NCBI RefSeq assembly: GCF_003721515.1
Contig: NZ_RJJD01000008.1
Coordinates: 689,666-753,665 of the forward strand
Direction of reading: 5' to 3'
Length of the DNA: 64,000 nt
DNA from: Rufibacter latericius
GTDB lineage: Bacteria; Bacteroidota; Bacteroidia; Cytophagales; Hymenobacteraceae
Of the stretch, positions 1 to 64,000 are shown piece by piece. The first letter of the stretch is position 1. The number at the start of each line of letters is the position of its first letter. The position numbers were made by a program, and so were the translations under genes. The notes under the pieces are model-generated. The model was given only the letters and a program-made list of their open reading frames with translations. It was not told the origin of the DNA and made no database searches.

Positions 1-76
1 CAAAACGGGTAACCAGAGTCTCTTTGTATTTTGGATCAGGAAGAAGAATTCTCTTCTTTGGTTTCGCTTTTCTCAT
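1..76 (-). CDS. rpsG: 30S ribosomal protein S7, N-terminal fragment (cut by window edge)
   Basis: The first 25 codons of a minus-strand gene start at an ATG at 76-74 and run off the left edge. They translate to MRKAKPKKRILLPDPKY and then KETLVTRF, the basic N-terminus of ribosomal protein S7, which nucleates assembly of the 30S head. It lies 13 bp downstream of rpsL in the universal str order rpsL-rpsG, so both are probably read from the promoter at 551-581. Only the start is visible, so nothing can be said about the rest of the protein. Confidence 0.9.
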   Translation of the reverse strand, partial: MRKAKPKKRILLPDPKYKETLVTRF

Positions 77-89
77 TGTCTTAACTCAA

Positions 90-506
90 TTATTTTTTCT
101 TACCGCCTTTTCCTGCAGCAGCTGCTGGCTGACCTGGTTTAGGACGTTTTGCTCCGTATTTAGAACGGGACTGTAGACGACCGTTTACACCAGCAGTGTC
201 CAACGCACCACGGATGATGTGGTATCTTACACCTGGTAAGTCTTTCACACGACCACCTCTGATAAGCACAATGGAGTGCTCTTGCAGGTTGTGTCCTTCA
301 CCTGGGATGTAGGCATTGACTTCTTTACCGTTTGTCAAACGCACACGGGCCACTTTTCTCATCGCTGAGTTTGGCTTCTTAGGTGTGGTTGTGTAAACGC
401 GTGTGCACACGCCACGTCTTTGTGGGCATGAGTCAAGAGCTGGAGACTTAGACTTTGATGTTAGCGCTTCTCTTCCCTTTCTTACTAATTGTTGTATAGT
501 AGGCAT
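90..506 (-). CDS. rpsL: 30S ribosomal protein S12
   Basis: A 138-residue S12 protein of the decoding centre. The family core is intact: [18 protein letters not shown], then [10 protein letters not shown], then [13 protein letters not shown]. Both lysines of PKKPNSA (K42/K43 in E. coli numbering, where streptomycin-resistance changes occur) are the sensitive wild type. The aspartate of KDLPGV is the residue methylthiolated by RimO in species that have that enzyme. The C-terminus carries an Ala/Gly/Lys-rich tail longer than in E. coli, which is common in Bacteroidota. The gene has its own strong upstream promoter and is followed directly by rpsG. Confidence 0.97.
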
Positions 507-550
507 TTACTAACTTTTTAAACTGATTTCTCTCTTCAAAAAATGGTTTG

Positions 551-581
551 CAAAGGTATAAAATTCACTTTGCAAATTCAA
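551..581 (-). promoter_or_regulatory. Bacteroidota-type promoter for rpsL-rpsG
   Basis: On the minus strand TACCTTTG (558-551) is preceded by TTG (581-579) at exactly 20 nt, matching the Bacteroidota primary sigma consensus TTG-N19/20-TAnnTTTG. It lies 44 bp before the rpsL ATG in the gap behind the DUF3467 gene, so rpsL-rpsG can be transcribed independently of rpoBC. Confidence 0.75.
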
Positions 582-608
582 AGTTTTAATTCATTAATTA
601 TTAATGGC

Positions 609-923
609 TTAGGCTTCGCCAATAGTTCCCCCAAAATTGAGCGGAAAGCTTGGGGTTTCCGGCGTCTGCTTTATCACCCCGAAGCTTTGCTCATATTTTA
701 GGATGTTTTCCTCCAAAGCAGCCAAGAAACGCTTGGCATGCTCTGGAGTAATCACCACTCTTGACTTTACTTTTGCCTTCGGGATCCCGGGCATCAGGCG
801 GATAAAATCAATCACGAATTCACTGTGGGAATGTGCGATCATGGCAAGATTTGCATACTCACCCTCGGCAATTTCCTCTGTCAACTCAATGTTGATCTGT
901 CCTTGTTGTTCTGCGGCGGCCAT
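609..923 (-). CDS. DUF3467 domain protein downstream of rpoC
   Basis: A 104-residue acidic protein of the DUF3467 family (recognised from INIELTEEIAEGEYANLAMI and the following HSHSEFVIDFI segment). No biochemical function is established for the family. It begins 1 bp after the rpoC stop and is surely co-transcribed with rpoBC. The same position between rpoC and rpsL is typical of Bacteroidota genomes, which suggests, without proving, a role tied to transcription or ribosome synthesis. There is no signal peptide, membrane segment or cysteine pair, so it is probably a small cytosolic protein. Confidence 0.85.
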   Translation of the reverse strand: MAAAEQQGQINIELTEEIAEGEYANLAMIAHSHSEFVIDFIRLMPGIPKAKVKSRVVITPEHAKRFLAALEENILKYEQSFGVIKQTPETPSFPLNFGGTIGEA

Positions 924-924
924 C

Positions 925-3900
925 TTATTTCTCTTGCAGTTCGCCTTGTTTAGCTGCTTTCACTCCTGATTGTCTGCTGGAAGTCAGAGCTTCATACTCA
1001 TCCTTAGAGCCTACAATGATTTTAGAGTACTCGCGCAAACCGGTACCTGCCGGGATCAAGTGACCTACGATTACGTTCTCTTTCAAGCCCAGTAATTCGT
1101 CCGCTTTTCCTTTGATGGCTGCCTCGCTCAACACCTTGGTCGTTTCCTGGAAGGAAGCCGCGGAGATAAAGCTTTGCGTACCCAAAGAAGCCTGGGTGAT
1201 ACCCTGCAAGGTTGGTCTTGACACGGCCGGCTGTGCATCACGCACGGTTACGATCCGTAAGTCACGACGCTTCAAGCTGGAGTTCTCATCGCGTAGACGA
1301 CGCGCCGTCACAATCATACCTGGCTTCATGGCGGTTGAGTCACCTGCATCCTCCACTACTTTCATGTCAATGATCATGTCGTTCTCTTCCATGAACGTCA
1401 CTTTGTCAACCGTCTGGTTCTCCAGGAAGCTTGTATCACCTGGGTCAATCACGTTCACTTTCTGCATCATCTGACGAACCACTACTTCAATGTGCTTGTC
1501 ATTGATCTTCACACCCTGCAGACGGTATACTTCCTGAATCTCGTTCACTAAGTATTCCTGCACGGCACCAGGTCCCTGGATATTCAGGATATCGTTTGGC
1601 GTAATGGCACCGTCTGACAACGGAACACCAGCTCGCACAAAGTCATTGTCCTGCACCAGGATGTGCTTGGAAAGAGGTACCATGTACTTCTTCTTCACAC
1701 CGTCTTTAGACTCAATGTAGATTTCACGGTTACCGCGTTTCACGCCACCGTAGGTTACCACACCGTCAATCTCACTCACTACCGCTGGGTTAGACGGGTT
1801 ACGGGCTTCAAATAGCTCAGTAACGCGTGGCAGACCACCCGTGATGTCACGGGTCTTACCAATGGCACGAGGGATTTTAGAGATAATCTGACCTGCTTTG
1901 ATTACTTGTCCATCTTCTACGGCTAAGTGAGCACCTACTGGAATGTTGTAGGTCTTAGGCTCACCATTGGCAGGGATGATGACAATAGCTGGGTTCTTCG
2001 TCTTATCTTTTGTCTCGATGATTACTTTCTCACGGTGTCCGGTCTGCTCATCAGACTCCTCACGGAAGGTGATACCCTCCACAATAGATTCGTAAGCAAT
2101 TGTACCGTCAAACTCAGAAAGGATTACCGCATTGTATGGATCCCAGTTACACAGTTCGTCGCCTTTAGCTACGGTCTGGCCTTCGTTTACTAACAGGAAT
2201 GAACCGTAAGGCACGTGGTTACTGATCAGCAGTTTGCCCGTAGTTGGCTCAACTACCTTCACCTCACCTGAACGACCCATTACTACTTTCACCGGCTCGC
2301 CTTCAGCATTCATGGTCTCAATGGTCCGAACATCTTCGAACTCAATGGCACCGGCAAATTTGGCACGGATAGCTGCATCAACCGCAATGTTAGATGCTGT
2401 ACCACCCACGTGGAAAGTACGGAGTGTCAACTGCGTACCTGGCTCACCAATAGACTGGGCTGCGATAACCCCAACAGCCTCCCCTTTCTGCACCATACGG
2501 CCAGTTGAAAGGTTACGTCCGTAGCATTTCGCACAAATACCGCGCTTGGTCTCACATGTCAACACCGAACGGATCTCCACGCTTTCTATAGCGGTTTGCT
2601 CAATGGCACGGGCTACTTCTTCGGTGATCTCGTTTCCTGACTCATGGATCAGTTCTCCGGTGATTGGATCGATGATGTCATGTACGTTCACACGACCTAG
2701 GATACGCTCAGACAAAGATTCCACAATATCCTCGTTGTCTTTCAGCGCGCTTACTTCCAGACCACGCAGTGTACCACAGTCAGACTCGTTTACGATCACA
2801 TCTTGGGAAACGTCCACTAAACGACGGGTTAGGTAACCCGCATCCGCTGTTTTCAAGGCTGTATCCGCAAGACCTTTACGGGCACCGTGCGTAGAGATGA
2901 AGTACTCAATTACATCCAAGCCTTCTTTGAAGTTAGATAGAATTGGGTTTTCAATGATCTCCCCTACTGATCCTTGCAAGGACTTCTGTGGTTTCGCCAT
3001 CAGACCTCTCATACCACCTAACTGACGGATCTGCTCTCTTGAACCACGGGCTCCGGAGTGCATCATCATGAAGATGGAGTTGAAACCTTGGTCATCTTTT
3101 TCAAGACGGCTCATCAAAGTCTCGGTGATCTGGTTGTTGATACGCGTCCAGATATCAATTACCTGGTTGTAACGTTCGTTATCTGTGATAAGACCCATAG
3201 AGTAGTTTGCCCAAACGGCATCTACATCTTTCTTGGCCTCTTCCACTAAGATATCTTTCTCTTTCGGGATTACGATGTCACCCAAGCCCATGGACAGACC
3301 GCCTTTGTAAGCCGACTGGAATCCTAGGGTTTTGATATCATCCAGGAACTGAGCAGTTCTCGCCATACCGGTTACTTTGAACACGCGGGAGATGATCTGC
3401 TGCAATTTTTTCTTAGAAAGAAGTTCGTCTACGTAACCCACTTCCTCTGGCACGAACTGGTTGAAAAGAACTCTACCAGCAACAGTCTCAATGAGCTTGG
3501 TTACTAATTGGTTGTTCTCATCCAATACTTTCACCCGCACCTTGATAAAGGCGTGCTTAGACAAGCGGCCTTCATTGATGGCGATGATTACTTCTTCGGC
3601 AGAGTAGAAAGACATGCCTTCCCCTTGAATAACTTCATTCTCGGTGGTACGCTTGCCTTTGGTTACATAGTATAAGCCCAACACCATGTCCTGAGAAGGT
3701 ACCGCAATTGGCGCACCGTTGGCAGGGTTCAGGATGTTGTGCGAAGCCAACATCAACATTGAGGCTTCCAGGATGGCTGCCGGTCCTAGTGGAACGTGCA
3801 CCGCCATCTGGTCACCGTCAAAGTCGGCGTTGAATGCTGTGGTTACTAATGGGTGTAGCTGAATCGCTTTCCCTTCAATCAGTTTCGGCTGGAACGCCTG

Positions 3901-5244
3901 AATACCTAATCTGTGGAGCGTAGGAGCACGGTTCAACAGTACCGGGTGTCCTTTCAGCACGTTTTCCAAAATATCCCATACAACCGGGTCTTTTCTGTCT
4001 ACGATTTTCTTCGCAGATTTTACCGTTTTCACGATACCGCGCTCAATAAGCTTACGGATGATGAACGGTTTGAAAAGCTCAGCTGCCATGTTCTTAGGCA
4101 GACCGCACTCGTGTAGTTTCAATTCTGGACCTACCACAATTACGGAACGACCTGAATAATCCACACGCTTACCAAGCAAGTTCTGACGGAAACGTCCTTG
4201 CTTACCTTTCAGCATGTCAGAAAGTGATTTCAGAGCACGGTTACCTTCTGCCCGAACAGCGTTCACTTTACGTGAGTTGTCGAACAGGGAGTCAACGGCT
4301 TCCTGAAGCATACGCTTCTCATTCCGCAAGATTACCTCTGGCGCTTTGATCTCGATCAGACGCTTCAGACGGTTGTTACGGATGATAACGCGACGGTATA
4401 AATCGTTCAAGTCAGACGTAGCGAAACGGCCACCATCCAACGGAACCAACGGACGCAATTCTGGTGGAATCACAGGCACCATACGGATCACCATCCACTC
4501 AGGCTTGTTCTCAATTCTGGTGGCGGCATCACGGAAAGCCTCTACTACACGTAGACGCTTCAACGCTTCCGCTTTCCGCTGCTGAGAAGTCTCATGGGCA
4601 GCAGAGTAACGCAGGTCATAAGAAAGGTCATCCAGGTTGATGCGCTCCAATAACATTTGAAGAGCTTCAGCTCCCATTTTCGCGATGAACTTGTTTGGAT
4701 CATGGTTGTCCAACATCTGGTTCTCGCGTGGCAGCTTGTCAATCATGTCTAGGTACTCATCTTCGGTTAAGAAGTCCAGCATGTTCACGCCGTCTTCACC
4801 TAAGATACCCGGTTGGATCACTACGTACCGCTCATAATAGATGATCTGGTCAAGCTTCTTGGTTGGCAAGCCTAACAGATACCCGATTTTGTTTGGCAAT
4901 GACTTGAAGTACCAGATGTGTGCTACCGGTACTACCAATTCAATATGGCCCATGCGCTCACGACGCACTTTTTTCTCAGTTACTTCAACCCCGCAACGGT
5001 CACAGATAATCCCTTTGTAACGGATTCTCTTGTATTTACCGCAGTGGCACTCCCAGTCCTTCACTGGCCCGAAGATCCGCTCGCAGAACAAACCGCCCAT
5101 TTCTGGCTTGTAGGTTCTGTAGTTGATGGTTTCAGGCTTAGTTACCTCTCCGTTTGATCTTTCCAGGATTGATTCTGGAGAAGCCAACGAAATGGTCACT
5201 TTAGAGAAGTCTTGGATTAATTTTTTATTTCTTGCTAACGCCAT
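925..5244 (-). CDS. rpoC: DNA-directed RNA polymerase subunit beta'
   Basis: A full-length 1439-residue beta' subunit. The N-terminal zinc ribbon uses Cys66, Cys68, Cys81 and Cys84 (ECHCGK and CDRCGVE). The catalytic loop [12 protein letters not shown] lies at residues 472-483, with the three Mg2+-binding aspartates at 474, 476 and 478. A second zinc site is seen in [15 protein letters not shown], with its partner cysteine in ESDCGTLRG. The trigger-loop/bridge-helix region ([20 protein letters not shown]) is intact. It lies 123 bp after rpoB, and that gap holds a hairpin and a PIR repeat. Confidence 0.98.
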
Positions 5245-5306
5245 GTTATGTGTTGCTAGATATGTAAATTTCCTTTTTACTAAATGGCTTAACTAACGCG
5301 TAAAAG

Positions 5307-5353
5307 GGAGATTTCAGTATGATACCTTTTGGGCCTCTTTTCCTGAAATCTCC
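5307..5353 (-). promoter_or_regulatory. Hairpin in the rpoB-rpoC intergenic region
   Basis: An 11-bp perfect inverted repeat: GGAGATTTCAG at 5307-5317 pairs with CTGAAATCTCC at 5343-5353 around a 25-nt loop. The right arm is formed by part of the PIR repeat at 5327-5361. No long T-run follows on the minus strand, so it is more likely an RNA processing or attenuation structure than a full terminator. Its function is inferred from position only. Confidence 0.5.
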
Positions 5354-5361
5354 TCTAAAAC
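5327..5361. repeat. PIR repeat copy 1 (rpoB/rpoC gap)
   Basis: Left arm TTTTGGGCCTCTTTT, centre CCTGAAA, degenerate right arm TCTCCTCTAAAAC. It ends 6 bp from the rpoB stop codon. Confidence 0.6.
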
Positions 5362-5367
5362 AGCTTA

Positions 5368-8300
5368 TTAGTCTAGCGTAATCTCCAAGGCCAAGCCTCT
5401 GAGCTCGTGAATTAACACGTTGAAAGACTCAGGGATATTTGGCTTCGGCAACACGTCACCTTTCACGATGGCTTCGTATGCTTTCGCACGACCGATCACG
5501 TCATCTGACTTCACAGTCAAGATCTCTTGCAGCACGTTAGCGGCACCGAAGGCCTCCAACGCCCATACCTCCATCTCACCGAAACGCTGACCACCAAACT
5601 GGGCTTTACCACCCAATGGCTGCTGCGTGATAAGCGAGTATGGTCCGATAGAACGGGCATGCATTTTATCATCTACCAAGTGACCCAGTTTCAACATGTA
5701 GATAACACCTACTGTGATTGGTTGGTCAAAACGGTCACCGCTCAAACCATCGTACAGATAAGAACGTCCGAATTTAGGCAAACCAGCTTCAGCCAATTCT
5801 GCAGAAACCTGCTCTTCAGTGGCACCGTCGAAGATTGGGGTAGCATAGGTGCGTCCCAACTTCAGACCTGCCCAACCTAGAACGGTCTCATAAATCTGAC
5901 CGATGTTCATCCTTGAAGGTACCCCAAGTGGGTTCAACACGATATCCATTGGTGTTCCGTCTTCCAGGAACGGCATGTCTTCCTCACGCACGATACGGGC
6001 TACTACCCCCTTGTTACCGTGACGTCCTGCCATCTTATCACCCACTTTCAGCTTACGCTTCTTAGCGATGTATACTTTGGCCAACTGCACGATACCGGCT
6101 GGTAACTCGTCTCCTACTTCCAAGGTGAAGCGGTCACGTTTGAAACGGGCAGAGATCATGTTGCGGCGCTTGGTGTAGTTTTTCACCAACTCCAGCAACA
6201 TCTTGTTTGTCTGCTCGTCTGCCGTCCATCCTTCCAGGATCAAATCCTTGAACATGTTCACCTCTTCCGGAACAGCGTAGTTGCTTTCGTCCTTGTAAGG
6301 GTTTTTGTCAGGGAAAAGTGCCTCAGAGATGTTCTTTTTACCAAACTTGGCTCCTTTGGTCAGGATTTCGTCCCCGAAACGGTGACGTACCCCTTGGCTT
6401 GTCTTGCCTTCAAGCAAAGCCACTAGTTTCTCAATCATCACGTTCTTCACGGCTTTGAGCTCACTATTGTACTTCACTTTCAGTTCTTCCACCTCTTTCT
6501 TAGACTTGGCCCGTAGGTTTTTGTCTTTCTTAGGACGAGAGAACAACTTGGTTTCTATTACTACACCATTCAAGGATGGCGGCGCTTTCAAGGAGGCGTC
6601 CTTCACATCACCGGCTTTGTCCCCGAAGATGGCTCTCAAGAGTTTCTCCTCTGGGGTTGGGTCAGTCTCTCCTTTAGGAGTGATCTTACCAATAAGGATA
6701 TCACCTTCGCGTACTTCAGCACCAATTCTGATGATACCGTTCTCATCCAGGTTACGAACGGCTTCTTCGCTCACGTTCGGGATCTCAGAGGTTAATTCCT
6801 CCTCACCGCGTTTCGTTTCACGAACTTCCAGTTCAAATTCTTCGATGTGGATAGAGGTGAACACGTCATCTCTTACTACACGCTCAGAGATAACAATCGC
6901 ATCCTCGAAGTTATATCCTTGCCAAGGCATGAAAGCTACCTGTAGGTTTCTACCTAAGGCAAGTTCTCCCTGGTTAGTGGCATATCCTTCGCATAGTGCC
7001 TGACCTTTGGTTACCCGCTCGTTCTTCTTAACCAATGGGGTTAAGTTGATACAGGTATCCTGGTTGGTACGGCGGAATTTGATCAGGTCGTAGGTCACAA
7101 ACTCGGCGTCAAAGCTCACCATCTTCTCTTCCTCAGTGAGGTCATACCGAATGATGATTTTGTCAGCGTCAACAAAGTGCACGTACCCGTCTCCCTCTGC
7201 TCTTACCAATGCTCTTGAGTCAAGAGCGGCCCTCAGTTCCAAACCGGTACCAACAATAGGAGCCTGCGGCTTCACTAATGGCACAGCCTGGCGCTGCATG
7301 TTAGATCCCATCAAGGCACGGTTCGCATCATCGTGTTCTAGGAACGGAATCAACGAAGCAGCTACCGATACAATCTGGTTAGGGGCAACGTCCATGTAGG
7401 TATAGCGCTCTGGCTCTACTACCGGGAAGTCCCCTTCAAAACGGCCTTTTACTTTGTCATTGACAAAGTTTCCGTTTTCATCAATGATGGCGTTGGCCTG
7501 AGCGATGTGGTGGGTGTCTTCTTCCTCTGCGGTGAGGTATTTCACCCCATGGTCGATATCTACTTTCCCTTCCACTACATTGCGGTAAGGAGTTTCAATA
7601 AAGCCCATGCTGTTCACGCGAGCGTGCACGCAAAGTGAAGAGATCAGACCGATGTTTGGCCCTTCCGGTGTTTCAATGGTACAAAGACGACCATAGTGAG
7701 TGTAGTGAACGTCACGTACCTCGAAACCAGCGCGCTCACGGGAAAGGCCTCCTGGCCCTAGTGCAGACACACGACGTTTGTGCGTGATTTCTGCCAGGGG
7801 GTTGGTCTGGTCCATGAACTGAGACAACTGGTTCGTTCCGAAGAACGAGTTGATCACCGAAGAAAGCGTACGCGCGTTGATCAAGTCAACTGGTTTGAAT
7901 TCTTCGTTGTCACGCACGTTCATCCGCTCTTTGATGGTTCTGGCCATACGGGCAAGACCTACACCAAATTGCGCGTACAACTGCTCCCCTACCGTTCTTA
8001 CACGGCGGTTGCTCAAGTGGTCAATATCATCCACTACGGCTCTAGAGTTGATGAGACCAATCAGGTATTTCACAATCAGGACGATGTCCTCATTGGTCAA
8101 TACTTTGGCATCCCAGTTTTTGTCTAGGCCTAGTTTCTTGTTAATTCTGTAACGTCCTACATCACCTAGGTCGTAACGCTTATCACTGAAGAACAACTTC
8201 TGGATAATGTCCCGTGCTGTCTCTACGTCTGGTGCTTCGGTGTTCCGGAGCTGACGGTAGATTTGCTCTACTGCTTCCTGCTCAGAGTTAGAGTTATCTT

Positions 8301-9240
8301 TCTGCAGGGTATTGTAGATGATGTTGTAATCGGCGATGTTTACGTTCTCACGGTGCAGGATGATGGATTTCACGCCTGAGTCGATGATTACGTCTAAGTC
8401 ATCTTCGGTTACTTCAGAGTCCCGCTCCAACAGCACCTCGTTACGGTCAATAGATACCACTTCACCGGTATCCTCGTCCACGAAGTCTTCTGTCCAGGTG
8501 CGCAGAACCCTTGCCGCCAGTTTACGGCCTACTACGTCTTTCAACGTTTTCTTATCGGCCTTCACTTCCTCAGACAACCCGAACAAATCCAGGATGTCCT
8601 TGTCGGTTCCGTAACCAATGGCACGCAAAAGCGTTGTAACCGGGAACTTCTTCTTACGGTCAATGTACGCGTACATCACGTTGTTCACGTCTGTCGCGAA
8701 TTCTATCCAGGATCCTTTGAAAGGGATAATTCTGGCAGAATAAAGTTTGGTCCCGTTAGTGTGCTTGCTTTGGGCAAAGAACACTCCCGGCGACCGGTGC
8801 AACTGAGATACAATTACGCGCTCGGCGCCATTGATCACAAATGAACCTTTCTCTGTCATGTAAGGAATGTTTCCTAAGAAAACCTCCTGTTCTATGGTTT
8901 CAAAATCCTCGTTATCCGTATCATTACAGATCAGGCGAAGTTTTGCTTTTAAAGGTACTGAATAAGTCAACCCACGGTCAATGCACTCATCAACTGAATA
9001 CTTGGGTGGGTCTACGTGGTAGTCTACGAATTCCAGAACGAAATTCTCTCTTGAATCAGAGATCGGAAAGTTTTCAGCAAACACTTTGAAGAGACCTTCT
9101 TCCGTGCGGTTCTCGGCAGCGGTTTCCAACTGGAAAAAGTCCTGAAAAGATTGTAGCTGTACGTCCAGAAAGTCTGGGTAATCTATGACCGACTTAATGG
9201 ACGCAAAATTGATCCGCTCTGTCTTTTTATTTGTAGCCAA
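5368..9240 (-). CDS. rpoB: DNA-directed RNA polymerase subunit beta
   Basis: A full-length 1290-residue beta subunit. The rifampicin-binding region around residues 470-500 reads [18 protein letters not shown] followed by [18 protein letters not shown]. The positions equivalent to E. coli D516, H526 and S531 are the sensitive residues. The C-terminal part has [16 protein letters not shown] and the clamp segment [18 protein letters not shown]. It is preceded by rplL with a 154-bp gap holding an attenuator-like hairpin, and followed by rpoC. Confidence 0.98.
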
Positions 9241-9338
9241 AGTTGTCTGAATTTTACGTTTAAACTTTGTCGTGCCAGAAAACAGGTGTTACTCCGGCAG
9301 AAATTTCTAGAAAATCATTTCTAGGTACAAACAGGAAA

Positions 9339-9362
9339 AGACCTGACGAAAATGCCAGGTCT
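9339..9362 (-). promoter_or_regulatory. Attenuator-like hairpin between rplL and rpoB
   Basis: AGACCTG (9339-9345) pairs with CAGGTCT (9356-9362) over a 10-nt loop. On the minus strand the stem is followed by TTTTCCTG. Partial termination between rplL and rpoB is known in other bacteria, where it adjusts the ribosomal-protein to polymerase ratio. Here that role is inferred from position and structure. Confidence 0.5.
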
Positions 9363-9394
9363 AACCCTTTGTGGTAATGGAAGGTAGTGTGGGA

Positions 9395-9775
9395 TTACTT
9401 AACCTCCACTTCAGCACCAGCTTCTTCCAATTGCTTTTTCAATGAATCTGCTTCATCTTTAGCAACACCTTCTTTCAATGGTTTTGGAGCACCATCAACC
9501 AATTCTTTCGCTTCTTTCAAGCCAAGACCGGTAAGTTCTTTCACTAGCTTCACAACTGCTAGTTTAGAGGCACCTGCTGACTTAAGGATTACATCAAAAG
9601 AAGTTTTCTCCTCAGCAGCGGCTCCAGCGTCTCCACCGGTAGCACCAGCTACCATTACAGGAGCAGCAGCTGCTGGCTCAATACCGTACTCATCCTTAAG
9701 AATAGTAGCAAGTTCATTAACTTCTTTTACAGTTAAGTTAACCAACTGCTCAGCGAATGCTTTCAAATCTGCCAT
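9395..9775 (-). CDS. rplL: 50S ribosomal protein L7/L12
   Basis: A 126-residue stalk protein that recruits GTPase translation factors. The N-terminal dimerisation helices ([20 protein letters not shown]) are followed by an Ala/Gly-rich hinge at about residues 35-55. The C-terminal factor-binding domain carries [20 protein letters not shown] and then [13 protein letters not shown]. Length and composition are standard. It is paired with rplJ 38 bp upstream as in nearly all bacteria. Confidence 0.97.
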
Positions 9776-9813
9776 TTTTATTAGTAATTAAAAGTTGTTT
9801 TAAAATTGAAATG

Positions 9814-10341
9814 TTATTGTTCTTTCTCTGATAATGTTTTCACCAAGCCAGCCAGGATATTGCCGCCGCTCTGAAGGGCAGAAATAACGTTTTTGGCAGG
9901 AGATTGAAGTAAGCCGATGATTTCACCAACCAATTCTTCTTTAGACTTGATTTTGCTCAGGGTATCCAACTGGTCATCGCCCAGATAGATGCTTGCATCA
10001 ATGTAAGCTCCCTTTAAAACTGGCTTTTTGGCGCCTGTTTTGCGGAAATCAAGTAATAATTTTGCAGGTGCATTACCTGTAGTGGCTTCAAACATGATTC
10101 CAGAAGAACCTTTCAAAGCTACATCTAAAGAAGATGTGTCTACATCTAAGGTATCAAGCGCCTTACGAATCAGAGTGTTTTTGTAAACTTTGTACTCAAT
10201 GCCTCTATCAAAGCAAAGTCTTCTGAATCTGTTGATGGTAGCAACGGTCAATTCTGAAGCGTCTGTGATGTAAACGAAGGAGTTTTGAGCTAATTTCTCA
10301 CTCAGGTCACGTACAATGATTTCTTTTTCTTCCCGTGTCAT
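9814..10341 (-). CDS. rplJ: 50S ribosomal protein L10
   Basis: A 175-residue L10, the base of the L7/L12 stalk. The N-terminal rRNA-binding domain includes FVYITDASELTVATINRFRR and the conserved KVYKNTLIRKAL. The C-terminal helix (SALQSGGNILAGLVKTLSEK) is where L7/L12 dimers dock. It starts 9 bp after rplA. L10 usually represses its own operon by binding leader RNA; I could not identify that leader with confidence here. Confidence 0.96.
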   Translation of the reverse strand: MTREEKEIIVRDLSEKLAQNSFVYITDASELTVATINRFRRLCFDRGIEYKVYKNTLIRKALDTLDVDTSSLDVALKGSSGIMFEATTGNAPAKLLLDFRKTGAKKPVLKGAYIDASIYLGDDQLDTLSKIKSKEELVGEIIGLLQSPAKNVISALQSGGNILAGLVKTLSEKEQ

Positions 10342-10350
10342 CTCTTCTCG

Positions 10351-11040
10351 TTAAATTGAGGTTTTATCAACTACTACACCAGGACTCATTGTGCTTGACA
10401 ATGTGATGCTCTTAATATAAGTTCCTTTTGCAGAAGAAGGCTTTAGACGGTTCAAGGTAGCGATTACCTCAGAAGCGTTTGCCGCAATTTGATCTGGACC
10501 GAAAGAAACTTTACCAATGCTAGTGTGGATGATACCGGTTTTGTCAACTTTGAAGTCAATTTTACCAGCTTTCACTTCTTTCACCGCTTTGGCTACGTCT
10601 GTGGTTACAGTACCAGCTTTAGGGTTTGGCATCAGGTTACGAGGTCCCAAAATACGGCCTAATCTACCTACTTTTGCCATTACGGCTGGCATAGTGATGA
10701 TTACATCAACGTCTGTCCAACCTTTTTCAATTTTCTGGATGTATTCATCCAAACCTACGAAATCTGCACCTGCCGCTTTGGCTTCTTCCTCCTTATCTGG
10801 AGTACAAAGCACCAACACACGTACATCTTTACCGGTTCCATGAGGAAGCGTTACCACGCCTCTCACCATTTGATCAGCCTTACGCGGGTCAACTCCTAAG
10901 CGTACATCAATGTCAACGGAGGCATCAAACTTAGTGAAAGTAATTTCTTTTACTACGCCTGCTGCATCTAACAGAGAGTACTCTTTTTTAGGGTCGTACT
11001 TCGCTAAGACTGCTTTTCTGTTTTTAGAAATTCTAGCCAT
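10351..11040 (-). CDS. rplA: 50S ribosomal protein L1
   Basis: A 229-residue L1 of the mobile L1 stalk near the E site. Recognisable segments are [20 protein letters not shown], then VTLPHGTGK, the domain II motif [20 protein letters not shown] followed by [10 protein letters not shown], and the C-terminal [12 protein letters not shown]. It lies 11 bp after rplK. Length is standard for the family. Confidence 0.97.
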
Positions 11041-11051
11041 TTGCTTTTTAA

Positions 11052-11495
11052 TTACTCACTCCAAGGAGCAGTTCCTTTTACCGTGATACCCATGCTACGC
11101 GCGGTACCAGCTACCAATTTCATTGCCGCCTCAACTTTAAATGCATTCAGGTCAGGCATTTTGATTTCAGCAATCTCGCGAATCTGATCCCAGGTCACAG
11201 AACCTACTTTGTTACGGTTAGGCTCTTTAGATCCGGATTTGATTTTCGCAGCATCCATCAACAATACTGGAGCGGGAGGAGTCTTAATTACGAAGTCAAA
11301 CGACTTGTCTGTGTACATTGTAATCAAAACTGGGCATACTTGGCCGGCCTTGTCCTGGGTTCTAGCGTTGAATTGCTTGCAGAACTCCATGATGTTAAGA
11401 CCTTTAGATCCAAGTGCAGGTCCAATCGGCGGTGCTGGATTCGCGGCGCCTCCCTTTACCTGAAGTTTCAGATAACCTTTTATTTCTTTTGCCAT
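11052..11495 (-). CDS. rplK: 50S ribosomal protein L11
   Basis: A 147-residue L11 of the GTPase-associated centre. It carries [20 protein letters not shown], then [19 protein letters not shown], and a C-terminal RNA-binding domain with [12 protein letters not shown]. The proline-rich linker ([10 protein letters not shown]) is the hinge contacted by thiostrepton-type antibiotics. It sits between nusG (12 bp upstream) and rplA. Confidence 0.97.
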
Positions 11496-11507
11496 TATTA
11501 TTTATTA

Positions 11508-12065
11508 CTACTGTTCTTTTTCTACCTGCATGTAGTTCAGCTCTACTGGCGTATTCCGCCCGAAGATTTTCACCATTACGTTCAGCTTGCGACGCTCTTC
11601 AAACACCTCTTCCACTGTACCAGAAAAACCGTTGAATGGACCGTCCATTACTTTCACAGTTTCGCCAACAATAAAAGGAGTCTCTAAAGTTTCCACTTGC
11701 TCATCTGTTTCGTCAACCTTTCCTAAGATTCGGTTTACTTCTGACATGCGCAATGGAACTGGCTTCTCGTCAGCTTTACCGTTACCCGCTCCCAGAAAGC
11801 CAATGACTCCTGGTGTACTAGTAATCAAGTGCTCTACCTCACCGTTGGAGATGTCTGCAAACACCAATACATAACCGGGGAAAAAGCTGCGCTCTCTAAC
11901 GCGTTTTTTCCCGTTTCGCATTTCGTATACTTTCTCTGACGGAATCAGCACCTGAGGCACCATCTCCGTAAGATTATGACGCGCTACTTCATTCTCAAGA
12001 TAAGATTTTGCTTTCTTCTCCTGTCCTGAAACCGCCCGTACTACATACCATTTTAAATCTGCCAT
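11508..12065 (-). CDS. nusG: Transcription termination/antitermination factor NusG
   Basis: A 185-residue NusG. The N-terminal NGN domain (KWYVVRAVSGQEKKAKSYLE, then FFPGYVLVFADI and TPGVIGFLG) contacts the polymerase clamp. The C-terminal KOW domain (VGETVKVMDGPFNGFSGTVE) contacts Rho or ribosomal protein S10. An acidic stretch, KVDETDEQVETLE, links the two. It lies 15 bp after secE in the usual secE-nusG-rplK order. Confidence 0.97.
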   Translation of the reverse strand: MADLKWYVVRAVSGQEKKAKSYLENEVARHNLTEMVPQVLIPSEKVYEMRNGKKRVRERSFFPGYVLVFADISNGEVEHLITSTPGVIGFLGAGNGKADEKPVPLRMSEVNRILGKVDETDEQVETLETPFIVGETVKVMDGPFNGFSGTVEEVFEERRKLNVMVKIFGRNTPVELNYMQVEKEQ

Positions 12066-12080
12066 TTTCTCCAGCTTTTA

Positions 12081-12272
12081 TTAGAACTGGTTGTAAAACC
12101 ATTCCAGGGTGGAGTCGTAAACAAAGTCCATAGCACCCACTACAAGTGCAAACACAACAGATCCTACCAATACTAAGATAGAACTCTTCTGAAGCTCTGA
12201 GTAGGTTGGCCAGGTAACCTTGTGCTGCATCTCCTCTACAGCGTCATTGAAAAATTTTGTCAGCTTTGCCAT
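12081..12272 (-). CDS. secE: Preprotein translocase subunit SecE
   Basis: A 63-residue single-span SecE. It has an amphipathic N-terminal part (KLTKFFNDAVEEMQHKVTWP), the conserved WPTYSELQKS turn, and one membrane segment (SILVLVGSVVFALVVGAMDF). The start is the ATG at 12272. A longer frame begins at 12326 inside the tRNA-Trp gene and must be rejected. It stabilises SecY in the inner-membrane translocon. Confidence 0.95.
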   Translation of the reverse strand: MAKLTKFFNDAVEEMQHKVTWPTYSELQKSSILVLVGSVVFALVVGAMDFVYDSTLEWFYNQF

Positions 12273-12295
12273 TCTGGTGCTATTAACTCTATTTG

Positions 12296-12368
12296 CACGG
12301 GAGGTAGGACTCGAACCTACAACCAATGGTTTTGGAGACCACTACTCTACCAATTGAGCTACTCCCGT
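12296..12368 (-). tRNA. trnW: tRNA-Trp (anticodon CCA)
   Basis: The minus strand folds as a standard cloverleaf. The acceptor is ACGGGAG/CTCCCGT with discriminator G, the D-arm contains AGCTCAATTGGTAGAG, the anticodon loop is CTCCAAA, and the T-arm contains GGTTCGAGTCC. The 3' CCA is not encoded. It is the first transcribed element of the secE-nusG-rpl-rpoBC operon, so the operon RNA must be cut to release it. Confidence 0.96.
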
Positions 12369-12401
12369 AAAAAAATGCACGCCATTCGTCTAAATGGAGT
12401 G

Positions 12402-12432
12402 CAAATGTATTATTCTTTTCTTAAAAAAACAA
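12402..12432 (-). promoter_or_regulatory. Promoter for trnW-secE-nusG-rplKAJL-rpoBC
   Basis: Minus-strand TACATTTG (12409-12402) follows TTG (12432-12430) by exactly 20 nt. The TTG overlaps the base of the tuf terminator stem at 12431-12463. Predicted transcription starts about 25-30 nt before tRNA-Trp. Confidence 0.75.
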
Positions 12433-12463
12433 GTCCGCCTTACATTTTCAGCAAGGCGGACTT
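12431..12463 (-). terminator. Terminator of tuf
   Basis: AAGTCCGCCTT (12431-12441) pairs perfectly with AAGGCGGACTT (12453-12463). On the minus strand the stem is followed by GTTTTTTT. It ends the tRNA-tuf transcript 15 bp after the tuf stop, and its base doubles as the -33 region of the next promoter. Confidence 0.9.
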
Positions 12464-12478
12464 ATTATTTTCAACTAA

Positions 12479-13666
12479 TTAGTCAAGGATTTCAGTTACC
12501 TGACCGGCACCTACAGTTCTACCACCTTCACGGATAGCGAAACGCAGACCTTTTTCCATCGCTACTTTGTTGATCAAGTCAACAGTGATAGTGATGTTAT
12601 CACCAGGCATAACCATTTCAACACCTTCTGGCAACGTGATGATACCAGTAACGTCTGTGGTTCTCAAATAGAACTGTGGACGGTAGTTGTTGAAGAATGG
12701 AGTGTGACGTCCACCTTCTTCTTTAGAAAGAACGTAAACCTCAGCTTTGAACTTCATGTGAGGAGTTACTGAACCTGGCTTACAGATAACCATACCACGA
12801 CGGATATCAGTTTTCTCAATACCACGCAGCAACAGACCTACGTTGTCACCAGCTTCACCTCTGTCAAGGATCTTACGGAACATCTCAACACCAGTTACTG
12901 TAGACTTCAAGCCTTCAGCACCCATACCTAAGATATCCACTTGCTCACCAGAGTTGATGATACCACGCTCAATACGGCCAGTAGCTACTGTACCACGACC
13001 AGTGATAGAGAACACGTCCTCAACTGGCATCAAGAATGGAAGGTCAGTTAAACGAGCAGGAATTGGAATGTAGCTATCAACAGCTGCCATCAATTCTTCA
13101 ATGGTTTTCACCCATTTCTCGTCACCGTTCAAGCCACCAAGAGCTGAACCCTGGATAACCGGGATATTGTCGCCATCGAAATCGTAGAAAGAAAGAAGCT
13201 CTCTGATTTCCATTTCAACAAGTTCTAATAATTCTGGATCGTCTACCATGTCCACTTTGTTCATGAACACAACAAGAGCAGGAACACCTACCTGACGAGC
13301 CAAAAGGATGTGCTCACGAGTTTGTGGCATTGGACCATCTGTAGCAGCAACTACCAGGATAGCACCATCCATCTGAGCAGCACCAGTAACCATGTTCTTC
13401 ACGTAGTCAGCGTGACCTGGGCAGTCAACGTGCGCGTAGTGACGGTTTTCAGTAGCGTACTCAACGTGAGACGTATTAATAGTGATACCACGCTCTTTTT
13501 CTTCAGGAGCGTTGTCAATTGAAGAGAAATCTCTCTTTGCGGCTAGACCTTTGCTCGCTAAAACCTGAGTAATAGCAGCAGTCAAGGTTGTTTTGCCGTG
13601 GTCAACGTGCCCAATAGTACCGATGTTTACGTGCGGTTTGGAACGATCAAATGTTTCTTTAGCCAT
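12479..13666 (-). CDS. tuf: Translation elongation factor Tu
   Basis: A full-length 395-residue EF-Tu, the GTPase that delivers aminoacyl-tRNA to the ribosome. G1 is GHVDHGKTT near residue 19, the G2 region is [13 protein letters not shown]3 is [12 protein letters not shown] and G4 is NKVDM. Domains II and III include [14 protein letters not shown] and [13 protein letters not shown]. It follows tRNA-Thr by about 60 bp and is read with three tRNAs from the promoter at 14133. Whether a second tuf copy exists elsewhere cannot be judged. Confidence 0.98.
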
Positions 13667-13728
13667 TTTAGAAAGTTATTTAGTTCTTGGGTGAAACGGT
13701 GTAATGTTTGTAATAAAAATACCGCTTG

Positions 13729-13800
13729 AGCCAACGATGGGAATTGAACCCACGACCCCTTCCTTACCAAGGAAGTACTCTACCCCTGAGCTACGTCGGC
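13729..13800 (-). tRNA. trnT: tRNA-Thr (anticodon GGT)
   Basis: Cloverleaf on the minus strand: acceptor GCCGACG/CGTTGGC with one G-T pair, D-arm AGCTCAGGGGTAGAG, anticodon stem-loop CTTCC-TTGGTAA-GGAAG, T-loop GGTTCAATTCC, discriminator T. It lies just upstream of tuf, matching the tRNA-tuf arrangement of many bacteria. Confidence 0.96.
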
Positions 13801-13810
13801 AAAATAAAAG

Positions 13811-13830
13811 AATGCAGCTTTCGCTGCATT
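13811..13830 (-). other. Short perfect hairpin between tRNA-Gly and tRNA-Thr
   Basis: AATGCAGC and GCTGCATT form an 8-bp stem with a GAAA-type tetraloop on the minus strand, followed by CTTTTATTTT. It could be a weak terminator or an RNA processing signal between the two tRNAs. Confidence 0.5.
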
Positions 13831-13843
13831 GCTCTCTTAAAAG

Positions 13844-13916
13844 AGCGGGAGACGAGGTTCGAACCCGCGACCTACAGCTTGGAAGGCTGTCGCTCTACCA
13901 GCTGAGCTACTCCCGC
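13844..13916 (-). tRNA. trnG: tRNA-Gly (anticodon TCC)
   Basis: Cloverleaf on the minus strand: acceptor GCGGGAG/CTCCCGC, D-arm AGCTCAGCTGGTAGAGC, anticodon stem-loop ACAGC-CTTCCAA-GCTGT, T-arm GCGGGTTCGAACC, discriminator T. It is the second gene of the tRNA-tuf transcript. Confidence 0.96.
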
Positions 13917-13989
13917 TTGTTACTGGTAACATCAGAAATCTTCACGAAACAACCTGTAACCTTGTCTCAATTTCTGACCGAATTAAGTG

Positions 13990-14072
13990 TGGGGAGAGAA
14001 GGATTCGAACCTTCGAAAGCTTACGCTAACGGAGTTACAGTCCGTCCCATTTGGCCACTCTGGAATCTCCCC
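13990..14072 (-). tRNA. trnY: tRNA-Tyr (anticodon GTA)
   Basis: A class II tRNA with a long variable arm. The acceptor is GGGGAGA/TCTCCCC with discriminator A, the anticodon stem-loop is ACGGA-CTGTAAC-TCCGT, and the T-arm contains AGGTTCGAATCCT. It is the first gene after the promoter at 14133. Confidence 0.96.
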
Positions 14073-14132
14073 AATACTGTTTCAAAGAACCCTAAAACCG
14101 TTTTTCGTTGCCGTTTTCGTTCTTAGGAGCTG

Positions 14133-14163
14133 CAAAACTAGTGGCTTTTTCTTCCATGTCAAA
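14133..14163 (-). promoter_or_regulatory. Promoter for tRNA-Tyr/Gly/Thr-tuf
   Basis: Minus-strand TAGTTTTG (14140-14133) follows TTTGACA (its TTG at 14162-14160) by 19 nt. This is one of the best -33/-7 pairs in the window and sits 60 bp before tRNA-Tyr, as expected for a stable-RNA promoter. Confidence 0.8.
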
Positions 14164-14187
14164 TATTTCTGCAATTATTTTTTTCTG

Positions 14188-16719
14188 TCATTTGGTTTGA
14201 AGGCTTTCCGCCAGGGCTAATTGTGGGTCTTTTACGGTCAGTTCCTGCAGCTTTTCCCGCCGGTCATCGGTCTCAGCCATCATCGTAAGCATTTGAAAGG
14301 CTGCTTGTTTGGCCTCTTTCAGGGTCTCCTGCTCTACTACCTTTACCAAGGCCTGCCACCCTCTCTCCTGGCTGTCAATATTTTTTTTCAGCAGGAAGGC
14401 TCCGAAGCTCTGCACAAAGTAAAACCGGTCTCCTCCCCGCAGTCTTTGGCTGTTTTTCAGATACCAGTCATAAAGCTCCTCTTCCTCGCTGGCCGTGAAA
14501 GCCGAGGCCAGGGCATTCACAACGTCTGGGTTCTTATAAGCTAAGAAAGGCTTTAGCCTGCTGAGGTCATGCTCTCCCCTGCTCCAGGCAAAGATAGCGG
14601 CACTCACCACCTGGTAGGAACTGTCTTGCAGCCTGCTTTCAATGATATCCTGGGGCAAACCGGTTAAGGTGCTTAAGACATAAGTGGCCGTGGCCCGCAC
14701 CGCGCTGTTCTTGTCTGCCTCTGCTAACTGCTGAATCTGTTCCTGCACTTTGGGGTCCTGCATGGCTTCCGTGATTACCAACATCTCCAGCCCTGTTGCC
14801 CGTACTTTCCAGAAGGGATCCTTGATGGCTTTCAGTAGCACAGGTGTAATAGCAGCATGGGCAGTGTCCCGGAGGTTCTCCAAAGCATTTGACTTAGCGG
14901 CAAAGGCTGCACTGTACTGGAACTGGGTTGCCCACTCTTCAATGGATTTCTCATGCCGGATGTTGGCGAGCAGTTTCTGGTTGGGATCCAGCACTACTGT
15001 CTGCGGGGCTTTTTGCACCGGAAAAGTAAAGGTCTGGTCTGCCTTGAGCATCTCTACTTGTTCGTCTTGCCATTTCCCGTCATTCAGAATCGAGATGGTG
15101 AGGGGCATTTTGTACACCGAGGTCCGGGTGGTGTCTTGGGTCTGGGTAACCTGCACTGACAAAGCACCATTCTGGTACGTATGTTTTACCTGAAGTTCGG
15201 GGTGGCCCGGGGTTAGGAACCATTGTTGGAAAAACTGCCGTAAATCGCGCCCGGTGATTTCCTCGAAAGCGAGCCGCAGTTTGTCAATTTCTACGGCTGT
15301 GTATTTGTTCTGCGACAGGTACAGGTTCAGGGAAGCGAAAAAAGCCTCATCCCCTACTTCCTGCCGAAGCATGTGCAGCACCCGTCCTCCCTTGGCGTAG
15401 GAATGGCTATCAAACATGTCTTCTTTATCGGTGTAATGAAACCGGATGAGTGGCTCCTGTTTGGTTCTTGCCTCCCCCAGGTACTCCAACAAGGCGGTTT
15501 GATGCGTTAGAGCGGCTTCATCAGGACCGTATTGGTGTTCGGCCCACAGGTATTCAGAGTAATCAGCGAAGGATTCGTTCAGAGGCAGGTTGGCCCAAGA
15601 CTCGGTAGTTACATAATCCCCGAACCACTGGTGAAAGAGTTCATGCGCGATGATGTGGTCCCAGTTCTTGTCCAGCAGTTCGCGGCGATCCTGTTGCACA
15701 GACTCCATGAAGGTTGAGGCAGTGGTGTTCTCCATCGCCCCCGAAACGAAGTTCCGGACCACTACCTGCGCGTATTTATCCCAGGGGAAAGCCACGCCTA
15801 GTTTTTGAGAGAAAAACTCCAGCATGGCCGGGGTACGCCCGAAGGTGGCTTTAGCGGTAGAAGCGTACTCAGGCTCTACCCAGTAACTCACTTCCTTGTT
15901 CCGCCACTTGTCTTTGACCACGGAGAACTCCCCAATGGCCATCATCACCAAGTACGGGGCGTGCGGCTTGGCCATCCACCAGTGATCGGTTTTGAGGCCA
16001 TTTTTCAGATCCTTAGATGAAACCAGCGTTCCGTTAGACAAGGTCTTGAAGCGATTTTCCACGGTAATGAAAATATCCTGGGTCATGCGCTCATTGGGCT
16101 TGTCAATGGTGGGGAACCAGGCCGAGTTCGCCTCGGTCTCCCCTTGGGTCCAGATCTGGCGCGGCACGCCCTCTTCAGCACCCAGCGGATTGATGAAATA
16201 CAGGCCCTTGTCTGACTGGATGGCTTCGCTACCTTTGGCTTTCAGGTCGTTGGGTTTGGCCGTATAGGAAATAAAGAGCTGCAGCGTGTCTTTTCTGGTG
16301 TAAGGTTTATCCAGTTGCAGGGTCAGTTGCTGTTGATCGTAGGAATACTTCAGAGGCACTTGCTGCTTTCCTTTGAGCAGTGCCACCTGGTGGATATCAA
16401 ATCCCTTGGCATCCAAGACAACCTGTTTCTGCGGATAGAAGTAAGGCTTTAAGGTGAGGGTGGCTTCCCCTAAAAGATGCTGCTTCGTCCAGTCAAACCG
16501 CACGTTCAGGGTGGTGTGCACCAAATCCACGAGGCGCTCAGCGGCTGGTTGGTACGGTCCCTTGCTGGTGAGGGGAACTACAGCGGTAGCGGTGGTATCC
16601 TGAGCAGAAACAGTCTCTTCTGTGGCAACGCTGGGGGCAGCGGGTTTCTTTACGGCGCAGCTTGCGGTGGCACCGCACAACAGAAAGTACAAGAAGCCGC
16701 GGGAAAGGATGTGATTCAT
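14188..16719 (-). CDS. M1 family metallopeptidase (aminopeptidase N-like), exported
   Basis: A zinc aminopeptidase of 843 residues. The substrate-binding GAMEN motif (SGAMENTTAS, near residue 326) is followed by HELFHQWFGDYV near residue 360 and the distal zinc ligand glutamate in LNESFADY, forming HEXXH-X18-E. The C-terminal third (about 590-843) is a helical HEAT-like region. The start was set to the ATG at 16719 because it opens directly on a signal peptide (NHILSRGFLYFLLC) with a possible lipobox cysteine at position 21 (TASC). The longer frame to 16869 would overlap the divergent gene. It is probably periplasmic or membrane-anchored. The TASC lipobox is atypical. Confidence 0.9.
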   Translation of the reverse strand: MNHILSRGFLYFLLCGATASCAVKKPAAPSVATEETVSAQDTTATAVVPLTSKGPYQPAAERLVDLVHTTLNVRFDWTKQHLLGEATLTLKPYFYPQKQVVLDAKGFDIHQVALLKGKQQVPLKYSYDQQQLTLQLDKPYTRKDTLQLFISYTAKPNDLKAKGSEAIQSDKGLYFINPLGAEEGVPRQIWTQGETEANSAWFPTIDKPNERMTQDIFITVENRFKTLSNGTLVSSKDLKNGLKTDHWWMAKPHAPYLVMMAIGEFSVVKDKWRNKEVSYWVEPEYASTAKATFGRTPAMLEFFSQKLGVAFPWDKYAQVVVRNFVSGAMENTTASTFMESVQQDRRELLDKNWDHIIAHELFHQWFGDYVTTESWANLPLNESFADYSEYLWAEHQYGPDEAALTHQTALLEYLGEARTKQEPLIRFHYTDKEDMFDSHSYAKGGRVLHMLRQEVGDEAFFASLNLYLSQNKYTAVEIDKLRLAFEEITGRDLRQFFQQWFLTPGHPELQVKHTYQNGALSVQVTQTQDTTRTSVYKMPLTISILNDGKWQDEQVEMLKADQTFTFPVQKAPQTVVLDPNQKLLANIRHEKSIEEWATQFQYSAAFAAKSNALENLRDTAHAAITPVLLKAIKDPFWKVRATGLEMLVITEAMQDPKVQEQIQQLAEADKNSAVRATATYVLSTLTGLPQDIIESRLQDSSYQVVSAAIFAWSRGEHDLSRLKPFLAYKNPDVVNALASAFTASEEEELYDWYLKNSQRLRGGDRFYFVQSFGAFLLKKNIDSQERGWQALVKVVEQETLKEAKQAAFQMLTMMAETDDRREKLQELTVKDPQLALAESLQTK

Positions 16720-16731
16720 GTAATGATTTAT

Positions 16732-16739
16732 TAACTTTG
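16732..16739 (+). promoter_or_regulatory. Possible -7 element of the biotin carrier gene
   Basis: TAACTTTG fits TAnnTTTG and lies 62 bp before the ATG at 16802. No TTG is seen at the right distance, so this is a weak call. Confidence 0.35.
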
Positions 16740-16801
16740 GGAACTCAAGTTGTGAATTTATTTCACTCATACGGTACTTACTGTCTTTTAACCCTGCAAA
16801 C

Positions 16802-17296
16802 ATGCTACAGGTAAAATCGGCTACTGCCACCTGGCAAGTAGTTCTGGAGAAAAACCAGATTCTTCTCAACGATGCTCCGTTTACCTGGGATTTGCTTCCC
16901 CTCAGCCCAACTTCTTTCCATATCTTAAAAGACGGCCGCTCCTACACCGCCGAGCTCTTGGAAACCGAGCCTGAGACCAAAACCTTCAAGATCAAGATCA
17001 ACGGCCAGGTGCATACCCTGCAGGTGCAGGACCGCATGGACCTCCTTCTAGAGAGCTTAGGCATGGGCCAGGCGCTGGCGCACAAGGTCAATGATATCAA
17101 AGCGCCTATGCCGGGCCTGATCATCGACATTAAGGTAGAGCCGGGTCAGGAAGTGAAAAAAGGCGACCCAATCCTTATCCTGGAAGCCATGAAGATGGAG
17201 AACATCATCAAGTCTCCCGGCGATGGCGTAGTGAGCGCAGTCAAGGTAAACTTACGGCAGAACGTAGAGAAGAACCAAATCCTGGTGGTGTTTTAA
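16802..17296 (+). CDS. Biotin carboxyl carrier protein (biotinyl domain)
   Basis: A 164-residue protein whose C-terminal half is a biotinyl domain. The biotin-accepting lysine is K131 in EAMKMEN, with PMPGLIIDIKVEPGQEVKKG before it. The N-terminal half is an uncharacterised beta-rich segment. It serves as mobile carrier for an acyl-CoA carboxylase (acetyl-, propionyl- or methylmalonyl-type). No carboxylase or biotin carboxylase subunit is adjacent, so the partner cannot be named. It is divergent from the M1 peptidase and followed by a perfect palindrome and pyrH. Confidence 0.85.
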   Translation: MLQVKSATATWQVVLEKNQILLNDAPFTWDLLPLSPTSFHILKDGRSYTAELLETEPETKTFKIKINGQVHTLQVQDRMDLLLESLGMGQALAHKVNDIKAPMPGLIIDIKVEPGQEVKKGDPILILEAMKMENIIKSPGDGVVSAVKVNLRQNVEKNQILVVF

Positions 17297-17305
17297 AGAG
17301 AATTC

Positions 17306-17343
17306 CGTTTTGGGCCTGTTTTGTGAAAGACAGGCCCAAAACG
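17306..17343. repeat. PIR repeat copy 2, near-perfect palindrome
   Basis: CGTTTTGGGCCTGT (17306-17319) and ACAGGCCCAAAACG (17330-17343) pair perfectly over 14 bp around TTTGTGAAAG. This is the best-preserved copy of the dispersed palindrome. It lies between the biotin carrier gene and pyrH. No T-run follows on either strand, so it is not a classical terminator. Confidence 0.75.
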
Positions 17344-17386
17344 TGTCAATACATACGTCTTTAACTTTCAATATCTAATAAGTAGC

Positions 17387-18094
17387 ATGCGATTCAAAAG
17401 AATTCTATTGAAGCTCAGCGGTGAGTCCTTGATGGGCGATCAGCAGTATGGCATTGATACCAACATGCTGGTGCAATACGCCGAAGAAATCAAATCTGCC
17501 GTAGACCTTGGCGCTGAGGTTGCCGTAGTAATTGGCGGAGGAAACATTTTCAGGGGCGTGCAGGCCGAGTCTGTAGGATTGGACCGTGTGCAGGGCGATT
17601 ACATGGGAATGCTGGCCACTGTGATCAACAGCATGGCGCTGCAGAGCGCGCTGGAGAAAGCCGGCATCTTCACCCGTCTGTTATCGGGCATCAACATCCA
17701 GCAGGTGTGCGAGCCGTACATCCGCCGCCGGGCCATGCGCCACCTGGAGAAAGGCCGCGTGGTGATCTTTGGGGCCGGTACCGGAAACCCCTACTTCACC
17801 ACCGACTCCGCCGCCAGCCTCCGGGCCATTGAGATTGAGGCCGATGTGGTGCTGAAAGGTACCCGCGTAGACGGCATCTACACCGCCGACCCAGAGAAAG
17901 ACAACTCAGCGGTGAAATACGATGACATCACGTTTGAGGAGGTTTTCGAAAAAGGCCTGAACGTAATGGACATGACTGCGTTTACTTTGTGCAAGGAAAA
18001 CAATTTGCCTATTGTGGTGTTTGACATCAACAAAAAGGGTAACCTGGCCAAACTCATCAAAGGCGAAAGAGTAGGAACCCTGGTTTCTATGTAA
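17387..18094 (+). CDS. pyrH: UMP kinase
   Basis: A 235-residue bacterial UMP kinase of the amino-acid-kinase fold (UMP + ATP to UDP + ADP, pyrimidine pathway). Recognised by [16 protein letters not shown], then [31 protein letters not shown] and [12 protein letters not shown]. It is followed 117 bp later by frr, the standard pyrH-frr pairing. Confidence 0.97.
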
Positions 18095-18211
18095 GATAAA
18101 GGTCTTCTGCCCCGGCAGTGGATTTTACAGAATTAAATCAGAAATTTGTACCGCCCTTTGGCGTTTGCTACGGTGGTACCGTTTAGTCATCTTTCTAAAT
18201 CAGAAAACCCA

Positions 18212-18775
18212 ATGACCGAAGAAATTAACTTTTATTTAAGCGAAGCCGAGGAATCGATGCAGAAATCGGTGCAGCACACAAGTGTAGAATTAACCAAAAT
18301 CAGAGCCGGCAAAGCCTCTCCGGCCATGGTGGAAGACCTGCGCGTAGACTACTACGGCACGCCAACCCCCATCTCGCAGGTAGCCAACGTCATGACCCCA
18401 GACGCCCGCACGCTTATGATCAAGCCTTGGGAGAAGAACATGATCGCGGAAATTGGCAAAGCCATCAAAAACAGTGACCTGGGCCTGAACCCTAACACAG
18501 AGGCAGACGGCATCCGGTTGAACATCCCGGCTCTAACTGAGGAGCGTCGTCGGGATTTGGTAAAGCAAGCCAAAAACGAAACCGAGAGCGGCAAGATTAG
18601 AGTGCGCAACATCCGCAAAGACGTGAACGAATCCCTGCGTAAACTGCAGAAAGAAGGCACTTCAGAAGATGCCGTGAAAGACGCCGAAGCCAAGGTTCAG
18701 AAACTTACCGATTCGTACATCGTGCGCCTGGATGAGTTGCTCTCCAAGAAAGAAGCTGAAATCATGACCATCTAA
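18212..18775 (+). CDS. frr: Ribosome recycling factor
   Basis: A 187-residue RRF that, with EF-G, splits the post-termination ribosome. It carries TKIRAGKASPAMVEDLRVDY, YGTPTPISQVANV and the C-terminal RKLQKEGTSEDAVKDAEAKV. The ATG at 18212 (MTEEINFYLSEAEESM) gives the normal family length. A longer frame starting at 18146 adds 22 unrelated residues and is rejected. A strong bidirectional terminator follows. Confidence 0.96.
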   Translation: MTEEINFYLSEAEESMQKSVQHTSVELTKIRAGKASPAMVEDLRVDYYGTPTPISQVANVMTPDARTLMIKPWEKNMIAEIGKAIKNSDLGLNPNTEADGIRLNIPALTEERRRDLVKQAKNETESGKIRVRNIRKDVNESLRKLQKEGTSEDAVKDAEAKVQKLTDSYIVRLDELLSKKEAEIMTI

Positions 18776-18785
18776 CACCTTTGCA

Positions 18786-18820
18786 TTTTACGCCTAGTTT
18801 TAGAAAAATCCGCATAAAAG
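18786..18820. repeat. PIR repeat copy 3
   Basis: Left arm TTTTACGCCTAGTTTT, centre AGAAAAA, right arm TCCGCATAAAAG, beginning 10 bp after the frr stop and running into the terminator stem. Confidence 0.55.
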
Positions 18821-18860
18821 GGAAGGCCCCGCACTTATTGGTGCGGGGCCTTCCCTTTTA
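18815..18860. terminator. Bidirectional terminator between frr and the convergent 136-aa gene
   Basis: The 20-nt arms TAAAAGGGAAGGCCCCGCAC (18815-18834) and its exact complement (18841-18860) enclose TTATTG. The A/T ends give T-runs on both strands, suiting two convergent genes. Confidence 0.9.
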
Positions 18861-18875
18861 TATGCTGGATTGAAT

Positions 18876-19286
18876 CTATGCGGGAAAAGAAGCCAGCCAC
18901 TGCGCGGCGTCCTCTACCTGATCAAACAATTCTATACCGGTGGTGTCATAGGTAAAGCGCAGCGATTTATCTGTTGACAACCGGCTGAACATACTGGGCG
19001 AATACACCCAAGCGAAGGAAACCATGCCAGCCTGCCGCATCCGGGGAAACCAATCGGCGCCAACCCACTCTGCTGCGCTGGACCAGATGCCCTGCACATT
19101 GGTATTATCGTTAAGGACCTTGTAGCAGTTGAATTGCCCCATGGAGTCTAGTATCCGCTCGCACCCCTCCTGCACCGACTGCTTTGTCTGAAAGCCCGTC
19201 CAATTGGCGAGAAGGTAGTTTTGCTCCTGATTGTATTCGATGGATATGAAAGTGTCTTTGAATATTTGTTCGTTACTCATTGTCAA
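18876..19286 (-). CDS. Hypothetical cytosolic protein (136 aa)
   Basis: An uncharacterised protein with no signal peptide or membrane segment. The N-terminal part (TFISIEYNQEQNYLLANWTG) resembles the start of small STAS/SpoIIAA-like folds: a beta hairpin, then a helix around ERILDSM, then another strand (YKVLNDNTNVQG). I do not recognise a named family, and the STAS comparison is only an impression of the strand-helix order. It stands alone, convergent with frr. Confidence 0.7.
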   Translation of the reverse strand: MTMSNEQIFKDTFISIEYNQEQNYLLANWTGFQTKQSVQEGCERILDSMGQFNCYKVLNDNTNVQGIWSSAAEWVGADWFPRMRQAGMVSFAWVYSPSMFSRLSTDKSLRFTYDTTGIELFDQVEDAAQWLASFPA

Positions 19287-19698
19287 GAGCTCCTCCAGTG
19301 TCTGTCTGGGAAGGATAGCAAATTACATCTGGGATGTGAGGTAACCAAGTATTTATACGGTAAATTATAGGATTATTTCAACCTGCTTATGAAGCTAACT
19401 TATTCTAAACGAAGTTTAAAACAGAAGGTTTTATTCATTTTTCCACACTGCAAAAAATAGCCAGAAGTAAGTAGCTAGTTCTAAATTCTTACCTCCCTCA
19501 ACGGCAAAGCAAAAGCTCAGAAAGGGAGAAGTGATCTTGAAAGAGCGATCGAAAATTATTTTTTCTATCGAGAAAAAAATCAGATACCATCGGGTCGTGT
19601 AAGAAAAAAGCGAGGCCGGGGTTTTGGGGCTACTTTGCATAAAGTAGCCCCAAAACCCCGGCCTCACTGGCAAACCTTCAGCTTTAGCCAGCTCGATT
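19287..19698. other. 412-bp gap between the 136-aa gene and nadD
   Basis: AT-rich non-coding stretch. It contains the nadD terminator at 19612-19665 and presumably the promoter of the 136-aa gene near 19290-19340. An 80-codon open frame at 19431-19673 runs through the terminator stem and is not credible. Nothing else is recognisable. Confidence 0.6.
19612..19665 (-). terminator. Long terminator of the sigma-gmk-nadD operon
   Basis: A perfect 25-bp stem (19612-19636 with 19641-19665) closed by the 4-nt loop GCAT. On the minus strand it is followed by GCTTTTTTCTT. It lies 33 bp after the nadD stop. Confidence 0.9.
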
Positions 19699-20280
19699 TT
19701 ACGTCAGGTACAGCTTCTTGGCATTGATGTATTCGGTGACGAGCTCAGAAAGCAGATATCGGGTAGATTTGCCTTCCTTCAGGCATTTCCGGATGAAGGT
19801 GGCCGAGATGTCTAGCAGCGGAGCTGGCACCAACGTGACCTTTGCATGTTCCTTTAATGAAGCCGGCACTTTGCCGCTTTCAGACCGAGGATATACTAAT
19901 ACTTCATGCTGCTCCAGGATCTGCTCGTAGTTTTTCCACTTAGGCAACGTAGCCAGGTTGTCTTCGCCCATGATGAGCACGAACTGATACTTAGGATACT
20001 TCTCCTTGAGGTACGTAAGCGTGTCTATGGTGTAGCTGGGTCGGGGCATCCGGAACTCAATGTCAGTGACACCAAGATCAGCGTTGTCAGCGATGGCCAG
20101 GCGCACCATGTGCAGCCGGTCAAACTCATGCAACAGACTACTGCTGGGCTTAAACGGATTCTGCGGACTCACCACCAACCAGACCGTGTCCAGGGTAGTG
20201 TTAGTGGCCATGTAGTTGGCCAGAATCAGGTGCCCGATATGAATGGGGTTGAATGACCCAAACAGCAGCCCTACCCGCAT
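19699..20280 (-). CDS. nadD: Nicotinate-nucleotide adenylyltransferase
   Basis: A 193-residue adenylyltransferase that converts nicotinate mononucleotide to deamido-NAD. The nucleotidyltransferase motif GSFNPIHIGH is at residues 8-17 (HIGH at 14-17), and the C-terminal ISATFIRKCL corresponds to the ISxTxxR motif. It starts 2 bp after gmk in the same operon and is followed by a strong terminator. Confidence 0.95.
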   Translation of the reverse strand: MRVGLLFGSFNPIHIGHLILANYMATNTTLDTVWLVVSPQNPFKPSSSLLHEFDRLHMVRLAIADNADLGVTDIEFRMPRPSYTIDTLTYLKEKYPKYQFVLIMGEDNLATLPKWKNYEQILEQHEVLVYPRSESGKVPASLKEHAKVTLVPAPLLDISATFIRKCLKEGKSTRYLLSELVTEYINAKKLYLT

Positions 20281-20282
20281 AA

Positions 20283-20867
20283 CTAAACGATAGGTTCCTG
20301 AGGATAGATAAAGTCCCGCACCAGCTTCTCGGCTTTGGCGAACGCCTCCTCCAGGTTCTCGTTCACGATGACTACATCGAACTGGTCTTCAAAGCTCAGC
20401 TCGAATTTCGCTTTGAACACGCGGCTGGAAATACTGGAAGCAGAATCTGTATTGCGGGCCACCAACCGTTTAGAGAGCTCTTCTATGGAAGGTGGTTTCA
20501 CGAACACAGACAATGCACGGTCTTTGTAGAAATTCTTCACGCTTAGGCCGCCTTTGACGTCAACGTCCAGGATGGCGTGTTTGCCTTCAGACCAAATGCG
20601 CTCAATTTCAGATTTAAGGGTGCCGTAGAAAGCCCCTTCGTACACTTCTTCCCACTCCACAAACTCGTCCTGCCCTATTTTCTCGCGGAACTCCTCTGGG
20701 GTGATGAAATAATAATCTTTGCCGTTGATTTCACTGCGGCCCCGGCGATCGCGGGTGCAGGCGGAGATAGAAAAACTTAGTTCTGGGAGAACGTTTACTA
20801 AATGACGGACAATTGTGGTTTTACCGGCTCCGGAAGGGGCCGAAAAAATAATGATTTTACCTTGCAT
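20283..20867 (-). CDS. gmk: Guanylate kinase
   Basis: A 194-residue GMP kinase. The P-loop [10 protein letters not shown] is at residues 9-18. The GMP-binding part contains STRDRRG-like [14 protein letters not shown], then [11 protein letters not shown] and [15 protein letters not shown]. It lies 21 bp after the putative anti-sigma gene and 2 bp before nadD, so the whole sigma-anti-sigma-gmk-nadD block looks like one transcript. Confidence 0.96.
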
Positions 20868-20888
20868 CCGGGGTTAGGAGGCTTAATA

Positions 20889-21182
20889 CTAAGCAGTTTG
20901 GTGGATTCTTGATTTGATGGTGTCTGCCAACGTAGCCGGCATGCCTGGGCGGCGAAGCGTCGCGTTCAGGAACTGCACAAACAACCGTTGCTTGTCTACG
21001 CTTTCAAAGCAGGGAGAGCACTCGTCGGCGCGTTCTGCCAGAAAAGCTTCATCATCACTGGTGGCTACGCCTTCCAGCCATTTCTCAAAAACACCTTGTA
21101 CCTTCTCACAATCCGATTCATGGCTCTCATCAGAGGCATTTGGCCCCATCAAATCTTCTGTCATTGTAGTAGTCCCCATCAT
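20889..21182 (-). CDS. Putative anti-sigma factor (zinc-finger-like)
   Basis: A 97-residue acidic soluble protein directly behind an ECF sigma gene (10-bp gap), the usual place for its anti-sigma factor. It has a CxxC pair in ADECSPCFESVDKQR, as in ZAS anti-sigma factors, where the motif is H-x3-C-x2-C. Here the histidine position is Arg (ERADEC), so zinc binding through the classical triad would be incomplete. There is no membrane segment. The first Met may be internal (MTEDLMG) rather than the upstream MMGTT. The call rests on position and the CxxC. Confidence 0.65.
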   Translation of the reverse strand: MMGTTTMTEDLMGPNASDESHESDCEKVQGVFEKWLEGVATSDDEAFLAERADECSPCFESVDKQRLFVQFLNATLRRPGMPATLADTIKSRIHQTA

Positions 21183-21192
21183 TTTAATTCCT

Positions 21193-21789
21193 TTAGCTAT
21201 TATAACCCATTGACTTTGCGTATTGCTCTAACTTCTCTTTGAGGAAGTGGCGGGCCCGGTGTAAGCGGCTCCGTACTGTTCCAATAGGAATATCCAAGAT
21301 TTTGGCCATTTCCTCATAGGTAAATCCTTCCAAGTCACAGAGAATGATCACCGTCCTGAAATCTACCGGCAACGAGTTCAAGGCACCTGCCACCTCATCG
21401 CCAATCAGATCCTGCACGCTCTCCATGCGCAGGTCGGTGGTACCGCCTGAGCTGTCTCCCTCCGCATCCACGTCCTCTGAATTGTAGTAACCTTCCACCT
21501 CAGAGTAGTCTACTTTGGCGGGCTGTTTGCTCTTCTTCCGGAAGTCGTTGATGAACGAGTTCTTCAGGATGCGGAACAGCCACGCTTTGGCATTAGTTCC
21601 GGGTTCGAAATAATCGAAAAAGCGATACGCCTTGAGATAGGTCTCCTGAACCAGGTCGTTGGCGTCGTCTTCGTCTAGGGTTAGGCGGTACGCGAAGTTG
21701 TAGAGAGGCGAGATAACCGGCATCAGCTCCGCCTCAAACCGGGCGTCTTTCTCCTCTTTCGTCATTGAATTCGCTCTCTGTTCGCTCAT
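21193..21789 (-). CDS. ECF RNA polymerase sigma factor (RpoE-like)
   Basis: A sigma-70 family protein of 198 residues. Region 2 includes YNFAYRLTLDEDDANDLVQE and TNAKAWLFRILKNSFINDFR. Region 4 includes LPVDFRTVIILCDLEGFTYE followed by EMAKILDIPIGTVRSRLHRA, a clear helix-turn-helix. The start is placed at the ATG at 21789 because a TATATTTG -7 element at 21838-21845 puts transcription start downstream of the alternative Met at 21840. It leads the operon with the anti-sigma, gmk and nadD genes. Confidence 0.92.
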   Translation of the reverse strand: MSEQRANSMTKEEKDARFEAELMPVISPLYNFAYRLTLDEDDANDLVQETYLKAYRFFDYFEPGTNAKAWLFRILKNSFINDFRKKSKQPAKVDYSEVEGYYNSEDVDAEGDSSGGTTDLRMESVQDLIGDEVAGALNSLPVDFRTVIILCDLEGFTYEEMAKILDIPIGTVRSRLHRARHFLKEKLEQYAKSMGYNS

Positions 21790-21837
21790 TGGTCTTGATT
21801 TTGTACTTTTACACTTGGGGATAAAAATACCTATACG

Positions 21838-21845
21838 CAAATATA
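21838..21845 (-). promoter_or_regulatory. -7 element of the ECF sigma operon
   Basis: Minus-strand TATATTTG fits TAnnTTTG. No TTG lies at 19-20 nt, so it may be weak or activated. It excludes the 21840 start codon. Confidence 0.5.
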
Positions 21846-21910
21846 GACATTAAATATACATAGGTACATACGAATATTCAGGCAGATGTTTACATTCCTC
21901 CGCTGAAAGG

Positions 21911-21918
21911 TACTTTTG
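21911..21918 (+). promoter_or_regulatory. -7 element of the double GT2 gene
   Basis: TACTTTTG fits TAnnTTTG and lies 38 bp before the ATG at 21956. It has TTT rather than TTG at the -33 distance. Confidence 0.5.
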
Positions 21919-21955
21919 CAGCCCTTATCTTCCTTCTTTTTTGTTTCTGCGCCCC

Positions 21956-23491
21956 ATGTCTCAACGTATCTCTGTTACCATTCTCGCCAAGAACAGCCAG
22001 GAACTACTGCCGCAATGCCTCCGGTCGCTGGCGCTGTTTCCGGAGGTGATCCTGCTGGACAACGGCTCCACCGATGCCACTGTAGCCATTGCTAGCCAGT
22101 TTTCCAACGTGCGGGTTTTCCATTCACCCTTCATTGGGTTTGGTCCGCTCAAGAACCTGGCCGCCTCACACGCCACCCATGACTGGATTCTCTCTATTGA
22201 CAGCGATGAGGTGCTCACGCCGGAACTGGTGCAAAGCATTTTGACATATCCCTTGGATAACGGCAAAGCTTACAGGTTCTTGCGTCACAATTACTATGGG
22301 AAACGGCTAATCAATGCCTGTGGTTGGGAAAATGATTACGTGCTGCGGCTCTTCAACCGAAAAACCACTCGGTTCACGGATCGTGAGGTGCACGAAGGCA
22401 TCATGACCGATGGGATTTCAGTGGAAACCCTACCCGGCATCCTGAACCACTACTCCTTCAAAAACACCACCGAACTGTTACAGAAACTTAACCAGTACAC
22501 GACCCTCTTTGCGCAGGAGAACCGGTTCAAGAAGAAATCCTCGGCCTTCAAAGCGTCTTACAAAGCCGGCTGGACGTTTATCCGCAATTATTTCCTGAAA
22601 CGCGGTTTCATGTACGGCTTTGAAGGTTTCCTGATCTCGGCCTGCAATGCCAACGGCGCTTTCTACAAATACATGAAACTACACGAGGCCAACCGCTCCA
22701 TGACCACCAGCCTCATCATCTCCACCTACAACTGGCCCGAGGCCCTAGAGGTAGTCCTGAAAAGCGTTGCCTTACAAAATGAACTGCCAGGCGAAGTGAT
22801 CATTGCCGATGACGGCTCCCGCCCCGAGACCAAGGCGATTATTGACCGTTTTCAGCAAAACTTTCCCGTACTGCTCCGCCACTGCTGGCACGAAGACATC
22901 GGTTTCCGGCTGGCCGCTATCCGGAACAAAGCCATGGCCATGGCTACGGGAGAATACATTCTCTCCATTGATGGCGATATGGTCCTGCACCCAGACTTCG
23001 TGAAAAGCCACAAACGCATTGCCCGAGCCAACACCTTCATCCAAGGAAAGCGCGTGCTGCTGCAGCCAGAACTCACCACACAGATTCTCCAAAGCAAGCA
23101 ATGGCACATCACGCCTTTCACCTCTGGCATCATCAACCGTTTTAATGCCGTTTCCTCAGAAACGCTGGCAAAGCTCGGCTCCAAGAAGCGCCCCGACATC
23201 AAAGCTATCAGAGGCTGCAACATGGCTTTCTGGCGCGCCGATGTCCTGCGCATCAACGGTTTCAACGAGAACATTCAAGGCTGGGGCCGCGAAGACAGCG
23301 AGTTTGCCATTCGGATGCTGAACTCCGGGATAGAACGCCGCAACCTGCCCTTCGGAGGGGTGGGCTATCACCTGTACCACCCTGAGAACGCCCGCACCTC
23401 TCTGTCAGAAAACGACAAGATCCTGTCCGATGCCATTGCACAGAAAGCACAGTGGTGTGAGAACGGCATCAACAAATATCTTCAAGCGTAG
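21956..23491 (+). CDS. Fused tandem GT2 glycosyltransferase (LPS-core type + chondroitin-synthase-like)
   Basis: A 511-residue protein made of two GT-A fold domains. Residues 1-248 resemble the WaaE/KdtX family: ISVTILAKNSQELLPQCLRS, VILLDNGSTD, a DxD-type SIDSDEVL and a DREVHEG region. Residues 249-511 form a second complete GT2 unit starting at Met249 (TTSLIISTYNWPEALEVVLK), with IIADDGSRPETK, the DxD motif SIDGDMVLH and GWGREDSEFAIRM, as in the chondroitin-synthase-like group. Each half is the length of a stand-alone enzyme, so this looks like an in-frame fusion of two genes. It likely adds two sugars in lipopolysaccharide or surface glycan synthesis. Start chosen at ATG 21956, not the TTG at 21941. 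Confidence 0.88.
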   Translation: MSQRISVTILAKNSQELLPQCLRSLALFPEVILLDNGSTDATVAIASQFSNVRVFHSPFIGFGPLKNLAASHATHDWILSIDSDEVLTPELVQSILTYPLDNGKAYRFLRHNYYGKRLINACGWENDYVLRLFNRKTTRFTDREVHEGIMTDGISVETLPGILNHYSFKNTTELLQKLNQYTTLFAQENRFKKKSSAFKASYKAGWTFIRNYFLKRGFMYGFEGFLISACNANGAFYKYMKLHEANRSMTTSLIISTYNWPEALEVVLKSVALQNELPGEVIIADDGSRPETKAIIDRFQQNFPVLLRHCWHEDIGFRLAAIRNKAMAMATGEYILSIDGDMVLHPDFVKSHKRIARANTFIQGKRVLLQPELTTQILQSKQWHITPFTSGIINRFNAVSSETLAKLGSKKRPDIKAIRGCNMAFWRADVLRINGFNENIQGWGREDSEFAIRMLNSGIERRNLPFGGVGYHLYHPENARTSLSENDKILSDAIAQKAQWCENGINKYLQA

Positions 23492-23541
23492 CCTACTTAA
23501 TATCCAGACCTTCTATCGCTTATAAGGAAGACCGCACAGGC

Positions 23542-23586
23542 TTTCCTTCACTCTGTCATCCTGAAACGATGACAGAGTGAAGGAAA
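23542..23586 (+). terminator. First hairpin after the double GT2 gene
   Basis: A 19-bp stem, TTTCCTTCACTCTGTCATC with its complement, around CTGAAAC. Its right end (GGAAA, 23582-23586) is also the left end of the next hairpin, so the two structures exclude each other at their edges. Confidence 0.7.
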
Positions 23587-23643
23587 TGAACATAAAAACG
23601 CCCGACCTCTGTAAAGAAGCCGGGCGTTTTTATGTTCATTTCC
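23582..23643. terminator. Bidirectional terminator between the GT2 gene and ahcY
   Basis: A perfect 23-bp stem (23582-23604 with 23621-23643) around a 16-nt loop. The inner part of each arm holds CATAAAAACGCCCG/CGGGCGTTTTTATG. It serves the convergent GT2 and ahcY genes. Confidence 0.85.
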
Positions 23644-23661
23644 GGAAAACAGGCCGGAAAC
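23640..23661. repeat. PIR repeat copy 4 (right half only)
   Basis: TTCCGG is followed by AAAACAGGCCGGAAAC, matching the right arm of the repeat. It ends 9 bp before the ahcY stop. Confidence 0.45.
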
Positions 23662-23669
23662 AGATATGC

Positions 23670-24977
23670 TTAGTAGCGGTAGTACTCCGGTTTGAAAGGC
23701 CCTTCTACTTCCACACCAATGTAGGCAGCTTGCTCAGGAGAAAGTTCTTCCAGCTCAACACCAATTTTGGCTAAGTGCAGACGGGCTACTTTCTCATCCA
23801 AGTGCTTAGGCAGGGTGTACACTTTGTTCTCGTACGCCTCAGCGTTGGTCCAAAGCTCAATCTGGGCCAAAGTCTGGTTAGAGAAAGAGTTTGACATCAC
23901 GAAAGATGGGTGACCAGTGGCGCAACCCAGGTTCACCAAACGACCTTCAGCTAAGATGATGATGTCTTTGCCTTCCAGGGTGTACAGGTCCACCTGCGGT
24001 TTCACGGTGTCTTTAGTATGACCGTAGTTCTCATTCAACCAGGCCATGTCAATCTCATTGTCAAAGTGACCGATGTTGCAGACAATGGCTTTGTCCTTCA
24101 TGGCTAGGAAGTGCTCACTTCTGATGATGTTGAAGTTACCAGTAGCGGTTACTACAATGTCAGCCTCAGGAATGGCATTCTCCATTTTACGGACGGCGAA
24201 ACCGTCCATTGCGGCTTGCAGCGCACAGATGGGGTCAATCTCAGTTACAATCACGCGGGCACCGGCACCACGCAACGAGGCGGCAGAACCTTTCCCTACG
24301 TCACCGTAACCGGCAACCACAGCTACTTTACCGGCCATCATCACGTCAGTAGCTCTTCTGATGGAGTCTACCAGTGATTCTTTACAGCCGTATTTGTTAT
24401 CGAATTTAGATTTGGTCACAGAGTCGTTCACGTTGATAGCGGGCATCAACAGAGTGCCGTTTTTCATACGCTCGTACAGACGGTGAACACCAGTGGTAGT
24501 CTCTTCAGACAAACCTTTGATGCCAGCGGCTAACTCTGGGTATTTGTCAAACACCATGTTGGTCAGGTCACCACCATCGTCCAGGATCATGTTCAATGGC
24601 TGACGATCCTCACCGAAGAACAAAGTCTGCTCAATGCACCAGTCAAACTCCTCGGCGTTCATGCCTTTCCAGGCGTAAACCGGAATACCGGCGGCGGCAA
24701 TAGCTGCGGCAGCGTGGTCTTGGGTAGAGAAGATGTTGCAGGAAGACCAGGTCACCTCAGCGCCAAGGGCAGTCAAGGTTTCAATCAACACAGCCGTTTG
24801 AATGGTCATGTGCAAGCAACCCGCAATTCGGGCACCCGCCAAAGGCTGGCTTGCGCCGTACTCCTCACGGATGGCCATCAAACCTGGCATCTCGGCTTCG
24901 GCCAGTTTAATTTCTTTTCTTCCCCACTCAGCAAGGGAAATATCTTTTACTTTGTAAGGCAAATACGTTTCTACCAT
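23670..24977 (-). CDS. ahcY: Adenosylhomocysteinase (SAH hydrolase)
   Basis: A 435-residue NAD-dependent enzyme that splits S-adenosylhomocysteine into homocysteine and adenosine, closing the methyl cycle. The substrate region has [20 protein letters not shown], the Rossmann motif is [15 protein letters not shown], and the C-terminus PFKPEYYRY is typical. It has its own strong promoter at 25006-25036. I saw no SAH riboswitch in the short leader. Confidence 0.97.
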
Positions 24978-25005
24978 TGTAGTTCAAGTTTTTACAGAAG
25001 AAACA

Positions 25006-25036
25006 CAAAGGTACGCAATAAGTTTATTATCCTCAA
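25006..25036 (-). promoter_or_regulatory. Promoter of ahcY
   Basis: Minus-strand TACCTTTG (25013-25006) follows TTG (25036-25034) by 20 nt, an exact consensus match 29 bp before the ahcY ATG. Confidence 0.75.
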
Positions 25037-25073
25037 TTTTTTGGCTTACCGCCATCCTGAACCTGCCTTTAAA

Positions 25074-25110
25074 TGCCGGGTCACCTTTTTAGACAAAAGG
25101 TGACCCGGCA
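25074..25110 (-). terminator. Terminator of the DUF4397 lipoprotein gene
   Basis: TGCCGGGTCACCTTTT (25074-25089) pairs perfectly with 25095-25110 around TAGAC. It lies 21 bp after the stop. Confidence 0.85.
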
Positions 25111-25131
25111 AGCTCTAACTTAGCTATTGGG

Positions 25132-25827
25132 TTAATTGTTCATAATGACGCCAGCCCCTAGGGTATTCGTGTTCCCGGCTGGAGGATTCAGGAACCCTCG
25201 GGCGTACACCGTGTAAATTTTACCGGCTTGCAGGTTCAGGGTGGCGGTCACGGCGGCTATATCGGTACCTACCGGCTGCACCTCCACTGTATAGCTACCG
25301 GCATTCACGGGCGTAAACGCAGAACCTTCTTTGAATTCGATGTCTGAAAAAAGGTTGTTTCCTCCCTGCACCACCACATCCACGTTGGGTGCATCTGGCG
25401 ACAGGTGCACAAACCGTATGTGGGCCCGTCCGCTGGCCGGAGCTGTCAGGTCATCTACCAACACAACCGGCGTGATGCCACTGAGCGGACCGGCGGCAAA
25501 GACAGTGTAATTTTTGTCCTTCTCCAGGGTGACATTGGCATCTATGACCGGGCTACCCACCCCAGCTCCGGCAGCGGTCACTTTCACGTTCCTGGAACCT
25601 GAGGCCAGGGTTAAGTAACCTGTATTGTCTGGGTAATTCAGGGCCGCAGTGTTTGCTTTGGTGCCATCTACATACAAGTCTACTCCGGGGGCGTTAGGCG
25701 AGGCATGCACCACCAGTACCCTAGCCTCATCTGTCAACATCTCCGCAGCGTCGTCATCATCGTCACAACTGGTGAGCGATAAAACAGGCAAGGCGGCAAA
25801 TAGAGCGAGTTTCATCCAATTCTTCAT
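25132..25827 (-). CDS. DUF4397 domain lipoprotein
   Basis: A 231-residue lipoprotein. The signal peptide ends in LSLTSC with the lipidated Cys21, followed by DDDDDAAE. In Bacteroidota an acidic stretch right after the cysteine often directs lipoproteins to the cell surface. The body carries the DUF4397 pattern twice (ARVLVVHASPNAPGVDLYVD and ARAHIRFVHLSPDAPNVDVV-like), suggesting two related beta-sandwich halves. No catalytic function is known for the family. Monocistronic. Confidence 0.85.
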   Translation of the reverse strand: MKNWMKLALFAALPVLSLTSCDDDDDAAEMLTDEARVLVVHASPNAPGVDLYVDGTKANTAALNYPDNTGYLTLASGSRNVKVTAAGAGVGSPVIDANVTLEKDKNYTVFAAGPLSGITPVVLVDDLTAPASGRAHIRFVHLSPDAPNVDVVVQGGNNLFSDIEFKEGSAFTPVNAGSYTVEVQPVGTDIAAVTATLNLQAGKIYTVYARGFLNPPAGNTNTLGAGVIMNN

Positions 25828-25954
25828 AGCTGTAAAAACTTAAGGTAAAAACTAAACTCAGGTACAGAAAGAACCAGACTGGCAGCAGTTTGTTTAATCT
25901 TTATACAATATTTATTAAACAAATCATATCCACCTCGCCCCTCTCCAATTTGCG

Positions 25955-25962
25955 TATCTTTG
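25955..25962 (+). promoter_or_regulatory. -7 element of the THUMP-like methyltransferase gene
   Basis: TATCTTTG fits TAnnTTTG and lies 23 bp before the chosen ATG. It rules out the upstream start at 25890. Confidence 0.55.
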
Positions 25963-25985
25963 CGCCTCCACGCCCAACCTGTTTT

Positions 25986-27173
25986 ATGCGCATTTTCAAC
26001 CCTGAAGAGCAAAAGTTTATTCTGGACCACCAACTGCAAGACACCGCCCAATTGATGTTGCAGGCAAAACGCTTTGCCCCCTTGCCAGTACCTGAATTGG
26101 TACAGCAGATTAAGGCCCGGCAAAAGGCCCAGCAAAAGCTTCCTACATGGGCAAGACACCCGGAGGCCATTTTCCCGGTGACGCTATCCGTGGAGCAGAG
26201 TTCGTCAGAAGAAACGGCCGCGTTCAAGGCAACCTTGGTGCAAGGCCGGACCCTGGTGGATTTAACCGGGGGATTTGGGGTAGACAGCTTTTACTTTGCG
26301 AAGAGCTTCAATCAGGTAGTGCATTTGGAGCAGAACCAGGAACTGCAGGAGGTTGCCAGCTATAATTTCGAATTGCTTGGGGCCGAAAACATCCAAAGCC
26401 TTGCCATTTCTGCCGAAGAATATCTCCAAGGCATGGACTCCCCGGTAGACGTTCTTTACCTAGACCCTGCCCGCCGGGGGCATAGCCAAGAGCGAGTGCA
26501 TCTGCTGCAAGACTGCACCCCGGATGTGTTGGGGCTCCTGCCCTTGTTATTCCAGAAAAGCAAAGCCGTGCTCCTGAAAACGGCCCCCATGCTGGACATT
26601 GACCTCGCCTTGCAAGAACTGGGCAGGGTAGCCCACGTGTGGGTAGTGGCAGTGCAGAATGAATGCAAAGAAGTGCTGTATCTCCTTAAACCCCAGGTGA
26701 CAGAACCGCTTCAATTGACCTGCGTCAACCTCACGCCCAGCAAAGAAGCCCACCCGATAAGCTTTACCAAAAACCAGGAGGAAACCGCCCAAGCCACCTA
26801 TTCTGAGCCGCAACGCTACCTGTATGAACCCAACACGGCCTTGCTGAAAGCCGGGGCCTTTCGCTGGCTTTCTGAGCATTACCGATTGAACAAACTGCAC
26901 CGCAACAGCCACCTTTACACATCAGACGAGTTGGAACCATCGTTTCCGGGCCGGATTTTTGAAATCACCGGAAAACCGAAGGCCAATGCAAAAGAGTTGC
27001 AGCAACTCCTGCCCCAAAAGAAAGCCAATATTACCGTCCGGAATTATCCGCTTACGGTGGCGCAACTGCGGGAGAAAGTAAAGCTGAAAGAAGGCGGCGA
27101 TGATTATCTTTTCGCCACTACTGACCTGCACAACAAGCCTATTCTTCTCCTTTGCAAGAAGGTAGGGAATTAG
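25986..27173 (+). CDS. Class I SAM-dependent methyltransferase with THUMP-like domain
   Basis: A 395-residue protein. The N-terminal helical part (FNPEEQKFILDHQLQDTAQL) precedes a Rossmann methyltransferase with motif I DLTGGFGVDSFYFAK and motif IV VLYLDPARRG. A C-terminal THUMP-like/ferredoxin-like part (NITVRNYPLTVAQLREKVKL, then ATTDLHNKPILLLCKK) suggests an RNA substrate. The family (PG_1098-like) is widespread in Bacteroidota, but I know of no established target nucleotide. The start at ATG 25986 is supported by the -7 element just upstream. Its stop lies 1 bp from the stop of the convergent glycosylase gene. Confidence 0.85.
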   Translation: MRIFNPEEQKFILDHQLQDTAQLMLQAKRFAPLPVPELVQQIKARQKAQQKLPTWARHPEAIFPVTLSVEQSSSEETAAFKATLVQGRTLVDLTGGFGVDSFYFAKSFNQVVHLEQNQELQEVASYNFELLGAENIQSLAISAEEYLQGMDSPVDVLYLDPARRGHSQERVHLLQDCTPDVLGLLPLLFQKSKAVLLKTAPMLDIDLALQELGRVAHVWVVAVQNECKEVLYLLKPQVTEPLQLTCVNLTPSKEAHPISFTKNQEETAQATYSEPQRYLYEPNTALLKAGAFRWLSEHYRLNKLHRNSHLYTSDELEPSFPGRIFEITGKPKANAKELQQLLPQKKANITVRNYPLTVAQLREKVKLKEGGDDYLFATTDLHNKPILLLCKKVGN

Positions 27174-27174
27174 A

Positions 27175-27801
27175 CTACTGTGGATATTTCGGGTTGGCTT
27201 TGCTCACCCAGCGACTACCTTTCAAAGAGAACCGCCAGGGCAGCAGGGCATCGGCTCCGGCGTACGCCACACCTACCCGAGGACCAGCAATGATCTGATC
27301 CTCTGGCACGAGCATGCCTCGGTCTTCAAACCAGATCTCACTTCCTGAAAGTTGGGTACCGTTGTGTTGGGTAGAAATGCCTAGCGCCTGCGTGACCAAA
27401 CCAGGTCCGGCGGTCAGCCGAGGCTCTACTTTGGCTAGTCCCCTTCTCAGCCGCATTTCCTCTATCCCTTCTATTGGCTCGATAGCCCGGATGAGAACGG
27501 CATCAGCAGTGCCCTCTGCGTTGGTCACAATGTTGAAAAGCGAATAGATGCCGTAAATAAGGTACACGTAGGCCACGCCGCCCTGTTCATACATGATCTG
27601 GGTGCGTTTGGTGCGCCGGCCCAAATGGGCGTGGCAAGCGGCATCGGAAGTCCCGGAATAGGCCTCGGTCTCTACTACCATGCCGCCGGTAAGCACGCCG
27701 TCAAAACTAGAAAAGAAGTACTTGCCAATTAAGTCGCGAGCGATGGTGACTACGTCCGGGCGGGTGTAGAAATCCGAAGAGAGTTTCTGCTGGAGGCGCA
27801 T
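27175..27801 (-). CDS. DNA-3-methyladenine glycosylase (AAG/MPG family)
   Basis: A 208-residue monofunctional glycosylase that removes alkylated purines from DNA in base excision repair. Family features are VARDLIGKYF-like TIARDLIGKYFFSS, VETEAYSGTSDAACHA (catalytic glutamate region), RTKRTQIMYEQGGVAYVYLI, then YGIYSLFNIV, and LTAGPGLVTQALGI. The length matches the family. It is convergent with and almost touching the methyltransferase gene. Confidence 0.93.
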   Translation of the reverse strand: MRLQQKLSSDFYTRPDVVTIARDLIGKYFFSSFDGVLTGGMVVETEAYSGTSDAACHAHLGRRTKRTQIMYEQGGVAYVYLIYGIYSLFNIVTNAEGTADAVLIRAIEPIEGIEEMRLRRGLAKVEPRLTAGPGLVTQALGISTQHNGTQLSGSEIWFEDRGMLVPEDQIIAGPRVGVAYAGADALLPWRFSLKGSRWVSKANPKYPQ

Positions 27802-27810
27802 GGATGAAGG

Positions 27811-28269
27811 TTACTGACGGATGAAGACTTCGGTGGCGCCGTCGGCGATAACGTTGTTGATGACCAGGGTATTCTCGCCGCAAAACCAGAATTGGTACCC
27901 TACCGGCGGCAGGCTCTGCCCTACAATTTTAAAAGCCTGCCGTTCTCCCCGAAGCTGGCCGTTCACGTGTTCCTCGTATTCGCCGTTCTCAAAAAAAGTG
28001 AGGGTTTTGGAATCGCCTACCTGCTCTCCGGTGAGAAACTCATCTTCCTGGGCACCCATGTAATTGGTCTGGAGACCGCGCAACTCCCATTTGCCCTTTA
28101 ACCGAGTAGCGGCGGTGGCTGAATCTGTGGTGGAGAACTCGCAGAGAGCTACAGCGGTCTGTTTGTTTTCCTCATCGGAGGAAGTGGCATTGGCTGGTTT
28201 CTCTCCGTTTGTTTGGCAGGACGCCAGAAGTACCGCACTCATCAGAGCCGCAGAAAGCATGTTTTTCAT
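27811..28269 (-). CDS. Small lipoprotein of unknown function
   Basis: A 152-residue lipoprotein with signal peptide MKNMLSAALMSAVLLASC (Cys18), followed by a short polar linker. The mature part (RLKGKWELRGLQTNYMGA, then TLTFFENGEYEEHVNG) looks like a lipocalin-type beta sheet of the kind in small stress or META-like lipoproteins, but I cannot assign a family. The ATG at 28269 was chosen because it begins the signal peptide. It may be co-transcribed with the glycosylase gene 9 bp downstream. Confidence 0.75.
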   Translation of the reverse strand: MKNMLSAALMSAVLLASCQTNGEKPANATSSDEENKQTAVALCEFSTTDSATAATRLKGKWELRGLQTNYMGAQEDEFLTGEQVGDSKTLTFFENGEYEEHVNGQLRGERQAFKIVGQSLPPVGYQFWFCGENTLVINNVIADGATEVFIRQ

Positions 28270-28307
28270 AGGGCAGTTTTTACTTTGAACGGCAAGAACG
28301 CAAAAAG

Positions 28308-28350
28308 AACAGGGGCCGCCAACCCAAAAATCTAGGTGACCGCCCCTGTT
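28308..28350 (-). terminator. Terminator of the DUF4919 gene
   Basis: AACAGGGGC (28308-28316) pairs with GCCCCTGTT (28342-28350). On the minus strand CTTTTTG follows. Confidence 0.65.
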
Positions 28351-28372
28351 ATGAAGTTGAGGCAAAAAGTAG

Positions 28373-29032
28373 TTATCGTTTTTTCTCTACTGCCTTCTGG
28401 ATGTTAAAATAAAGCTCGGTCAGGTTGAGTTTGTTCGGGGTTTGCAGGTTCACCAAATCGTATTTGTTTTCCACCAACTGCGGACGGCCTTTCTGCCGAA
28501 GCCCTACTACTGTCAGGAACATGTACTCATCACGGGGCGCATTCAGGACCACCGCGGTTTCTTTGCTTCGGCCGTTGCCGCTGGCCTTGATGGCGGCCAT
28601 AAGCCCTTCAAACTTGGTCAACCACATCTGGCTTTCCGCCTTCTTATTCAACTCGCCGTAGGCCATGTGCATGAGGTACATCACATCCAGGTTGAAGGGA
28701 TCAGTGGCCAGGAGTTTCTTGCCGGTGGTAATGATCTCAGGGAACCGCTCGTACAGCAGCATCTCGTTGAGGGCATCGGACTGGTCGTTGGGCTTATAGG
28801 GGTTGTAGCCTTTCTGCATGGTCCAGCCATAGTAGAGGTGCTTGTATTCGTCTACCGTCAGTTTGGGGTCGTTGGCGTGGTAGCGCTTTAACAAGGTAGG
28901 ATAGTACATCTTGGACTTAGAGGAAGTCACTGCCGTCTTGATGGCATCGTAGTTGATCTTGGAGACGGTCTGGGCCTGACTCTGGAAAAGAAAGCCAAGG
29001 CACAGGATGCTGGCAATTAGGAGTTGTTTCAT
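28373..29032 (-). CDS. DUF4919 domain protein, secreted
   Basis: A 219-residue protein with a signal peptide (KQLLIASILCLGFLFQSQAQ, cleavage after AQA). The mature part is helical and TPR-like (MLLYERFPEIITTGKKLLAT, then YLMHMAYGELNKKAESQMW) and matches the DUF4919 family common in Bacteroidota. Function unknown; probably periplasmic. It is divergent from the B12 uptake locus across a 563-bp gap. Confidence 0.85.
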   Translation of the reverse strand: MKQLLIASILCLGFLFQSQAQTVSKINYDAIKTAVTSSKSKMYYPTLLKRYHANDPKLTVDEYKHLYYGWTMQKGYNPYKPNDQSDALNEMLLYERFPEIITTGKKLLATDPFNLDVMYLMHMAYGELNKKAESQMWLTKFEGLMAAIKASGNGRSKETAVVLNAPRDEYMFLTVVGLRQKGRPQLVENKYDLVNLQTPNKLNLTELYFNIQKAVEKKR

Positions 29033-29145
29033 GTAGGTGATTAGGGGAATTTAAGACGACAAGCCTACGGCAAATACAGTGCTAAAAACTACAGGCAGGG
29101 TAAAAAGTTACACTCTCGTCGCGGCTCCATCTGTCAGGCACTTCT

Positions 29146-29181
29146 GTTTTGGGCCCGTTTCTGTAAAAACAACGCTGAAAC
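29146..29181. repeat. PIR repeat copy 5
   Basis: Left arm GTTTTGGGCCCGTTT, centre CTGTAAA, right arm AACAACGCTGAAAC, upstream of the riboswitch promoter. Confidence 0.6.
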
Positions 29182-29288
29182 AGAGGAAATATGCTGACTC
29201 TGGAAAATTTTAAAATCTGTTTTCCCCGCATTTAGCCAGCCGTTTGTAAATTTTCTGACCGTGTATAGCGCCCTTTCCAAACTTGGTG

Positions 29289-29296
29289 TACCTTTG
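29289..29296 (+). promoter_or_regulatory. -7 element of the B12 riboswitch transcript
   Basis: TACCTTTG matches the consensus, and the predicted transcription start about 7 nt later coincides with the 5' edge of the riboswitch. No good TTG is present at -33. Confidence 0.55.
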
Positions 29297-29302
29297 CCCT
29301 GA

Positions 29303-29475
29303 TTTTGGTGACAGCCTCGGTCTTCTACCGATGATGTCTTAAAAGGGAATCAGGTGCAAAACCTGAGCTGTTCCCGCAACTGTTATCTTCTACACGTTTC
29401 TGCCCACCGCACGCCACTGTCTGCTTTGCCAGATGGGAAGGCCGGGCAGAAGAAGAGAGCCAGGAGACCTGCCAA
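29303..29475 (+). ncRNA. Cobalamin (adenosylcobalamin) riboswitch
   Basis: The conserved core is clear: GGTGACAGCC-type P3 entry, GGGAATCAGGTGCAAAACC, TGAGCTGTTCCCGCAACTGT, and the B12 box AGCCAGGAGACCTGCC at 29459-29474. The variable arm between holds TGGGAAGGCCGGGCAGAAG. It stands in front of the BtuB/BtuG genes, so excess cobalamin should switch off their synthesis. Downstream, CGCCG-TGGGC-CGGCG at 29530-29544 followed by TTTTCGTTTATTT may be the terminator of the expression platform; that part is inferred. Confidence 0.93.
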
Positions 29476-29595
29476 CATCTAACATTCACCTGGAGGCTTT
29501 CGGGAAAAAAGCAGCAAGGATGGTGGCTCCGCCGTGGGCCGGCGTTTTCGTTTATTTCTTCCTGGGTAGTCTCCTCTGCTTGTGTAGCCGAGGAT

Positions 29596-31524
29596 ATGGT
29601 ACGTCGTCTTTTTCTGTTTGCGTGGATTGCGGTAAGTTGGGAGCTTTTGGCCCCGCAGACCAGCTATGCCCAGCTACAAGACACGGTGCAACTGGCGCCA
29701 GTTACGGTAGCCGCTCACCGCTACACCCGGTATGCCGCTGGTTCGCGGGTGCAAACGGTAGACACCCTGCTCCTGCAACGCAACCCTGGCACCACCCTAG
29801 CCGATCTCCTGCAACAACGAAGCCCCTTGTATCTTAAAAGCTATGGCAACGGCATGACGGCCACGGTAGCGTTCAGGGGAACATCGTCTAGCCACACGGC
29901 CGTGGTCTGGAATGGGTTTAACATTGCCTTGCCCACCTTGGGCATGTCTGATTTCGCTTTGCTACCACCTTCAGGCAACACCCAGGTAAGCGTACAGCAC
30001 GGGCCTAGCGGAGCCTTGCACGGCACCGGGGCCGTGGGCGGAGCTCTTTTGCTGGAGAATCCCGTTTCATTCCATCCGCAGCAATGGGTACGGGTACAGC
30101 AGGAAGTGGGCAGTTTCGGGCACCGGCGCACAGCCGCCAACGGGACAGTCTCCAACGGAAGATTATCCCTTTCTTCTTCGTTTACCCGCACGGCGTCAGA
30201 CAATGATTTCCGGTTTTTGAATACCACTGCCTTCGGGTCACCGTGGGAGACGCAGCAGAACGCCGCTTTCGCTCAAACCAGCCTGGCGCAGGAGGTGCAT
30301 TACAAACTGAGTCCGGCGCAGCGCCTATCGGTGCGCGGCTGGTACGTGAAAACACATCGCCAAATCCAAGCGCCCATGGGCAGCGCCAACACCCACGCTG
30401 AGCAGGACGATGAAAACCTACGCCTTATGGGTGAGTGGCAGGGTCAGATTGCCCGAGGCACCACCACCGTAAGAGCGGCCTATTTCCATGACGTGCTTAA
30501 TTACAAAGACGATGGGGTGCTTTCCCTTTCTTCCGTGGATACCTACCAGAGCCAGGTGGAGCACGAACGCGCCTTATTGCCCAATCTGCTGCTACAAGTA
30601 GGGGCTGAGGGCCAGTTATTCAAAGCCAATGTGGGCGGATATGGCGGCAAAGTAGATGAACGGAGGCTCTCCACCTACGGATGGCTTCGGTATGATCCCC
30701 TGTCGGCATTGCAGCTAAGCCTGAACCTGCGGCAGGCGTGGGTACAGGGTTTTAATCCGCCGCTTACTCCTACCCTGGGCGCTAATTTTACATTCCTGGA
30801 CCAAGCCGGAAATACGCTCTCCGCCAAAGCCAACCTCTCCCGCAGCTACCGGGTGCCTACCCTGAACGACCGTTTTTGGCGTCCGGGCGGAAATCCGGCC
30901 CTAAAACCCGAAAGCGGCTGGGGCTATGAAGGCGGTTTAAGGCACCAGTACAAGAAAAGCCGTTTAAGCGGTACTACAGAAATCACCGGCTATGCCCTAC
31001 GCGTGAACGACTGGATTCAGTGGCAACCCTCCGCTACCGGAGGTTACTCTGAGCCCGTCAACCTACAAACCGTTAGCGGAAATGGCGTTGAACTGGACAG
31101 CCGGTGGCAATTTACCCTTGATGACCGATGGTCTTTTTCTGGAGGAGCTGCCTACGCCTACACCATCTCCCAACAGAAACTCCCCGATGCCCAAGCACAA
31201 TTACAGGACCGGCAACTGTTCTACGTTCCCAAACACAAAGTAGCCTCCTGGGTTGAAGCCCGCTACGGTAGCTGGTGGCTCTCCTCAGATGCTACATTCA
31301 CCGGCCAACGCTTCACCGATAATGACAACAACAATTGGCTGGAGCCTTATGCCTTGGTAAATGCCAGTTTGGGTAAAACTTTCACCTGGCCCCGCTTTGA
31401 AACACAACTTATGGCGCAGGTACAGAACCTGACCAACACCGTGTACCAAACCATGGCGTACCTGGCCATGCCGCCGCGTCACTTCAGAATATCCGTTTCA
31501 TTTAAATGGGCGGCTAAACCTTAA
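29596..31524 (+). CDS. TonB-dependent receptor, BtuB-like (cobalamin uptake)
   Basis: A 642-residue outer-membrane receptor. The signal peptide ends in TSYAQ. It is followed by a plug domain (QLAPVTVAAHRYTRYAAGS, LADLLQQRSPLYLKSYGNGM, VSVQHGPSGALHGTGAVGG) and a 22-strand-type barrel ending in an aromatic-rich strand (YLAMPPRHFRISVSFKW). It is short for a TonB receptor and lacks the N-terminal carboxypeptidase-like domain of SusC proteins, which fits BtuB. Control by the cobalamin riboswitch makes vitamin B12 or a related corrinoid the likely substrate. It is followed 32 bp later by a BtuG-like lipoprotein. Confidence 0.9.
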   Translation: MVRRLFLFAWIAVSWELLAPQTSYAQLQDTVQLAPVTVAAHRYTRYAAGSRVQTVDTLLLQRNPGTTLADLLQQRSPLYLKSYGNGMTATVAFRGTSSSHTAVVWNGFNIALPTLGMSDFALLPPSGNTQVSVQHGPSGALHGTGAVGGALLLENPVSFHPQQWVRVQQEVGSFGHRRTAANGTVSNGRLSLSSSFTRTASDNDFRFLNTTAFGSPWETQQNAAFAQTSLAQEVHYKLSPAQRLSVRGWYVKTHRQIQAPMGSANTHAEQDDENLRLMGEWQGQIARGTTTVRAAYFHDVLNYKDDGVLSLSSVDTYQSQVEHERALLPNLLLQVGAEGQLFKANVGGYGGKVDERRLSTYGWLRYDPLSALQLSLNLRQAWVQGFNPPLTPTLGANFTFLDQAGNTLSAKANLSRSYRVPTLNDRFWRPGGNPALKPESGWGYEGGLRHQYKKSRLSGTTEITGYALRVNDWIQWQPSATGGYSEPVNLQTVSGNGVELDSRWQFTLDDRWSFSGGAAYAYTISQQKLPDAQAQLQDRQLFYVPKHKVASWVEARYGSWWLSSDATFTGQRFTDNDNNNWLEPYALVNASLGKTFTWPRFETQLMAQVQNLTNTVYQTMAYLAMPPRHFRISVSFKWAAKP

Positions 31525-31556
31525 TTTCTCATTTTTTCCATTCACCAATTACCTCT

Positions 31557-32594
31557 ATGAAAATCAATACTTTTAAGAAGTACCTACTTTACGTAGTGTT
31601 GGCCAGCAGTAGCGTAGTGACCTCTTCCTGCGACAACTCAGACGACAATGAACCAAAAGGAGCCTATGAACACGGCGTATTTATCACCAACGAAGGACAG
31701 TTCAGGCATACCAATGCTGAGGTAAGCTTTCTTTCCAAAGACAGCAAAACCTTGATCCCAGAGTTGTTCAAAGAGGTGAACGACCGCCCCTTAGGAGATG
31801 CGGCCCAATCCATGACTTTTATCGGGGATAGAGCCTACATAGCCGTGAATAACAGCAAAAAGATTGAAGTGGTAGATGCAAATACATTTGTCTCGAAAGG
31901 TGTCATCAACGGACTTGAGATTCCTAGGTACATTGCGGCCCTTTCATCTGACAAAGCGTACGTGACCGAGTATGTAGGGTACGAAGGAGCCGGACGGGTT
32001 TCTGTCCTGAACCTATCCACCAACACGGTAACCAAGACCATCACTGTGGGCTTTCTTCCTGAAGGCTTGCTCCTCTACAACGGCAAATTGTACGTGGCCA
32101 ATGGCGGCGATAACACCATTTCAGTTATCAACACCACTACCGATGTAGTGGAATCTACCATTACCGTAGGCGAAGCCCCGCAACACCTGGTGCTGGATGC
32201 TAACAATAAAATCTGGGTCCTGAGAGGCGGTTACTCCTCGCCGGGGGCTTTGATCAAAATAGATCCGGCCAACAACAATTCCCTTACCACCTACAACTTT
32301 CCGGAGGGAACCAGTGGTGCTGGGCAGTTAACTCTCAACGGTGCCAAAAACACGCTTTATTACTCATACAGTGGCAAAGTTTATTCTATGTCTACGGCGG
32401 CAACCTCTGCCCCAACAGCGGCTCTTATCAACCGGAGTGCGTACGGCCTGGGCGTTGACCCGGAAACCAATACCATATACCTGGGCGCAGGCGGTTATAC
32501 GACCAATGGTTGGGCAGTACGATATCAACCCACCGGCACCGTCATTGATTCTTTTCAAGTAAGGGTTCTACCTAATGGGTTCTCCTTCAGATAA
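31557..32594 (+). CDS. BtuG-like surface beta-propeller lipoprotein, copy 1
   Basis: A 345-residue lipoprotein with Cys25 in VTSSC followed by DNSDDNEP, a surface-export-type acidic stretch. The mature part is a YncE/DUF5074-like beta-propeller: repeated blades such as GDRAYIAVNNSKKIEVVDAN, then NGKLYVANGGDNTISVINTT and ANNKIWVLRGG. In Bacteroides a seven-bladed propeller lipoprotein, BtuG, captures B12 outside the cell and hands it to BtuB. The same gene order and riboswitch control point to that role here. It ends in PNGFSFR, as does the next paralogue. A terminator follows 35 bp later. Confidence 0.85.
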   Translation: MKINTFKKYLLYVVLASSSVVTSSCDNSDDNEPKGAYEHGVFITNEGQFRHTNAEVSFLSKDSKTLIPELFKEVNDRPLGDAAQSMTFIGDRAYIAVNNSKKIEVVDANTFVSKGVINGLEIPRYIAALSSDKAYVTEYVGYEGAGRVSVLNLSTNTVTKTITVGFLPEGLLLYNGKLYVANGGDNTISVINTTTDVVESTITVGEAPQHLVLDANNKIWVLRGGYSSPGALIKIDPANNNSLTTYNFPEGTSGAGQLTLNGAKNTLYYSYSGKVYSMSTAATSAPTAALINRSAYGLGVDPETNTIYLGAGGYTTNGWAVRYQPTGTVIDSFQVRVLPNGFSFR

Positions 32595-32599
32595 CCCCT

Positions 32600-32634
32600 T
32601 TTTAGCGTCATTTTCCTGAAACTGCAATGAAAAC
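32600..32634. repeat. PIR repeat copy 6 (degenerate)
   Basis: Left arm TTTTAGCGTCATTTT, centre CCTGAAA, right arm CTGCAATGAAAAC. It starts 5 bp after the stop and overlaps the following terminator by a few bases. Confidence 0.5.
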
Positions 32635-32678
32635 AGCAAAAAGGCAGCCTCTATCTGAGGCTGCCTTTTTGCTGTTTT
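32630..32678 (+). terminator. Terminator between the two BtuG-like genes
   Basis: A 22-bp stem: 32630-32651 (containing AAAACAGCAAAAAGGCAGC) pairs with 32657-32678 around TATCT, and is followed by T residues. It would stop most riboswitch-controlled transcription before the second paralogue. Confidence 0.88.
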
Positions 32679-32770
32679 TGCTTCTGGTTTTACCAAAGCG
32701 CAGACCAAGCTTCCGGTCCTGCTCCCCTCCTGACCACCTGCAATTTCGGCTAATTTCATACCTTAGTGAC

Positions 32771-33829
32771 ATGAAACGTTTGTTCCTCCGCAATCAAGTC
32801 CTGATGGGGCTTTTAAGTACTTTTCTCTTGTTTACTACATCTTGCAAAGAGGAGGAAAAAGTGGTGCTTCCCATGTATGAGGCGGGGGTATTGGTCTCCA
32901 ATGAAAGTACGGCAGGAGAACCAAATGGCAGTGTCAGTTATTATGACCGAGCCACCGGCACCGTTGAACCAGATCTTTTCAATAAGGTAAACGGCCGATC
33001 TCTGGAAGGAAACACCCTACAGATGGCCAGTGCGTTTGACAAAACGTACCTGCTCACCGGTAACAAAAAAATAGAAGTCCTTACCTCGCGCACCTTTACC
33101 GCGGCAGGCGTAATCCAAGGGTTGCAGGTTCCGCAGTGGTTTGTGGCCATGAACAGCACCACAGGCTTCGTCACGGACTGGGTAACCGCGCAAGCCGATT
33201 CCGGGAGGGTACTGGAAGTGAACCTACGCACGCTCGAGATCACAGATACCCTCAAAACTGACAAAAGACCAGGAGTAATGGCGATGGGCGGCACCCGGCT
33301 GTACGTGGCCAACAACACCAACAGGATTCATGTCATCAACCCGGCCACCTTAGCCATTGACACCACCATCACCGTGGGGGATAACCCCAACAGCATGGTG
33401 GTAGACGGAGCCGGATTCCTGTGGGTTCTCTGCGGCGGTCGCCCCGATGCCACAACCCCAGCCAACCGCACCAAAGGCAAACTCATCCGGATTACTACCA
33501 ATAACCTAAGGGCGCAACAAAGAGTCTTTGAATTTCCGGGAACCACTTTCCAGCCGAAGAACCTGGCCTTGAGCACCAGCCGTAACCGGTTGTACTTCCT
33601 CAACGGCGGGGTCTACGTGATGGAAACAGCAGCCATAGCCCTGCCAACCGCACCAATCATCCGTAGGCCATTCCAAAGCCTGGGGCAAGACCCTACAGAT
33701 GGATTGTTATATGTCTCCAGAACTGCTCCAGATGGCAAGACCGGGTGGGTGATCAGGTATAAGACCAACGGCGCGGTGGTAGATTCTTTCCAGGTACAGG
33801 GCGTACCCAACGGGTTTAGCTTCCGCTAG
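32771..33829 (+). CDS. BtuG-like surface beta-propeller lipoprotein, copy 2
   Basis: A 352-residue paralogue of the preceding gene. It has Cys25 in FTTSC followed by KEEEK, and a propeller with matching blades (FDKTYLLTGNKKIEVLTS, GTRLYVANNTNRIHVINPAT, GFLWVLCGGRP) and the same C-terminus, DSFQVQGVPNGFSFR. The start at ATG 32771 opens the signal peptide; the longer frame from 32627 runs through the terminator and is rejected. A strong terminator separates it from copy 1, so it may have its own promoter or depend on read-through. Confidence 0.82.
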   Translation: MKRLFLRNQVLMGLLSTFLLFTTSCKEEEKVVLPMYEAGVLVSNESTAGEPNGSVSYYDRATGTVEPDLFNKVNGRSLEGNTLQMASAFDKTYLLTGNKKIEVLTSRTFTAAGVIQGLQVPQWFVAMNSTTGFVTDWVTAQADSGRVLEVNLRTLEITDTLKTDKRPGVMAMGGTRLYVANNTNRIHVINPATLAIDTTITVGDNPNSMVVDGAGFLWVLCGGRPDATTPANRTKGKLIRITTNNLRAQQRVFEFPGTTFQPKNLALSTSRNRLYFLNGGVYVMETAAIALPTAPIIRRPFQSLGQDPTDGLLYVSRTAPDGKTGWVIRYKTNGAVVDSFQVQGVPNGFSFR

Positions 33830-33864
33830 TTTAAGAGCCGTTTTGACCAAATAGGCCTGAAAAC
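33830..33864. repeat. PIR repeat copy 7
   Basis: Left arm TTTAAGAGCCGTTTT, centre GACCAAA, right arm TAGGCCTGAAAAC. It begins with the base after the stop codon of BtuG-like copy 2. Confidence 0.6.
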
Positions 33865-33865
33865 A

Positions 33866-33897
33866 GGAAAGCCCGCCTTCTTCAAGGCAGGCTTTCC
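33866..33897. terminator. Bidirectional terminator between BtuG-like copy 2 and the 110-aa lipoprotein gene
   Basis: GGAAAGCCCGCCTT and AAGGCAGGCTTTCC pair with one C-A mismatch around CTTC, directly behind the PIR repeat. Confidence 0.8.
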
Positions 33898-33919
33898 TAA
33901 AGGAAAATTAAACTTAATT

Positions 33920-34252
33920 TTAATTATTGTCTCTGTCTTTCTTCCGCTCGGCCGCGCCGCCTACTCCCTGGTTACTGACATCTGAGTTCCGTTCCCGCAG
34001 TTTATCTTCCTGCTGGTCGTAGATTGCCTGGTTGGTAGAGTCGGTGGCGTTGGTATTCACGGGGTCCTGGGTTTCGTCTGAGAGCCCCTCGGGGTTTCTT
34101 TCAGTAGGACTTTTGTCTTTGAAGTCACTTTCCTCTACGTTCACCTGGCCCTCGCTGGTACCGGTGCTGCAGGCGGTGGTGCCTAGCAGTAAGGCGGCCC
34201 CTAACAGCAAAGAGCCGGAAATACGTTTTATGGACATCGTTCTCTTTTTCAT
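33920..34252 (-). CDS. Small hydrophilic lipoprotein (110 aa)
   Basis: Signal peptide with lipobox LGTTAC (Cys28), then a mature part of about 82 residues that is almost entirely polar and charged (EESDFKDKSPTERNPEG, QQEDKLRERNSDVSNQG), ending in AAERKKDRDNN. It is predicted to be disordered. No family recognised. It is divergent from another extremely hydrophilic protein gene at 34487, so the two may share a stress-related theme; that is inference. Confidence 0.75.
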   Translation of the reverse strand: MKKRTMSIKRISGSLLLGAALLLGTTACSTGTSEGQVNVEESDFKDKSPTERNPEGLSDETQDPVNTNATDSTNQAIYDQQEDKLRERNSDVSNQGVGGAAERKKDRDNN

Positions 34253-34486
34253 AGATCTGGTTCAATAGATGAGCATTACGGGTTAGCTTATGCGTGAGGC
34301 CCGCTCTGAGGATAGTACGCGCTTCATCACGGTTGAGTTAACCTACCTGCGGCTTTCCGGCATTATTTGCTTTAAGAATCAATCGGGCTAACCTTATCTT
34401 GCCCTCTCTCCGTACAACAGGAAGGAGCTGGCGAATGCTGGCGTACCTATTTGTATAAGTTTCACCCCAACTAAGGAGAAAGCGCT

Positions 34487-35032
34487 ATGACCAAAGGAAA
34501 AGGCGAGAATAGCCCAAAGCAACATAGACCTGACCAGGATAGAAGCTGGAGAGACATCAACAGCCAGGATGACCAGCTCAACAACAGCAATCGGCACAAC
34601 AACAACCCACCTTACGAGGGAACCCCGGAAACCCGGTCTAACCACGATACGCCGGGCAGCGGAAACCAGAAATCCAGCAACAATGACCAAGGAGGCATGG
34701 ATACTGGGGCGGGCGTGAGCGGCCAACCCAACAACGAGCACAACCACAACCGCGACCAGGGCACCAACGATCCTAAGTTCCAGGACGGACCCGTGGCCGG
34801 CGGCGCCGATAATACCCGAGGCACCAACGTTCCGTCCAGAGAAGGACACGGCGGCGGCGCGAAAAAAGGCAAATTCGATCCCGAACAGCATTCCCCACAG
34901 GGTTCACACGCCAACCCGTCAGACACCCGGGGCTCAGATTCATCGGACAAGGAGTTCCGGAACAATCAGCCTAACGCGAGTACCCTCAAAGGCCACAAAG
35001 ACAAAGAAGGCTTGGGCAACGAGAAAGAATAA
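34487..35032 (+). CDS. Disordered hydrophilin-like protein (181 aa)
   Basis: A protein with no hydrophobic core, no cysteine and a single tryptophan. It is dominated by Asn, Gly, Asp, His, Ser and Lys (DQLNNSNRHNNNPPYEG, NEHNHNRDQGTNDPKFQDG, EGHGGGAKKGKFDPEQH). The composition resembles LEA or hydrophilin proteins made under desiccation or osmotic stress. No signal peptide, so it should be cytosolic. The opposite strand has an open frame, but the codon pattern, start and composition favour this strand. Function is inferred from composition only. Confidence 0.75.
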   Translation: MTKGKGENSPKQHRPDQDRSWRDINSQDDQLNNSNRHNNNPPYEGTPETRSNHDTPGSGNQKSSNNDQGGMDTGAGVSGQPNNEHNHNRDQGTNDPKFQDGPVAGGADNTRGTNVPSREGHGGGAKKGKFDPEQHSPQGSHANPSDTRGSDSSDKEFRNNQPNASTLKGHKDKEGLGNEKE

Positions 35033-35068
35033 GTACTTGGCTTACCTGTAAGCGAAGAAAAAGCGGGC

Positions 35069-35105
35069 GTTTTAGCTCTGATTTCAGCAAAAGACCCGGG
35101 AAACG
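35069..35105. repeat. PIR repeat copy 8
   Basis: Left arm GTTTTAGCTCTGATTT, centre CAGCAAAA, right arm GACCCGGGAAACG. Its right arm is part of the terminator stem at 35089-35118. Confidence 0.5.
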
Positions 35106-35118
35106 CCCCGGGTCTTTT
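35089..35118 (+). terminator. Terminator of the hydrophilin-like gene
   Basis: AAAAGACCCGGG (35089-35100) pairs with CCCGGGTCTTTT (35107-35118), followed by GTTTTTAA. Confidence 0.85.
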
Positions 35119-35213
35119 GTTTTTAACCCGGTTAACGCTTTGTTTGGGCAAGCCGCCGGCATTCCCGTATCTTCGCGAAACCGTCTGCCTTGCCAGACTT
35201 TAACAAAACGTGT

Positions 35214-35843
35214 ATGGAAGCATCACAGAGCGAGAAGGTGATTACCCCCGAAGTAGTAGCCCAAAGTCTTTCCTTTGAGGGATATCTGGCGTTGGTACAT
35301 GAGGCGGTGGCCCAGGGAAAGACCACGGGTTTAGAGCAGTCTGCTTTTTTGGCGCAGCTCACCCAAGACAACCTGGCCATTATGGAACGCACCTACAAAA
35401 CCCCGCTGCTGCCAGAACTGGTGAAGTTGATCCAGGACTTACCGCAGCCACAGTTGTGGCTGGTACTCACCGAGGGCTGGTGCGGCGATGCGGCGGTACA
35501 CCTGCCGGTGTTGGCAGCGCTGACCGAAAAATCGGACAATATCACGTTTAGAACCATCCTGCGCACGGAGCAACCCGCCGTCATGGACGCATACCTCACC
35601 CACGGCGGCAAAAGCATTCCCAAGCTGATTGCCCTTGCTCCCGATACGCTTCAGCCGCTAGGCTCCTGGGGGCCCAGGCCGCTCGTGCTGCAGGAGTACG
35701 TCCTGGATCTGAAGAAAAAAGACCTGCCCCTTCTGGAATTCATTAAGAAATCGTTGGGGCACTCAGAGGAAAACAATGGTCAGGCCCTGCAGGCCGAGTT
35801 GCTGCACCTGATTCCTAAATGGGCGAAAGCCGCTCAAGCGTAA
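35214..35843 (+). CDS. Thioredoxin-fold protein with single active-site cysteine
   Basis: A 209-residue cytosolic protein of the Thioredoxin_9-type group. The active-site region reads LTEGWCGDAAVHLPVL, where the second cysteine of the usual CxxC is alanine, and a cis-proline-type segment GKSIPKLI follows. A monothiol site of this kind cannot do classical dithiol exchange. The WCGDA form is, as far as I recall, common in this family. Start at ATG 35214 (MEASQSEKV); the TTG at 35190 is rejected. It is followed 1 bp later by a small membrane protein gene. Confidence 0.8.
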   Translation: MEASQSEKVITPEVVAQSLSFEGYLALVHEAVAQGKTTGLEQSAFLAQLTQDNLAIMERTYKTPLLPELVKLIQDLPQPQLWLVLTEGWCGDAAVHLPVLAALTEKSDNITFRTILRTEQPAVMDAYLTHGGKSIPKLIALAPDTLQPLGSWGPRPLVLQEYVLDLKKKDLPLLEFIKKSLGHSEENNGQALQAELLHLIPKWAKAAQA

Positions 35844-35844
35844 C

Positions 35845-36177
35845 ATGGCAAAAGTTGTCAAAAGACATCCCTTCCAGCGAGACTGGCGCCGCGACCTGCT
35901 CATTGCTGCGCTCATTAGCATGCTGCTAGCTATGGCCCTGCTGCTGTACGCCTTCGGGCTCACCAGCGACTTCATCTCACGGCTGTTCAACGCATTCCTG
36001 GTTATATTTCTCCTGATGGCGGGTACGGCCTTTGTCATTGTGCCTGGGGTGAACTGGGTTTTCCTGCGGCTTTCCGGAAAAGCCCCTAAAGCTCCTAAAA
36101 AAGCATCGGCTGCCCCCAAGCGCCCTATCTCTAAAGCAAAGGCCAGAGAACCAAAATGGGATAGTTCTGATTCCTGA
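35845..36177 (+). CDS. Small membrane protein with two predicted helices
   Basis: A 110-residue protein with a basic N-terminus (AKVVKRHPFQRDWRRD), two hydrophobic helices (LLIAALISMLLAMALLLYAF and LFNAFLVIFLLMAGTAFVIV), and a Lys/Pro/Ala-rich cytosolic tail. It begins 1 bp after the thioredoxin-fold gene, so the two are translationally coupled. No family recognised. Confidence 0.75.
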   Translation: MAKVVKRHPFQRDWRRDLLIAALISMLLAMALLLYAFGLTSDFISRLFNAFLVIFLLMAGTAFVIVPGVNWVFLRLSGKAPKAPKKASAAPKRPISKAKAREPKWDSSDS

Positions 36178-36295
36178 GGTTTGAGCCGATAGTTTAGACT
36201 GAAGAAAGAGGACAAAGGCACTACCCCTGTATTTTCTTTGTTATATCCCTACATTCGGGAACGAACCAGCATTTTACCCTTTGTCCCTAAAGCGC

Positions 36296-36865
36296 ATGGA
36301 ACATCACGTATATATTAAGAACATGGTGTGCCCCCGGTGCATTGCCACCGTCACGGAGGTCCTGACCCAACAAGGGCTGGCGGTGCAGGAGGTGAAACTG
36401 GGCGAAGCGGTGGTGACCGCCAACGAAGAACCAGATGCCTCGGCACTCTCGGCGGCGTTGCAGGCCCATGGGTTTGAACTGTTGCAGGAAAAGGAAGAAC
36501 AACTCACCAACCTCATCAAGACCACCCTACTGGAATACCAGCGCCACCTGGAGGAAGAATACCAGCCCATCACCACCTCGGTGTATCTCGCCGATAAACT
36601 GGGCATGTCTTACCAACACCTGAGCAAAGTCTTTTCCCAGCACACCGGCACCACCATTGAGAAACACCTCATCCGCCTGAAGATTGAGCGTGTGAAAGAA
36701 CTCATCTCCTACGGCGAGCTGACCTTGAGCGAAATTGCCTTTCGGCTGCAGTACAGCAGCGTGCAGCACCTTTCCAATCAATTCAAGAAAGTTACCGGCA
36801 TCTCCGTCACCGACTACAAAAAGAACCCTACCGTAGAGCGCCGGCCACTAGACAACCTGGCGTAG
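36296..36865 (+). CDS. AraC-type regulator with N-terminal heavy-metal (HMA-like) domain
   Basis: A 189-residue fusion. Residues 1-65 look like an HMA metal-binding domain with the CxxC pair Cys12/Cys15 in NMVCPRCIATV. Residues about 85-180 form an AraC/XylS DNA-binding domain with two helix-turn-helix units (LADKLGMSYQHLSKVFSQHT and LSEIAFRLQYSSVQHLSNQF) and the typical FKKVTGISVTDYKK end. It should sense a soft metal such as Cu+ directly and control neighbouring genes. The metal genes downstream and their common promoter motif support this. Start at ATG 36296; the TTG at 36281 is rejected. Confidence 0.85.
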   Translation: MEHHVYIKNMVCPRCIATVTEVLTQQGLAVQEVKLGEAVVTANEEPDASALSAALQAHGFELLQEKEEQLTNLIKTTLLEYQRHLEEEYQPITTSVYLADKLGMSYQHLSKVFSQHTGTTIEKHLIRLKIERVKELISYGELTLSEIAFRLQYSSVQHLSNQFKKVTGISVTDYKKNPTVERRPLDNLA

Positions 36866-37029
36866 GCAGGGGTTTCACCTTTCTAGGCGGGTAATTTTAT
36901 AAGAACCGCTGCCGGGTCTGGGCGTATGACTACTGTGAACTTATTTAAAGCTTAGGCACAAAGCCTTCTGCTGAATAAGAAAATAGAGCGTGTTTGTGAA
37001 TCGATTTTGTAAAACCTAATTCAAAACGT

Positions 37030-37359
37030 ATGCACAATTCACAAATCAGACCCGTATTAGATGCCCTCAACGATTGTATTCTAGCCTGCGAGCATTGCGC
37101 CTCTTCCTGCCTGCACGAAGAGCACCTGCACATGATGGTGCCCTGCATTGAGGCTGACCGCGACTGCGCCGATGTCTGCCGCCTGACCCATACCTTATTG
37201 GCCCGAGGGTCAAAACATGGCAAACACCTGCTGCGCGAGTGTATTGAAGTCTGCGAAGCCTGCGCGGCAGAATGTTCTAAGCACGACCATGATCATTGCC
37301 AGGAATGCGCCGCTACCTGCCGCCGTTGCGCCGAGGCTTGCCGGTCTTTGGCTGCCTAA
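37030..37359 (+). CDS. Four-helix-bundle copper-storage-type protein (Csp family), copy 1
   Basis: A 109-residue protein with 16 cysteines spaced along amphipathic helices (DCILACEHCASSC, CADVCR, ECIEVCEACAAEC, HCQECAATCRRCAEAC). This is the pattern of Csp proteins, which line the core of a four-helix bundle with Cys to bind many Cu+ ions. There is no signal peptide, so it is the cytosolic (Csp3-like) kind. A His-rich turn, KHDHDHC, sits before the last helix. It follows the HMA-AraC gene and is followed by a terminator. Confidence 0.9.
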   Translation: MHNSQIRPVLDALNDCILACEHCASSCLHEEHLHMMVPCIEADRDCADVCRLTHTLLARGSKHGKHLLRECIEVCEACAAECSKHDHDHCQECAATCRRCAEACRSLAA

Positions 37360-37379
37360 GGGCTGACTACCCCAATAGG

Positions 37380-37411
37380 AAGCAACAGCTGGAGGTCTTC
37401 GGCTGTTGCTT
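37380..37411 (+). terminator. Terminator of the first Csp gene
   Basis: AAGCAACAGC (37380-37389) pairs with GCTGTTGCTT (37402-37411), followed by TTTAC. Confidence 0.8.
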
Positions 37412-37467
37412 TTTACATCTCATTCCAGGGCCTTCTACGGAAAGCCCCTGATTCTCACCCCAAATTC

Positions 37468-37523
37468 TGTAACTCTTGTTCCGTAATCTGTAACACGCTC
37501 CGGCTTGCCTCTGTTTTTCTTTG
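37468..37523 (+). promoter_or_regulatory. Putative metal-responsive promoter A (CDF exporter gene)
   Basis: Two direct copies of CTGTAAC (TGTAAC at 37468-37473 and 37489-37494) lie 21 bp apart. The second is followed after 21 nt by TTTCTTTG (37516-37523), a near -7 element. The same arrangement precedes three other metal-related genes. Direct repeats two helical turns apart suit an AraC-type activator. Confidence 0.6.
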
Positions 37524-37581
37524 CAGCAGAAGCCCTGATTCTCATGGGCACGTATGATACCTATATGAACCTGCTCTCCTG

Positions 37582-38520
37582 ATGGCACACTCCCACGCTC
37601 ACGGTCATGCACATGCGCACCACCATCATGGCCCCAGTTTACCCGCCACTGGCAACCTGAACACGGCATTTCTGCTGGGCATCGGTCTCAACGTGTTGTA
37701 TGTAATGGTAGAAGCCGGAGCCGGATGGTGGTACAATTCCCTCGCGCTGCTCACCGATGCCGGCCACAATTTCACTGATGTCATAAGCCTGCTGCTGGCT
37801 TTCTTCGCCCTCAAAATCTCCCAGCGCAAACCCACCGATCGGTTTACCTATGGGTATGGGAAAAGCACCACCCTGGTTTCTCTGCTCAATGCGGTGTTGC
37901 TGTTGCTGGCCGTGGGCGCCATCGGGTGGGAAGCCATTGAACGGCTGGGCACCGCCCCGGCGCTCAACGGAACCGCTATTTCTCTGGTCTCTGGCGTGGG
38001 TATTCTCATCAACGCGGGCACCGCTCTCCTCTTCTTCCGGGACAAAGACCATGACATCAACGTGAAAGGGGCTTACCTGCACATGGCCGCCGATGCGCTG
38101 GTGAGCCTGGGCGTGGTAGTTGCCGGAGTGGTGATGTATTACACTGATTGGTTCTGGGTAGATGCCGTCATGAGTCTGGTGATTGTGGCCGTAATTGTCT
38201 GGAGTACCTGGGGGTTGCTGGTAGAATCGTTGCGCCTCACTTTGGATGCCGTTCCGCACGGGGTAGATTTGGCAGCTATTCGGGCGTACTTGCTGGAGGT
38301 ACCCGGCGTCACCGAAGTCCATGACCTGCACGTCTGGGCCATGAGCAGCACCGAGAATTCCCTCACCGCCCATCTGGTAGTAGAAGAAGATTCTTCCGAT
38401 TTCCAGTTATCCGAGATCCGGAATGACCTCCGCGACCATTTCCATATTCCGCACGTGACCCTGCAGGTGGAACGCGGAACCGAAGGCCACGCCTGCGCCG
38501 ATGCCGGGGTATATCATTGA
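37582..38520 (+). CDS. Cation diffusion facilitator family transporter
   Basis: A 312-residue CDF exporter (CzcD/ZitB-like) with a His-rich N-terminus (HSHAHGHAHAHHHH), six predicted membrane helices, and the two HxxxD metal-site motifs, one in DAGHNFTDV and the other in HMAADALVSLG. The C-terminal cytoplasmic domain ends at about residue 300 (PGVTEVHDLHVWAMSS). The family usually exports Zn2+, Co2+ or Cd2+ by proton antiport. Its place among copper genes suggests co-regulation, not necessarily copper transport. Confidence 0.93.
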   Translation: MAHSHAHGHAHAHHHHGPSLPATGNLNTAFLLGIGLNVLYVMVEAGAGWWYNSLALLTDAGHNFTDVISLLLAFFALKISQRKPTDRFTYGYGKSTTLVSLLNAVLLLLAVGAIGWEAIERLGTAPALNGTAISLVSGVGILINAGTALLFFRDKDHDINVKGAYLHMAADALVSLGVVVAGVVMYYTDWFWVDAVMSLVIVAVIVWSTWGLLVESLRLTLDAVPHGVDLAAIRAYLLEVPGVTEVHDLHVWAMSSTENSLTAHLVVEEDSSDFQLSEIRNDLRDHFHIPHVTLQVERGTEGHACADAGVYH

Positions 38521-38524
38521 ACCA

Positions 38525-38560
38525 GTTTCTGGCCCCTTTTCAGGAAACAACGCAAAAAAC
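38525..38560. repeat. PIR repeat copy 9
   Basis: Left arm GTTTCTGGCCCCTTTT, centre CAGGAAA, right arm CAACGCAAAAAAC, just after the CDF stop. Confidence 0.55.
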
Positions 38561-38613
38561 GGCACCCCCATTTTTTCAATCGCGTATAGAATAGGAGACC
38601 AAACCTCAAGCCT

Positions 38614-38982
38614 ATGCGTACCGAGTATAAACCGGCCATTGATGCGTTGTTGGCCTGCATCGCGGCCTGCGACCACTGCGCCACCGCCTGCCTGCAGGAA
38701 GAAGAAGTCAAAAAAATGGCGCGCTGCATCCACTTGGACCTGGACTGCGCCGATTACTGTAGCTTGGCGGCTTCGTTTCTGTCAAAGGGTTCTGAGCACG
38801 CCCGCCTGGTGCTGCGTCAGTGCGTGGAGATCTGCGAGGCCTGCGCGGTAGAATGCGAACGCCACGCCCACGACCATTGTCAGGAATGCGCCGCCGCCTG
38901 CCGACGATGCATTGAAGTCTGCCAGGAACTCATCCCAAAACCAGATGCCGTAACTGAAATGCTGTATGCCTCAGCGCCATAA
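38614..38982 (+). CDS. Four-helix-bundle copper-storage-type protein (Csp family), copy 2
   Basis: A 122-residue paralogue of the Csp protein at 37030, again with 16 cysteines in the same spacing (LLACIAACDHCATAC, CADYCS, QCVEICEACAVEC, HCQECAAACRRCIEVC). It has an extra C-terminal tail of about 15 residues. No signal peptide. It lies 93 bp after the CDF gene and lacks an obvious TGTAAC element, so it is probably read through from the CDF promoter. Confidence 0.9.
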   Translation: MRTEYKPAIDALLACIAACDHCATACLQEEEVKKMARCIHLDLDCADYCSLAASFLSKGSEHARLVLRQCVEICEACAVECERHAHDHCQECAAACRRCIEVCQELIPKPDAVTEMLYASAP

Positions 38983-38996
38983 TCCTTTAAAGGTGA

Positions 38997-39029
38997 TTTA
39001 AGCCTGATTTCAGAATAAATGCCTAAAAG
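38997..39029. repeat. PIR repeat copy 10
   Basis: Left arm TTTAAGCCTGATTT, centre CAGAATAA, right arm ATGCCTAAAAG. Its right end is also the left edge of the next terminator. Confidence 0.55.
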
Positions 39030-39064
39030 CTCTCTTTGCTGCAGTTGTAGTGAAGAGAGCTTTT
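39025..39064 (+). terminator. Terminator of the second Csp gene
   Basis: AAAAGCTCTCTT (39025-39036) pairs with AAGAGAGCTTTT (39053-39064). Confidence 0.75.
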
Positions 39065-39066
39065 GC

Positions 39067-39104
39067 TTTAGAGACCTTTTTATCAGGACCAAACCCGCCT
39101 AAAA
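39067..39104. repeat. PIR-like repeat copy 11 (weak)
   Basis: TTTAGAGACCTTTTT and CCGCCTAAAA flank a longer centre. It is the weakest listed copy and may be a degenerate second unit beside copy 10. Confidence 0.3.
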
Positions 39105-39128
39105 TCCTGCACTTCTTCTACAGAATTG

Positions 39129-39162
39129 TGTAACCGCCCCGCCCTAGCTCCTGCTAGATTTG
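39129..39162 (+). promoter_or_regulatory. Putative metal-responsive promoter B (flavin oxidoreductase gene)
   Basis: CTACAGAATTGTGTAAC (TGTAAC at 39129-39134) is followed after 20 nt by TAGATTTG (39155-39162), a good -7 element. There is no TTG at -33; the TGTAAC box takes its place. A weaker TGCACT lies 21 bp upstream. Confidence 0.6.
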
Positions 39163-39185
39163 CCTCTCTATACTAACGAAGAGCC

Positions 39186-40262
39186 ATGCAAACCAGAAGT
39201 GAACCTATACTTTCCCCCGAATCAGGAAACAGCTATGACGTCATCGTCATTGGGGCGGGACAAGCCGGCTTAGCGATGGGCTATTACCTGCACCTCCAAC
39301 GGAAAAACTTCCTGTTGCTGGACGCTGCAGCCCAGGTAGGCGACTCCTGGCGAGCCCGGTATGATTCCTTACGCCTCTTCACCCCCGCTGAATATTGCTC
39401 TTTGCCGGGTTGGCCCTTGCTGTTACCTAAAGGCTACTACCCCACCAAAGATGAAATCGCTTCTTACCTGCAGCAGTATGCCGCGCAATTCCAACTTCCG
39501 GTAAAGTTAAAGCAGCCGGTGGTAAGCATGAGTAAAGCCAATGGGACTTTCCAGATCCAGACGCCCACCCAGGTATGTCAAGCCCGGCAAGTGGTAATAG
39601 CAACCGGCCCGTTCCAGACGCCTTTTGTCCCAGACATTGCGAAGACTCTTCCGCCGGAAATTACCCAACTGCACAGTTCGCAGTACCGAAACCCCTCCCA
39701 AGTACCCAATGGCAACGTGCTGGTGGTGGGAGCCGGTAACTCCGGGGCTCAGATTGCGGTGGAACTGGCCCAGACGCATGAAGTACAGGTATCCGTCAAG
39801 AGGAAGCCTAGGTTCTCGGCCCTTCGTATGCTCGGACAAAGTGTCTTCTGGTGGGCCACTCAGACAGGGGCCATTTATGCCTCTCCTTCTTCTAGGGTAG
39901 GTAAAAAGGTTCTGCAGAAAAGCGATGTCATTTACGGGCAGGATTTCCAAAAACTGCTCAAAAAGGGAGAAGTGCTGCTCAGGTCCGAGATTGTTGCTCT
40001 TAAAGAACAGGAAATGGTTTTCAAGGATGGCAGCCGCGCCACCTTCAACAGCATCATCTGGGCTACCGGCTTTCGGCCCGAGTACGGGTGGTTACAGGTT
40101 GAGGGCGCATTAGCGGAAAACGGTCACCCAATCCATAAACAGGGAGTAAGTCCGGTGGAAGGTTTGTTTTACCTGGGCCTCTCCTGGCAGCGGAGCCGAA
40201 GTTCGGCCTTGCTGCTGGGTGCTGGGCATGATGCTCAGTTCATCGCGCAGCGACTGGTATAA
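39186..40262 (+). CDS. NAD(P)/FAD-dependent oxidoreductase (CzcO/flavin monooxygenase-like)
   Basis: A 358-residue enzyme with an N-terminal FAD-binding Rossmann motif (VIVIGAGQAGLAMGYYL), a second NADPH-binding motif (VLVVGAGNSGAQIAVEL) and an ATGxxP-like IWATGFRPEYGWLQ segment, the pattern of class B flavin monooxygenase relatives named CzcO in some metal-resistance clusters. The substrate is unknown. It shares the TGTAAC promoter element with copA and the CDF gene, which ties it to the metal response. Confidence 0.85.
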   Translation: MQTRSEPILSPESGNSYDVIVIGAGQAGLAMGYYLHLQRKNFLLLDAAAQVGDSWRARYDSLRLFTPAEYCSLPGWPLLLPKGYYPTKDEIASYLQQYAAQFQLPVKLKQPVVSMSKANGTFQIQTPTQVCQARQVVIATGPFQTPFVPDIAKTLPPEITQLHSSQYRNPSQVPNGNVLVVGAGNSGAQIAVELAQTHEVQVSVKRKPRFSALRMLGQSVFWWATQTGAIYASPSSRVGKKVLQKSDVIYGQDFQKLLKKGEVLLRSEIVALKEQEMVFKDGSRATFNSIIWATGFRPEYGWLQVEGALAENGHPIHKQGVSPVEGLFYLGLSWQRSRSSALLLGAGHDAQFIAQRLV

Positions 40263-40267
40263 AATTA

Positions 40268-40324
40268 TGTAACAACAGGGCTACAATGGTGTAACGCCTC
40301 GGGCAGAAGGGCGCTTTATCTTTG
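40268..40324 (+). promoter_or_regulatory. Putative metal-responsive promoter C (copA gene)
   Basis: TGTAAC boxes at 40268-40273 and 40290-40295 lie 22 bp apart. The second, in CTACAATGGTGTAAC, is followed after 21 nt by a perfect -7 TATCTTTG (40317-40324). No TTG at -33. Confidence 0.65.
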
Positions 40325-40360
40325 TAACAGAAATTGAATGAAACCAAAACGCCTACTACT

Positions 40361-42604
40361 ATGGCAACCTTAACGAAAGAGAAAACAAAACCCGCCATAA
40401 AGAGCAGCTTTCCCATTGACGGGATGAGCTGTGCCGCCTGTGCCGTAAGCGTGGAGTCCATGCTACAGGCACAACCCGGCGTGCAGAGCGCGGCCGTGAA
40501 CTACGCCAATAAAACTGCCTTGGTCGAATACCTCCCCGGCACCGATCTGCGCCTTTTGCAGAAAGCCATTCAGGACATCGGCTATGATCTGCTTTTGAAG
40601 GAAGAAGAAGCCACCCACGAGGCTCAGGAAGCCCGCGAGCAGGAAGCCTATTCACGCATCAAAACCAAAACAATTTGGGCGGGGGCCCTGTCTTTGCCGG
40701 TGGCAGTGATTGGCATGTTCTTCCACCACATGACCTACGGCAACTGGATTATGCTTGCGCTCACCTTGCCAGTGGTGTTCTGGTTCGGGCGCACGTTTTA
40801 CGTGAATGCCTTTAAACAGGCCCGACACGGCAAAGCCAACATGGACACGCTGGTAGCCCTGAGCACCGGCATCGCGTTTCTGTTCAGCGCCTTCAACACC
40901 ATTTACCCTGAGTTCTTTTTGTCCCGCGGATTAGAGCCGCACGTCTATTTTGAGGCCGCTACGGTTATCATCGCCTTCATCCTTTTAGGCAAGATGCTGG
41001 AGGAACGGGCCAAATCCCGCACCTCAGGCGCTATCAAAAAGTTGATGGGTTTGCAGCCAAAATCAGTAAAAGCGCTGCGCAACGGTCAGGAGATTGAACT
41101 GCCTATTGAGAAAGTGGTAGTGGGCGATGTCCTGCTCATCCGGCCGGGCGAGAAGATTCCGGTGGATGGTCGGGTAATCAACGGTTCTTCCTTTCTGGAC
41201 GAGAGCATGATAAGCGGCGAGCCGATTCCGGTGGAGAAAACCGCCGGAGACCAGGTTTTCACGGGCACTATCAACCAGAAAGGCAGCCTGCAGATCTCCG
41301 CGGAGAAGGTGGGTGCCCAGACGCTTTTGGCCCAAATTATCAAAATGGTGCAGGAAGCGCAGGGCTCCAAGGCGCCCGTGCAGAAACTCACCGATAAAGT
41401 GGCCGGCATCTTCGTGCCCATCGTCATCGGGATTGCTGTGCTCAGCTTTGCGGCCTGGTACTTCCTGGGTGGAGACAACAACGTGACCCACGCGCTGCTG
41501 GCCTTCATCACCGTGTTGATTATCGCCTGTCCATGTGCACTGGGTTTGGCAACACCTACCGCCATCATGGTGGGCGTGGGCCGCGGGGCCGAGAACGGAA
41601 TCCTGATCAAAGACGCCGAGAGCCTGGAAACGGCCCATAAACTCACCGCCATTGTGCTGGACAAAACCGGAACCATCACCAAAGGCAAACCCGAAGTAAC
41701 CGAGCTACTCTGGGCCGTTCCTGAGGAAAAACAAGCGGAACTGGCCTCGGTGTTGCTGGCTTTGGAAAACCAATCGGAGCACCCGCTGGCCGAGGCGGTT
41801 TCCAGGCACTTATCCCAAAACGAAGTAAAAACGGTTTCCCTGGAGAACTTCGCCAGCGTGACCGGCCGTGGCGTGCGGGCGCAGTACCAAGGCCAGACTA
41901 TCTGGCTGGGTAACGAAAAACTGATGCAGGAGAATGGCCTCCGTTTAGAGGCTGATTTAGAGAAAACAGCCCAGAAACTGAAGGCCGAGGCCAAAACCGT
42001 GGTCTTCGCGGGAACGCAGGGCCAGGTCATCGCGCTCATCGCCATCGCCGATACCATTAAGGAAACCTCGGCGCAAGCCATCCAGGACTTGCAAAAACTT
42101 GGCTTGAACGTGTACATGCTCACCGGTGATAATGCCCAGACCGCCGCCGCTGTGGCGCAGCAGGTGGGGCTGCAACACTTCAAAGCCGAGGTGATGCCGC
42201 AAGACAAAGCCGATTTCATCAAAGAACTGCAGCGTAAGGGACACGTGGTAGGCATGGTGGGTGACGGCATCAACGACTCACAAGCGCTTGCCCTTGCGGA
42301 TGTGGGCATCGCCATGGGCCGCGGCACCGACATCGCCATGGACGTGGCGAAAGTGACCCTTATGCACTCAGACCTGCAAGCCATCGCCAAAGCCATTCGG
42401 TTGAGCAAAGCCACCGTGCGCACCATCCACCAGAACCTGTTTTGGGCGTTTATTTACAACGTGATCGGAATACCGGTGGCGGCGGGGTTGCTTTTCCCGG
42501 TGTGGGGCTTTCTGCTGGATCCCATGCTGGCAGGCGCGGCCATGGCGTTGAGTTCCGTATCAGTGGTGACCAACAGTTTGCGCCTTAGAACGTTAAAACT
42601 TTAG
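40361..42604 (+). CDS. copA: Copper-translocating P-type ATPase CopA
   Basis: A 747-residue P1B-1 ATPase exporting Cu+ from the cytosol. It has one N-terminal HMA domain ([16 protein letters not shown]), the membrane metal site CPC in [15 protein letters not shown], the phosphorylation loop [14 protein letters not shown], the HP motif SEHPLAEAV, and [20 protein letters not shown]. The last helices hold [11 protein letters not shown] and [12 protein letters not shown], the Asn/Tyr and MxxSS signatures of Cu+ pumps. Start at ATG 40361; the TTG at 40334 is rejected. A small HMA gene follows 42 bp later. Confidence 0.96.
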
Positions 42605-42646
42605 TATTGCAGCTTGTTCCTATTCCAAATCCTTAATTATACCCAT

Positions 42647-42859
42647 ATGAGCACTAAGAGATTCAAGACCAACATTAAGTGTGGAAACTGCGTGAGCGCC
42701 GTTACCCCTTCGCTGGAAAACACCCCCGGCATCTATACCTGGCAGGTAGACACTGCCACCCCAGACAGAATCCTAACGGTGGAAGGCGATGCTACTTCTG
42801 AGGCAGTCATTCTGGCGGTGGAACTTGCCGGCTATGAAGCCACCGAGATAAAAGAGTAA
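42647..42859 (+). CDS. Small heavy-metal-associated (HMA) domain protein, copper-chaperone-like
   Basis: A 70-residue single HMA domain. The metal-binding pair is in NIKCGNCVSAV (CxxC). It differs from classical CopZ in having Lys before the first Cys instead of MxC. It lies in the copA transcript and probably passes Cu+ to CopA or the Csp proteins. Start at ATG 42647 (MSTKRFKTN). A terminator follows 15 bp later. Confidence 0.87.
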   Translation: MSTKRFKTNIKCGNCVSAVTPSLENTPGIYTWQVDTATPDRILTVEGDATSEAVILAVELAGYEATEIKE

Positions 42860-42874
42860 GTCTATACAACAAAA

Positions 42875-42908
42875 AGCAAGGCCACCTGATTTCTCGGGTG
42901 GCCTTGCT
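42875..42908 (+). terminator. Terminator of the copA operon
   Basis: AGCAAGGCCACC (42875-42886) pairs perfectly with GGTGGCCTTGCT (42897-42908). Confidence 0.8.
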
Positions 42909-42936
42909 GTGTCCGGCGCTTTTATAAGGCGGTTGA

Positions 42937-42970
42937 TTTCACTCTCTTTTCGCAAAAACAGGCGATAAAC
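42937..42970. repeat. PIR-like repeat copy 12 (weak left arm)
   Basis: TTTCACTCTCTTTT, centre CGCAAAAA, right arm CAGGCGATAAAC. Only the right half fits well. Confidence 0.35.
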
Positions 42971-43053
42971 GGGGGAACCTGCCCAGGCATCCAAGTAAGT
43001 GTCTGGATTTATGGATAAGTTTACGGCCACAACATCTTCAGGTAAACTCCCCC

Positions 43054-43602
43054 ATGGGCATGGCAAAATATCTTCTGTTTGGGCTGCTTCTCTTTTTAGG
43101 TTTTACACACACCAGCTTGGGGCAGGGAAAAGACACAGTTCAAACCAAGCCCGCCTCGCACCGGTACCTGCTGCTGTCTAACTCCGAGTCATCGGCCCGG
43201 TTCAGGATATATGCCGGCGAGCCGATTACCTTTAAACGGTTCAAAGACGAGAAGCTGCACACCGAAACCATTCTGGACATCAGGGGAAACGCTTTTTATG
43301 TTTCGGGTCTGGAAGTTCCACTGAAGGATGTGGAGAAAATACAGCTCCGCAACCACACCGGAGGCCGGAAAGTAGCCAACTTTGGTGGGGCGCTCCTCAA
43401 GACGGCGGGCACCATCTTCACCTTGGTAGGAGCCATCAACTTCCTCACGAACCTCAACGAAAAAAGTGACCGGCAAGACGGTTTACACACCATGGGCGGT
43501 GCCGCCGTTCTTTTCGCTGCCGGGCACGGATTGCATGTTCTCCGGAGAGGCACCTACACTATAAATAAAAAATGGACGCTGAAAGTCATTGAGATGTACT
43601 AA
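43054..43602 (+). CDS. Hypothetical exported/membrane protein (182 aa)
   Basis: Begins with a signal peptide (AKYLLFGLLLFLGFTHTSLG). The middle is beta-rich (ARFRIYAGEPITFKRF, LDIRGNAFYVSGLEVPLKDV) and is followed by two weakly hydrophobic helices (FGGALLKTAGTIFTLVGAIN and MGGAAVLFAAGHGLHVL). No family recognised. The last codons form the left arm of its own terminator. A second Met (MAKYL) 6 bp later is an equally possible start. Confidence 0.75.
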   Translation: MGMAKYLLFGLLLFLGFTHTSLGQGKDTVQTKPASHRYLLLSNSESSARFRIYAGEPITFKRFKDEKLHTETILDIRGNAFYVSGLEVPLKDVEKIQLRNHTGGRKVANFGGALLKTAGTIFTLVGAINFLTNLNEKSDRQDGLHTMGGAAVLFAAGHGLHVLRRGTYTINKKWTLKVIEMY

Positions 43603-43630
43603 CCTCCTTTGACTTCCGCGTCCATTTTTT
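43567..43630 (+). terminator. Terminator whose left arm lies inside the coding sequence
   Basis: AAAAAATGGACGC (43567-43579, encoding the KKWTL region) pairs perfectly with GCGTCCATTTTTT (43618-43630) after the stop. GAAAGTCA and TGACTTC form an inner stem. The right arm ends in a T-run. Confidence 0.75.
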
Positions 43631-43631
43631 T

Positions 43632-43667
43632 GTTTTAGGACTGTTTTCAGAATAATAGCCCGAAATC
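43632..43667. repeat. PIR repeat copy 13
   Basis: Left arm GTTTTAGGACTGTTTT, centre CAGAATAA, right arm TAGCCCGAAATC. Its last two bases are part of the selO stop codon. Confidence 0.6.
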
Positions 43668-45225
43668 AGGAACTACAGGACAGCATGGAGCAACCCGCTT
43701 TCTGGCTGGCCCAGTCGGGGCGTTTGGCGAAGAACTCCTCATGGTTGCGGGAGTACGGGTCTCTCATGGCGGCCTGAAGTTTCAGGAACAGCGTGTTCTC
43801 CCCTTTCTCCAGTTGCTCTATGGCCTGGTGCAGCAAGTAATTCCGGAGGATGATTCTTGGGTTGCTTTTCTGCATGCGCTGTACCGCCTCCTCTCGGGAA
43901 CCGGCATTGGCTTTCAACCGGGTAACGTAGTCCTGTAACAACGTGTGCAGCTCCGCACGCTCGCCTTTCTCCAAATCACGGTAAAGACTGTCCTGGAAAT
44001 GCGCTACCGTTTCTTCTTCTGAACCAAGCTCCTGCGGCAACTCCATTAGCTGCTGGAAGAAAATGGTCATGTCCAGGTTGAGGGTGTACAGGGTTTGGGT
44101 GAAACGGGTAATCAGTTCCTGGTCTCCTTCTTTGACTTCGTCCAGCCCCAGTTTATTGGCCATCATGGCGTAATATTTCTCGTGGAAATAATCGCTGTAG
44201 GTTTCCAGGACGGCTACCAGTTCCTCGGTGCCCGGCAGTAACGGCGCGATGGCACTGGCCAAACAACCCAGGTTCCAGTAGGCAATAGAAGCCTGCTTCC
44301 CGAAGGCGTACCGGCGGCCGGGTAAGTCGGTGGTATTGGGGGTGAAGTCTGGGTCGTAATCGTCCAGGAAGGAGAACGGGCCGTAGTCGATGGTCAACCC
44401 TAGAATGGACATGTTATCGGTGTTCATCACACCGTGCACAAAACCCACGCGCATCCAGTCCACCATCAGGTTGGCGGTTCTTTCCACGACTTCCTTAAAC
44501 CAGTCCAGAATCCGGTTTTCACCTTGGATGTGCGGATAGTAGCGACTGATGGTCCAGTCTACCAACTTCTGCAGGTTCTCGTTCTCGCGCCGTGCGGCCG
44601 GCATTTCAAAGCTCCCGAAACGCAGGAAACTTGGGGCTACGCGCATCACAATGGCACCGGGCTCAAAGGCCGGGTTGCCGTTGTAAAACATATCTCGCAT
44701 CACCTGGTCACCGGTAGAAACCAGACTCAGAGCCCGGGTAGTGGGCACGCCCAGATAGTGCATGGCCTCGCTCATGAGGTATTCCCGCACCGATGACCGC
44801 AAAACTGCCCGTCCATCGGCCCGACGAGAATATGGGGTAAGTCCTGCGCCTTTCAGCTGGAACTCCCAGGATTTTCCGTCTGGTGCCAGCCACTCGCCCA
44901 AGATAATAGCCCGCCCGTCGCCTAGCTGCCCGGCCCAGTTCCCGAACTGGTGTCCGGCGTAACAGGCGGCGTAGGGGTACATAGACGGGGCCACATGGTT
45001 TCCGCCCAGGATGTCCACGTCTTTCTGTCCGGCAGGTTTCTCAATGCCTAGTTCCTGCGCCAGTTCCTCAGACCAGGCCAGCAACTCAGGTTTCGCCACC
45101 GGGGTAGGGATGGCTTTGCTATACAAGACACCCGGGGTCTGACGCGGCTTGGTGTTCCCGCTGTCGTCTCCGTCAAAGGCGGCTACAAACTCGTTTTTAT
45201 ATTCTTTTTCGCTTAAAGACTGCAT
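43666..45225 (-). CDS. selO: Protein adenylyltransferase SelO (YdiU/UPF0061)
   Basis: A 519-residue pseudokinase-fold enzyme that attaches AMP to protein Ser/Thr/Tyr residues, linked to oxidative stress. Family segments include FQLKGAGLTPYSRRADGRAV followed by LRSSVREYLMSEAMHYLG, the HGVMNTDNMSILG catalytic loop, and DYGPFSFLDDYDP (metal-binding DFG-like site). It ends in CSMLSCSS. In this family a C-terminal cysteine (selenocysteine in eukaryotes) acts in redox control. A possible -7 (TACTTTTG, minus strand, 45320-45313) lies upstream. Confidence 0.93.
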   Translation of the reverse strand: MQSLSEKEYKNEFVAAFDGDDSGNTKPRQTPGVLYSKAIPTPVAKPELLAWSEELAQELGIEKPAGQKDVDILGGNHVAPSMYPYAACYAGHQFGNWAGQLGDGRAIILGEWLAPDGKSWEFQLKGAGLTPYSRRADGRAVLRSSVREYLMSEAMHYLGVPTTRALSLVSTGDQVMRDMFYNGNPAFEPGAIVMRVAPSFLRFGSFEMPAARRENENLQKLVDWTISRYYPHIQGENRILDWFKEVVERTANLMVDWMRVGFVHGVMNTDNMSILGLTIDYGPFSFLDDYDPDFTPNTTDLPGRRYAFGKQASIAYWNLGCLASAIAPLLPGTEELVAVLETYSDYFHEKYYAMMANKLGLDEVKEGDQELITRFTQTLYTLNLDMTIFFQQLMELPQELGSEEETVAHFQDSLYRDLEKGERAELHTLLQDYVTRLKANAGSREEAVQRMQKSNPRIILRNYLLHQAIEQLEKGENTLFLKLQAAMRDPYSRNHEEFFAKRPDWASQKAGCSMLSCSS

Positions 45226-45312
45226 TCGTTTTTCCTTAGTTCTACTTTTCGCTCAGGCTTCTCTTCTCCTTAGAAAATGGAAAGGGCCTGACTCCTGTTA
45301 ACACAAATTCTT

Positions 45313-45320
45313 CAAAAGTA
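45313..45320 (-). promoter_or_regulatory. Possible -7 element of selO
   Basis: Minus-strand TACTTTTG fits TAnnTTTG, 88 bp before the ATG. No TTG at -33. Confidence 0.4.
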
Positions 45321-45325
45321 GTTGG

Positions 45326-45361
45326 GTTTTAGGCACTCTTTTCTTAAAACAGGCTTAAAAA
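45326..45361. repeat. PIR repeat copy 14
   Basis: Left arm GTTTTAGGCACTCTTTT, centre CTTAAAA, right arm CAGGCTTAAAA, in the selO/Ca-ATPase gap. Confidence 0.6.
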
Positions 45362-45395
45362 AGTGAAACCAGAAAGTGCCTGGACCTACCTTCTG

Positions 45396-45420
45396 ATTTC
45401 AGGCTGATTTCCGGGGAAAA
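45396..45420. repeat. PIR repeat copy 15 (left half)
   Basis: GATTTCAGGCTGATTT followed by CCGGGGAAAA. The right arm is missing because the Ca-ATPase gene ends there. Confidence 0.4.
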
Positions 45421-45422
45421 GG

Positions 45423-48068
45423 TTAAGAGTTACGCTTTGAAACCCAGGGCATCAGTTTCCAGACTTCCATCAAGGTAACGGCCCCGGCTGCCAGGCCTGC
45501 CGCTATTTTCCACTGGGAGAAGCCAAAATCCTGGGGTATGGAGAAAATCTCCCGGATGCCTGGCAACACGGTGAGCCCGTACAACCCAAAGCAAAGCAAC
45601 ACCGCCCCTACTACATATTTGTTCTGGAATAAGCCTGCGCCAAAAGCCGTCTGGGTATTAGAACGGGCGGCAAAGGTCTGCAGTGTGCGGGCCAGAATGA
45701 GGGTGGTAAACGCCATGGCGATGCTCATTTCCTCTGACTGCTGCAGGCCCAGGTACTGAGAGATAATCACCGCCACGCCAATCAAGATTCCCCGCATGAT
45801 AACGGACCGTAAGGTGCCTCCGGCAAAAATTCCTTCGTTGATGTCGCGGGGTTTGCGTTGCATCACATTAGGCTCTGCTTTCTCCACGCCCAGCGCAATG
45901 GCCGGCAAGGAATCATTCAGGAGGTTGATGAACAGCAGTTGAATGGGCGTGAAAGGATTGACCCAGTCCAGCGCCAAAGCAAACAAAATGGCGATGATGG
46001 CCCCCAGGTTCCCAGCAAACAGATAGGCGATGGATTTTTTGATGTTGTCAAAAACGGTTCTGCCCACCGCTACCGCACTGATGATAGAGACAAAGTTGTC
46101 ATCGGTCAGAATCATGGCCGAGGCGTCTTTCGCGACATCGGTACCGCTGCCCATGGCCACCCCAATATCAGCTTGCTTGAGGGCTGGGGCATCGTTCACG
46201 CCGTCGCCGGTCATGGCGGTAATCTTTCCTTTCCGTTGCCAGGCACGTACAATCCTGATTTTATTCTCCGGCGAGACACGGGCGTAAACGGCGATATTCT
46301 CCAGGTCACGGTCCAGTTCTTCTTCAGACAATCGGTCAAGTTCCTGCCCGGTAATGGCAATGTCGTTTTCGTCCATCAGGCCAATCTCCCTCCCGATGGC
46401 CCGGGCCGTGGTTTTGTGGTCACCCGTGATCATGACCGTGCGGATACCTGCTTTCTTGGCTTCCTCAATGGAGGCGTACACGGCTTCGCGCGGCGGGTCT
46501 ATCATCGCTTTGAGCCCCACCAGCACCAGGTCATTTTCGTCTTCAAAGCTGATGGAAGAGGTAGTTTCCAAGGGTTTATAGGCAAAGGCCAGCACCCTGA
46601 GGGCCCGGTCTGAGAAGTCTTCGTTCTGGTCTTGCAGGGTTTGTAGCACTTCTGGGGTCAGGGGTTGCTCTTCGCCGTCTACCAACACGCGGTTACAGCG
46701 CGAAAACACCACATCGGGGCCGCCCTTGGTCAGGAGCATGCGTTGTCCCTCAATGGTGTGCACCGTGGACATGAGCTTGCGGTCCGAGTCAAAGGGCAAC
46801 TCGGCTTCCCGGGCGAACTCCTCCCGAATCTGCCGGTATGGTTGGTTTTTCTTGTTACTGAAAGCGATAAGAGCCACTTCCGTGGGGTCTCCCACTTCGG
46901 CTCCGTCTTCATTGATTTGGGCATCGTTGGAGAGAACGGCCACCTGCATCAACCGTTGCTCGGCCACTGACCATTTGGAGGGGTCATCTGGGAATTCATC
47001 GGCGGTTTTGCCGGGCAGGTAATAGTCTACCACGGTCATTTTGTTTTGGGTGAGCGTGCCGGTTTTATCGGTGCAGATGACGCTGGTGGAGCCCAGGGTT
47101 TCCACCGCCGGAAGTTTGCGGATAATGGCGTGTCGCCGGGCCATTTTATTCGTGCCCACGGCCAGAACGATGGTTACGATGGAAGAAAGCGCCTCGGGGA
47201 TGGCTGCTACGGCTACGGCCACGGCAAACATGAAGGCTTTGAGCAGCGCGTTGGTCATGTTCTGGGTGTCACCGCCCATCCAGACGCGCATCGCCTCCAC
47301 CCCGAAAATGAGGATGCACAGCACCAAAATCACCCAGCCCAGCTTTTTGCTGAAATCGGCTAGTTTGCGCTGCAGGGGGGTCTGCTTGGCTTCGGCGGAG
47401 GCCAGCAAGCCCGCGATTTTGCCTAGTTCAGTCTTTTCGGCGGTGGCGGTCACGACAAAGGCTCCCCGGCCGTACACCACCAAAGCCCCGCTGTAAACCA
47501 TGTTCTTCCGGTCACCTAGGGGCGCATCTTCGGGGATGACGTCGGTGTGTTTTTCAACCGCTTCAGATTCTCCCGTCAGCATGCCTTCATCTACGCGCAG
47601 GGAGCCCGTTTCCAGCAACCGGCCATCGGCGGAGACAAAGTCACCGGCCTCCAGCACCACGACATCGCCGGGTACCAGTTCTCGGGCGGCTACGGTGTTG
47701 GTGATGCCATCGCGCAGCACTTTGGCTGAGGGAGCCGACATCTGCCGAAGCGCGTCCAGGGCTCCTTCGGCTTTCTTGGTCTGCACCACACTGACAATGG
47801 CATTCAGGATTAAGACGGCAAAGATGATGATCGCCTCCATCACCTCGCCCAAGGCCAATTGTACAATGGCCGCAATCATGAGCACAATGACCATGGGGTC
47901 TTTGAACGTCTCCAGAATCAGTTTCCAGATGGGGTCTTTCTCGGCTTCGTTCAGTTCATTGTACCCGTGGGTCTGAAGCCGCTGCTGGGCCTCGGACGCG
48001 GAAAGTCCCTGAGGGCAGGTATTCAGGTCCTGGAGAACCTGGTCTATAGGGTGTTGGTAAAACTCCAT
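45423..48068 (-). CDS. Cation-translocating P-type ATPase, Ca2+ type (P2)
   Basis: An 881-residue P2-type ATPase with a cation-ATPase N-terminal domain (LSASEAQQRLQTHGYNELNE), the dephosphorylation loop MLTGESEAVEKHT, the M4 ion site AAIPEALSSIV, the phosphorylation site CTDKTGTLTQNKM, the hinge TGDGVNDAPALKQADIGVAM, and M6 NLLNDSLPAIALGVEK. This is the SERCA/PMCA-like pattern, so Ca2+ is the likely substrate and the pump exports it. Ten membrane helices are present. Start set at ATG 48068 (MEFYQHPIDQVL); the longer frame adds 17 residues without support. No clear link to the copper genes. Confidence 0.92.
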   Translation of the reverse strand: MEFYQHPIDQVLQDLNTCPQGLSASEAQQRLQTHGYNELNEAEKDPIWKLILETFKDPMVIVLMIAAIVQLALGEVMEAIIIFAVLILNAIVSVVQTKKAEGALDALRQMSAPSAKVLRDGITNTVAARELVPGDVVVLEAGDFVSADGRLLETGSLRVDEGMLTGESEAVEKHTDVIPEDAPLGDRKNMVYSGALVVYGRGAFVVTATAEKTELGKIAGLLASAEAKQTPLQRKLADFSKKLGWVILVLCILIFGVEAMRVWMGGDTQNMTNALLKAFMFAVAVAVAAIPEALSSIVTIVLAVGTNKMARRHAIIRKLPAVETLGSTSVICTDKTGTLTQNKMTVVDYYLPGKTADEFPDDPSKWSVAEQRLMQVAVLSNDAQINEDGAEVGDPTEVALIAFSNKKNQPYRQIREEFAREAELPFDSDRKLMSTVHTIEGQRMLLTKGGPDVVFSRCNRVLVDGEEQPLTPEVLQTLQDQNEDFSDRALRVLAFAYKPLETTSSISFEDENDLVLVGLKAMIDPPREAVYASIEEAKKAGIRTVMITGDHKTTARAIGREIGLMDENDIAITGQELDRLSEEELDRDLENIAVYARVSPENKIRIVRAWQRKGKITAMTGDGVNDAPALKQADIGVAMGSGTDVAKDASAMILTDDNFVSIISAVAVGRTVFDNIKKSIAYLFAGNLGAIIAILFALALDWVNPFTPIQLLFINLLNDSLPAIALGVEKAEPNVMQRKPRDINEGIFAGGTLRSVIMRGILIGVAVIISQYLGLQQSEEMSIAMAFTTLILARTLQTFAARSNTQTAFGAGLFQNKYVVGAVLLCFGLYGLTVLPGIREIFSIPQDFGFSQWKIAAGLAAGAVTLMEVWKLMPWVSKRNS

Positions 48069-48278
48069 GGCGTCATGTTTTGGCTGAATTAACCTTGATT
48101 TGCATCTCTTGCGCCTCATTCAGCCCCTCTCCCCTGCTGGAGCAAGTGCGATGACTTTTCGGTTCTACGAAGAATACTTGTTTCCTTTTCCCTTATTGAA
48201 AAGAAAACCGGCAATTTCCCAGTCAGTTTACCTTATATGTTAAATTCTTTTAGGAAAGCGGTGCCCCGATAAAAGCCA

Positions 48279-48313
48279 TTTTAGGGCTCTTTTGGTTAAA
48301 ACAGGCCTGAAAC
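48279..48313. repeat. PIR repeat copy 16
   Basis: Left arm TTTTAGGGCTCTTTT, centre GGTTAAAA, right arm CAGGCCTGAAAC. A well-preserved copy behind the YciI gene. Confidence 0.65.
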
Positions 48314-48331
48314 GTTGGGCTTATGCCTCTG

Positions 48332-48610
48332 TTAATCCGGCCAAACCTTCTGCTCGCGGGAAGTCACAAATTCGATAATCCGGAGGTCCACCAGGTCTTG
48401 GTATACAAACGGGTCATCTTGCATGAGTTCTTCTACCTGGGCTTTGCTGGAGGCTTTGCAGAAAATAAGGCCACCGTCACGCGGTACTTTTCGCCCGGAG
48501 GCTACAAAATGGCCGCTGGCGTATCCTTTGTCCACAAAGGCCAGGTGCTCGGCCAAGAAAGGTTCTACTTCTGAGAATGGGCCTTTGTAGGTGAGTTCAA
48601 TCAGGAACAT
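48332..48610 (-). CDS. YciI family protein
   Basis: A 92-residue dimeric alpha/beta-barrel-type protein (FLIELTYKGPFSEVEPFLAE, HLAFVDKGYASGHFVASGRK, DPFVYQDLVDLRIIEF). The family has a conserved His-Asp pair thought to be catalytic. Here H22 and the Asp of DDPF are present. Substrate unknown. A TAGCTTTG -7 element at 48633-48640 implies a very short leader. Monocistronic, cytosolic. Confidence 0.85.
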   Translation of the reverse strand: MFLIELTYKGPFSEVEPFLAEHLAFVDKGYASGHFVASGRKVPRDGGLIFCKASSKAQVEELMQDDPFVYQDLVDLRIIEFVTSREQKVWPD

Positions 48611-48632
48611 ACAATAAGGGGTTGATGTAAGG

Positions 48633-48640
48633 CAAAGCTA
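48633..48640 (-). promoter_or_regulatory. -7 element of the YciI gene
   Basis: Minus-strand TAGCTTTG fits TAnnTTTG, 23 bp before the ATG. A PIR copy lies immediately upstream of it. Confidence 0.5.
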
Positions 48641-48642
48641 CG

Positions 48643-48688
48643 GTTTCGGTCTGTTTTGAACCTGCTTTCAGGAAATCAGGCTTAAAAG
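48643..48688. repeat. PIR repeat copy 17 (compound)
   Basis: GTTTCGGTCTGTTTT runs into GAACCTGCTTT-CAGGAAA-TCAGGCTTAAAAG, as if two partial units were joined. Confidence 0.5.
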
Positions 48689-48737
48689 GCATGAAGTTGA
48701 CCTCTTCCTGTAATTATACACAAGTCTTACAAAATGG

Positions 48738-48772
48738 TGTTAAACTCCGGGCAGGGGTATGCGTTTTCTTTG
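48738..48772 (+). promoter_or_regulatory. Putative metal-responsive promoter D (His/Met-rich outer-membrane protein gene)
   Basis: TTACAAAATGGTGTTAA (TGTTAA at 48738-48743, one change from TGTAAC) is followed by CTCCGGGCAG, very like promoter C, and after 21 nt by TTTCTTTG (48765-48772). Confidence 0.55.
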
Positions 48773-48806
48773 TAGCAGATATTCAACCTTTATCTGCCCC
48801 TGTACT

Positions 48807-50570
48807 ATGAAACGAATTCTCACCTTAGGATTAGCTCTTTCCCTGAGCCTACTCACCGCCCAGGCCCAGCATGAGCACCATACTCCGCCCGCAAAAAAGG
48901 AAACGAAAAAAGAAGTGGCCCCAGCAGCCAAAAAAGTAGCGCCTGCTCCCAAAGCAAAACCTTCAAAGCTTCAACCCATCAAGAAGAAACCCGCGCCCCT
49001 TCCGGCGAAGGCAAAGGCCCCGGCGACTAAACCCGCGGCAACCTCAACCCGGAAAGCTCCCGCAACCACAGCTCCGCAGGACCACTCGCACCACCAGATG
49101 ACTTCCGATTCTGCGCAGCACCAAGGGCACCAGATGTCTGCCGATAGCCTGAACAAAGCGAAGACCTCGGGTCATGAAGGACATACCGCGCCTGCAGACA
49201 CCGCGAAAGGCCACCAGCACCACCCCGGCATGAACATGAACCACGCCGCGATGGCTTCTGACACTACCCAACATTCAGGCATGAACCACGGCACGGGCGG
49301 CATGAGCCACGGCACGGGCGGCATGAGCCACTCGTTTTCCCGCAATCTGCCCATGAACCGGAACGGCTCCGGCACCTCCTGGCACCCCGATGCCACGCCC
49401 ATGTATGGCTACATGAAACACGCCGGCGACTGGATGCTCATGTTCCACGGTCAGCTTTGGCTCCGCTACAACAAGCAGGATATTTTCAACAAAGGCTCGC
49501 GCGGTGATTCTCAACTAGACGCCCCCAACTGGTTTATGGGAATGGCTCAACGCGAAGTGGGTAAACGTGGTTTGTTGCGCTTCAGTGTGATGATGAGTTT
49601 GGATGAACTCACCATGGGTGACCGCGGCTATCCCTTGCTGTTCCAGAGCGGCGAGACCTACGGCGGCGGAAAACGACTGGTAGACCGCCAACACCCGCAT
49701 GATTTGTTTTCAGAAATCAGCGTGGGCTACACGCACATGCTGAACCAGGATATGGACGTGTACGGTTTCTTCGGATATCCTGGGGAGCCGCCGGTGGGTC
49801 CGCCCGTGTTCATGCACCGCATCTCGGCGTTCAACAACCCAGAGTCGCCGCTGGGGCACCACTGGCAGGATGCCACGCACATTACCTTCGGGGTGGCTAC
49901 GGTGGGGTTCCGGTACAAGCAGTTCAAGCTTGAAGGCTCTAACTTCACAGGCCGTGAGCCCGACGAAAACCGCTACGACTTTGACAAAGCCCGCTTTGAC
50001 TCTTATGCGGCTCGCCTATCCTACAACCCCACAGAGAACTGGGCCCTGCAAGTATCGCGCGGCTGGCTGAAAAGCCCTGAGTCACTGGAGCCTGAGGAGG
50101 ACGTGACCCGCACCACGGCTTCGGTCTTATACAGCCGTCCGCTGGCAGGTGGCGGTGACAGGTTCTTTACCTCGGCCTTTATCTGGGGCTTCAACGGCGG
50201 CGGACACCACAAAGAGCATTCGGCCATTGCCGAAGCCAACCTGCAGATGGACAGAACCGCCATTTACGGCCGGTATGAGTACGTGCAGAAAACACCCGGT
50301 GAGTTGGACCTTACCGATCAGTTTGACCACCACGATGTCTTTGACGTGCACGCCCTTACCCTAGGAACGAGTCAACGCGTCGCCAATTTCGCTAATACGT
50401 ATTTAACCGTTGGTGTGCAGGCTTCTGTCTTCGCGCCAGATAAACTGCTGAAGCCGCTGTATGGCAAGGCCCCGGTTTCCGGCGAGATTTACCTCCGTCT
50501 GAACCCCGGTCTAATGATGGGCAGCAACCGGTCGCGCACCTCCTCTTCAGGTATGCAACATCAGCACTAA
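48807..50570 (+). CDS. His/Met-rich outer-membrane beta-barrel protein, probably copper-related
   Basis: A 587-residue exported protein. The signal peptide (KRILTLGLALSLSLLTAQAQ) is followed by a Lys/Pro/Ala-rich linker (about 29-90) and a His/Met-rich region (about 91-180: DHSHHQMTSD, GHQHHPGMNMNHAAM, GMSHGTGGMSHGTGGMSHS). The C-terminal 390 residues alternate polar and aromatic residues as in an outer-membrane barrel (WMLMFHGQLWLRYNKQ, VSGEIYLRLNPGLMMG), ending in MQHQH. The Met/His clusters resemble Cu+/Ag+-binding segments of PcoB/CopB proteins. It shares promoter architecture with copA. Start at ATG 48807. Confidence 0.8.
   Translation: MKRILTLGLALSLSLLTAQAQHEHHTPPAKKETKKEVAPAAKKVAPAPKAKPSKLQPIKKKPAPLPAKAKAPATKPAATSTRKAPATTAPQDHSHHQMTSDSAQHQGHQMSADSLNKAKTSGHEGHTAPADTAKGHQHHPGMNMNHAAMASDTTQHSGMNHGTGGMSHGTGGMSHSFSRNLPMNRNGSGTSWHPDATPMYGYMKHAGDWMLMFHGQLWLRYNKQDIFNKGSRGDSQLDAPNWFMGMAQREVGKRGLLRFSVMMSLDELTMGDRGYPLLFQSGETYGGGKRLVDRQHPHDLFSEISVGYTHMLNQDMDVYGFFGYPGEPPVGPPVFMHRISAFNNPESPLGHHWQDATHITFGVATVGFRYKQFKLEGSNFTGREPDENRYDFDKARFDSYAARLSYNPTENWALQVSRGWLKSPESLEPEEDVTRTTASVLYSRPLAGGGDRFFTSAFIWGFNGGGHHKEHSAIAEANLQMDRTAIYGRYEYVQKTPGELDLTDQFDHHDVFDVHALTLGTSQRVANFANTYLTVGVQASVFAPDKLLKPLYGKAPVSGEIYLRLNPGLMMGSNRSRTSSSGMQHQH
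49286..49327 (+). repeat. 21-bp tandem duplication in the Met/His-rich region
   Basis: Two identical 21-bp units (49286-49306 and 49307-49327) encode two tandem copies of a 7-residue unit (HGTGGMS, in any phase). It could expand or contract by slippage and change the number of metal-binding motifs. Confidence 0.8.
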
Positions 50571-50590
50571 GCAATTGGCTTATAAATTCA

Positions 50591-50643
50591 AACCACCGTG
50601 TTTTGGGCTAGTTTCCTGTAAACAGGCCTAAAACACGGTGGTT
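50591..50643 (+). terminator. Terminator of the outer-membrane protein gene
   Basis: AACCACCGTGTTTTGGGC (50591-50608) pairs with 50626-50643 with a single G-T pair. The whole PIR copy 18 sits inside this stem-loop. Confidence 0.8.
50600..50634. repeat. PIR repeat copy 18 (inside a terminator)
   Basis: Left arm GTTTTGGGCTAGTTT, centre CCTGTAAA, right arm CAGGCCTAAAAC, extended outwards by CCACCGT/ACGGTGG. Confidence 0.65.
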
Positions 50644-50716
50644 GTTTTAAGGTAATTTGAAAAGCTACAACTGCCAGGGTGGAAGCAGATGCATTTTCGA
50701 TCTTAAGCTCTATTCT

Positions 50717-50752
50717 CTTTTCAGCCCCTTTTCTTCAAAAAAAGTCTAAAAC
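50717..50752. repeat. PIR repeat copy 19
   Basis: Left arm CTTTTCAGCCCCTTTT, centre CTTCAAAA, right arm AAAGTCTAAAAC, adjoining the DUF748 terminator. Confidence 0.45.
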
Positions 50753-50794
50753 AGCCTATGACCCAAGACGCAGAGCTCGGGTCATAGGCTGTTT
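50749..50794 (-). terminator. Terminator of the DUF748 gene, overlapping its stop codon
   Basis: A perfect 16-bp stem: AAACAGCCTATGACCC (50749-50764) with 50779-50794. On the minus strand the first arm contains the last codons and the TGA stop (50784-50782). TTTTAGACTTTTTTT follows. Confidence 0.8.
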
Positions 50795-51837
50795 TCTATC
50801 CCTTTGCTAAAGGCGTCTATAAAGGCGTGTTTGAGTACGTTGATGAAGGTCTTCCAGCTGTTGGTCTGTGGGTTGCTGAGATTGCCTTTGATAGGAATTT
50901 GGGTGGCAATCTGGTCGCGGAGTTGGTTTTCGGCGGCCTCGGTGAAGACACCTATGACGGCTTCTTTTACGGCGCTCAGGATACCGCCTTCTTTCTTGTC
51001 TTTCTTCCAATTCAGAACCTTCACCTCCTCAAAGAAAGGTTTGATGTACCCGTTCAGTTGACCATCTGTTGCTTTCAATTCGGCGTACATGTCCAGTTTG
51101 CCACGTTCTACGTCAAACTTGGCGTAGGCTTTGATGAAGTTGTTCAGGCTGGTGAGGTTTACGCCCGTTAACTGACAATCGGCATCGAAATCGGGGATTC
51201 GTTTGAGGGCGTTCACCTGCATCTTTCCTTTCAGAGTGCCACCTCCAATGGACTTACCGCTCACTGTGACTGAGGAAGGCAGCTTTTTACCCACAGCCTC
51301 CACATTAGCCAGGTTTAGGGCCACCAGTTCCATACTGCTGATATGGAAGCGGACATCGCGTGAGGCCGTGAAATCCAGAAACGCGAGGCTTCCGTTGTGC
51401 ACCTCGTAGCGGTTAATGGTGATGGGCATCAGGTCTTTGACTACCTCGGTCCAATGGTCAAGGCTAGGGTCCTCTTTTGAGGTGCCGGACGAGGAACTAT
51501 TCACCATGTTCAGCACCGGTCCGGTCATGAATACCTCGCCTACCAGTTTGCCCTTGAACAGAGACTTCCACTCAATGGACAGATCAGTGTGCGGAATGGT
51601 CAGGAACGGGTACTTGGGGTTGCCTTCTTCTTCTTTCAGGACCAGCCCTTCTATCTGGTATGCCCCTCTGATGAGCGCAATATCCACGTCTTCCACGTAA
51701 CCAGTATAGCCGGGCAGTTCCTCCAGGGTCTTGTTCACGTAGTTCTTCACAATGAATGGAAGCGCAATCCTGAAAGCCAGCAGCAAGACCCCCACTGCCA
51801 ATCCTACCTTCAATGGTTGTGTGAGCCGAATAGCCAT
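50782..51837 (-). CDS. DUF748 domain protein (AsmA-like), inner-membrane anchored
   Basis: A 351-residue protein with one N-terminal membrane helix (PLKVGLAVGVLLLAFRIALP) and a periplasmic beta-rich body (YVNKTLEELPGYTGYVEDVD, then IALIRGAYQIEGLVLKEE, and SLFKGKLVGEVFMTGPVLNM), the DUF748/AsmA-like pattern. Such proteins are related to long beta-groove lipid carriers between membranes, but this one is short and its function is unknown. A gap of 252 bp with a PIR copy separates it from the divergent radical SAM gene. Confidence 0.83.
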   Translation of the reverse strand: MAIRLTQPLKVGLAVGVLLLAFRIALPFIVKNYVNKTLEELPGYTGYVEDVDIALIRGAYQIEGLVLKEEEGNPKYPFLTIPHTDLSIEWKSLFKGKLVGEVFMTGPVLNMVNSSSSGTSKEDPSLDHWTEVVKDLMPITINRYEVHNGSLAFLDFTASRDVRFHISSMELVALNLANVEAVGKKLPSSVTVSGKSIGGGTLKGKMQVNALKRIPDFDADCQLTGVNLTSLNNFIKAYAKFDVERGKLDMYAELKATDGQLNGYIKPFFEEVKVLNWKKDKKEGGILSAVKEAVIGVFTEAAENQLRDQIATQIPIKGNLSNPQTNSWKTFINVLKHAFIDAFSKGIENSL

Positions 51838-51980
51838 AACATACCTGTTTTATCTTAGCCGATTTCTCTTGCCCCAATTAATACGAAAGCAGACTGAGTG
51901 CAGTTAACAGCCAGCCAATCAGCCTCTGTTTCTGAACTCATCCCCTCCAAAGCCTGTTTCTTTCTCAGCAGAGCTCATTC

Positions 51981-52016
51981 GTTTCAGGCCCATTTTCCAG
52001 AAAGTAGCACGAAATC
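51981..52016. repeat. PIR repeat copy 20
   Basis: Left arm GTTTCAGGCCCATTTT, centre CCAGAAA, right arm GTAGCACGAAATC. It lies between two divergent genes, so the repeat is not confined to gene ends. Confidence 0.6.
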
Positions 52017-52064
52017 AAAACTTCTAACTCAGAACTCTGCACCAAAGACTCAGCACTCTTTCCG

Positions 52065-52072
52065 TACCTTTG
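52065..52072 (+). promoter_or_regulatory. -7 element of the B12-binding radical SAM gene
   Basis: TACCTTTG matches the consensus 17 bp before the TTG start codon, implying a leader of only about 10 nt. Confidence 0.6.
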
Positions 52073-52089
52073 CCTAAAATAGAATTCCC

Positions 52090-54297
52090 TTGAACGCCGC
52101 TCCTAAAATCCTGCTCATCACGCCGCCCCTCACGCAGCTGAACACCCCTTACCCTGCCACCGCCTACATCAAAGGCTTTTTGCGTGGCCGCGGGTTTGAC
52201 GTGTCCCAAGCCGATTTTGGGCTGGAGTTGGTGTTGCGCCTGTTTTCCCGCAAAGGACTGAACCAGGTGTTTCAGGCCATTCTGGACGGTACCTATGACT
52301 TGTCAGACAACAGCCAACGGATGCTGCGCCTGCGCAAATCCTACCTGGACACCATTGAGCCGGTCATCCGTTTCCTGCAGGGCCGCGACAGCACCCTGGC
52401 CCATCCTATTGCCTTAGGCTCTTTCCTGCCCGAAGCCAGTCGTTTTCTGCAACTAGCCGATTTGGAAGAAGCCTTCGGAACCATGGGCATCACCGACCGA
52501 GCTCGGCATTTGGCTACTCTTTATCTTGAAGACTTAGCGGATTTAATCAAGGAGACCGTTTGCCCGCACTTCGGTTTCAGCCGCTACGCGGATAAACTGG
52601 CGATGTCTGCCACCTCCTTTGACCCGTTGGAGGAGGAACTGCAAACCGCACCCAACCTGGTAGACCAGATGCTGCTGAGCTTACTTGATGAGCGGATGCA
52701 GGAAGTTCAGCCGGACGTGGTGGGTTTCACCGTACCTTTTCCCGGAAACTTGTACGGAGCCTTATGCTTGGCACAATTTATTAAGCAGAAGTACCCGCAG
52801 GTGAAAACCCTCATGGGCGGTGGTTACCCAAACACTGAACTGAGAAGCCTGCGCGAGTCCCGCATTTTCAACTATATAGACTACATTACTTTGGACGATG
52901 GCGAAGGCCCGTGGCTCAAACTGCTGGAGCATTTCCAGGGCCAACGTTCTATAGAACAACTGCAACGCACCTTCCTATTGCTGAACGGCGAGGTGCAATA
53001 CCTCAACGGCTCCACCGATGCGGATATTCCGCACACCGAAGTAGGCACACCCGATTACAGTGACCTGAAACTGCACGAGTACCTGAGCGTAGTGGAAGTA
53101 CTCAACCCCATGCACCGCCTCTGGAGCGACGGACGCTGGAATAAACTCACCGTGGCGCACGGCTGCTACTGGAAACGCTGCTCTTTCTGCGACATCACCT
53201 TAGATTACATCTCCCGCTACGAGACCGCGCCGGCTACTTTGCTGGTAGACCGCATCGAACAGATTATCGCCCAGACGGGTCAGACCGGTTTCCACTTTGT
53301 GGACGAAGCCGCGCCGCCACTGGCTTTGCGTGATTTAGCCATTGAATTGCTGCGCCGAGGCGTGAAAATTACCTGGTGGGGCAACATCCGCTTCGAGAAA
53401 ACTTTTTCAGCTGACCTTTGCCGCTTGCTGGCGGCCAGTGGTTGTATTGCCGTGTCGGGTGGATTGGAAGTAGCTTCTGACCGCCTCCTAGCCAAGATGG
53501 AGAAAGGCGTCAGCATTGCCCAAGTAGCCCGCGTGACCCGTGATTTCACTGCCGCGGGCATTATGGTACACGCCTATTTGATGTATGGCTTCCCCACGCA
53601 GACTGCGCAAGAAACGATTGACTCCCTAGAAGTGGTCCGGCAGTTGTTCCAGCAGAACGTGATTCAATCAGGGTACTGGCACCGGTTTTCCATGACCGCG
53701 CACAGTCCGGTGGGTAAGAACCCTGAGAAATACGGTGTGGTGAAAGTAGGTCCGGAACCAGGTTTGTTTGCGGATAATGACTTGTGGCACGAAGACCCGC
53801 AAGGTGCCGACCATGAGCTTTTCGGAGCTGGTTTGGCGAAAGCGCTGTATAACTACATGCACGGCATCGGGCTGGAGGAGCCGCTTTCTTTCTGGTTCGA
53901 TTTCAAGGTTCCACGTGCCTCTCATCCTAAGAACATGATTGCCCAAGCGATAGAGGCCATCGGTAAACCTGATTCAGAGAAGCAGAACCTGCGCGTGTTG
54001 TGGCTGGGTAATGCCCCGGAAATTGAGATTGTTTCTAAAACAAAGAAGGGCCGGACCTTCCAAAACGCGGTACTCACCTTCACGGAGAAAACGGAGGAGT
54101 ACGAAATCAGAACCTCGCCGGAAGTTGGACAATGGCTACACACTTGGTTTACCCGCCTGTCCGAAGACCTCGGCACGAAGTTTCTGTTAAAGGATATGGC
54201 CGCTGATTACCCCGAGGGCCAGATGTTCACCTTCCAGGAGTTCCTGATTACAGACACTTGGCTGGACCTAAGAGAAAGAGGATTGTTGGTGGTGTAA
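52090..54297 (+). CDS. B12-binding domain radical SAM protein
   Basis: A 735-residue enzyme. The N-terminal cobalamin-binding fold (KILLITPPLTQLNTPYPATA, VVGFTVPFPGNLYG, KTLMGGGYPNTELRSL) precedes a radical SAM domain with the 4Fe-4S cluster cysteines C359, C364 and C367 in HGCYWKRCSFCDI. This is CX4CX2C, not the usual CX3CX2C. The C-terminal part has no recognised domain. Such enzymes often methylate unactivated carbons; the substrate is unknown. Translation seems to start at TTG 52090, since an in-frame stop lies at 52075-52077 and a -7 element just upstream. Cobalamin dependence links it functionally to the uptake locus at 29.3-33.8 kb. Confidence 0.88.
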   Translation: MNAAPKILLITPPLTQLNTPYPATAYIKGFLRGRGFDVSQADFGLELVLRLFSRKGLNQVFQAILDGTYDLSDNSQRMLRLRKSYLDTIEPVIRFLQGRDSTLAHPIALGSFLPEASRFLQLADLEEAFGTMGITDRARHLATLYLEDLADLIKETVCPHFGFSRYADKLAMSATSFDPLEEELQTAPNLVDQMLLSLLDERMQEVQPDVVGFTVPFPGNLYGALCLAQFIKQKYPQVKTLMGGGYPNTELRSLRESRIFNYIDYITLDDGEGPWLKLLEHFQGQRSIEQLQRTFLLLNGEVQYLNGSTDADIPHTEVGTPDYSDLKLHEYLSVVEVLNPMHRLWSDGRWNKLTVAHGCYWKRCSFCDITLDYISRYETAPATLLVDRIEQIIAQTGQTGFHFVDEAAPPLALRDLAIELLRRGVKITWWGNIRFEKTFSADLCRLLAASGCIAVSGGLEVASDRLLAKMEKGVSIAQVARVTRDFTAAGIMVHAYLMYGFPTQTAQETIDSLEVVRQLFQQNVIQSGYWHRFSMTAHSPVGKNPEKYGVVKVGPEPGLFADNDLWHEDPQGADHELFGAGLAKALYNYMHGIGLEEPLSFWFDFKVPRASHPKNMIAQAIEAIGKPDSEKQNLRVLWLGNAPEIEIVSKTKKGRTFQNAVLTFTEKTEEYEIRTSPEVGQWLHTWFTRLSEDLGTKFLLKDMAADYPEGQMFTFQEFLITDTWLDLRERGLLVV

Positions 54298-54301
54298 GGT
54301 T

Positions 54302-54336
54302 GTTTCAGGCTCGATTTTGTAAAAGCAGGCCTAAAC
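54302..54336. repeat. PIR repeat copy 21, overlapping a stop codon
   Basis: Left arm GTTTCAGGCTCGATTTT, centre GTAAAA, right arm GCAGGCCTAAAC. The CTA at 54331-54333 is the stop codon (TAG) of the GNAT gene, so the repeat supplies the gene's end. Confidence 0.65.
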
Positions 54337-54864
54337 CTCCCGCTGCATGTACAAATCACGCTGCACGTCTTCGCCCAGGACAAAGGTCAGCTCGCCTGCC
54401 TCGGCAAAGCCATACTTCTGGTAAAACCGGATGGCGCGGTCGTTGCTTTCCCACACGGTAAGCCACACCACATCATGGCCGTTTTGCGCGGCGCGTTCTA
54501 AGCTCATTTTCATCAAAGCATCTCCTAAACCGCAGCCGGTCCAGGCTTGCAGTAAATACAAGCGGCTAATTTGCAGAGGTCTTTTGCCTGTTATTTCGGT
54601 GGGGGCTGGGGCGGTGCTCCATTTAATATAAGCGATGGCCTCCCCTTCTGCTTCAGCAATGAGGAAGGTGGAATTAGGGTCGGCTAGTTCTGCGGCTTGC
54701 AGTTCCGGGGCGTACATGGTGGGGTGAAACGCTTCCATGTCCTCGGGTTTATTGTAGGCCGAAAACGTTTCGTCAAAGGTGCGCCAGCCCAAATCAGCGA
54801 GCAAATGAGCATCGGCGGAAGTACCTGTGCGGAAAGTAATGGAAGCAGGAAGTTGAGCGGACAT
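54331..54864 (-). CDS. GNAT family N-acetyltransferase
   Basis: A 177-residue acetyltransferase. It has the N-terminal ITFRTGTSADAHLLADLGWR, a beta4 strand with ISRLYLLQAWTGCGLGDALM (acetyl-CoA pyrophosphate loop, here GCGLG instead of Q/RxxGxG/A), and the C-terminal NDRAIRFYQKYGFAEAGELT. The acceptor substrate cannot be predicted. Its stop codon lies in a PIR repeat. A TATCTTTG -7 element at 54882-54889 implies an 11-nt leader. Confidence 0.9.
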   Translation of the reverse strand: MSAQLPASITFRTGTSADAHLLADLGWRTFDETFSAYNKPEDMEAFHPTMYAPELQAAELADPNSTFLIAEAEGEAIAYIKWSTAPAPTEITGKRPLQISRLYLLQAWTGCGLGDALMKMSLERAAQNGHDVVWLTVWESNDRAIRFYQKYGFAEAGELTFVLGEDVQRDLYMQREV

Positions 54865-54881
54865 GAAAGGTAATTTTTTGG

Positions 54882-54889
54882 CAAAGATA
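54882..54889 (-). promoter_or_regulatory. -7 element of the GNAT gene
   Basis: Minus-strand TATCTTTG matches the consensus, 18 bp before the ATG. No TTG at -33. Confidence 0.5.
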
Positions 54890-54943
54890 CGGAAGTAGAG
54901 CTTGTGAAGCTTCTAGCCCAGGAAGACCAGGGGTAAGCTGCTT

Positions 54944-54979
54944 GTTTTAAGGCTCCTTCTTAGAAATCGGCCCTGAAAC
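54944..54979. repeat. PIR repeat copy 22
   Basis: Left arm GTTTTAAGGCTCCTTCT, centre TAGAAA, right arm TCGGCCCTGAAAC, upstream of the aldehyde oxidase operon. Confidence 0.6.
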
Positions 54980-55099
54980 ATTTATCCGTAGAAACTCACT
55001 TTAAGGGACAAAACCACCGGATTTACGCCTATTTAGATACTTTCTAATTGGGTATGTGCGTATACTAGTAGTTGAATTCGTAATCCAACCTAGATTTAT

Positions 55100-55756
55100 A
55101 TGCCCCAAGAGAATTTCCCCGACCAACATCTTCCGGAGGGCGAGGGTGGTCAATCCCAACATTCAGACGCGCGGCGTACTTTCCTGAAGCAATCTTCCCT
55201 GTTAACGGCGTTGGCGCTGGCTCCCTCGGCGGCGGTGAAGGCTGCTGAACTCAAATTTGAGGAGAAGGTGGCGGCGGTGTTCGAGCAGGTGAAAATAACC
55301 CTGGACATCAACGGCAAAAAGCAGAAGCTCTCGGTGGAGCCTCGTACCACGCTGCTGGATTTGCTGCGCGAACAACTCCACCTCACCGGCACCAAAAAAG
55401 GCTGCGACTACGGGCAGTGCGGCGCCTGTACGGTGCACGTAGATGGACAACGCGTTTTGTCTTGCCTTACTTTGGCACCTATGGTGGATGGCAAGGAAAT
55501 CACCACTATTGAAGGCCTGGCCAACGGTGATAAACTGCACCCCATGCAGGAAGCGTTCATCAAGCACGACGGGTTCCAGTGCGGCTATTGTACGCCGGGC
55601 CAGATCATGAGTGCGGTGGCCTGCGTGAGAGAAGGCCACGCCGATTCTGACGATGAAATCCGGGAGTACATGAGCGGGAATATCTGCCGATGCGGTGCTT
55701 ACCCCAACATTGTGAACGCCATTAAAGAAGTTAAAAACGGAGGGCAGAAGGTATGA
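55100..55756 (+). CDS. Aldehyde oxidoreductase iron-sulfur subunit (PaoA/YagT-like), Tat-exported
   Basis: A 218-residue 2[2Fe-2S] subunit of a molybdenum hydroxylase. The plant-type cluster uses Cys102, 107, 110 and 122 (GCDYGQCGAC then SC). The second cluster uses Cys161, 164, 196 and 198 (QCGYCTPGQ and ICRCGAYPN). The N-terminus has a twin-arginine signal (ARRTFLKQSS, Arg25-Arg26) followed by a hydrophobic Ala/Leu stretch, so the complex should be exported folded to the periplasm. Its stop overlaps the next start by 4 bp (ATGA). Confidence 0.92.
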   Translation: MPQENFPDQHLPEGEGGQSQHSDARRTFLKQSSLLTALALAPSAAVKAAELKFEEKVAAVFEQVKITLDINGKKQKLSVEPRTTLLDLLREQLHLTGTKKGCDYGQCGACTVHVDGQRVLSCLTLAPMVDGKEITTIEGLANGDKLHPMQEAFIKHDGFQCGYCTPGQIMSAVACVREGHADSDDEIREYMSGNICRCGAYPNIVNAIKEVKNGGQKV

Positions 55757-56736
55757 TAGGTTTTCAATACGTGAAGCCCAGCAAACCCAAGGCAGCCATT
55801 GACACGGTAGCCAAGGACCAAACGGCCATGTTCATCGCCGGAGGCACCAACCTGGTAGACCTCATGAAACGCGGCGTCATGAACCCTGAGAAATTGGTAG
55901 ACATCAACAAACTGCCGCTTCGGAAAATAGAGCGGGAAAACGGAAACGTACGCATTGGGGCTTTGGCTTTGAATGGTGCCGTGGCCGAGGACAAACTGGT
56001 GCTGGAGAAACATCCTTTGTTGTCGCAGGCGTTAAACGCGGGTGCCTCGGCGCAACTCCGGAACATGGCCACGGTGGGAGGCAACATGATGCAACGCGTG
56101 CGCTGCCCGTATTTCTATGACACGGCTATGCCCTGCAACAAACGCGAACCGGGCACCGGCTGTGGAGCGCTGGAAGGCTATAACCGCATGCACGCTATTT
56201 TCGGGCACAGCGACAAATGCATTGCCGTAAACCCAAGCGACATGAACGTGGCCTTGGTGGCGTTAGATGCAACGGTGCTGGTTTCTGGCCCTAAAGGAGA
56301 TAGAAAAATTCCGTTCGCGGAGTTTCACCGTTTGCCTGGCGACACACCCCAAATCCACACCAACCTGCAACAAGGCGAGTTGATTATGGCCGTAGATGTT
56401 CCGGAGAACCCCTACACCAAAAACGTCAACTACCTCAAAGTACGCGACCGGACCTCCTATGCCTTTGCCTTGGTTTCGGTGGCAGCGGCGTTAGATCTGG
56501 ACGGTAGTAACATCAAATCGGCGAGATTGGCGATGGGCGGTGTGGCGCACAAGCCGTGGCGTTTAACGGAGGCGGAGCAGTTCCTGGCCGGGAAACCCGC
56601 GAACGAAGCCACCTTCCGGCAAACCGCCGAGATTGCCATGCGCGGCGCGAAAGCATTTGAGCACAATAAATTCAAACTCACTTTAGGCCCCAACACCATT
56701 GTACAGGCCCTGAAAAACGCATCGGGCGTTGCTTAA
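55753..56736 (+). CDS. Aldehyde oxidoreductase FAD subunit (PaoB/YagS-like)
   Basis: A 327-residue FAD-binding subunit (FIAGGTNLVDLMKRGVMNP, then QLRNMATVGGNMMQRVRCPY). It has an insert with four cysteines (C118, C128, C137, C156), the arrangement that binds an extra 4Fe-4S cluster in E. coli PaoB. It lacks its own signal and is presumably carried by the Tat signal of the preceding subunit. It overlaps the iron-sulfur gene by 4 bp and is followed 12 bp later by the molybdopterin subunit. Confidence 0.93.
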   Translation: MIGFQYVKPSKPKAAIDTVAKDQTAMFIAGGTNLVDLMKRGVMNPEKLVDINKLPLRKIERENGNVRIGALALNGAVAEDKLVLEKHPLLSQALNAGASAQLRNMATVGGNMMQRVRCPYFYDTAMPCNKREPGTGCGALEGYNRMHAIFGHSDKCIAVNPSDMNVALVALDATVLVSGPKGDRKIPFAEFHRLPGDTPQIHTNLQQGELIMAVDVPENPYTKNVNYLKVRDRTSYAFALVSVAAALDLDGSNIKSARLAMGGVAHKPWRLTEAEQFLAGKPANEATFRQTAEIAMRGAKAFEHNKFKLTLGPNTIVQALKNASGVA

Positions 56737-56748
56737 CCCTTCTTCCTT

Positions 56749-59004
56749 ATGAAAGATTATTTCTTCCAAGATACCGTCGGTAAGCCGATGGACCGGGTAG
56801 ATGGCCGCCTGAAAGTGACGGGTGCCGCCAAATACTCCGCTGAATATGATTTGCCCAATATGGCGCACGCCGTGTTGGTGGGCAGCACCATTGCCAAAGG
56901 CAGCATCAAAAGCATAGACACCAAAAGGGCTGAGAATGCCCCCGGTGTTTTAGCTGTCTTGCATTACCAAAATTCGCCTAAAGTGCCCGGATATGCCCAG
57001 GAGGCGCACCCCACTGAGCCCAAACCGACGGGCAAGCCCCTCCAGGTCTTCATTGACAACCAAATCTACTTCAACGACCAGCCCATTGCGGTGGTAGTAG
57101 CAGACACCCTGGAACGGGCCATGTACGCGGCTAAACTGGTAAAGGCGCAGTACAACGAAGACAAACACGCCACCGATTTCAACCAAAACGTACCTAAAGC
57201 ATTCCTGCCAACATCGGCCCAACGGAATCCCAAACACGGGCTCAATGATTATGTTCGTGGGAAAGCAGACGCCTATAAAACCGAGCCGCTGAAAATTGAA
57301 AGCGAGTACGTCATTCCTACGGAGTTCCACAACCCCATGGAGTTGCAGTCCATCATCGCGCACTGGGAGGCTGACAACAAACTCACGGTTTATGATAAAA
57401 CCCAAGCGGTGATTGGAACCCAGAACGCTTTCGCCAAAGACTGGAACATTCCGGTGGAGAACGTGAAGGTGATTGCCACGTTTGTGGGCGGAGCTTTTGG
57501 GAACGGATTGCACACGTGGCCGCACGAGACAGCTGCTATCATTGCCGCCAAGAAAGTAAATCGCCCGGTGAAACTGATGCTCACCCGCGAGCAGATGTTT
57601 ACCATGGTGGGCTATCGGCCGCACGCCTGGCAGAAAGTAGGCATGAGCGCCACCAAAGACGGAAAAATCACCGCCATCACGCACGAGGCCATTGGGCAGA
57701 CCTCTTCCTATGAGGAGTTCACCGAGTCTACCTTGCAGCAGACGCGTATGATGTACACCAGCCCCAACGTGACCACCCGGTACCGCATTCTGCCGCTGGA
57801 TGTGAGTACGCCTATCTGGATGCGCGGTCCGGGCGAGGCCACCGGTGCCTTCGCGCTGGAGAGTGCGTTGGACGAAATGGCCTACGTGCTGGGCATCGAC
57901 CCGCTGGAGTTCCGCTTGATCAACCACACCGATAAAGACCCGGAGAAAAACCTGCCCTGGTCTACCAAATACCTGAAAGAGGCCATGCAGATGGGCGCTG
58001 AGAAGATTGGCTGGAGCAAGCGCCAACTGAAACCCGGACAGGTGAAAAACGGCGAATGGCTGGTAGGCTACGGCATGGGCGTAGGAACCTTCGGGGCGAA
58101 CCGCGGTCGGGCCAAAGTGAAAGCTACCCTGCACAAAGATGGAACCCTGGTGATGCAAAGCGCCACCACGGATATTGGTCCCGGAACCGGAACGGCCATG
58201 GTGCAGATTGCGGCGCAAAACCTGGGCCTGCCTCCGGAGAAAATCGTGTTTGAATTAGGAAGCTCCTTGTATCCTCCTTCCCCCAGCCAGGGTGGTTCAG
58301 CTACAGTGGCTACGGTTGGTTCGGCGGTGCATGCCGTGTGCCAGGTACTCAAAAAGCGTTTAACCAGCATAGTCGCCGGCAACGCTGATACCAGCTTTAA
58401 AGGCGTAACCGTGGAGAACCTGACGTTCAAAGACGGGTTTGTTTCTTTAACGGCCTCCCCTTCGGCCCGGCTTTCCTTTGCTGATATCCTGAAGCAACAG
58501 AACTTACCAGAGATTGAAGTGACGGAGGAATCTTCTCCTGACGGCGCTCTCCGGCAGAAATACTCCATGTACTCGTTTTCGGTGCATTTTGCCGAAGTTC
58601 AGGTGCATCCGTTAACCGGCCAGATTAAGGTCACCAACGTAGTGTCCTGCGCTGATGCCGGAACCATCGTCAATGCCAAGACCGCCGGAAACCAGATGAT
58701 TGGTGGTGCGGTAGGCGGTATAGGTATGGCCTTGACCGAGGGTGCCGTGATGGACCATCGGTTCGGGCGGTACGTGACCAAAGACTTAGCCGAATACCAC
58801 GTGCCTGTTCACGCCGATGCGCCTAACATCTCGTCTCTGTTCGTGAACAAGCCTGACCTCATCAATAACCCTAACGGCACCAAAGGCATCGGGGAAATCG
58901 CGATCATCGGCGTAGCCCCGGCCATTGCCAACGCCATCTTCAACGCCACCGGCAAACGGATACGGGAACTGCCTATCACACCAGATAAACTGATGATGTC
59001 CTAA
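56749..59004 (+). CDS. Aldehyde oxidoreductase molybdopterin subunit (PaoC/YagR-like)
   Basis: A 751-residue catalytic subunit of the xanthine oxidase family. Segments include VGKPMDRVDGRLKVTGAAKY, FVGGAFGNGLHTWPHE, RGPGEATGAFALESALDEMA, and near the C-terminus GTKGIGEIAIIGVAPAIANA, whose Glu716 corresponds to the catalytic glutamate of the family. It is expected to bind the cytosine dinucleotide form of the cofactor and oxidise aldehydes to acids. No cofactor-maturation gene (paoD/xdhC type) is present downstream in this window. Confidence 0.94.
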   Translation: MKDYFFQDTVGKPMDRVDGRLKVTGAAKYSAEYDLPNMAHAVLVGSTIAKGSIKSIDTKRAENAPGVLAVLHYQNSPKVPGYAQEAHPTEPKPTGKPLQVFIDNQIYFNDQPIAVVVADTLERAMYAAKLVKAQYNEDKHATDFNQNVPKAFLPTSAQRNPKHGLNDYVRGKADAYKTEPLKIESEYVIPTEFHNPMELQSIIAHWEADNKLTVYDKTQAVIGTQNAFAKDWNIPVENVKVIATFVGGAFGNGLHTWPHETAAIIAAKKVNRPVKLMLTREQMFTMVGYRPHAWQKVGMSATKDGKITAITHEAIGQTSSYEEFTESTLQQTRMMYTSPNVTTRYRILPLDVSTPIWMRGPGEATGAFALESALDEMAYVLGIDPLEFRLINHTDKDPEKNLPWSTKYLKEAMQMGAEKIGWSKRQLKPGQVKNGEWLVGYGMGVGTFGANRGRAKVKATLHKDGTLVMQSATTDIGPGTGTAMVQIAAQNLGLPPEKIVFELGSSLYPPSPSQGGSATVATVGSAVHAVCQVLKKRLTSIVAGNADTSFKGVTVENLTFKDGFVSLTASPSARLSFADILKQQNLPEIEVTEESSPDGALRQKYSMYSFSVHFAEVQVHPLTGQIKVTNVVSCADAGTIVNAKTAGNQMIGGAVGGIGMALTEGAVMDHRFGRYVTKDLAEYHVPVHADAPNISSLFVNKPDLINNPNGTKGIGEIAIIGVAPAIANAIFNATGKRIRELPITPDKLMMS

Positions 59005-59017
59005 AAGGATTATTTAG

Positions 59018-59060
59018 AAACAGAAAAGCCGCTCTACTATGCAGAGCGGCTTTTCTGTTT
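59018..59060. terminator. Terminator of the aldehyde oxidase operon
   Basis: AAACAGAAAAGCCGCTCT (59018-59035) pairs perfectly over 18 bp with 59043-59060. It is usable from both sides between convergent genes, and its right end is the left edge of PIR copy 23. Confidence 0.88.
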
Positions 59061-59092
59061 TAGGCCGATTTTAAAGAAATTAAGCCTGAAAT
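59057..59092. repeat. PIR repeat copy 23
   Basis: Left arm GTTTTAGGCCGATTTT, centre AAAGAAA, right arm TTAAGCCTGAAAT. Confidence 0.6.
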
Positions 59093-59108
59093 GTTGGTAA
59101 AGTTTAAC

Positions 59109-60101
59109 CTAGTAGCGGTACCCCGGAAAGTACTTGATGTCAAGCTCCATGTAATCCTCATCGTTGCCGTTGCCGGCGGCGGTGTCATAATCGTCTACGA
59201 TCTTCTTTACTTCTACAAGGCCGTAGATAACTGGAGAATGGTTAGGACTGTATTTGAAGGCAAAAACGTCTCCTTCCTGCACGTTCTCTACCACTCCGGA
59301 AGCAGGCCCATACTGTCTCATGCCGGCAGCAATCTGGTTGGGTTGGTTCCAGTTTTTGGCGCCAGCGGGGACTTTCACGAAAACAGCCTGCCGCTCTCCG
59401 TACCAACTGCCGGAAGCGAAACCGTGCTCAAAACGGTTATCAAACCAACCTCGGGGCGGCATCCTGTTACTTATCAAGGCAAGAGAGGAAGGGTATGGTT
59501 CACTTATTAGTCCTTGCTGAGGGACACCAGGAACTTCTGTATCATGCACCACAACCAGTGAGTTCTTTGAGTTACCCCAATGGTTATACAGTTTCATATC
59601 TTGGTAGACATACGGCTCGGCAATGGTCAACTTTATCTCAGGGACTTTACCAGTAACCGGATCTTTGTAGATGGTACCGTTGTTATCTTCGGCTTCCACC
59701 GTGAGTGTGATGGTCTCGCCGGGTTTGGCTTGCACTATATAACTGTTGACCAGGTATTCCAACGTGTATTCGTTTATCCATACTCCATTCTGTTGAGTCA
59801 GCTGTCCACTACCTACCATTAGGTGCCAATTGCGGCCGCGCAGATTATCATAGACTTTGAGGTCCTTTATGCCTTGGTTTGTCTCAAACCGAAAGTTGTA
59901 CCGGATAGTGTCTCCGGTGTACACGCGCATTTCCGTAGCTGGATAATCTTTGGGCAGATACCCGTCATTGGTAAACTTGGAATAGACTACCGTTGAGGTA
60001 AGCTGTGCATAAGGGGTTGGAGCAGGTGCATCCTCTTCTGAGCAGGAAGACATAAGATAAGGAGCAGCCAAAAGCCAGAGCAGGTGGAAAAGTTTTTTCA
60101 T
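59109..60101 (-). CDS. Lipoprotein of unknown function (330 aa)
   Basis: Signal peptide KKLFHLLWLLAAPYLMSSC with Cys20, followed by SEEDAPAPTP, an acidic surface-export-type stretch. The mature protein has an early beta-sandwich-like part (DTIRYNFRFETNQGIKDLKV, GETITLTVEAEDNNGTIY) of the kind seen in DUF4625-like domains and a C-terminal part rich in Trp, Asn and Gly (GNSKNSLVVVHDTEVPG, ENVQEGDVFAFKYSPNHS). Family assignment is uncertain. The ATG at 60101 starts the signal peptide; the frame upstream to 60173 is rejected. Monocistronic. Confidence 0.75.
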   Translation of the reverse strand: MKKLFHLLWLLAAPYLMSSCSEEDAPAPTPYAQLTSTVVYSKFTNDGYLPKDYPATEMRVYTGDTIRYNFRFETNQGIKDLKVYDNLRGRNWHLMVGSGQLTQQNGVWINEYTLEYLVNSYIVQAKPGETITLTVEAEDNNGTIYKDPVTGKVPEIKLTIAEPYVYQDMKLYNHWGNSKNSLVVVHDTEVPGVPQQGLISEPYPSSLALISNRMPPRGWFDNRFEHGFASGSWYGERQAVFVKVPAGAKNWNQPNQIAAGMRQYGPASGVVENVQEGDVFAFKYSPNHSPVIYGLVEVKKIVDDYDTAAGNGNDEDYMELDIKYFPGYRY

Positions 60102-60403
60102 GGGTAACATAAGGGTTAGATGGAGCGATACCTGTCTCATTATTTCCAACTGCACCTGATATGTCCCAACCACTTCTTTTTTCTAAAGACAGGTATTTCC
60201 TCAAAGCAAAGACCATTCCAAGCGTTATTACCCCTAGTTTCTGCGGAAATTTCACTCCCACTTTCCGGTATCGGGTTCTGTAAATTCCTGATGCACAACC
60301 AAGTGACTCCTGAAAATTTTAAAGAAAAATAGCCTCTCCTGCAACCACTTCCCTACTTCTGGAATCTCTCTTAAAAACCCATACTTTCCTGATTGTCTAC
60401 CTT
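60102..60403. other. 302-bp divergent gap
   Basis: Lies between the divergent lipoprotein and T9SS protein genes and must hold both promoters. I found no clean TTG-N19/20-TAnnTTTG on either strand, no repeat and no hairpin. Confidence 0.5.
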
Positions 60404-61765
60404 ATGAAATCATTGCTGGCGCTTATCTCCGTTTTAGGCCTGTTTTTGACAAAGGCGTCTGGACAGGCGGTTTGGACTCCGAGTCCACCCCTTATCTCTA
60501 CTTTTGCCAATACCACCAGCATTGCCATCAGTCCGGTGAATGACAAGCTCTTCATTGGGTCCACCGATGCAGGTATCCTTACCTCTGACGATGGCAGGAC
60601 CTGGCAGCAGGTGTTGCCGCACGCAGTGATCAGTATCATGGCGAAAGCAGACGGAACTCTGTTGGCCGGCGGAAAAGGAACTGTCTATCGCTCCACTGAC
60701 CATGGCCTGAACTGGACTTCTCACCCGATAGGCAGTACTTACTCCATCCGGAAGATTGTTTCAGACAGCCAGGGAATGCTGTATCTGGTCACCGGAGACA
60801 TGGGCGAAGACGGTAGCAATGAAGAATATTACGTGGGAGACGGCGTATTCACCTCCCCTGATAATGGCCAAACCTGGACGAAAGACACCCAAGGGATGGC
60901 CGGTACCTTAAGCGCCTGGACCTTAGTCATCGGGAAGAATGATCAGGTGTACGTAGGCACCCATGACGGGAACGGACGGCAAGACACCAGAATAGGTTTA
61001 TACACGCGACAAAAAGAGCAAACCACCTGGCAACCCGTAGACATCAAGTTCAGGGAGATTGAAAACTTCAATGTGGCGTACCTGCATTCTATTGCGGTGG
61101 ATGAAAACGACAGCCTGTATATTGGAGTAGCCGGAAGTTCCTCTAGTTTGGCAGTGGGAGGAACCCTTAAATCAGCGGATGGAGGTAAGACGTGGCGTCC
61201 TTTGTACCTCACCCACAACACTTCCTGGAATTACTGGGACCAGCCTGTCGCCCATAGCTTTTATGTGAGCAAAGACGGCACTTTATGGACGAGCAATTGG
61301 CCCAGCCGAGGCATTCTGGTATCTAAAGACAAAGGGACCACCTGGACAAGGGACATGGAGAACATCGGGACACCGCCTTATGCCTCCAGTTTGCACCACT
61401 TCCAATTTGCCGAAAACAAGCAGAACCGGATTTTCGCCCTGCAGCCTTTTGACAACGTGGTGTACTCCAAGATATACCTCCTAGGCTCCGACAAACCAAC
61501 TGATGACCTTACCCTGAAACTTGAGGTTTTCCCTAACCCCTTTCAAAGTCAGTTGAACTTACGGTTTACCGTTCCGGTGACTTCTACGGTCCAGCTACAG
61601 GTGACAGATGCCAAAGGAGCCACGGTATACAAACAAGAGCACAAAGTACCTGCTGGAATCAATACCCTGTACTGGATGTCTCCTCACTCTGCTCCCGGGA
61701 TCTATTACGTTTCCCTGAAAACCGACACGTATCAGAGAACCAGAAAGGTTGTTTTATTGCCTTAA
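60404..61765 (+). CDS. T9SS-secreted beta-propeller protein (BNR/sialidase-like repeats)
   Basis: A 453-residue secreted protein. The signal peptide ends at TKASGQ (residue 20/21). Residues about 25-350 hold repeated propeller blades with Asp-box-like segments (TDAGILTSDDGRTWQQVLP, RSTDHGLNWTSHP, TSPDNGQTWTKDT, KSADGGKTWRPLYL, VSKDKGTTWTRDM). The last 85 residues are a type IX secretion C-terminal domain (KLEVFPNPFQSQLNLRF, PAGINTLYWMSPHSAPGIYY, ending in RKVVLLP). It is likely anchored on or released from the cell surface. The repeats suggest carbohydrate or protein binding, but no catalytic residues are evident. Confidence 0.88.
   Translation: MKSLLALISVLGLFLTKASGQAVWTPSPPLISTFANTTSIAISPVNDKLFIGSTDAGILTSDDGRTWQQVLPHAVISIMAKADGTLLAGGKGTVYRSTDHGLNWTSHPIGSTYSIRKIVSDSQGMLYLVTGDMGEDGSNEEYYVGDGVFTSPDNGQTWTKDTQGMAGTLSAWTLVIGKNDQVYVGTHDGNGRQDTRIGLYTRQKEQTTWQPVDIKFREIENFNVAYLHSIAVDENDSLYIGVAGSSSSLAVGGTLKSADGGKTWRPLYLTHNTSWNYWDQPVAHSFYVSKDGTLWTSNWPSRGILVSKDKGTTWTRDMENIGTPPYASSLHHFQFAENKQNRIFALQPFDNVVYSKIYLLGSDKPTDDLTLKLEVFPNPFQSQLNLRFTVPVTSTVQLQVTDAKGATVYKQEHKVPAGINTLYWMSPHSAPGIYYVSLKTDTYQRTRKVVLLP
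60429..60446 (+). repeat. PIR left-arm sequence inside a signal-peptide coding region
   Basis: GTTTTAGGCCTGTTTTTG, a perfect left arm, is used here as codons of the signal peptide (VLGLFL). The right arm is not recognisable, so it may be chance or a fossil copy absorbed by the gene. Confidence 0.3.
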
Positions 61766-61782
61766 AACTGACCTCACAAAAG

Positions 61783-61838
61783 AGCCTCGTCTGTTTCAAG
61801 GCCGTTTCTATGAAATCGGCTTTAAAACAGACGAGGCT
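61783..61838. terminator. Bidirectional terminator between the T9SS gene and uvrB
   Basis: A 22-nt arm at 61783-61804 (AGCCTCGTCTGTTT...GGCCG) pairs with 61817-61838 with one mismatch and one G-T pair. TTCCTTTTT follows on the plus strand. The PIR copy 24 forms the upper part of the stem. Confidence 0.85.
61793..61828. repeat. PIR repeat copy 24 (inside a terminator)
   Basis: Left arm GTTTCAAGGCCGTTT, centre CTATGAAA, right arm TCGGCTTTAAAAC. Confidence 0.6.
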
Positions 61839-61860
61839 TCCTTTTTGCCATTAACTGACT

Positions 61861-63894
61861 TTAATCGCGTTTGCTTTTGAGCAGTTTGCGCAGCTCGGCT
61901 AGTTCATCTCTGAATTTGGCGGCTTGCAGGAAATCCAGCTCCTTGGCGGCGGCTTCCATCTGCTTCTCGGTCTTCTTGATGACTTTCTCCAGTTCGTCCT
62001 TCTTCATGTACTGCACCACCGGATCAGCGGCCACCGACATCAGGCTTTCATCCGGACCGGCGTAGGCTTTCGGCTCGCGCTTGCTGGAGTCTGCCACCGA
62101 GGTCTGTTCCATAATCGCTTCTTTGGACTTGAGAATGGTTCTTGGCGTGATGCCGTGCTCCAGGTTATATTCCATCTGCACCGCCCGCCGGCGATTGGTT
62201 TCATCAATGGCGCGCTGCATGGAACCGGTCATCCGGTCGGCGTACATCAATACTTTCCCGTTCTCGTTCCGGGCAGCCCGGCCGATGGTCTGGATCAAGG
62301 AGCGTTGGTCGCGCAGGAAACCTTCTTTATCAGTATCCAGAATAGCCACTAAGCTTACCTCAGGCAAGTCAAGACCCTCACGCAGCAAGTTCACGCCAAT
62401 GAGCACGTCAATGATGCCCAAACGAAGCTCGCGCAGAATCTCCACCCGGTCCAGGGTTTTCACCTCAGAGTGAATGTACTTCACCTTGATGTTGAGGCGC
62501 TCCATGTACTTGGTGAGTTCCTCGGCCATGCGTTTAGTCAGCGTGGTCACCAGAATACGGTCGCCGGACTTGATGCGGTTGTCCACCTCGTCCAACAAAT
62601 CATCGATCTGGTTCTGGCTGGGTCTGATCTCAATCTCGGGGTCTAAAAGGCCGGTCGGACGGATGATCTGCTCTACCACCACGCCTTCCGATTTCTGGAT
62701 CTCGTAGTCTCCGGGGGTGGCACTCACGAAAATGACCTGGTGCATCACGCTCTCAAACTCATTGAAGGTAAGCGGACGGTTGTCCATGGCAGCCGGTAAC
62801 CGGAAGCCGTATTCCACCAGGGCAGTTTTACGCGAGCGGTCACCGCCCCACATGGCGCGTACCTGCGGCAACGTAGCGTGGCTCTCGTCAATGACCATCA
62901 GGAAATCATCTGGGAAGTAGTCCAAGAGACAGAACGGACGGGCACCGGGCTCGCGGCGGTCGAAATAGCGGGAGTAGTTCTCAATACCGGAGCAGTAACC
63001 CAGTTCCCGGATCATCTCCAAATCAAACTCAGTGCGCTCTTTGATGCGTTTTGCTTCGTTGTCGCGGCCTTCTTTCAGGAAGTACTCATGCTGGGCCACC
63101 ATATCGAACTGAATCTCGTTGATGGCTTGGTTCAGCGTGTCTTTACCCGTCACGAAGAGGTTGGCCGGAAACAGCGAAATACCTTCTTCATCGGCGATTT
63201 TCTTCCCGCTCTGCGGATCTATGCGCTGGATGGACTCAATCTCATCGCCCCAGAAATAGATGCGGTAAGCGAAATCGGCGTAAGCCGGGAAAATGTCTAC
63301 GGTATCGCCCTTCACCCGGAAGGTTCCACGTGTGAACTCCACCTCGGTGCGGCTGTAGAGAATGGACACGAATTGGTACAACAGGTTGTTGCGGCTCACT
63401 TTCATACCCGGCGCCAACGGAATCACGTTTTTCCCGAACTCCTCGGGGTTCCCGATACCGTAAATACAGCTCACCGATGCCACCACAATCACATCGCGGC
63501 GGCCAGAAAGCAGCGCGGAGGTGGCGTGAAGCCGAAGTTTCTCAATCTCTTCGTTGATGGCCAGGTCTTTCTCAATGAACACATCAGAGGAAGCGATGTA
63601 GGCCTCGGGCTGGTAATAGTCATAGTAGGAGATAAAGTACTCTACCGCGTTGTTGGGGAAGAACTGCTTGAACTCACCGTAAAGCTGCGCAGCCAGCGTT
63701 TTGTTGTGGCACAGCACCAAGGTAGGTTTTTTCACCTCCTGAATCACGTTGGCCACGGTGAAGGTTTTACCGGTACCCGTGGCACCTAGCAATACCTGTG
63801 CGTGTTCGCCCGTCTTTATGCCGCGCACCAGTTCCTTGATGGCTTTGGGCTGGTCGCCGGTAGGTTGGAATTCTGATGTTAATTGAAAATCCAT
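61861..63894 (-). CDS. uvrB: Excinuclease ABC subunit B
   Basis: A 677-residue UvrB, the damage-verifying helicase of nucleotide excision repair. The Walker A loop GATGTGKT is at residues 37-44. The beta-hairpin region that clamps DNA includes [15 protein letters not shown], the helicase motif is [16 protein letters not shown], and [20 protein letters not shown] lies in the second RecA-like lobe. The C-terminal UVR domain ([20 protein letters not shown]) binds UvrC. The start is ATG 63894 ([16 protein letters not shown]); the 7-residue extension to 63915 overlaps the -7 element. Confidence 0.97.
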
Positions 63895-63912
63895 AGAGGA
63901 ATTAAATACAAT

Positions 63913-63920
63913 CAAAGGTA
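63913..63920 (-). promoter_or_regulatory. -7 element of uvrB
   Basis: Minus-strand TACCTTTG matches the consensus, 19 bp before the ATG. The nearest TTG is 23 nt further upstream, looser than consensus. I see no LexA-type box. Confidence 0.55.
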
Positions 63921-63977
63921 ACGTATTATAACACCAAGCTGCGCAAGAGAGTTTAGCTCGGTGCTAAATTTACTGGT

Positions 63978-64000
63978 GTTTTAGGGCTCCTTTACTAAAA
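63978..64000. repeat. PIR repeat copy 25 (cut by window edge)
   Basis: Left arm GTTTTAGGGCTCCTTT and centre ACTAAAA are visible. The right arm would lie beyond the window. Confidence 0.5.

Follow-up and report, generated by a model that had tools for sequence, protein, structure and literature searches.

The window analysed here, a stretch of 64,000 nucleotides from Rufibacter latericius, encodes an AraC-type protein of only 189 amino acids. The question raised by this locus is what such a short regulator senses and which genes it serves. The preliminary description of this DNA had read the protein as a metal sensor, in which an HMA-like N-terminus with CPRC at the metal-loop position is joined directly to a minimal AraC domain, and the fold, the cysteines and the linkage to copper genes described below support that reading. 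It is likely that the regulator is a cytoplasmic one-component sensor that activates transcription in response to copper, and it very probably switches on copper-detoxification genes. Computation yielded the two folds, the conservation of the cysteines, the linkage to copper genes, and the operator with its constant spacing from the -7 element. The regulator and its two domains are as follows.

36296 to 36865, plus strand: HMA-AraC regulator, 189 amino acids, an open reading frame with ATG start (Pfam, AlphaFold2, VIA-align)
36296 to 36484, plus strand: HMA-like putative sensor domain, residues 1–63, with the fold of CopZ (Z 9.1) and the metal loop M10-V-C12-P-R14-C15
36494 to 36853, plus strand: AraC/MarA-type DNA-binding domain, residues 67–186 (MarA, Z 14.0; Pfam HTH_18)

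The ATG start is common to the closest relatives (L009–L014), whose upstream DNA aligns poorly. A TTG at 36281 was considered as the start and rejected, the DNA upstream being unconserved in these close relatives. In Pfam searches, residues 98–176 matched HTH_18 (E 1.8e-19, 70.2 bits against a cut-off of 33.6) and also HTH_AraC. The C-terminal domain with two helix-turn-helix motifs expected of an AraC/XylS member is thus present (HTH_18; MarA Z 14.0). The HMA model (PF00403) was found at residues 5–61 with E 0.001 and 19.8 bits, under its curated cut-off of 24.8. A phmmer search of solved structures returned AraC-type domains, and residues 7–61 resembled the HMA domain of a CopA (3fry, E 0.00025).

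Structure prediction was carried out with AlphaFold2 on a 58-row alignment of the regulator and 57 relatives (pLDDT 94.8, pTM 0.88). Residues 2–63 were predicted to form beta-alpha-beta-beta-alpha-beta, the order of an HMA fold, so that the ferredoxin-like N-terminus on which the preliminary description depended is seen in the model. When the predicted model was compared with known structures in VIA-align, residues 1–63 matched CopZ (6ff2, rmsd 2.0 Å, 63 residues aligned) and residues 67–186 matched MarA (1bl0, rmsd 2.3 Å, 113 residues aligned). One helix, 66–87, leads from the HMA part to the DNA-binding part, and the model has no linker domain between them, in agreement with the direct junction noted earlier. 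Judged by the predicted fold and the motif, the N-terminal domain is filed as HMA-like, and not as an HMA member by sequence. A chance resemblance to HMA (E 0.001) was considered and rejected on the predicted fold and the conservation of the cysteines.

At least 558 stretches encode relatives of the regulator. The best 80 of these were analysed, along with 60 loci hand-picked, one per genome, from among the matches listed (best first); 2 of the 60 repeat stretches among the 80. The loop reads MVCxRC at 80/80 and 59/60 loci, the exception being MACNCC at L144. Both cysteines of the CxxC in the first HMA loop are therefore kept at 140/140 loci examined, and the cysteine conservation in homologues that the earlier reading called for was found throughout. 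The 58-row family alignment shows no variation at N9, M10, V11, C12, R14, C15, G36, G59 and F60, and the Pfam HMA model was missing in 35 of the 58 members even at E 1. The loop at 139/140 loci is thus MVCxRC, in which no acidic residue stands before the first cysteine; we take this to be the Cu(I)-type MxCxxC form. From the loop and its surroundings we infer that the domain binds Cu(I).

To follow what lies near the regulator, the genes concerned are listed first. The first five are on the same strand 3′ of it, in the order csp1, CDF gene, csp2, flavin monooxygenase gene and copA.

37030 to 37359, plus strand: csp1, four-helix-bundle copper-storage-like protein with DUF326 repeats, under the cut-off of the NCBIfam Csp1 model
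37582 to 38520, plus strand: CDF family cation efflux protein; the best specific model is ZitB, under its cut-off
38614 to 38982, plus strand: csp2, second copper-storage-like protein, 93 bp 3′ of the CDF gene
39186 to 40262, plus strand: flavin-containing monooxygenase; the best NCBIfam model is ArsO, under its cut-off
40361 to 42604, plus strand: CopA, Cu(I)-type P1B-1 ATPase, with GMSCAAC, CPC, N6YN4P and MxxSS
48807 to 50570, plus strand: His/Met-rich exported protein, start re-assigned from 48759 to an in-frame ATG

The four motifs of CopA are presumed by us to signify the Cu(I)-type P1B-1 class. The exported protein, which gave no Pfam or NCBIfam match, has the look of an outer-membrane protein on our reading. 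The start at 48807 is likelier than that at 48759, because the listed open reading frame begins before its predicted -7 element.

The neighbourhood survey that the preliminary description had suggested was carried out, and it favours copper. A P1B ATPase lies within about 8 kb of the regulator at 44/60 hand-picked loci and at 34/80 best relatives, as against 1/19 other AraC genes of this genome used as control. Some copper-type gene was found near the regulator at 50/60 and 52/80 loci respectively, and near 2/19 controls; some of the loci surveyed end at contig ends. Homologues of the exported protein lie 3′ of the regulator at 12/80 and 4/60 loci. The 46 best relatives (of 80) without a P1B ATPase within reach, which count against the copper reading, include 28 from Hymenobacter. 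At these Hymenobacter loci the gene 3′ of the regulator often encodes a homologue of the exported protein seen in the window, and the operator motif described below was mostly not found. A paralogue of the regulator (42 % identical) is encoded elsewhere in the same genome, where its neighbours make up a second copper cluster: a P1B ATPase, a copper-storage protein, a CusB-type protein and, as read from the sequence, a CusA-like protein.

Copper is not the only signal that could be considered. Another soft metal or a thiol/redox signal might be sensed, with the copper genes nearby merely as parts of general metal-resistance islands. CxxC pairs can be redox-active, and the window cluster holds the ZitB-like CDF gene and the ArsO-like monooxygenase gene, both predicted to have the operator. 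Against this, CPC, N6YN4P and MxxSS occur together in 33/34 (best relatives) and 41/44 (hand-picked loci) of the neighbouring ATPases, which are thus of Cu-type, copper-storage and CusA/CusB-type genes recur near the regulator among the loci surveyed, and the metal loop is without the acidic residue typical of Zn/Cd HMA domains. We regard a signal other than copper as improbable. On the copper reading, the ZitB-like CDF protein and the ArsO-like monooxygenase may instead belong to the copper response, as their predicted operators suggest.

Other features of these neighbourhoods were recorded. At L150 and L171 the adjoining P1B ATPase has CPH in place of CPC, and is presumably a different copper/silver-type pump. 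Upstream of the regulator, a DUF5074 beta-propeller gene is present in the window (32627–33829) and at 32/80 relatives' loci (L009–L046 regions), and a TonB receptor gene is found in the upstream region at 31/80; the two resemble, as we take it, a BtuB/BtuG-like cobalamin pair.

If the regulator controls these genes, a common site is expected at their promoters. Alignment of four Rufibacter-group copA upstream regions gave a conserved pair, AATTATGTAAC and AATGSTGTAAC, from which L013 differs by one base in each half; intergenic DNA of distant relatives looked similar to this pair. For de novo derivation, expectation-maximisation was carried out on the 150 bp after the regulator stop. The 140 loci were reduced to 129 by removal of near-duplicates and short pieces, and were split into 64 training and 65 test regions. 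The motif obtained was AAATTTTAcAAaa.tt.tc.AAAATT.TgTAACag (likelihood 289.5 vs 126.5 on shuffled DNA). Sites that scored beyond the 99th percentile of mononucleotide shuffles were present in 25/64 training and 25/65 held-out test regions, compared to 4/121 control regions upstream of the regulator at the same threshold; 39/64 training and 40/65 test regions had no site above it. The operator derived from the relatives thus consists of two direct half-sites, AAATTTTAcAA and AAATTnTGTAAC, 21–22 bp apart. A strict TGTAA repeat was found in 1/140 regulator-upstream and 4/66 copA-upstream regions (shuffled means 0.35 and 0.2), so the half-sites are looser than that. A search for motifs in the 350 bp that precede copA had yielded coding sequence only, on our reading the regulator's 3′ end and a small HMA gene, and was discarded.

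The window was scanned with a two-box model of 46 sites, with L009–L014 omitted from the final matrix. The sites of this first scan had been located by a motif trained with some of L009–L014, and the whole training was therefore redone without them (the clade-free model). Scores of the first scan are given below, with those of the clade-free model (first-scan box layout, 44 sites) in brackets. All sites are predicted.

36893 to 36926, plus strand: conserved element before csp1, with the second half-site AATTTTATAAGAAC and GGGCGTA, in 7 genomes with small differences
37462 to 37494, plus strand: operator before the CDF gene, 26.2 (26.3), period 21; TTTG at 37520, 25 nt after box 2
39102 to 39134, plus strand: operator before the flavin monooxygenase gene, 20.5 (20.6), period 21; TTTG at 39159, 24 nt after box 2
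40262 to 40295, plus strand: operator before copA, 26.6 (27.2), period 22; TAnnTTTG at 40317 and TTTG at 40321, 25 nt after box 2
48711 to 48743, plus strand: operator before the exported-protein gene, 18.2 (19.2), period 21; TTTG at 48769, 25 nt after box 2

In the first scan the next score after the four promoters was 14.9, and six one-strand shuffled windows reached 16.7. In the clade-free model the next score was 15.3. Sixty random windows were generated with a first-order Markov model and scanned on both strands; their best scores reached those of copA, CDF, monooxygenase, exported protein and the next site in 0, 0, 0, 2 and 15 cases. With the 36-column clade-free model without its first three columns, the CDF (23.7), copA (20.0) and monooxygenase (19.7) sites were still at the top, while a site at 18123, which lies between unrelated genes, scored 16.8 and so exceeded the exported-protein site (13.4); 18.2 was reached by 7/60 random windows in this narrower model. 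Thus, as predictions, the operators at CDF, copA and monooxygenase genes are firm; that of the exported-protein gene is marginal by score, with the right phase. The csp1 element was not recovered as a two-box match in the scans of this window, and as a genome-wide probe it gave 3 matches vs 7 controls. It is possibly a degenerate operator.

Sites were also looked for in the rest of the genome. The second copper cluster has its two best matches (22.1 and 20.4) on the minus strand; one of them precedes the copper-storage gene, and the other lies about 390 bp upstream of the start of the ATPase gene. When up to 2 mismatches were allowed at period 21, the operator pattern gave 3 matches vs 0 controls in this genome: the CDF site, the monooxygenase site and one before a small cysteine-rich protein gene, whose contig also carries the second copper cluster. 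The copA site was matched with period 22. At 3 mismatches the pattern did no better genome-wide than the control (8 vs 6; 4 vs 6); one such match precedes a second copA-like gene. The plain pattern was also applied to 36 hand-chosen genomes with and without the regulator. The 17 genomes that have the regulator gave 39 matches vs 10 controls and the 17 that lack it gave 22 vs 10, so that the pattern separates the two groups weakly.

Two regulator-bearing genomes of one genus, G021 and G025 (L220, L239, L221, L240), were omitted from that count, with 34 and 26 operator-like repeats and 1 control match each. Three of four sites inspected in them have TTTG at 23–24, not 25, and one precedes a stress-type gene, which we take to be DUF892-like. 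These matches look unrelated to copper, and another regulator with similar half-sites may act there. At L222 a perfect operator pattern (G029:C1:1713983-1714014) lies upstream of the regulator gene itself, so that the gene may be autoregulated in some species.

Position relative to the promoter is the next feature of the predicted operators. TAnnTTTG is the Bacteroidota -7 consensus. Among the 43 distinct sites with enough DNA after them, a TTTG starts 25 nt after box 2 in 16, and no other position has more than 2; two of these sites are from the Rufibacter group, and related sequences are included, so that not all are independent. In the clade-free set the same distance was seen in 24/51 sites, with no other position above 3. 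Four further sites of this genome gave three at 25 and one, in the second copper cluster, without the phase. Ten pattern sites in other regulator-bearing genomes had TTTG at 25 (three), 26 (one), 24 (two) or 23 (one), or none near (three). Those at 25 precede two HMA-containing genes and another exported protein; one of those without TTTG nearby lies about 600 nt before a CusA-like gene. With this fixed distance to the -7 element, box 2 falls where the -33 element would lie. AraC/XylS members bind direct half-site repeats at the promoters they activate; at the candidate promoters here such a repeat and its phase are predicted from sequence, and box 2 at the -33 position, as expected of an activator that replaces this element, is read as class-II activation.

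The same sites could be occupied by a repressor that copper releases: the apo-protein on the repeats would block the promoter, and copper on the HMA domain would free it, as for CsoR and CopY. The predicted operator is close to the promoter, and a review describes repressors in three of four established families of Cu(I) sensors (PMC7558416). The operator lies upstream of -7 at one fixed phase with box 2 at -33, which suits a contact with sigma; a repressor site would need no such phase. Furthermore, AraC-family proteins are mostly activators. Repression is therefore considered quite improbable, and from the promoter geometry we infer that the regulator activates.

The activation mechanism may then be proposed as follows. 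When cytosolic copper rises, Cu(I) would be taken up by the HMA domain via C12 and C15. The AraC domain would occupy the two direct half-sites, two helical turns apart and beside the promoter, where the second half-site would take the place of the -33 element and RNA polymerase would be recruited. The targets would be copA, the CDF gene with csp2 behind it, the flavin monooxygenase gene, the exported-protein gene and probably csp1, and copper would as a result be exported, stored and handled at the cell surface. The switch that we prefer is the pairing of two HMA domains by Cu(I), through a metal bridge or in some other way, because the predicted operator is a two-site repeat and no dimerisation domain other than the HMA part is evident in the regulator. 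A metal-bridged HMA pair is attractive since CopZ-type proteins can form Cu(I)-bridged dimers; among the structures compared, the metallochaperone 2qif contains a tetranuclear Cu(I) cluster.

The HMA domain could alternatively be a docking site, to which CopZ or the HMA domain of CopA hands copper over, or which is masked by them until the exporters are saturated; the domain would then not sense Cu(I) itself, whether free or buffered. That HMA domains pass copper to one another is well established. A small HMA protein is encoded at 21/81 loci, typically near the copA end, and the CopA of the window has its own HMA domain (Pfam). The invariant arginine between the cysteines, presumably atypical of CopZ or Atox1, could on the other hand hinder or specialise such docking. 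We find this alternative rather unlikely, and direct sensing of Cu(I) by the regulator remains the preferred reading.

How does this regulator compare with known proteins? It shares with CopZ and Atox1 the fold and the MxCxxC loop, the difference being that in the regulator the domain forms the N-terminus of a transcription factor; it also differs by the invariant N9, R14, G36, G59 and F60 and by a sequence under the Pfam HMA cut-off. With MarA, SoxS and Rob it shares the minimal AraC/XylS DNA-binding domain, and its predicted sites resemble those of AraC at araI1-I2, which are direct half-sites two turns apart beside the promoter. Unlike these proteins and AraC, it has an HMA-like effector domain in place of a cupin or other ligand pocket, and its two-site repeat differs from the single 20-bp marbox of the MarA type. 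In the N-terminal half of E. coli Ada, too, an AraC-type DNA-binding domain is combined with a small cysteine/metal domain, and residues 83–175 of the regulator weakly match Ada (NCBIfam, E 0.0027); Ada has a structural zinc and senses methylation damage, not copper.

CueR, CsoR, CopY and the ArsR-type sensors resemble the regulator in cytoplasmic one-component control of copper export genes, and CueR also in being an activator, as proposed here; their DNA-binding and metal-binding folds are unrelated to those of the regulator. CueR (TIGR02044) is not among the best 25 of the regulator's 30 NCBIfam matches, and no MerR family was found in Pfam; in place of a MerR-type DNA-binding domain and a C-terminal copper loop, the predicted fold is HMA plus AraC. 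CsoR (PF02583) is absent from its four Pfam matches, and the predicted fold differs from the all-helical CsoR/RcnR. This genome gave no match to the CsoR family, and CueR above its cut-off was found in 0/198 genomes (best in this genome, 25.4 bits against 147.4); this lack of the known cytosolic sensors favours the copper reading of the regulator. CueR-like genes under the cut-off exist in the phylum, up to 137.6 bits. In three genomes (G163:C20, G038:C11, G054:C10) such a MerR gene lies about 3–7 kb from the regulator, and the two kinds of sensor are thus not exclusive. CsoR-type genes (61 genomes) and the regulator (95) tend to exclude each other, with 8 of 198 genomes having both (Fisher p 2e-11), a value uncorrected for descent, with regulator presence taken for handles up to G197, to which little weight is given.

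A 2020 review describes four Cu(I)-sensing families that control efflux, and AraC does not appear in its main text (PMC7558416). In a BLAST survey of Bizionia argentinensis, MerR and CopY homologues without copper sites and two ArsR/SmtB candidates were reported, AraC again being absent from the main text (PMC11213822). An HMA-AraC protein as copper sensor was not described in the full-text literature searched, subscription journals and preprints being outside its scope, which agrees with the earlier remark that such proteins have had little study.

The family is widespread. The source titles of the best 80 relatives are Bacteroidota genera, Balneolaceae, Ignavibacteria and Melioribacteraceae, and when the phylum was sampled evenly, 181/395 genomes and 95/171 genera had a match (E 1e-20 or better). 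Plasmid matches comprise 31 records under ten organism names, which we recognise as Bacteroidota; 22 of the 25 plasmid matches listed are annotated solely as AraC-family or helix-turn-helix. At L071, L072, L073 and L074 (titled Nubsella, Empedobacter, Chryseobacterium and Moheibacter) the regulator and the regulator-copA spacer are letter-identical, and recent transfer of the copper cluster is suggested by this identity across four genera.

The family is thus a candidate additional Cu(I)-sensor family. In its fullest form the proposal is tentative, with a somewhat less than even chance of holding: a further Bacteroidota family in which Cu(I)-paired HMA domains would set otherwise monomeric AraC domains on a two-turn direct repeat. 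The copper regulon so activated would include, in this genome, the CDF transporter and the flavin monooxygenase together with the copper-storage proteins and the His/Met-rich exported protein. The regulon and operator predicted here can be tested at once. If the reading is true, the family would fill a gap in copper sensing for much of a phylum, and the chaperone fold would be reusable directly as a sensor.
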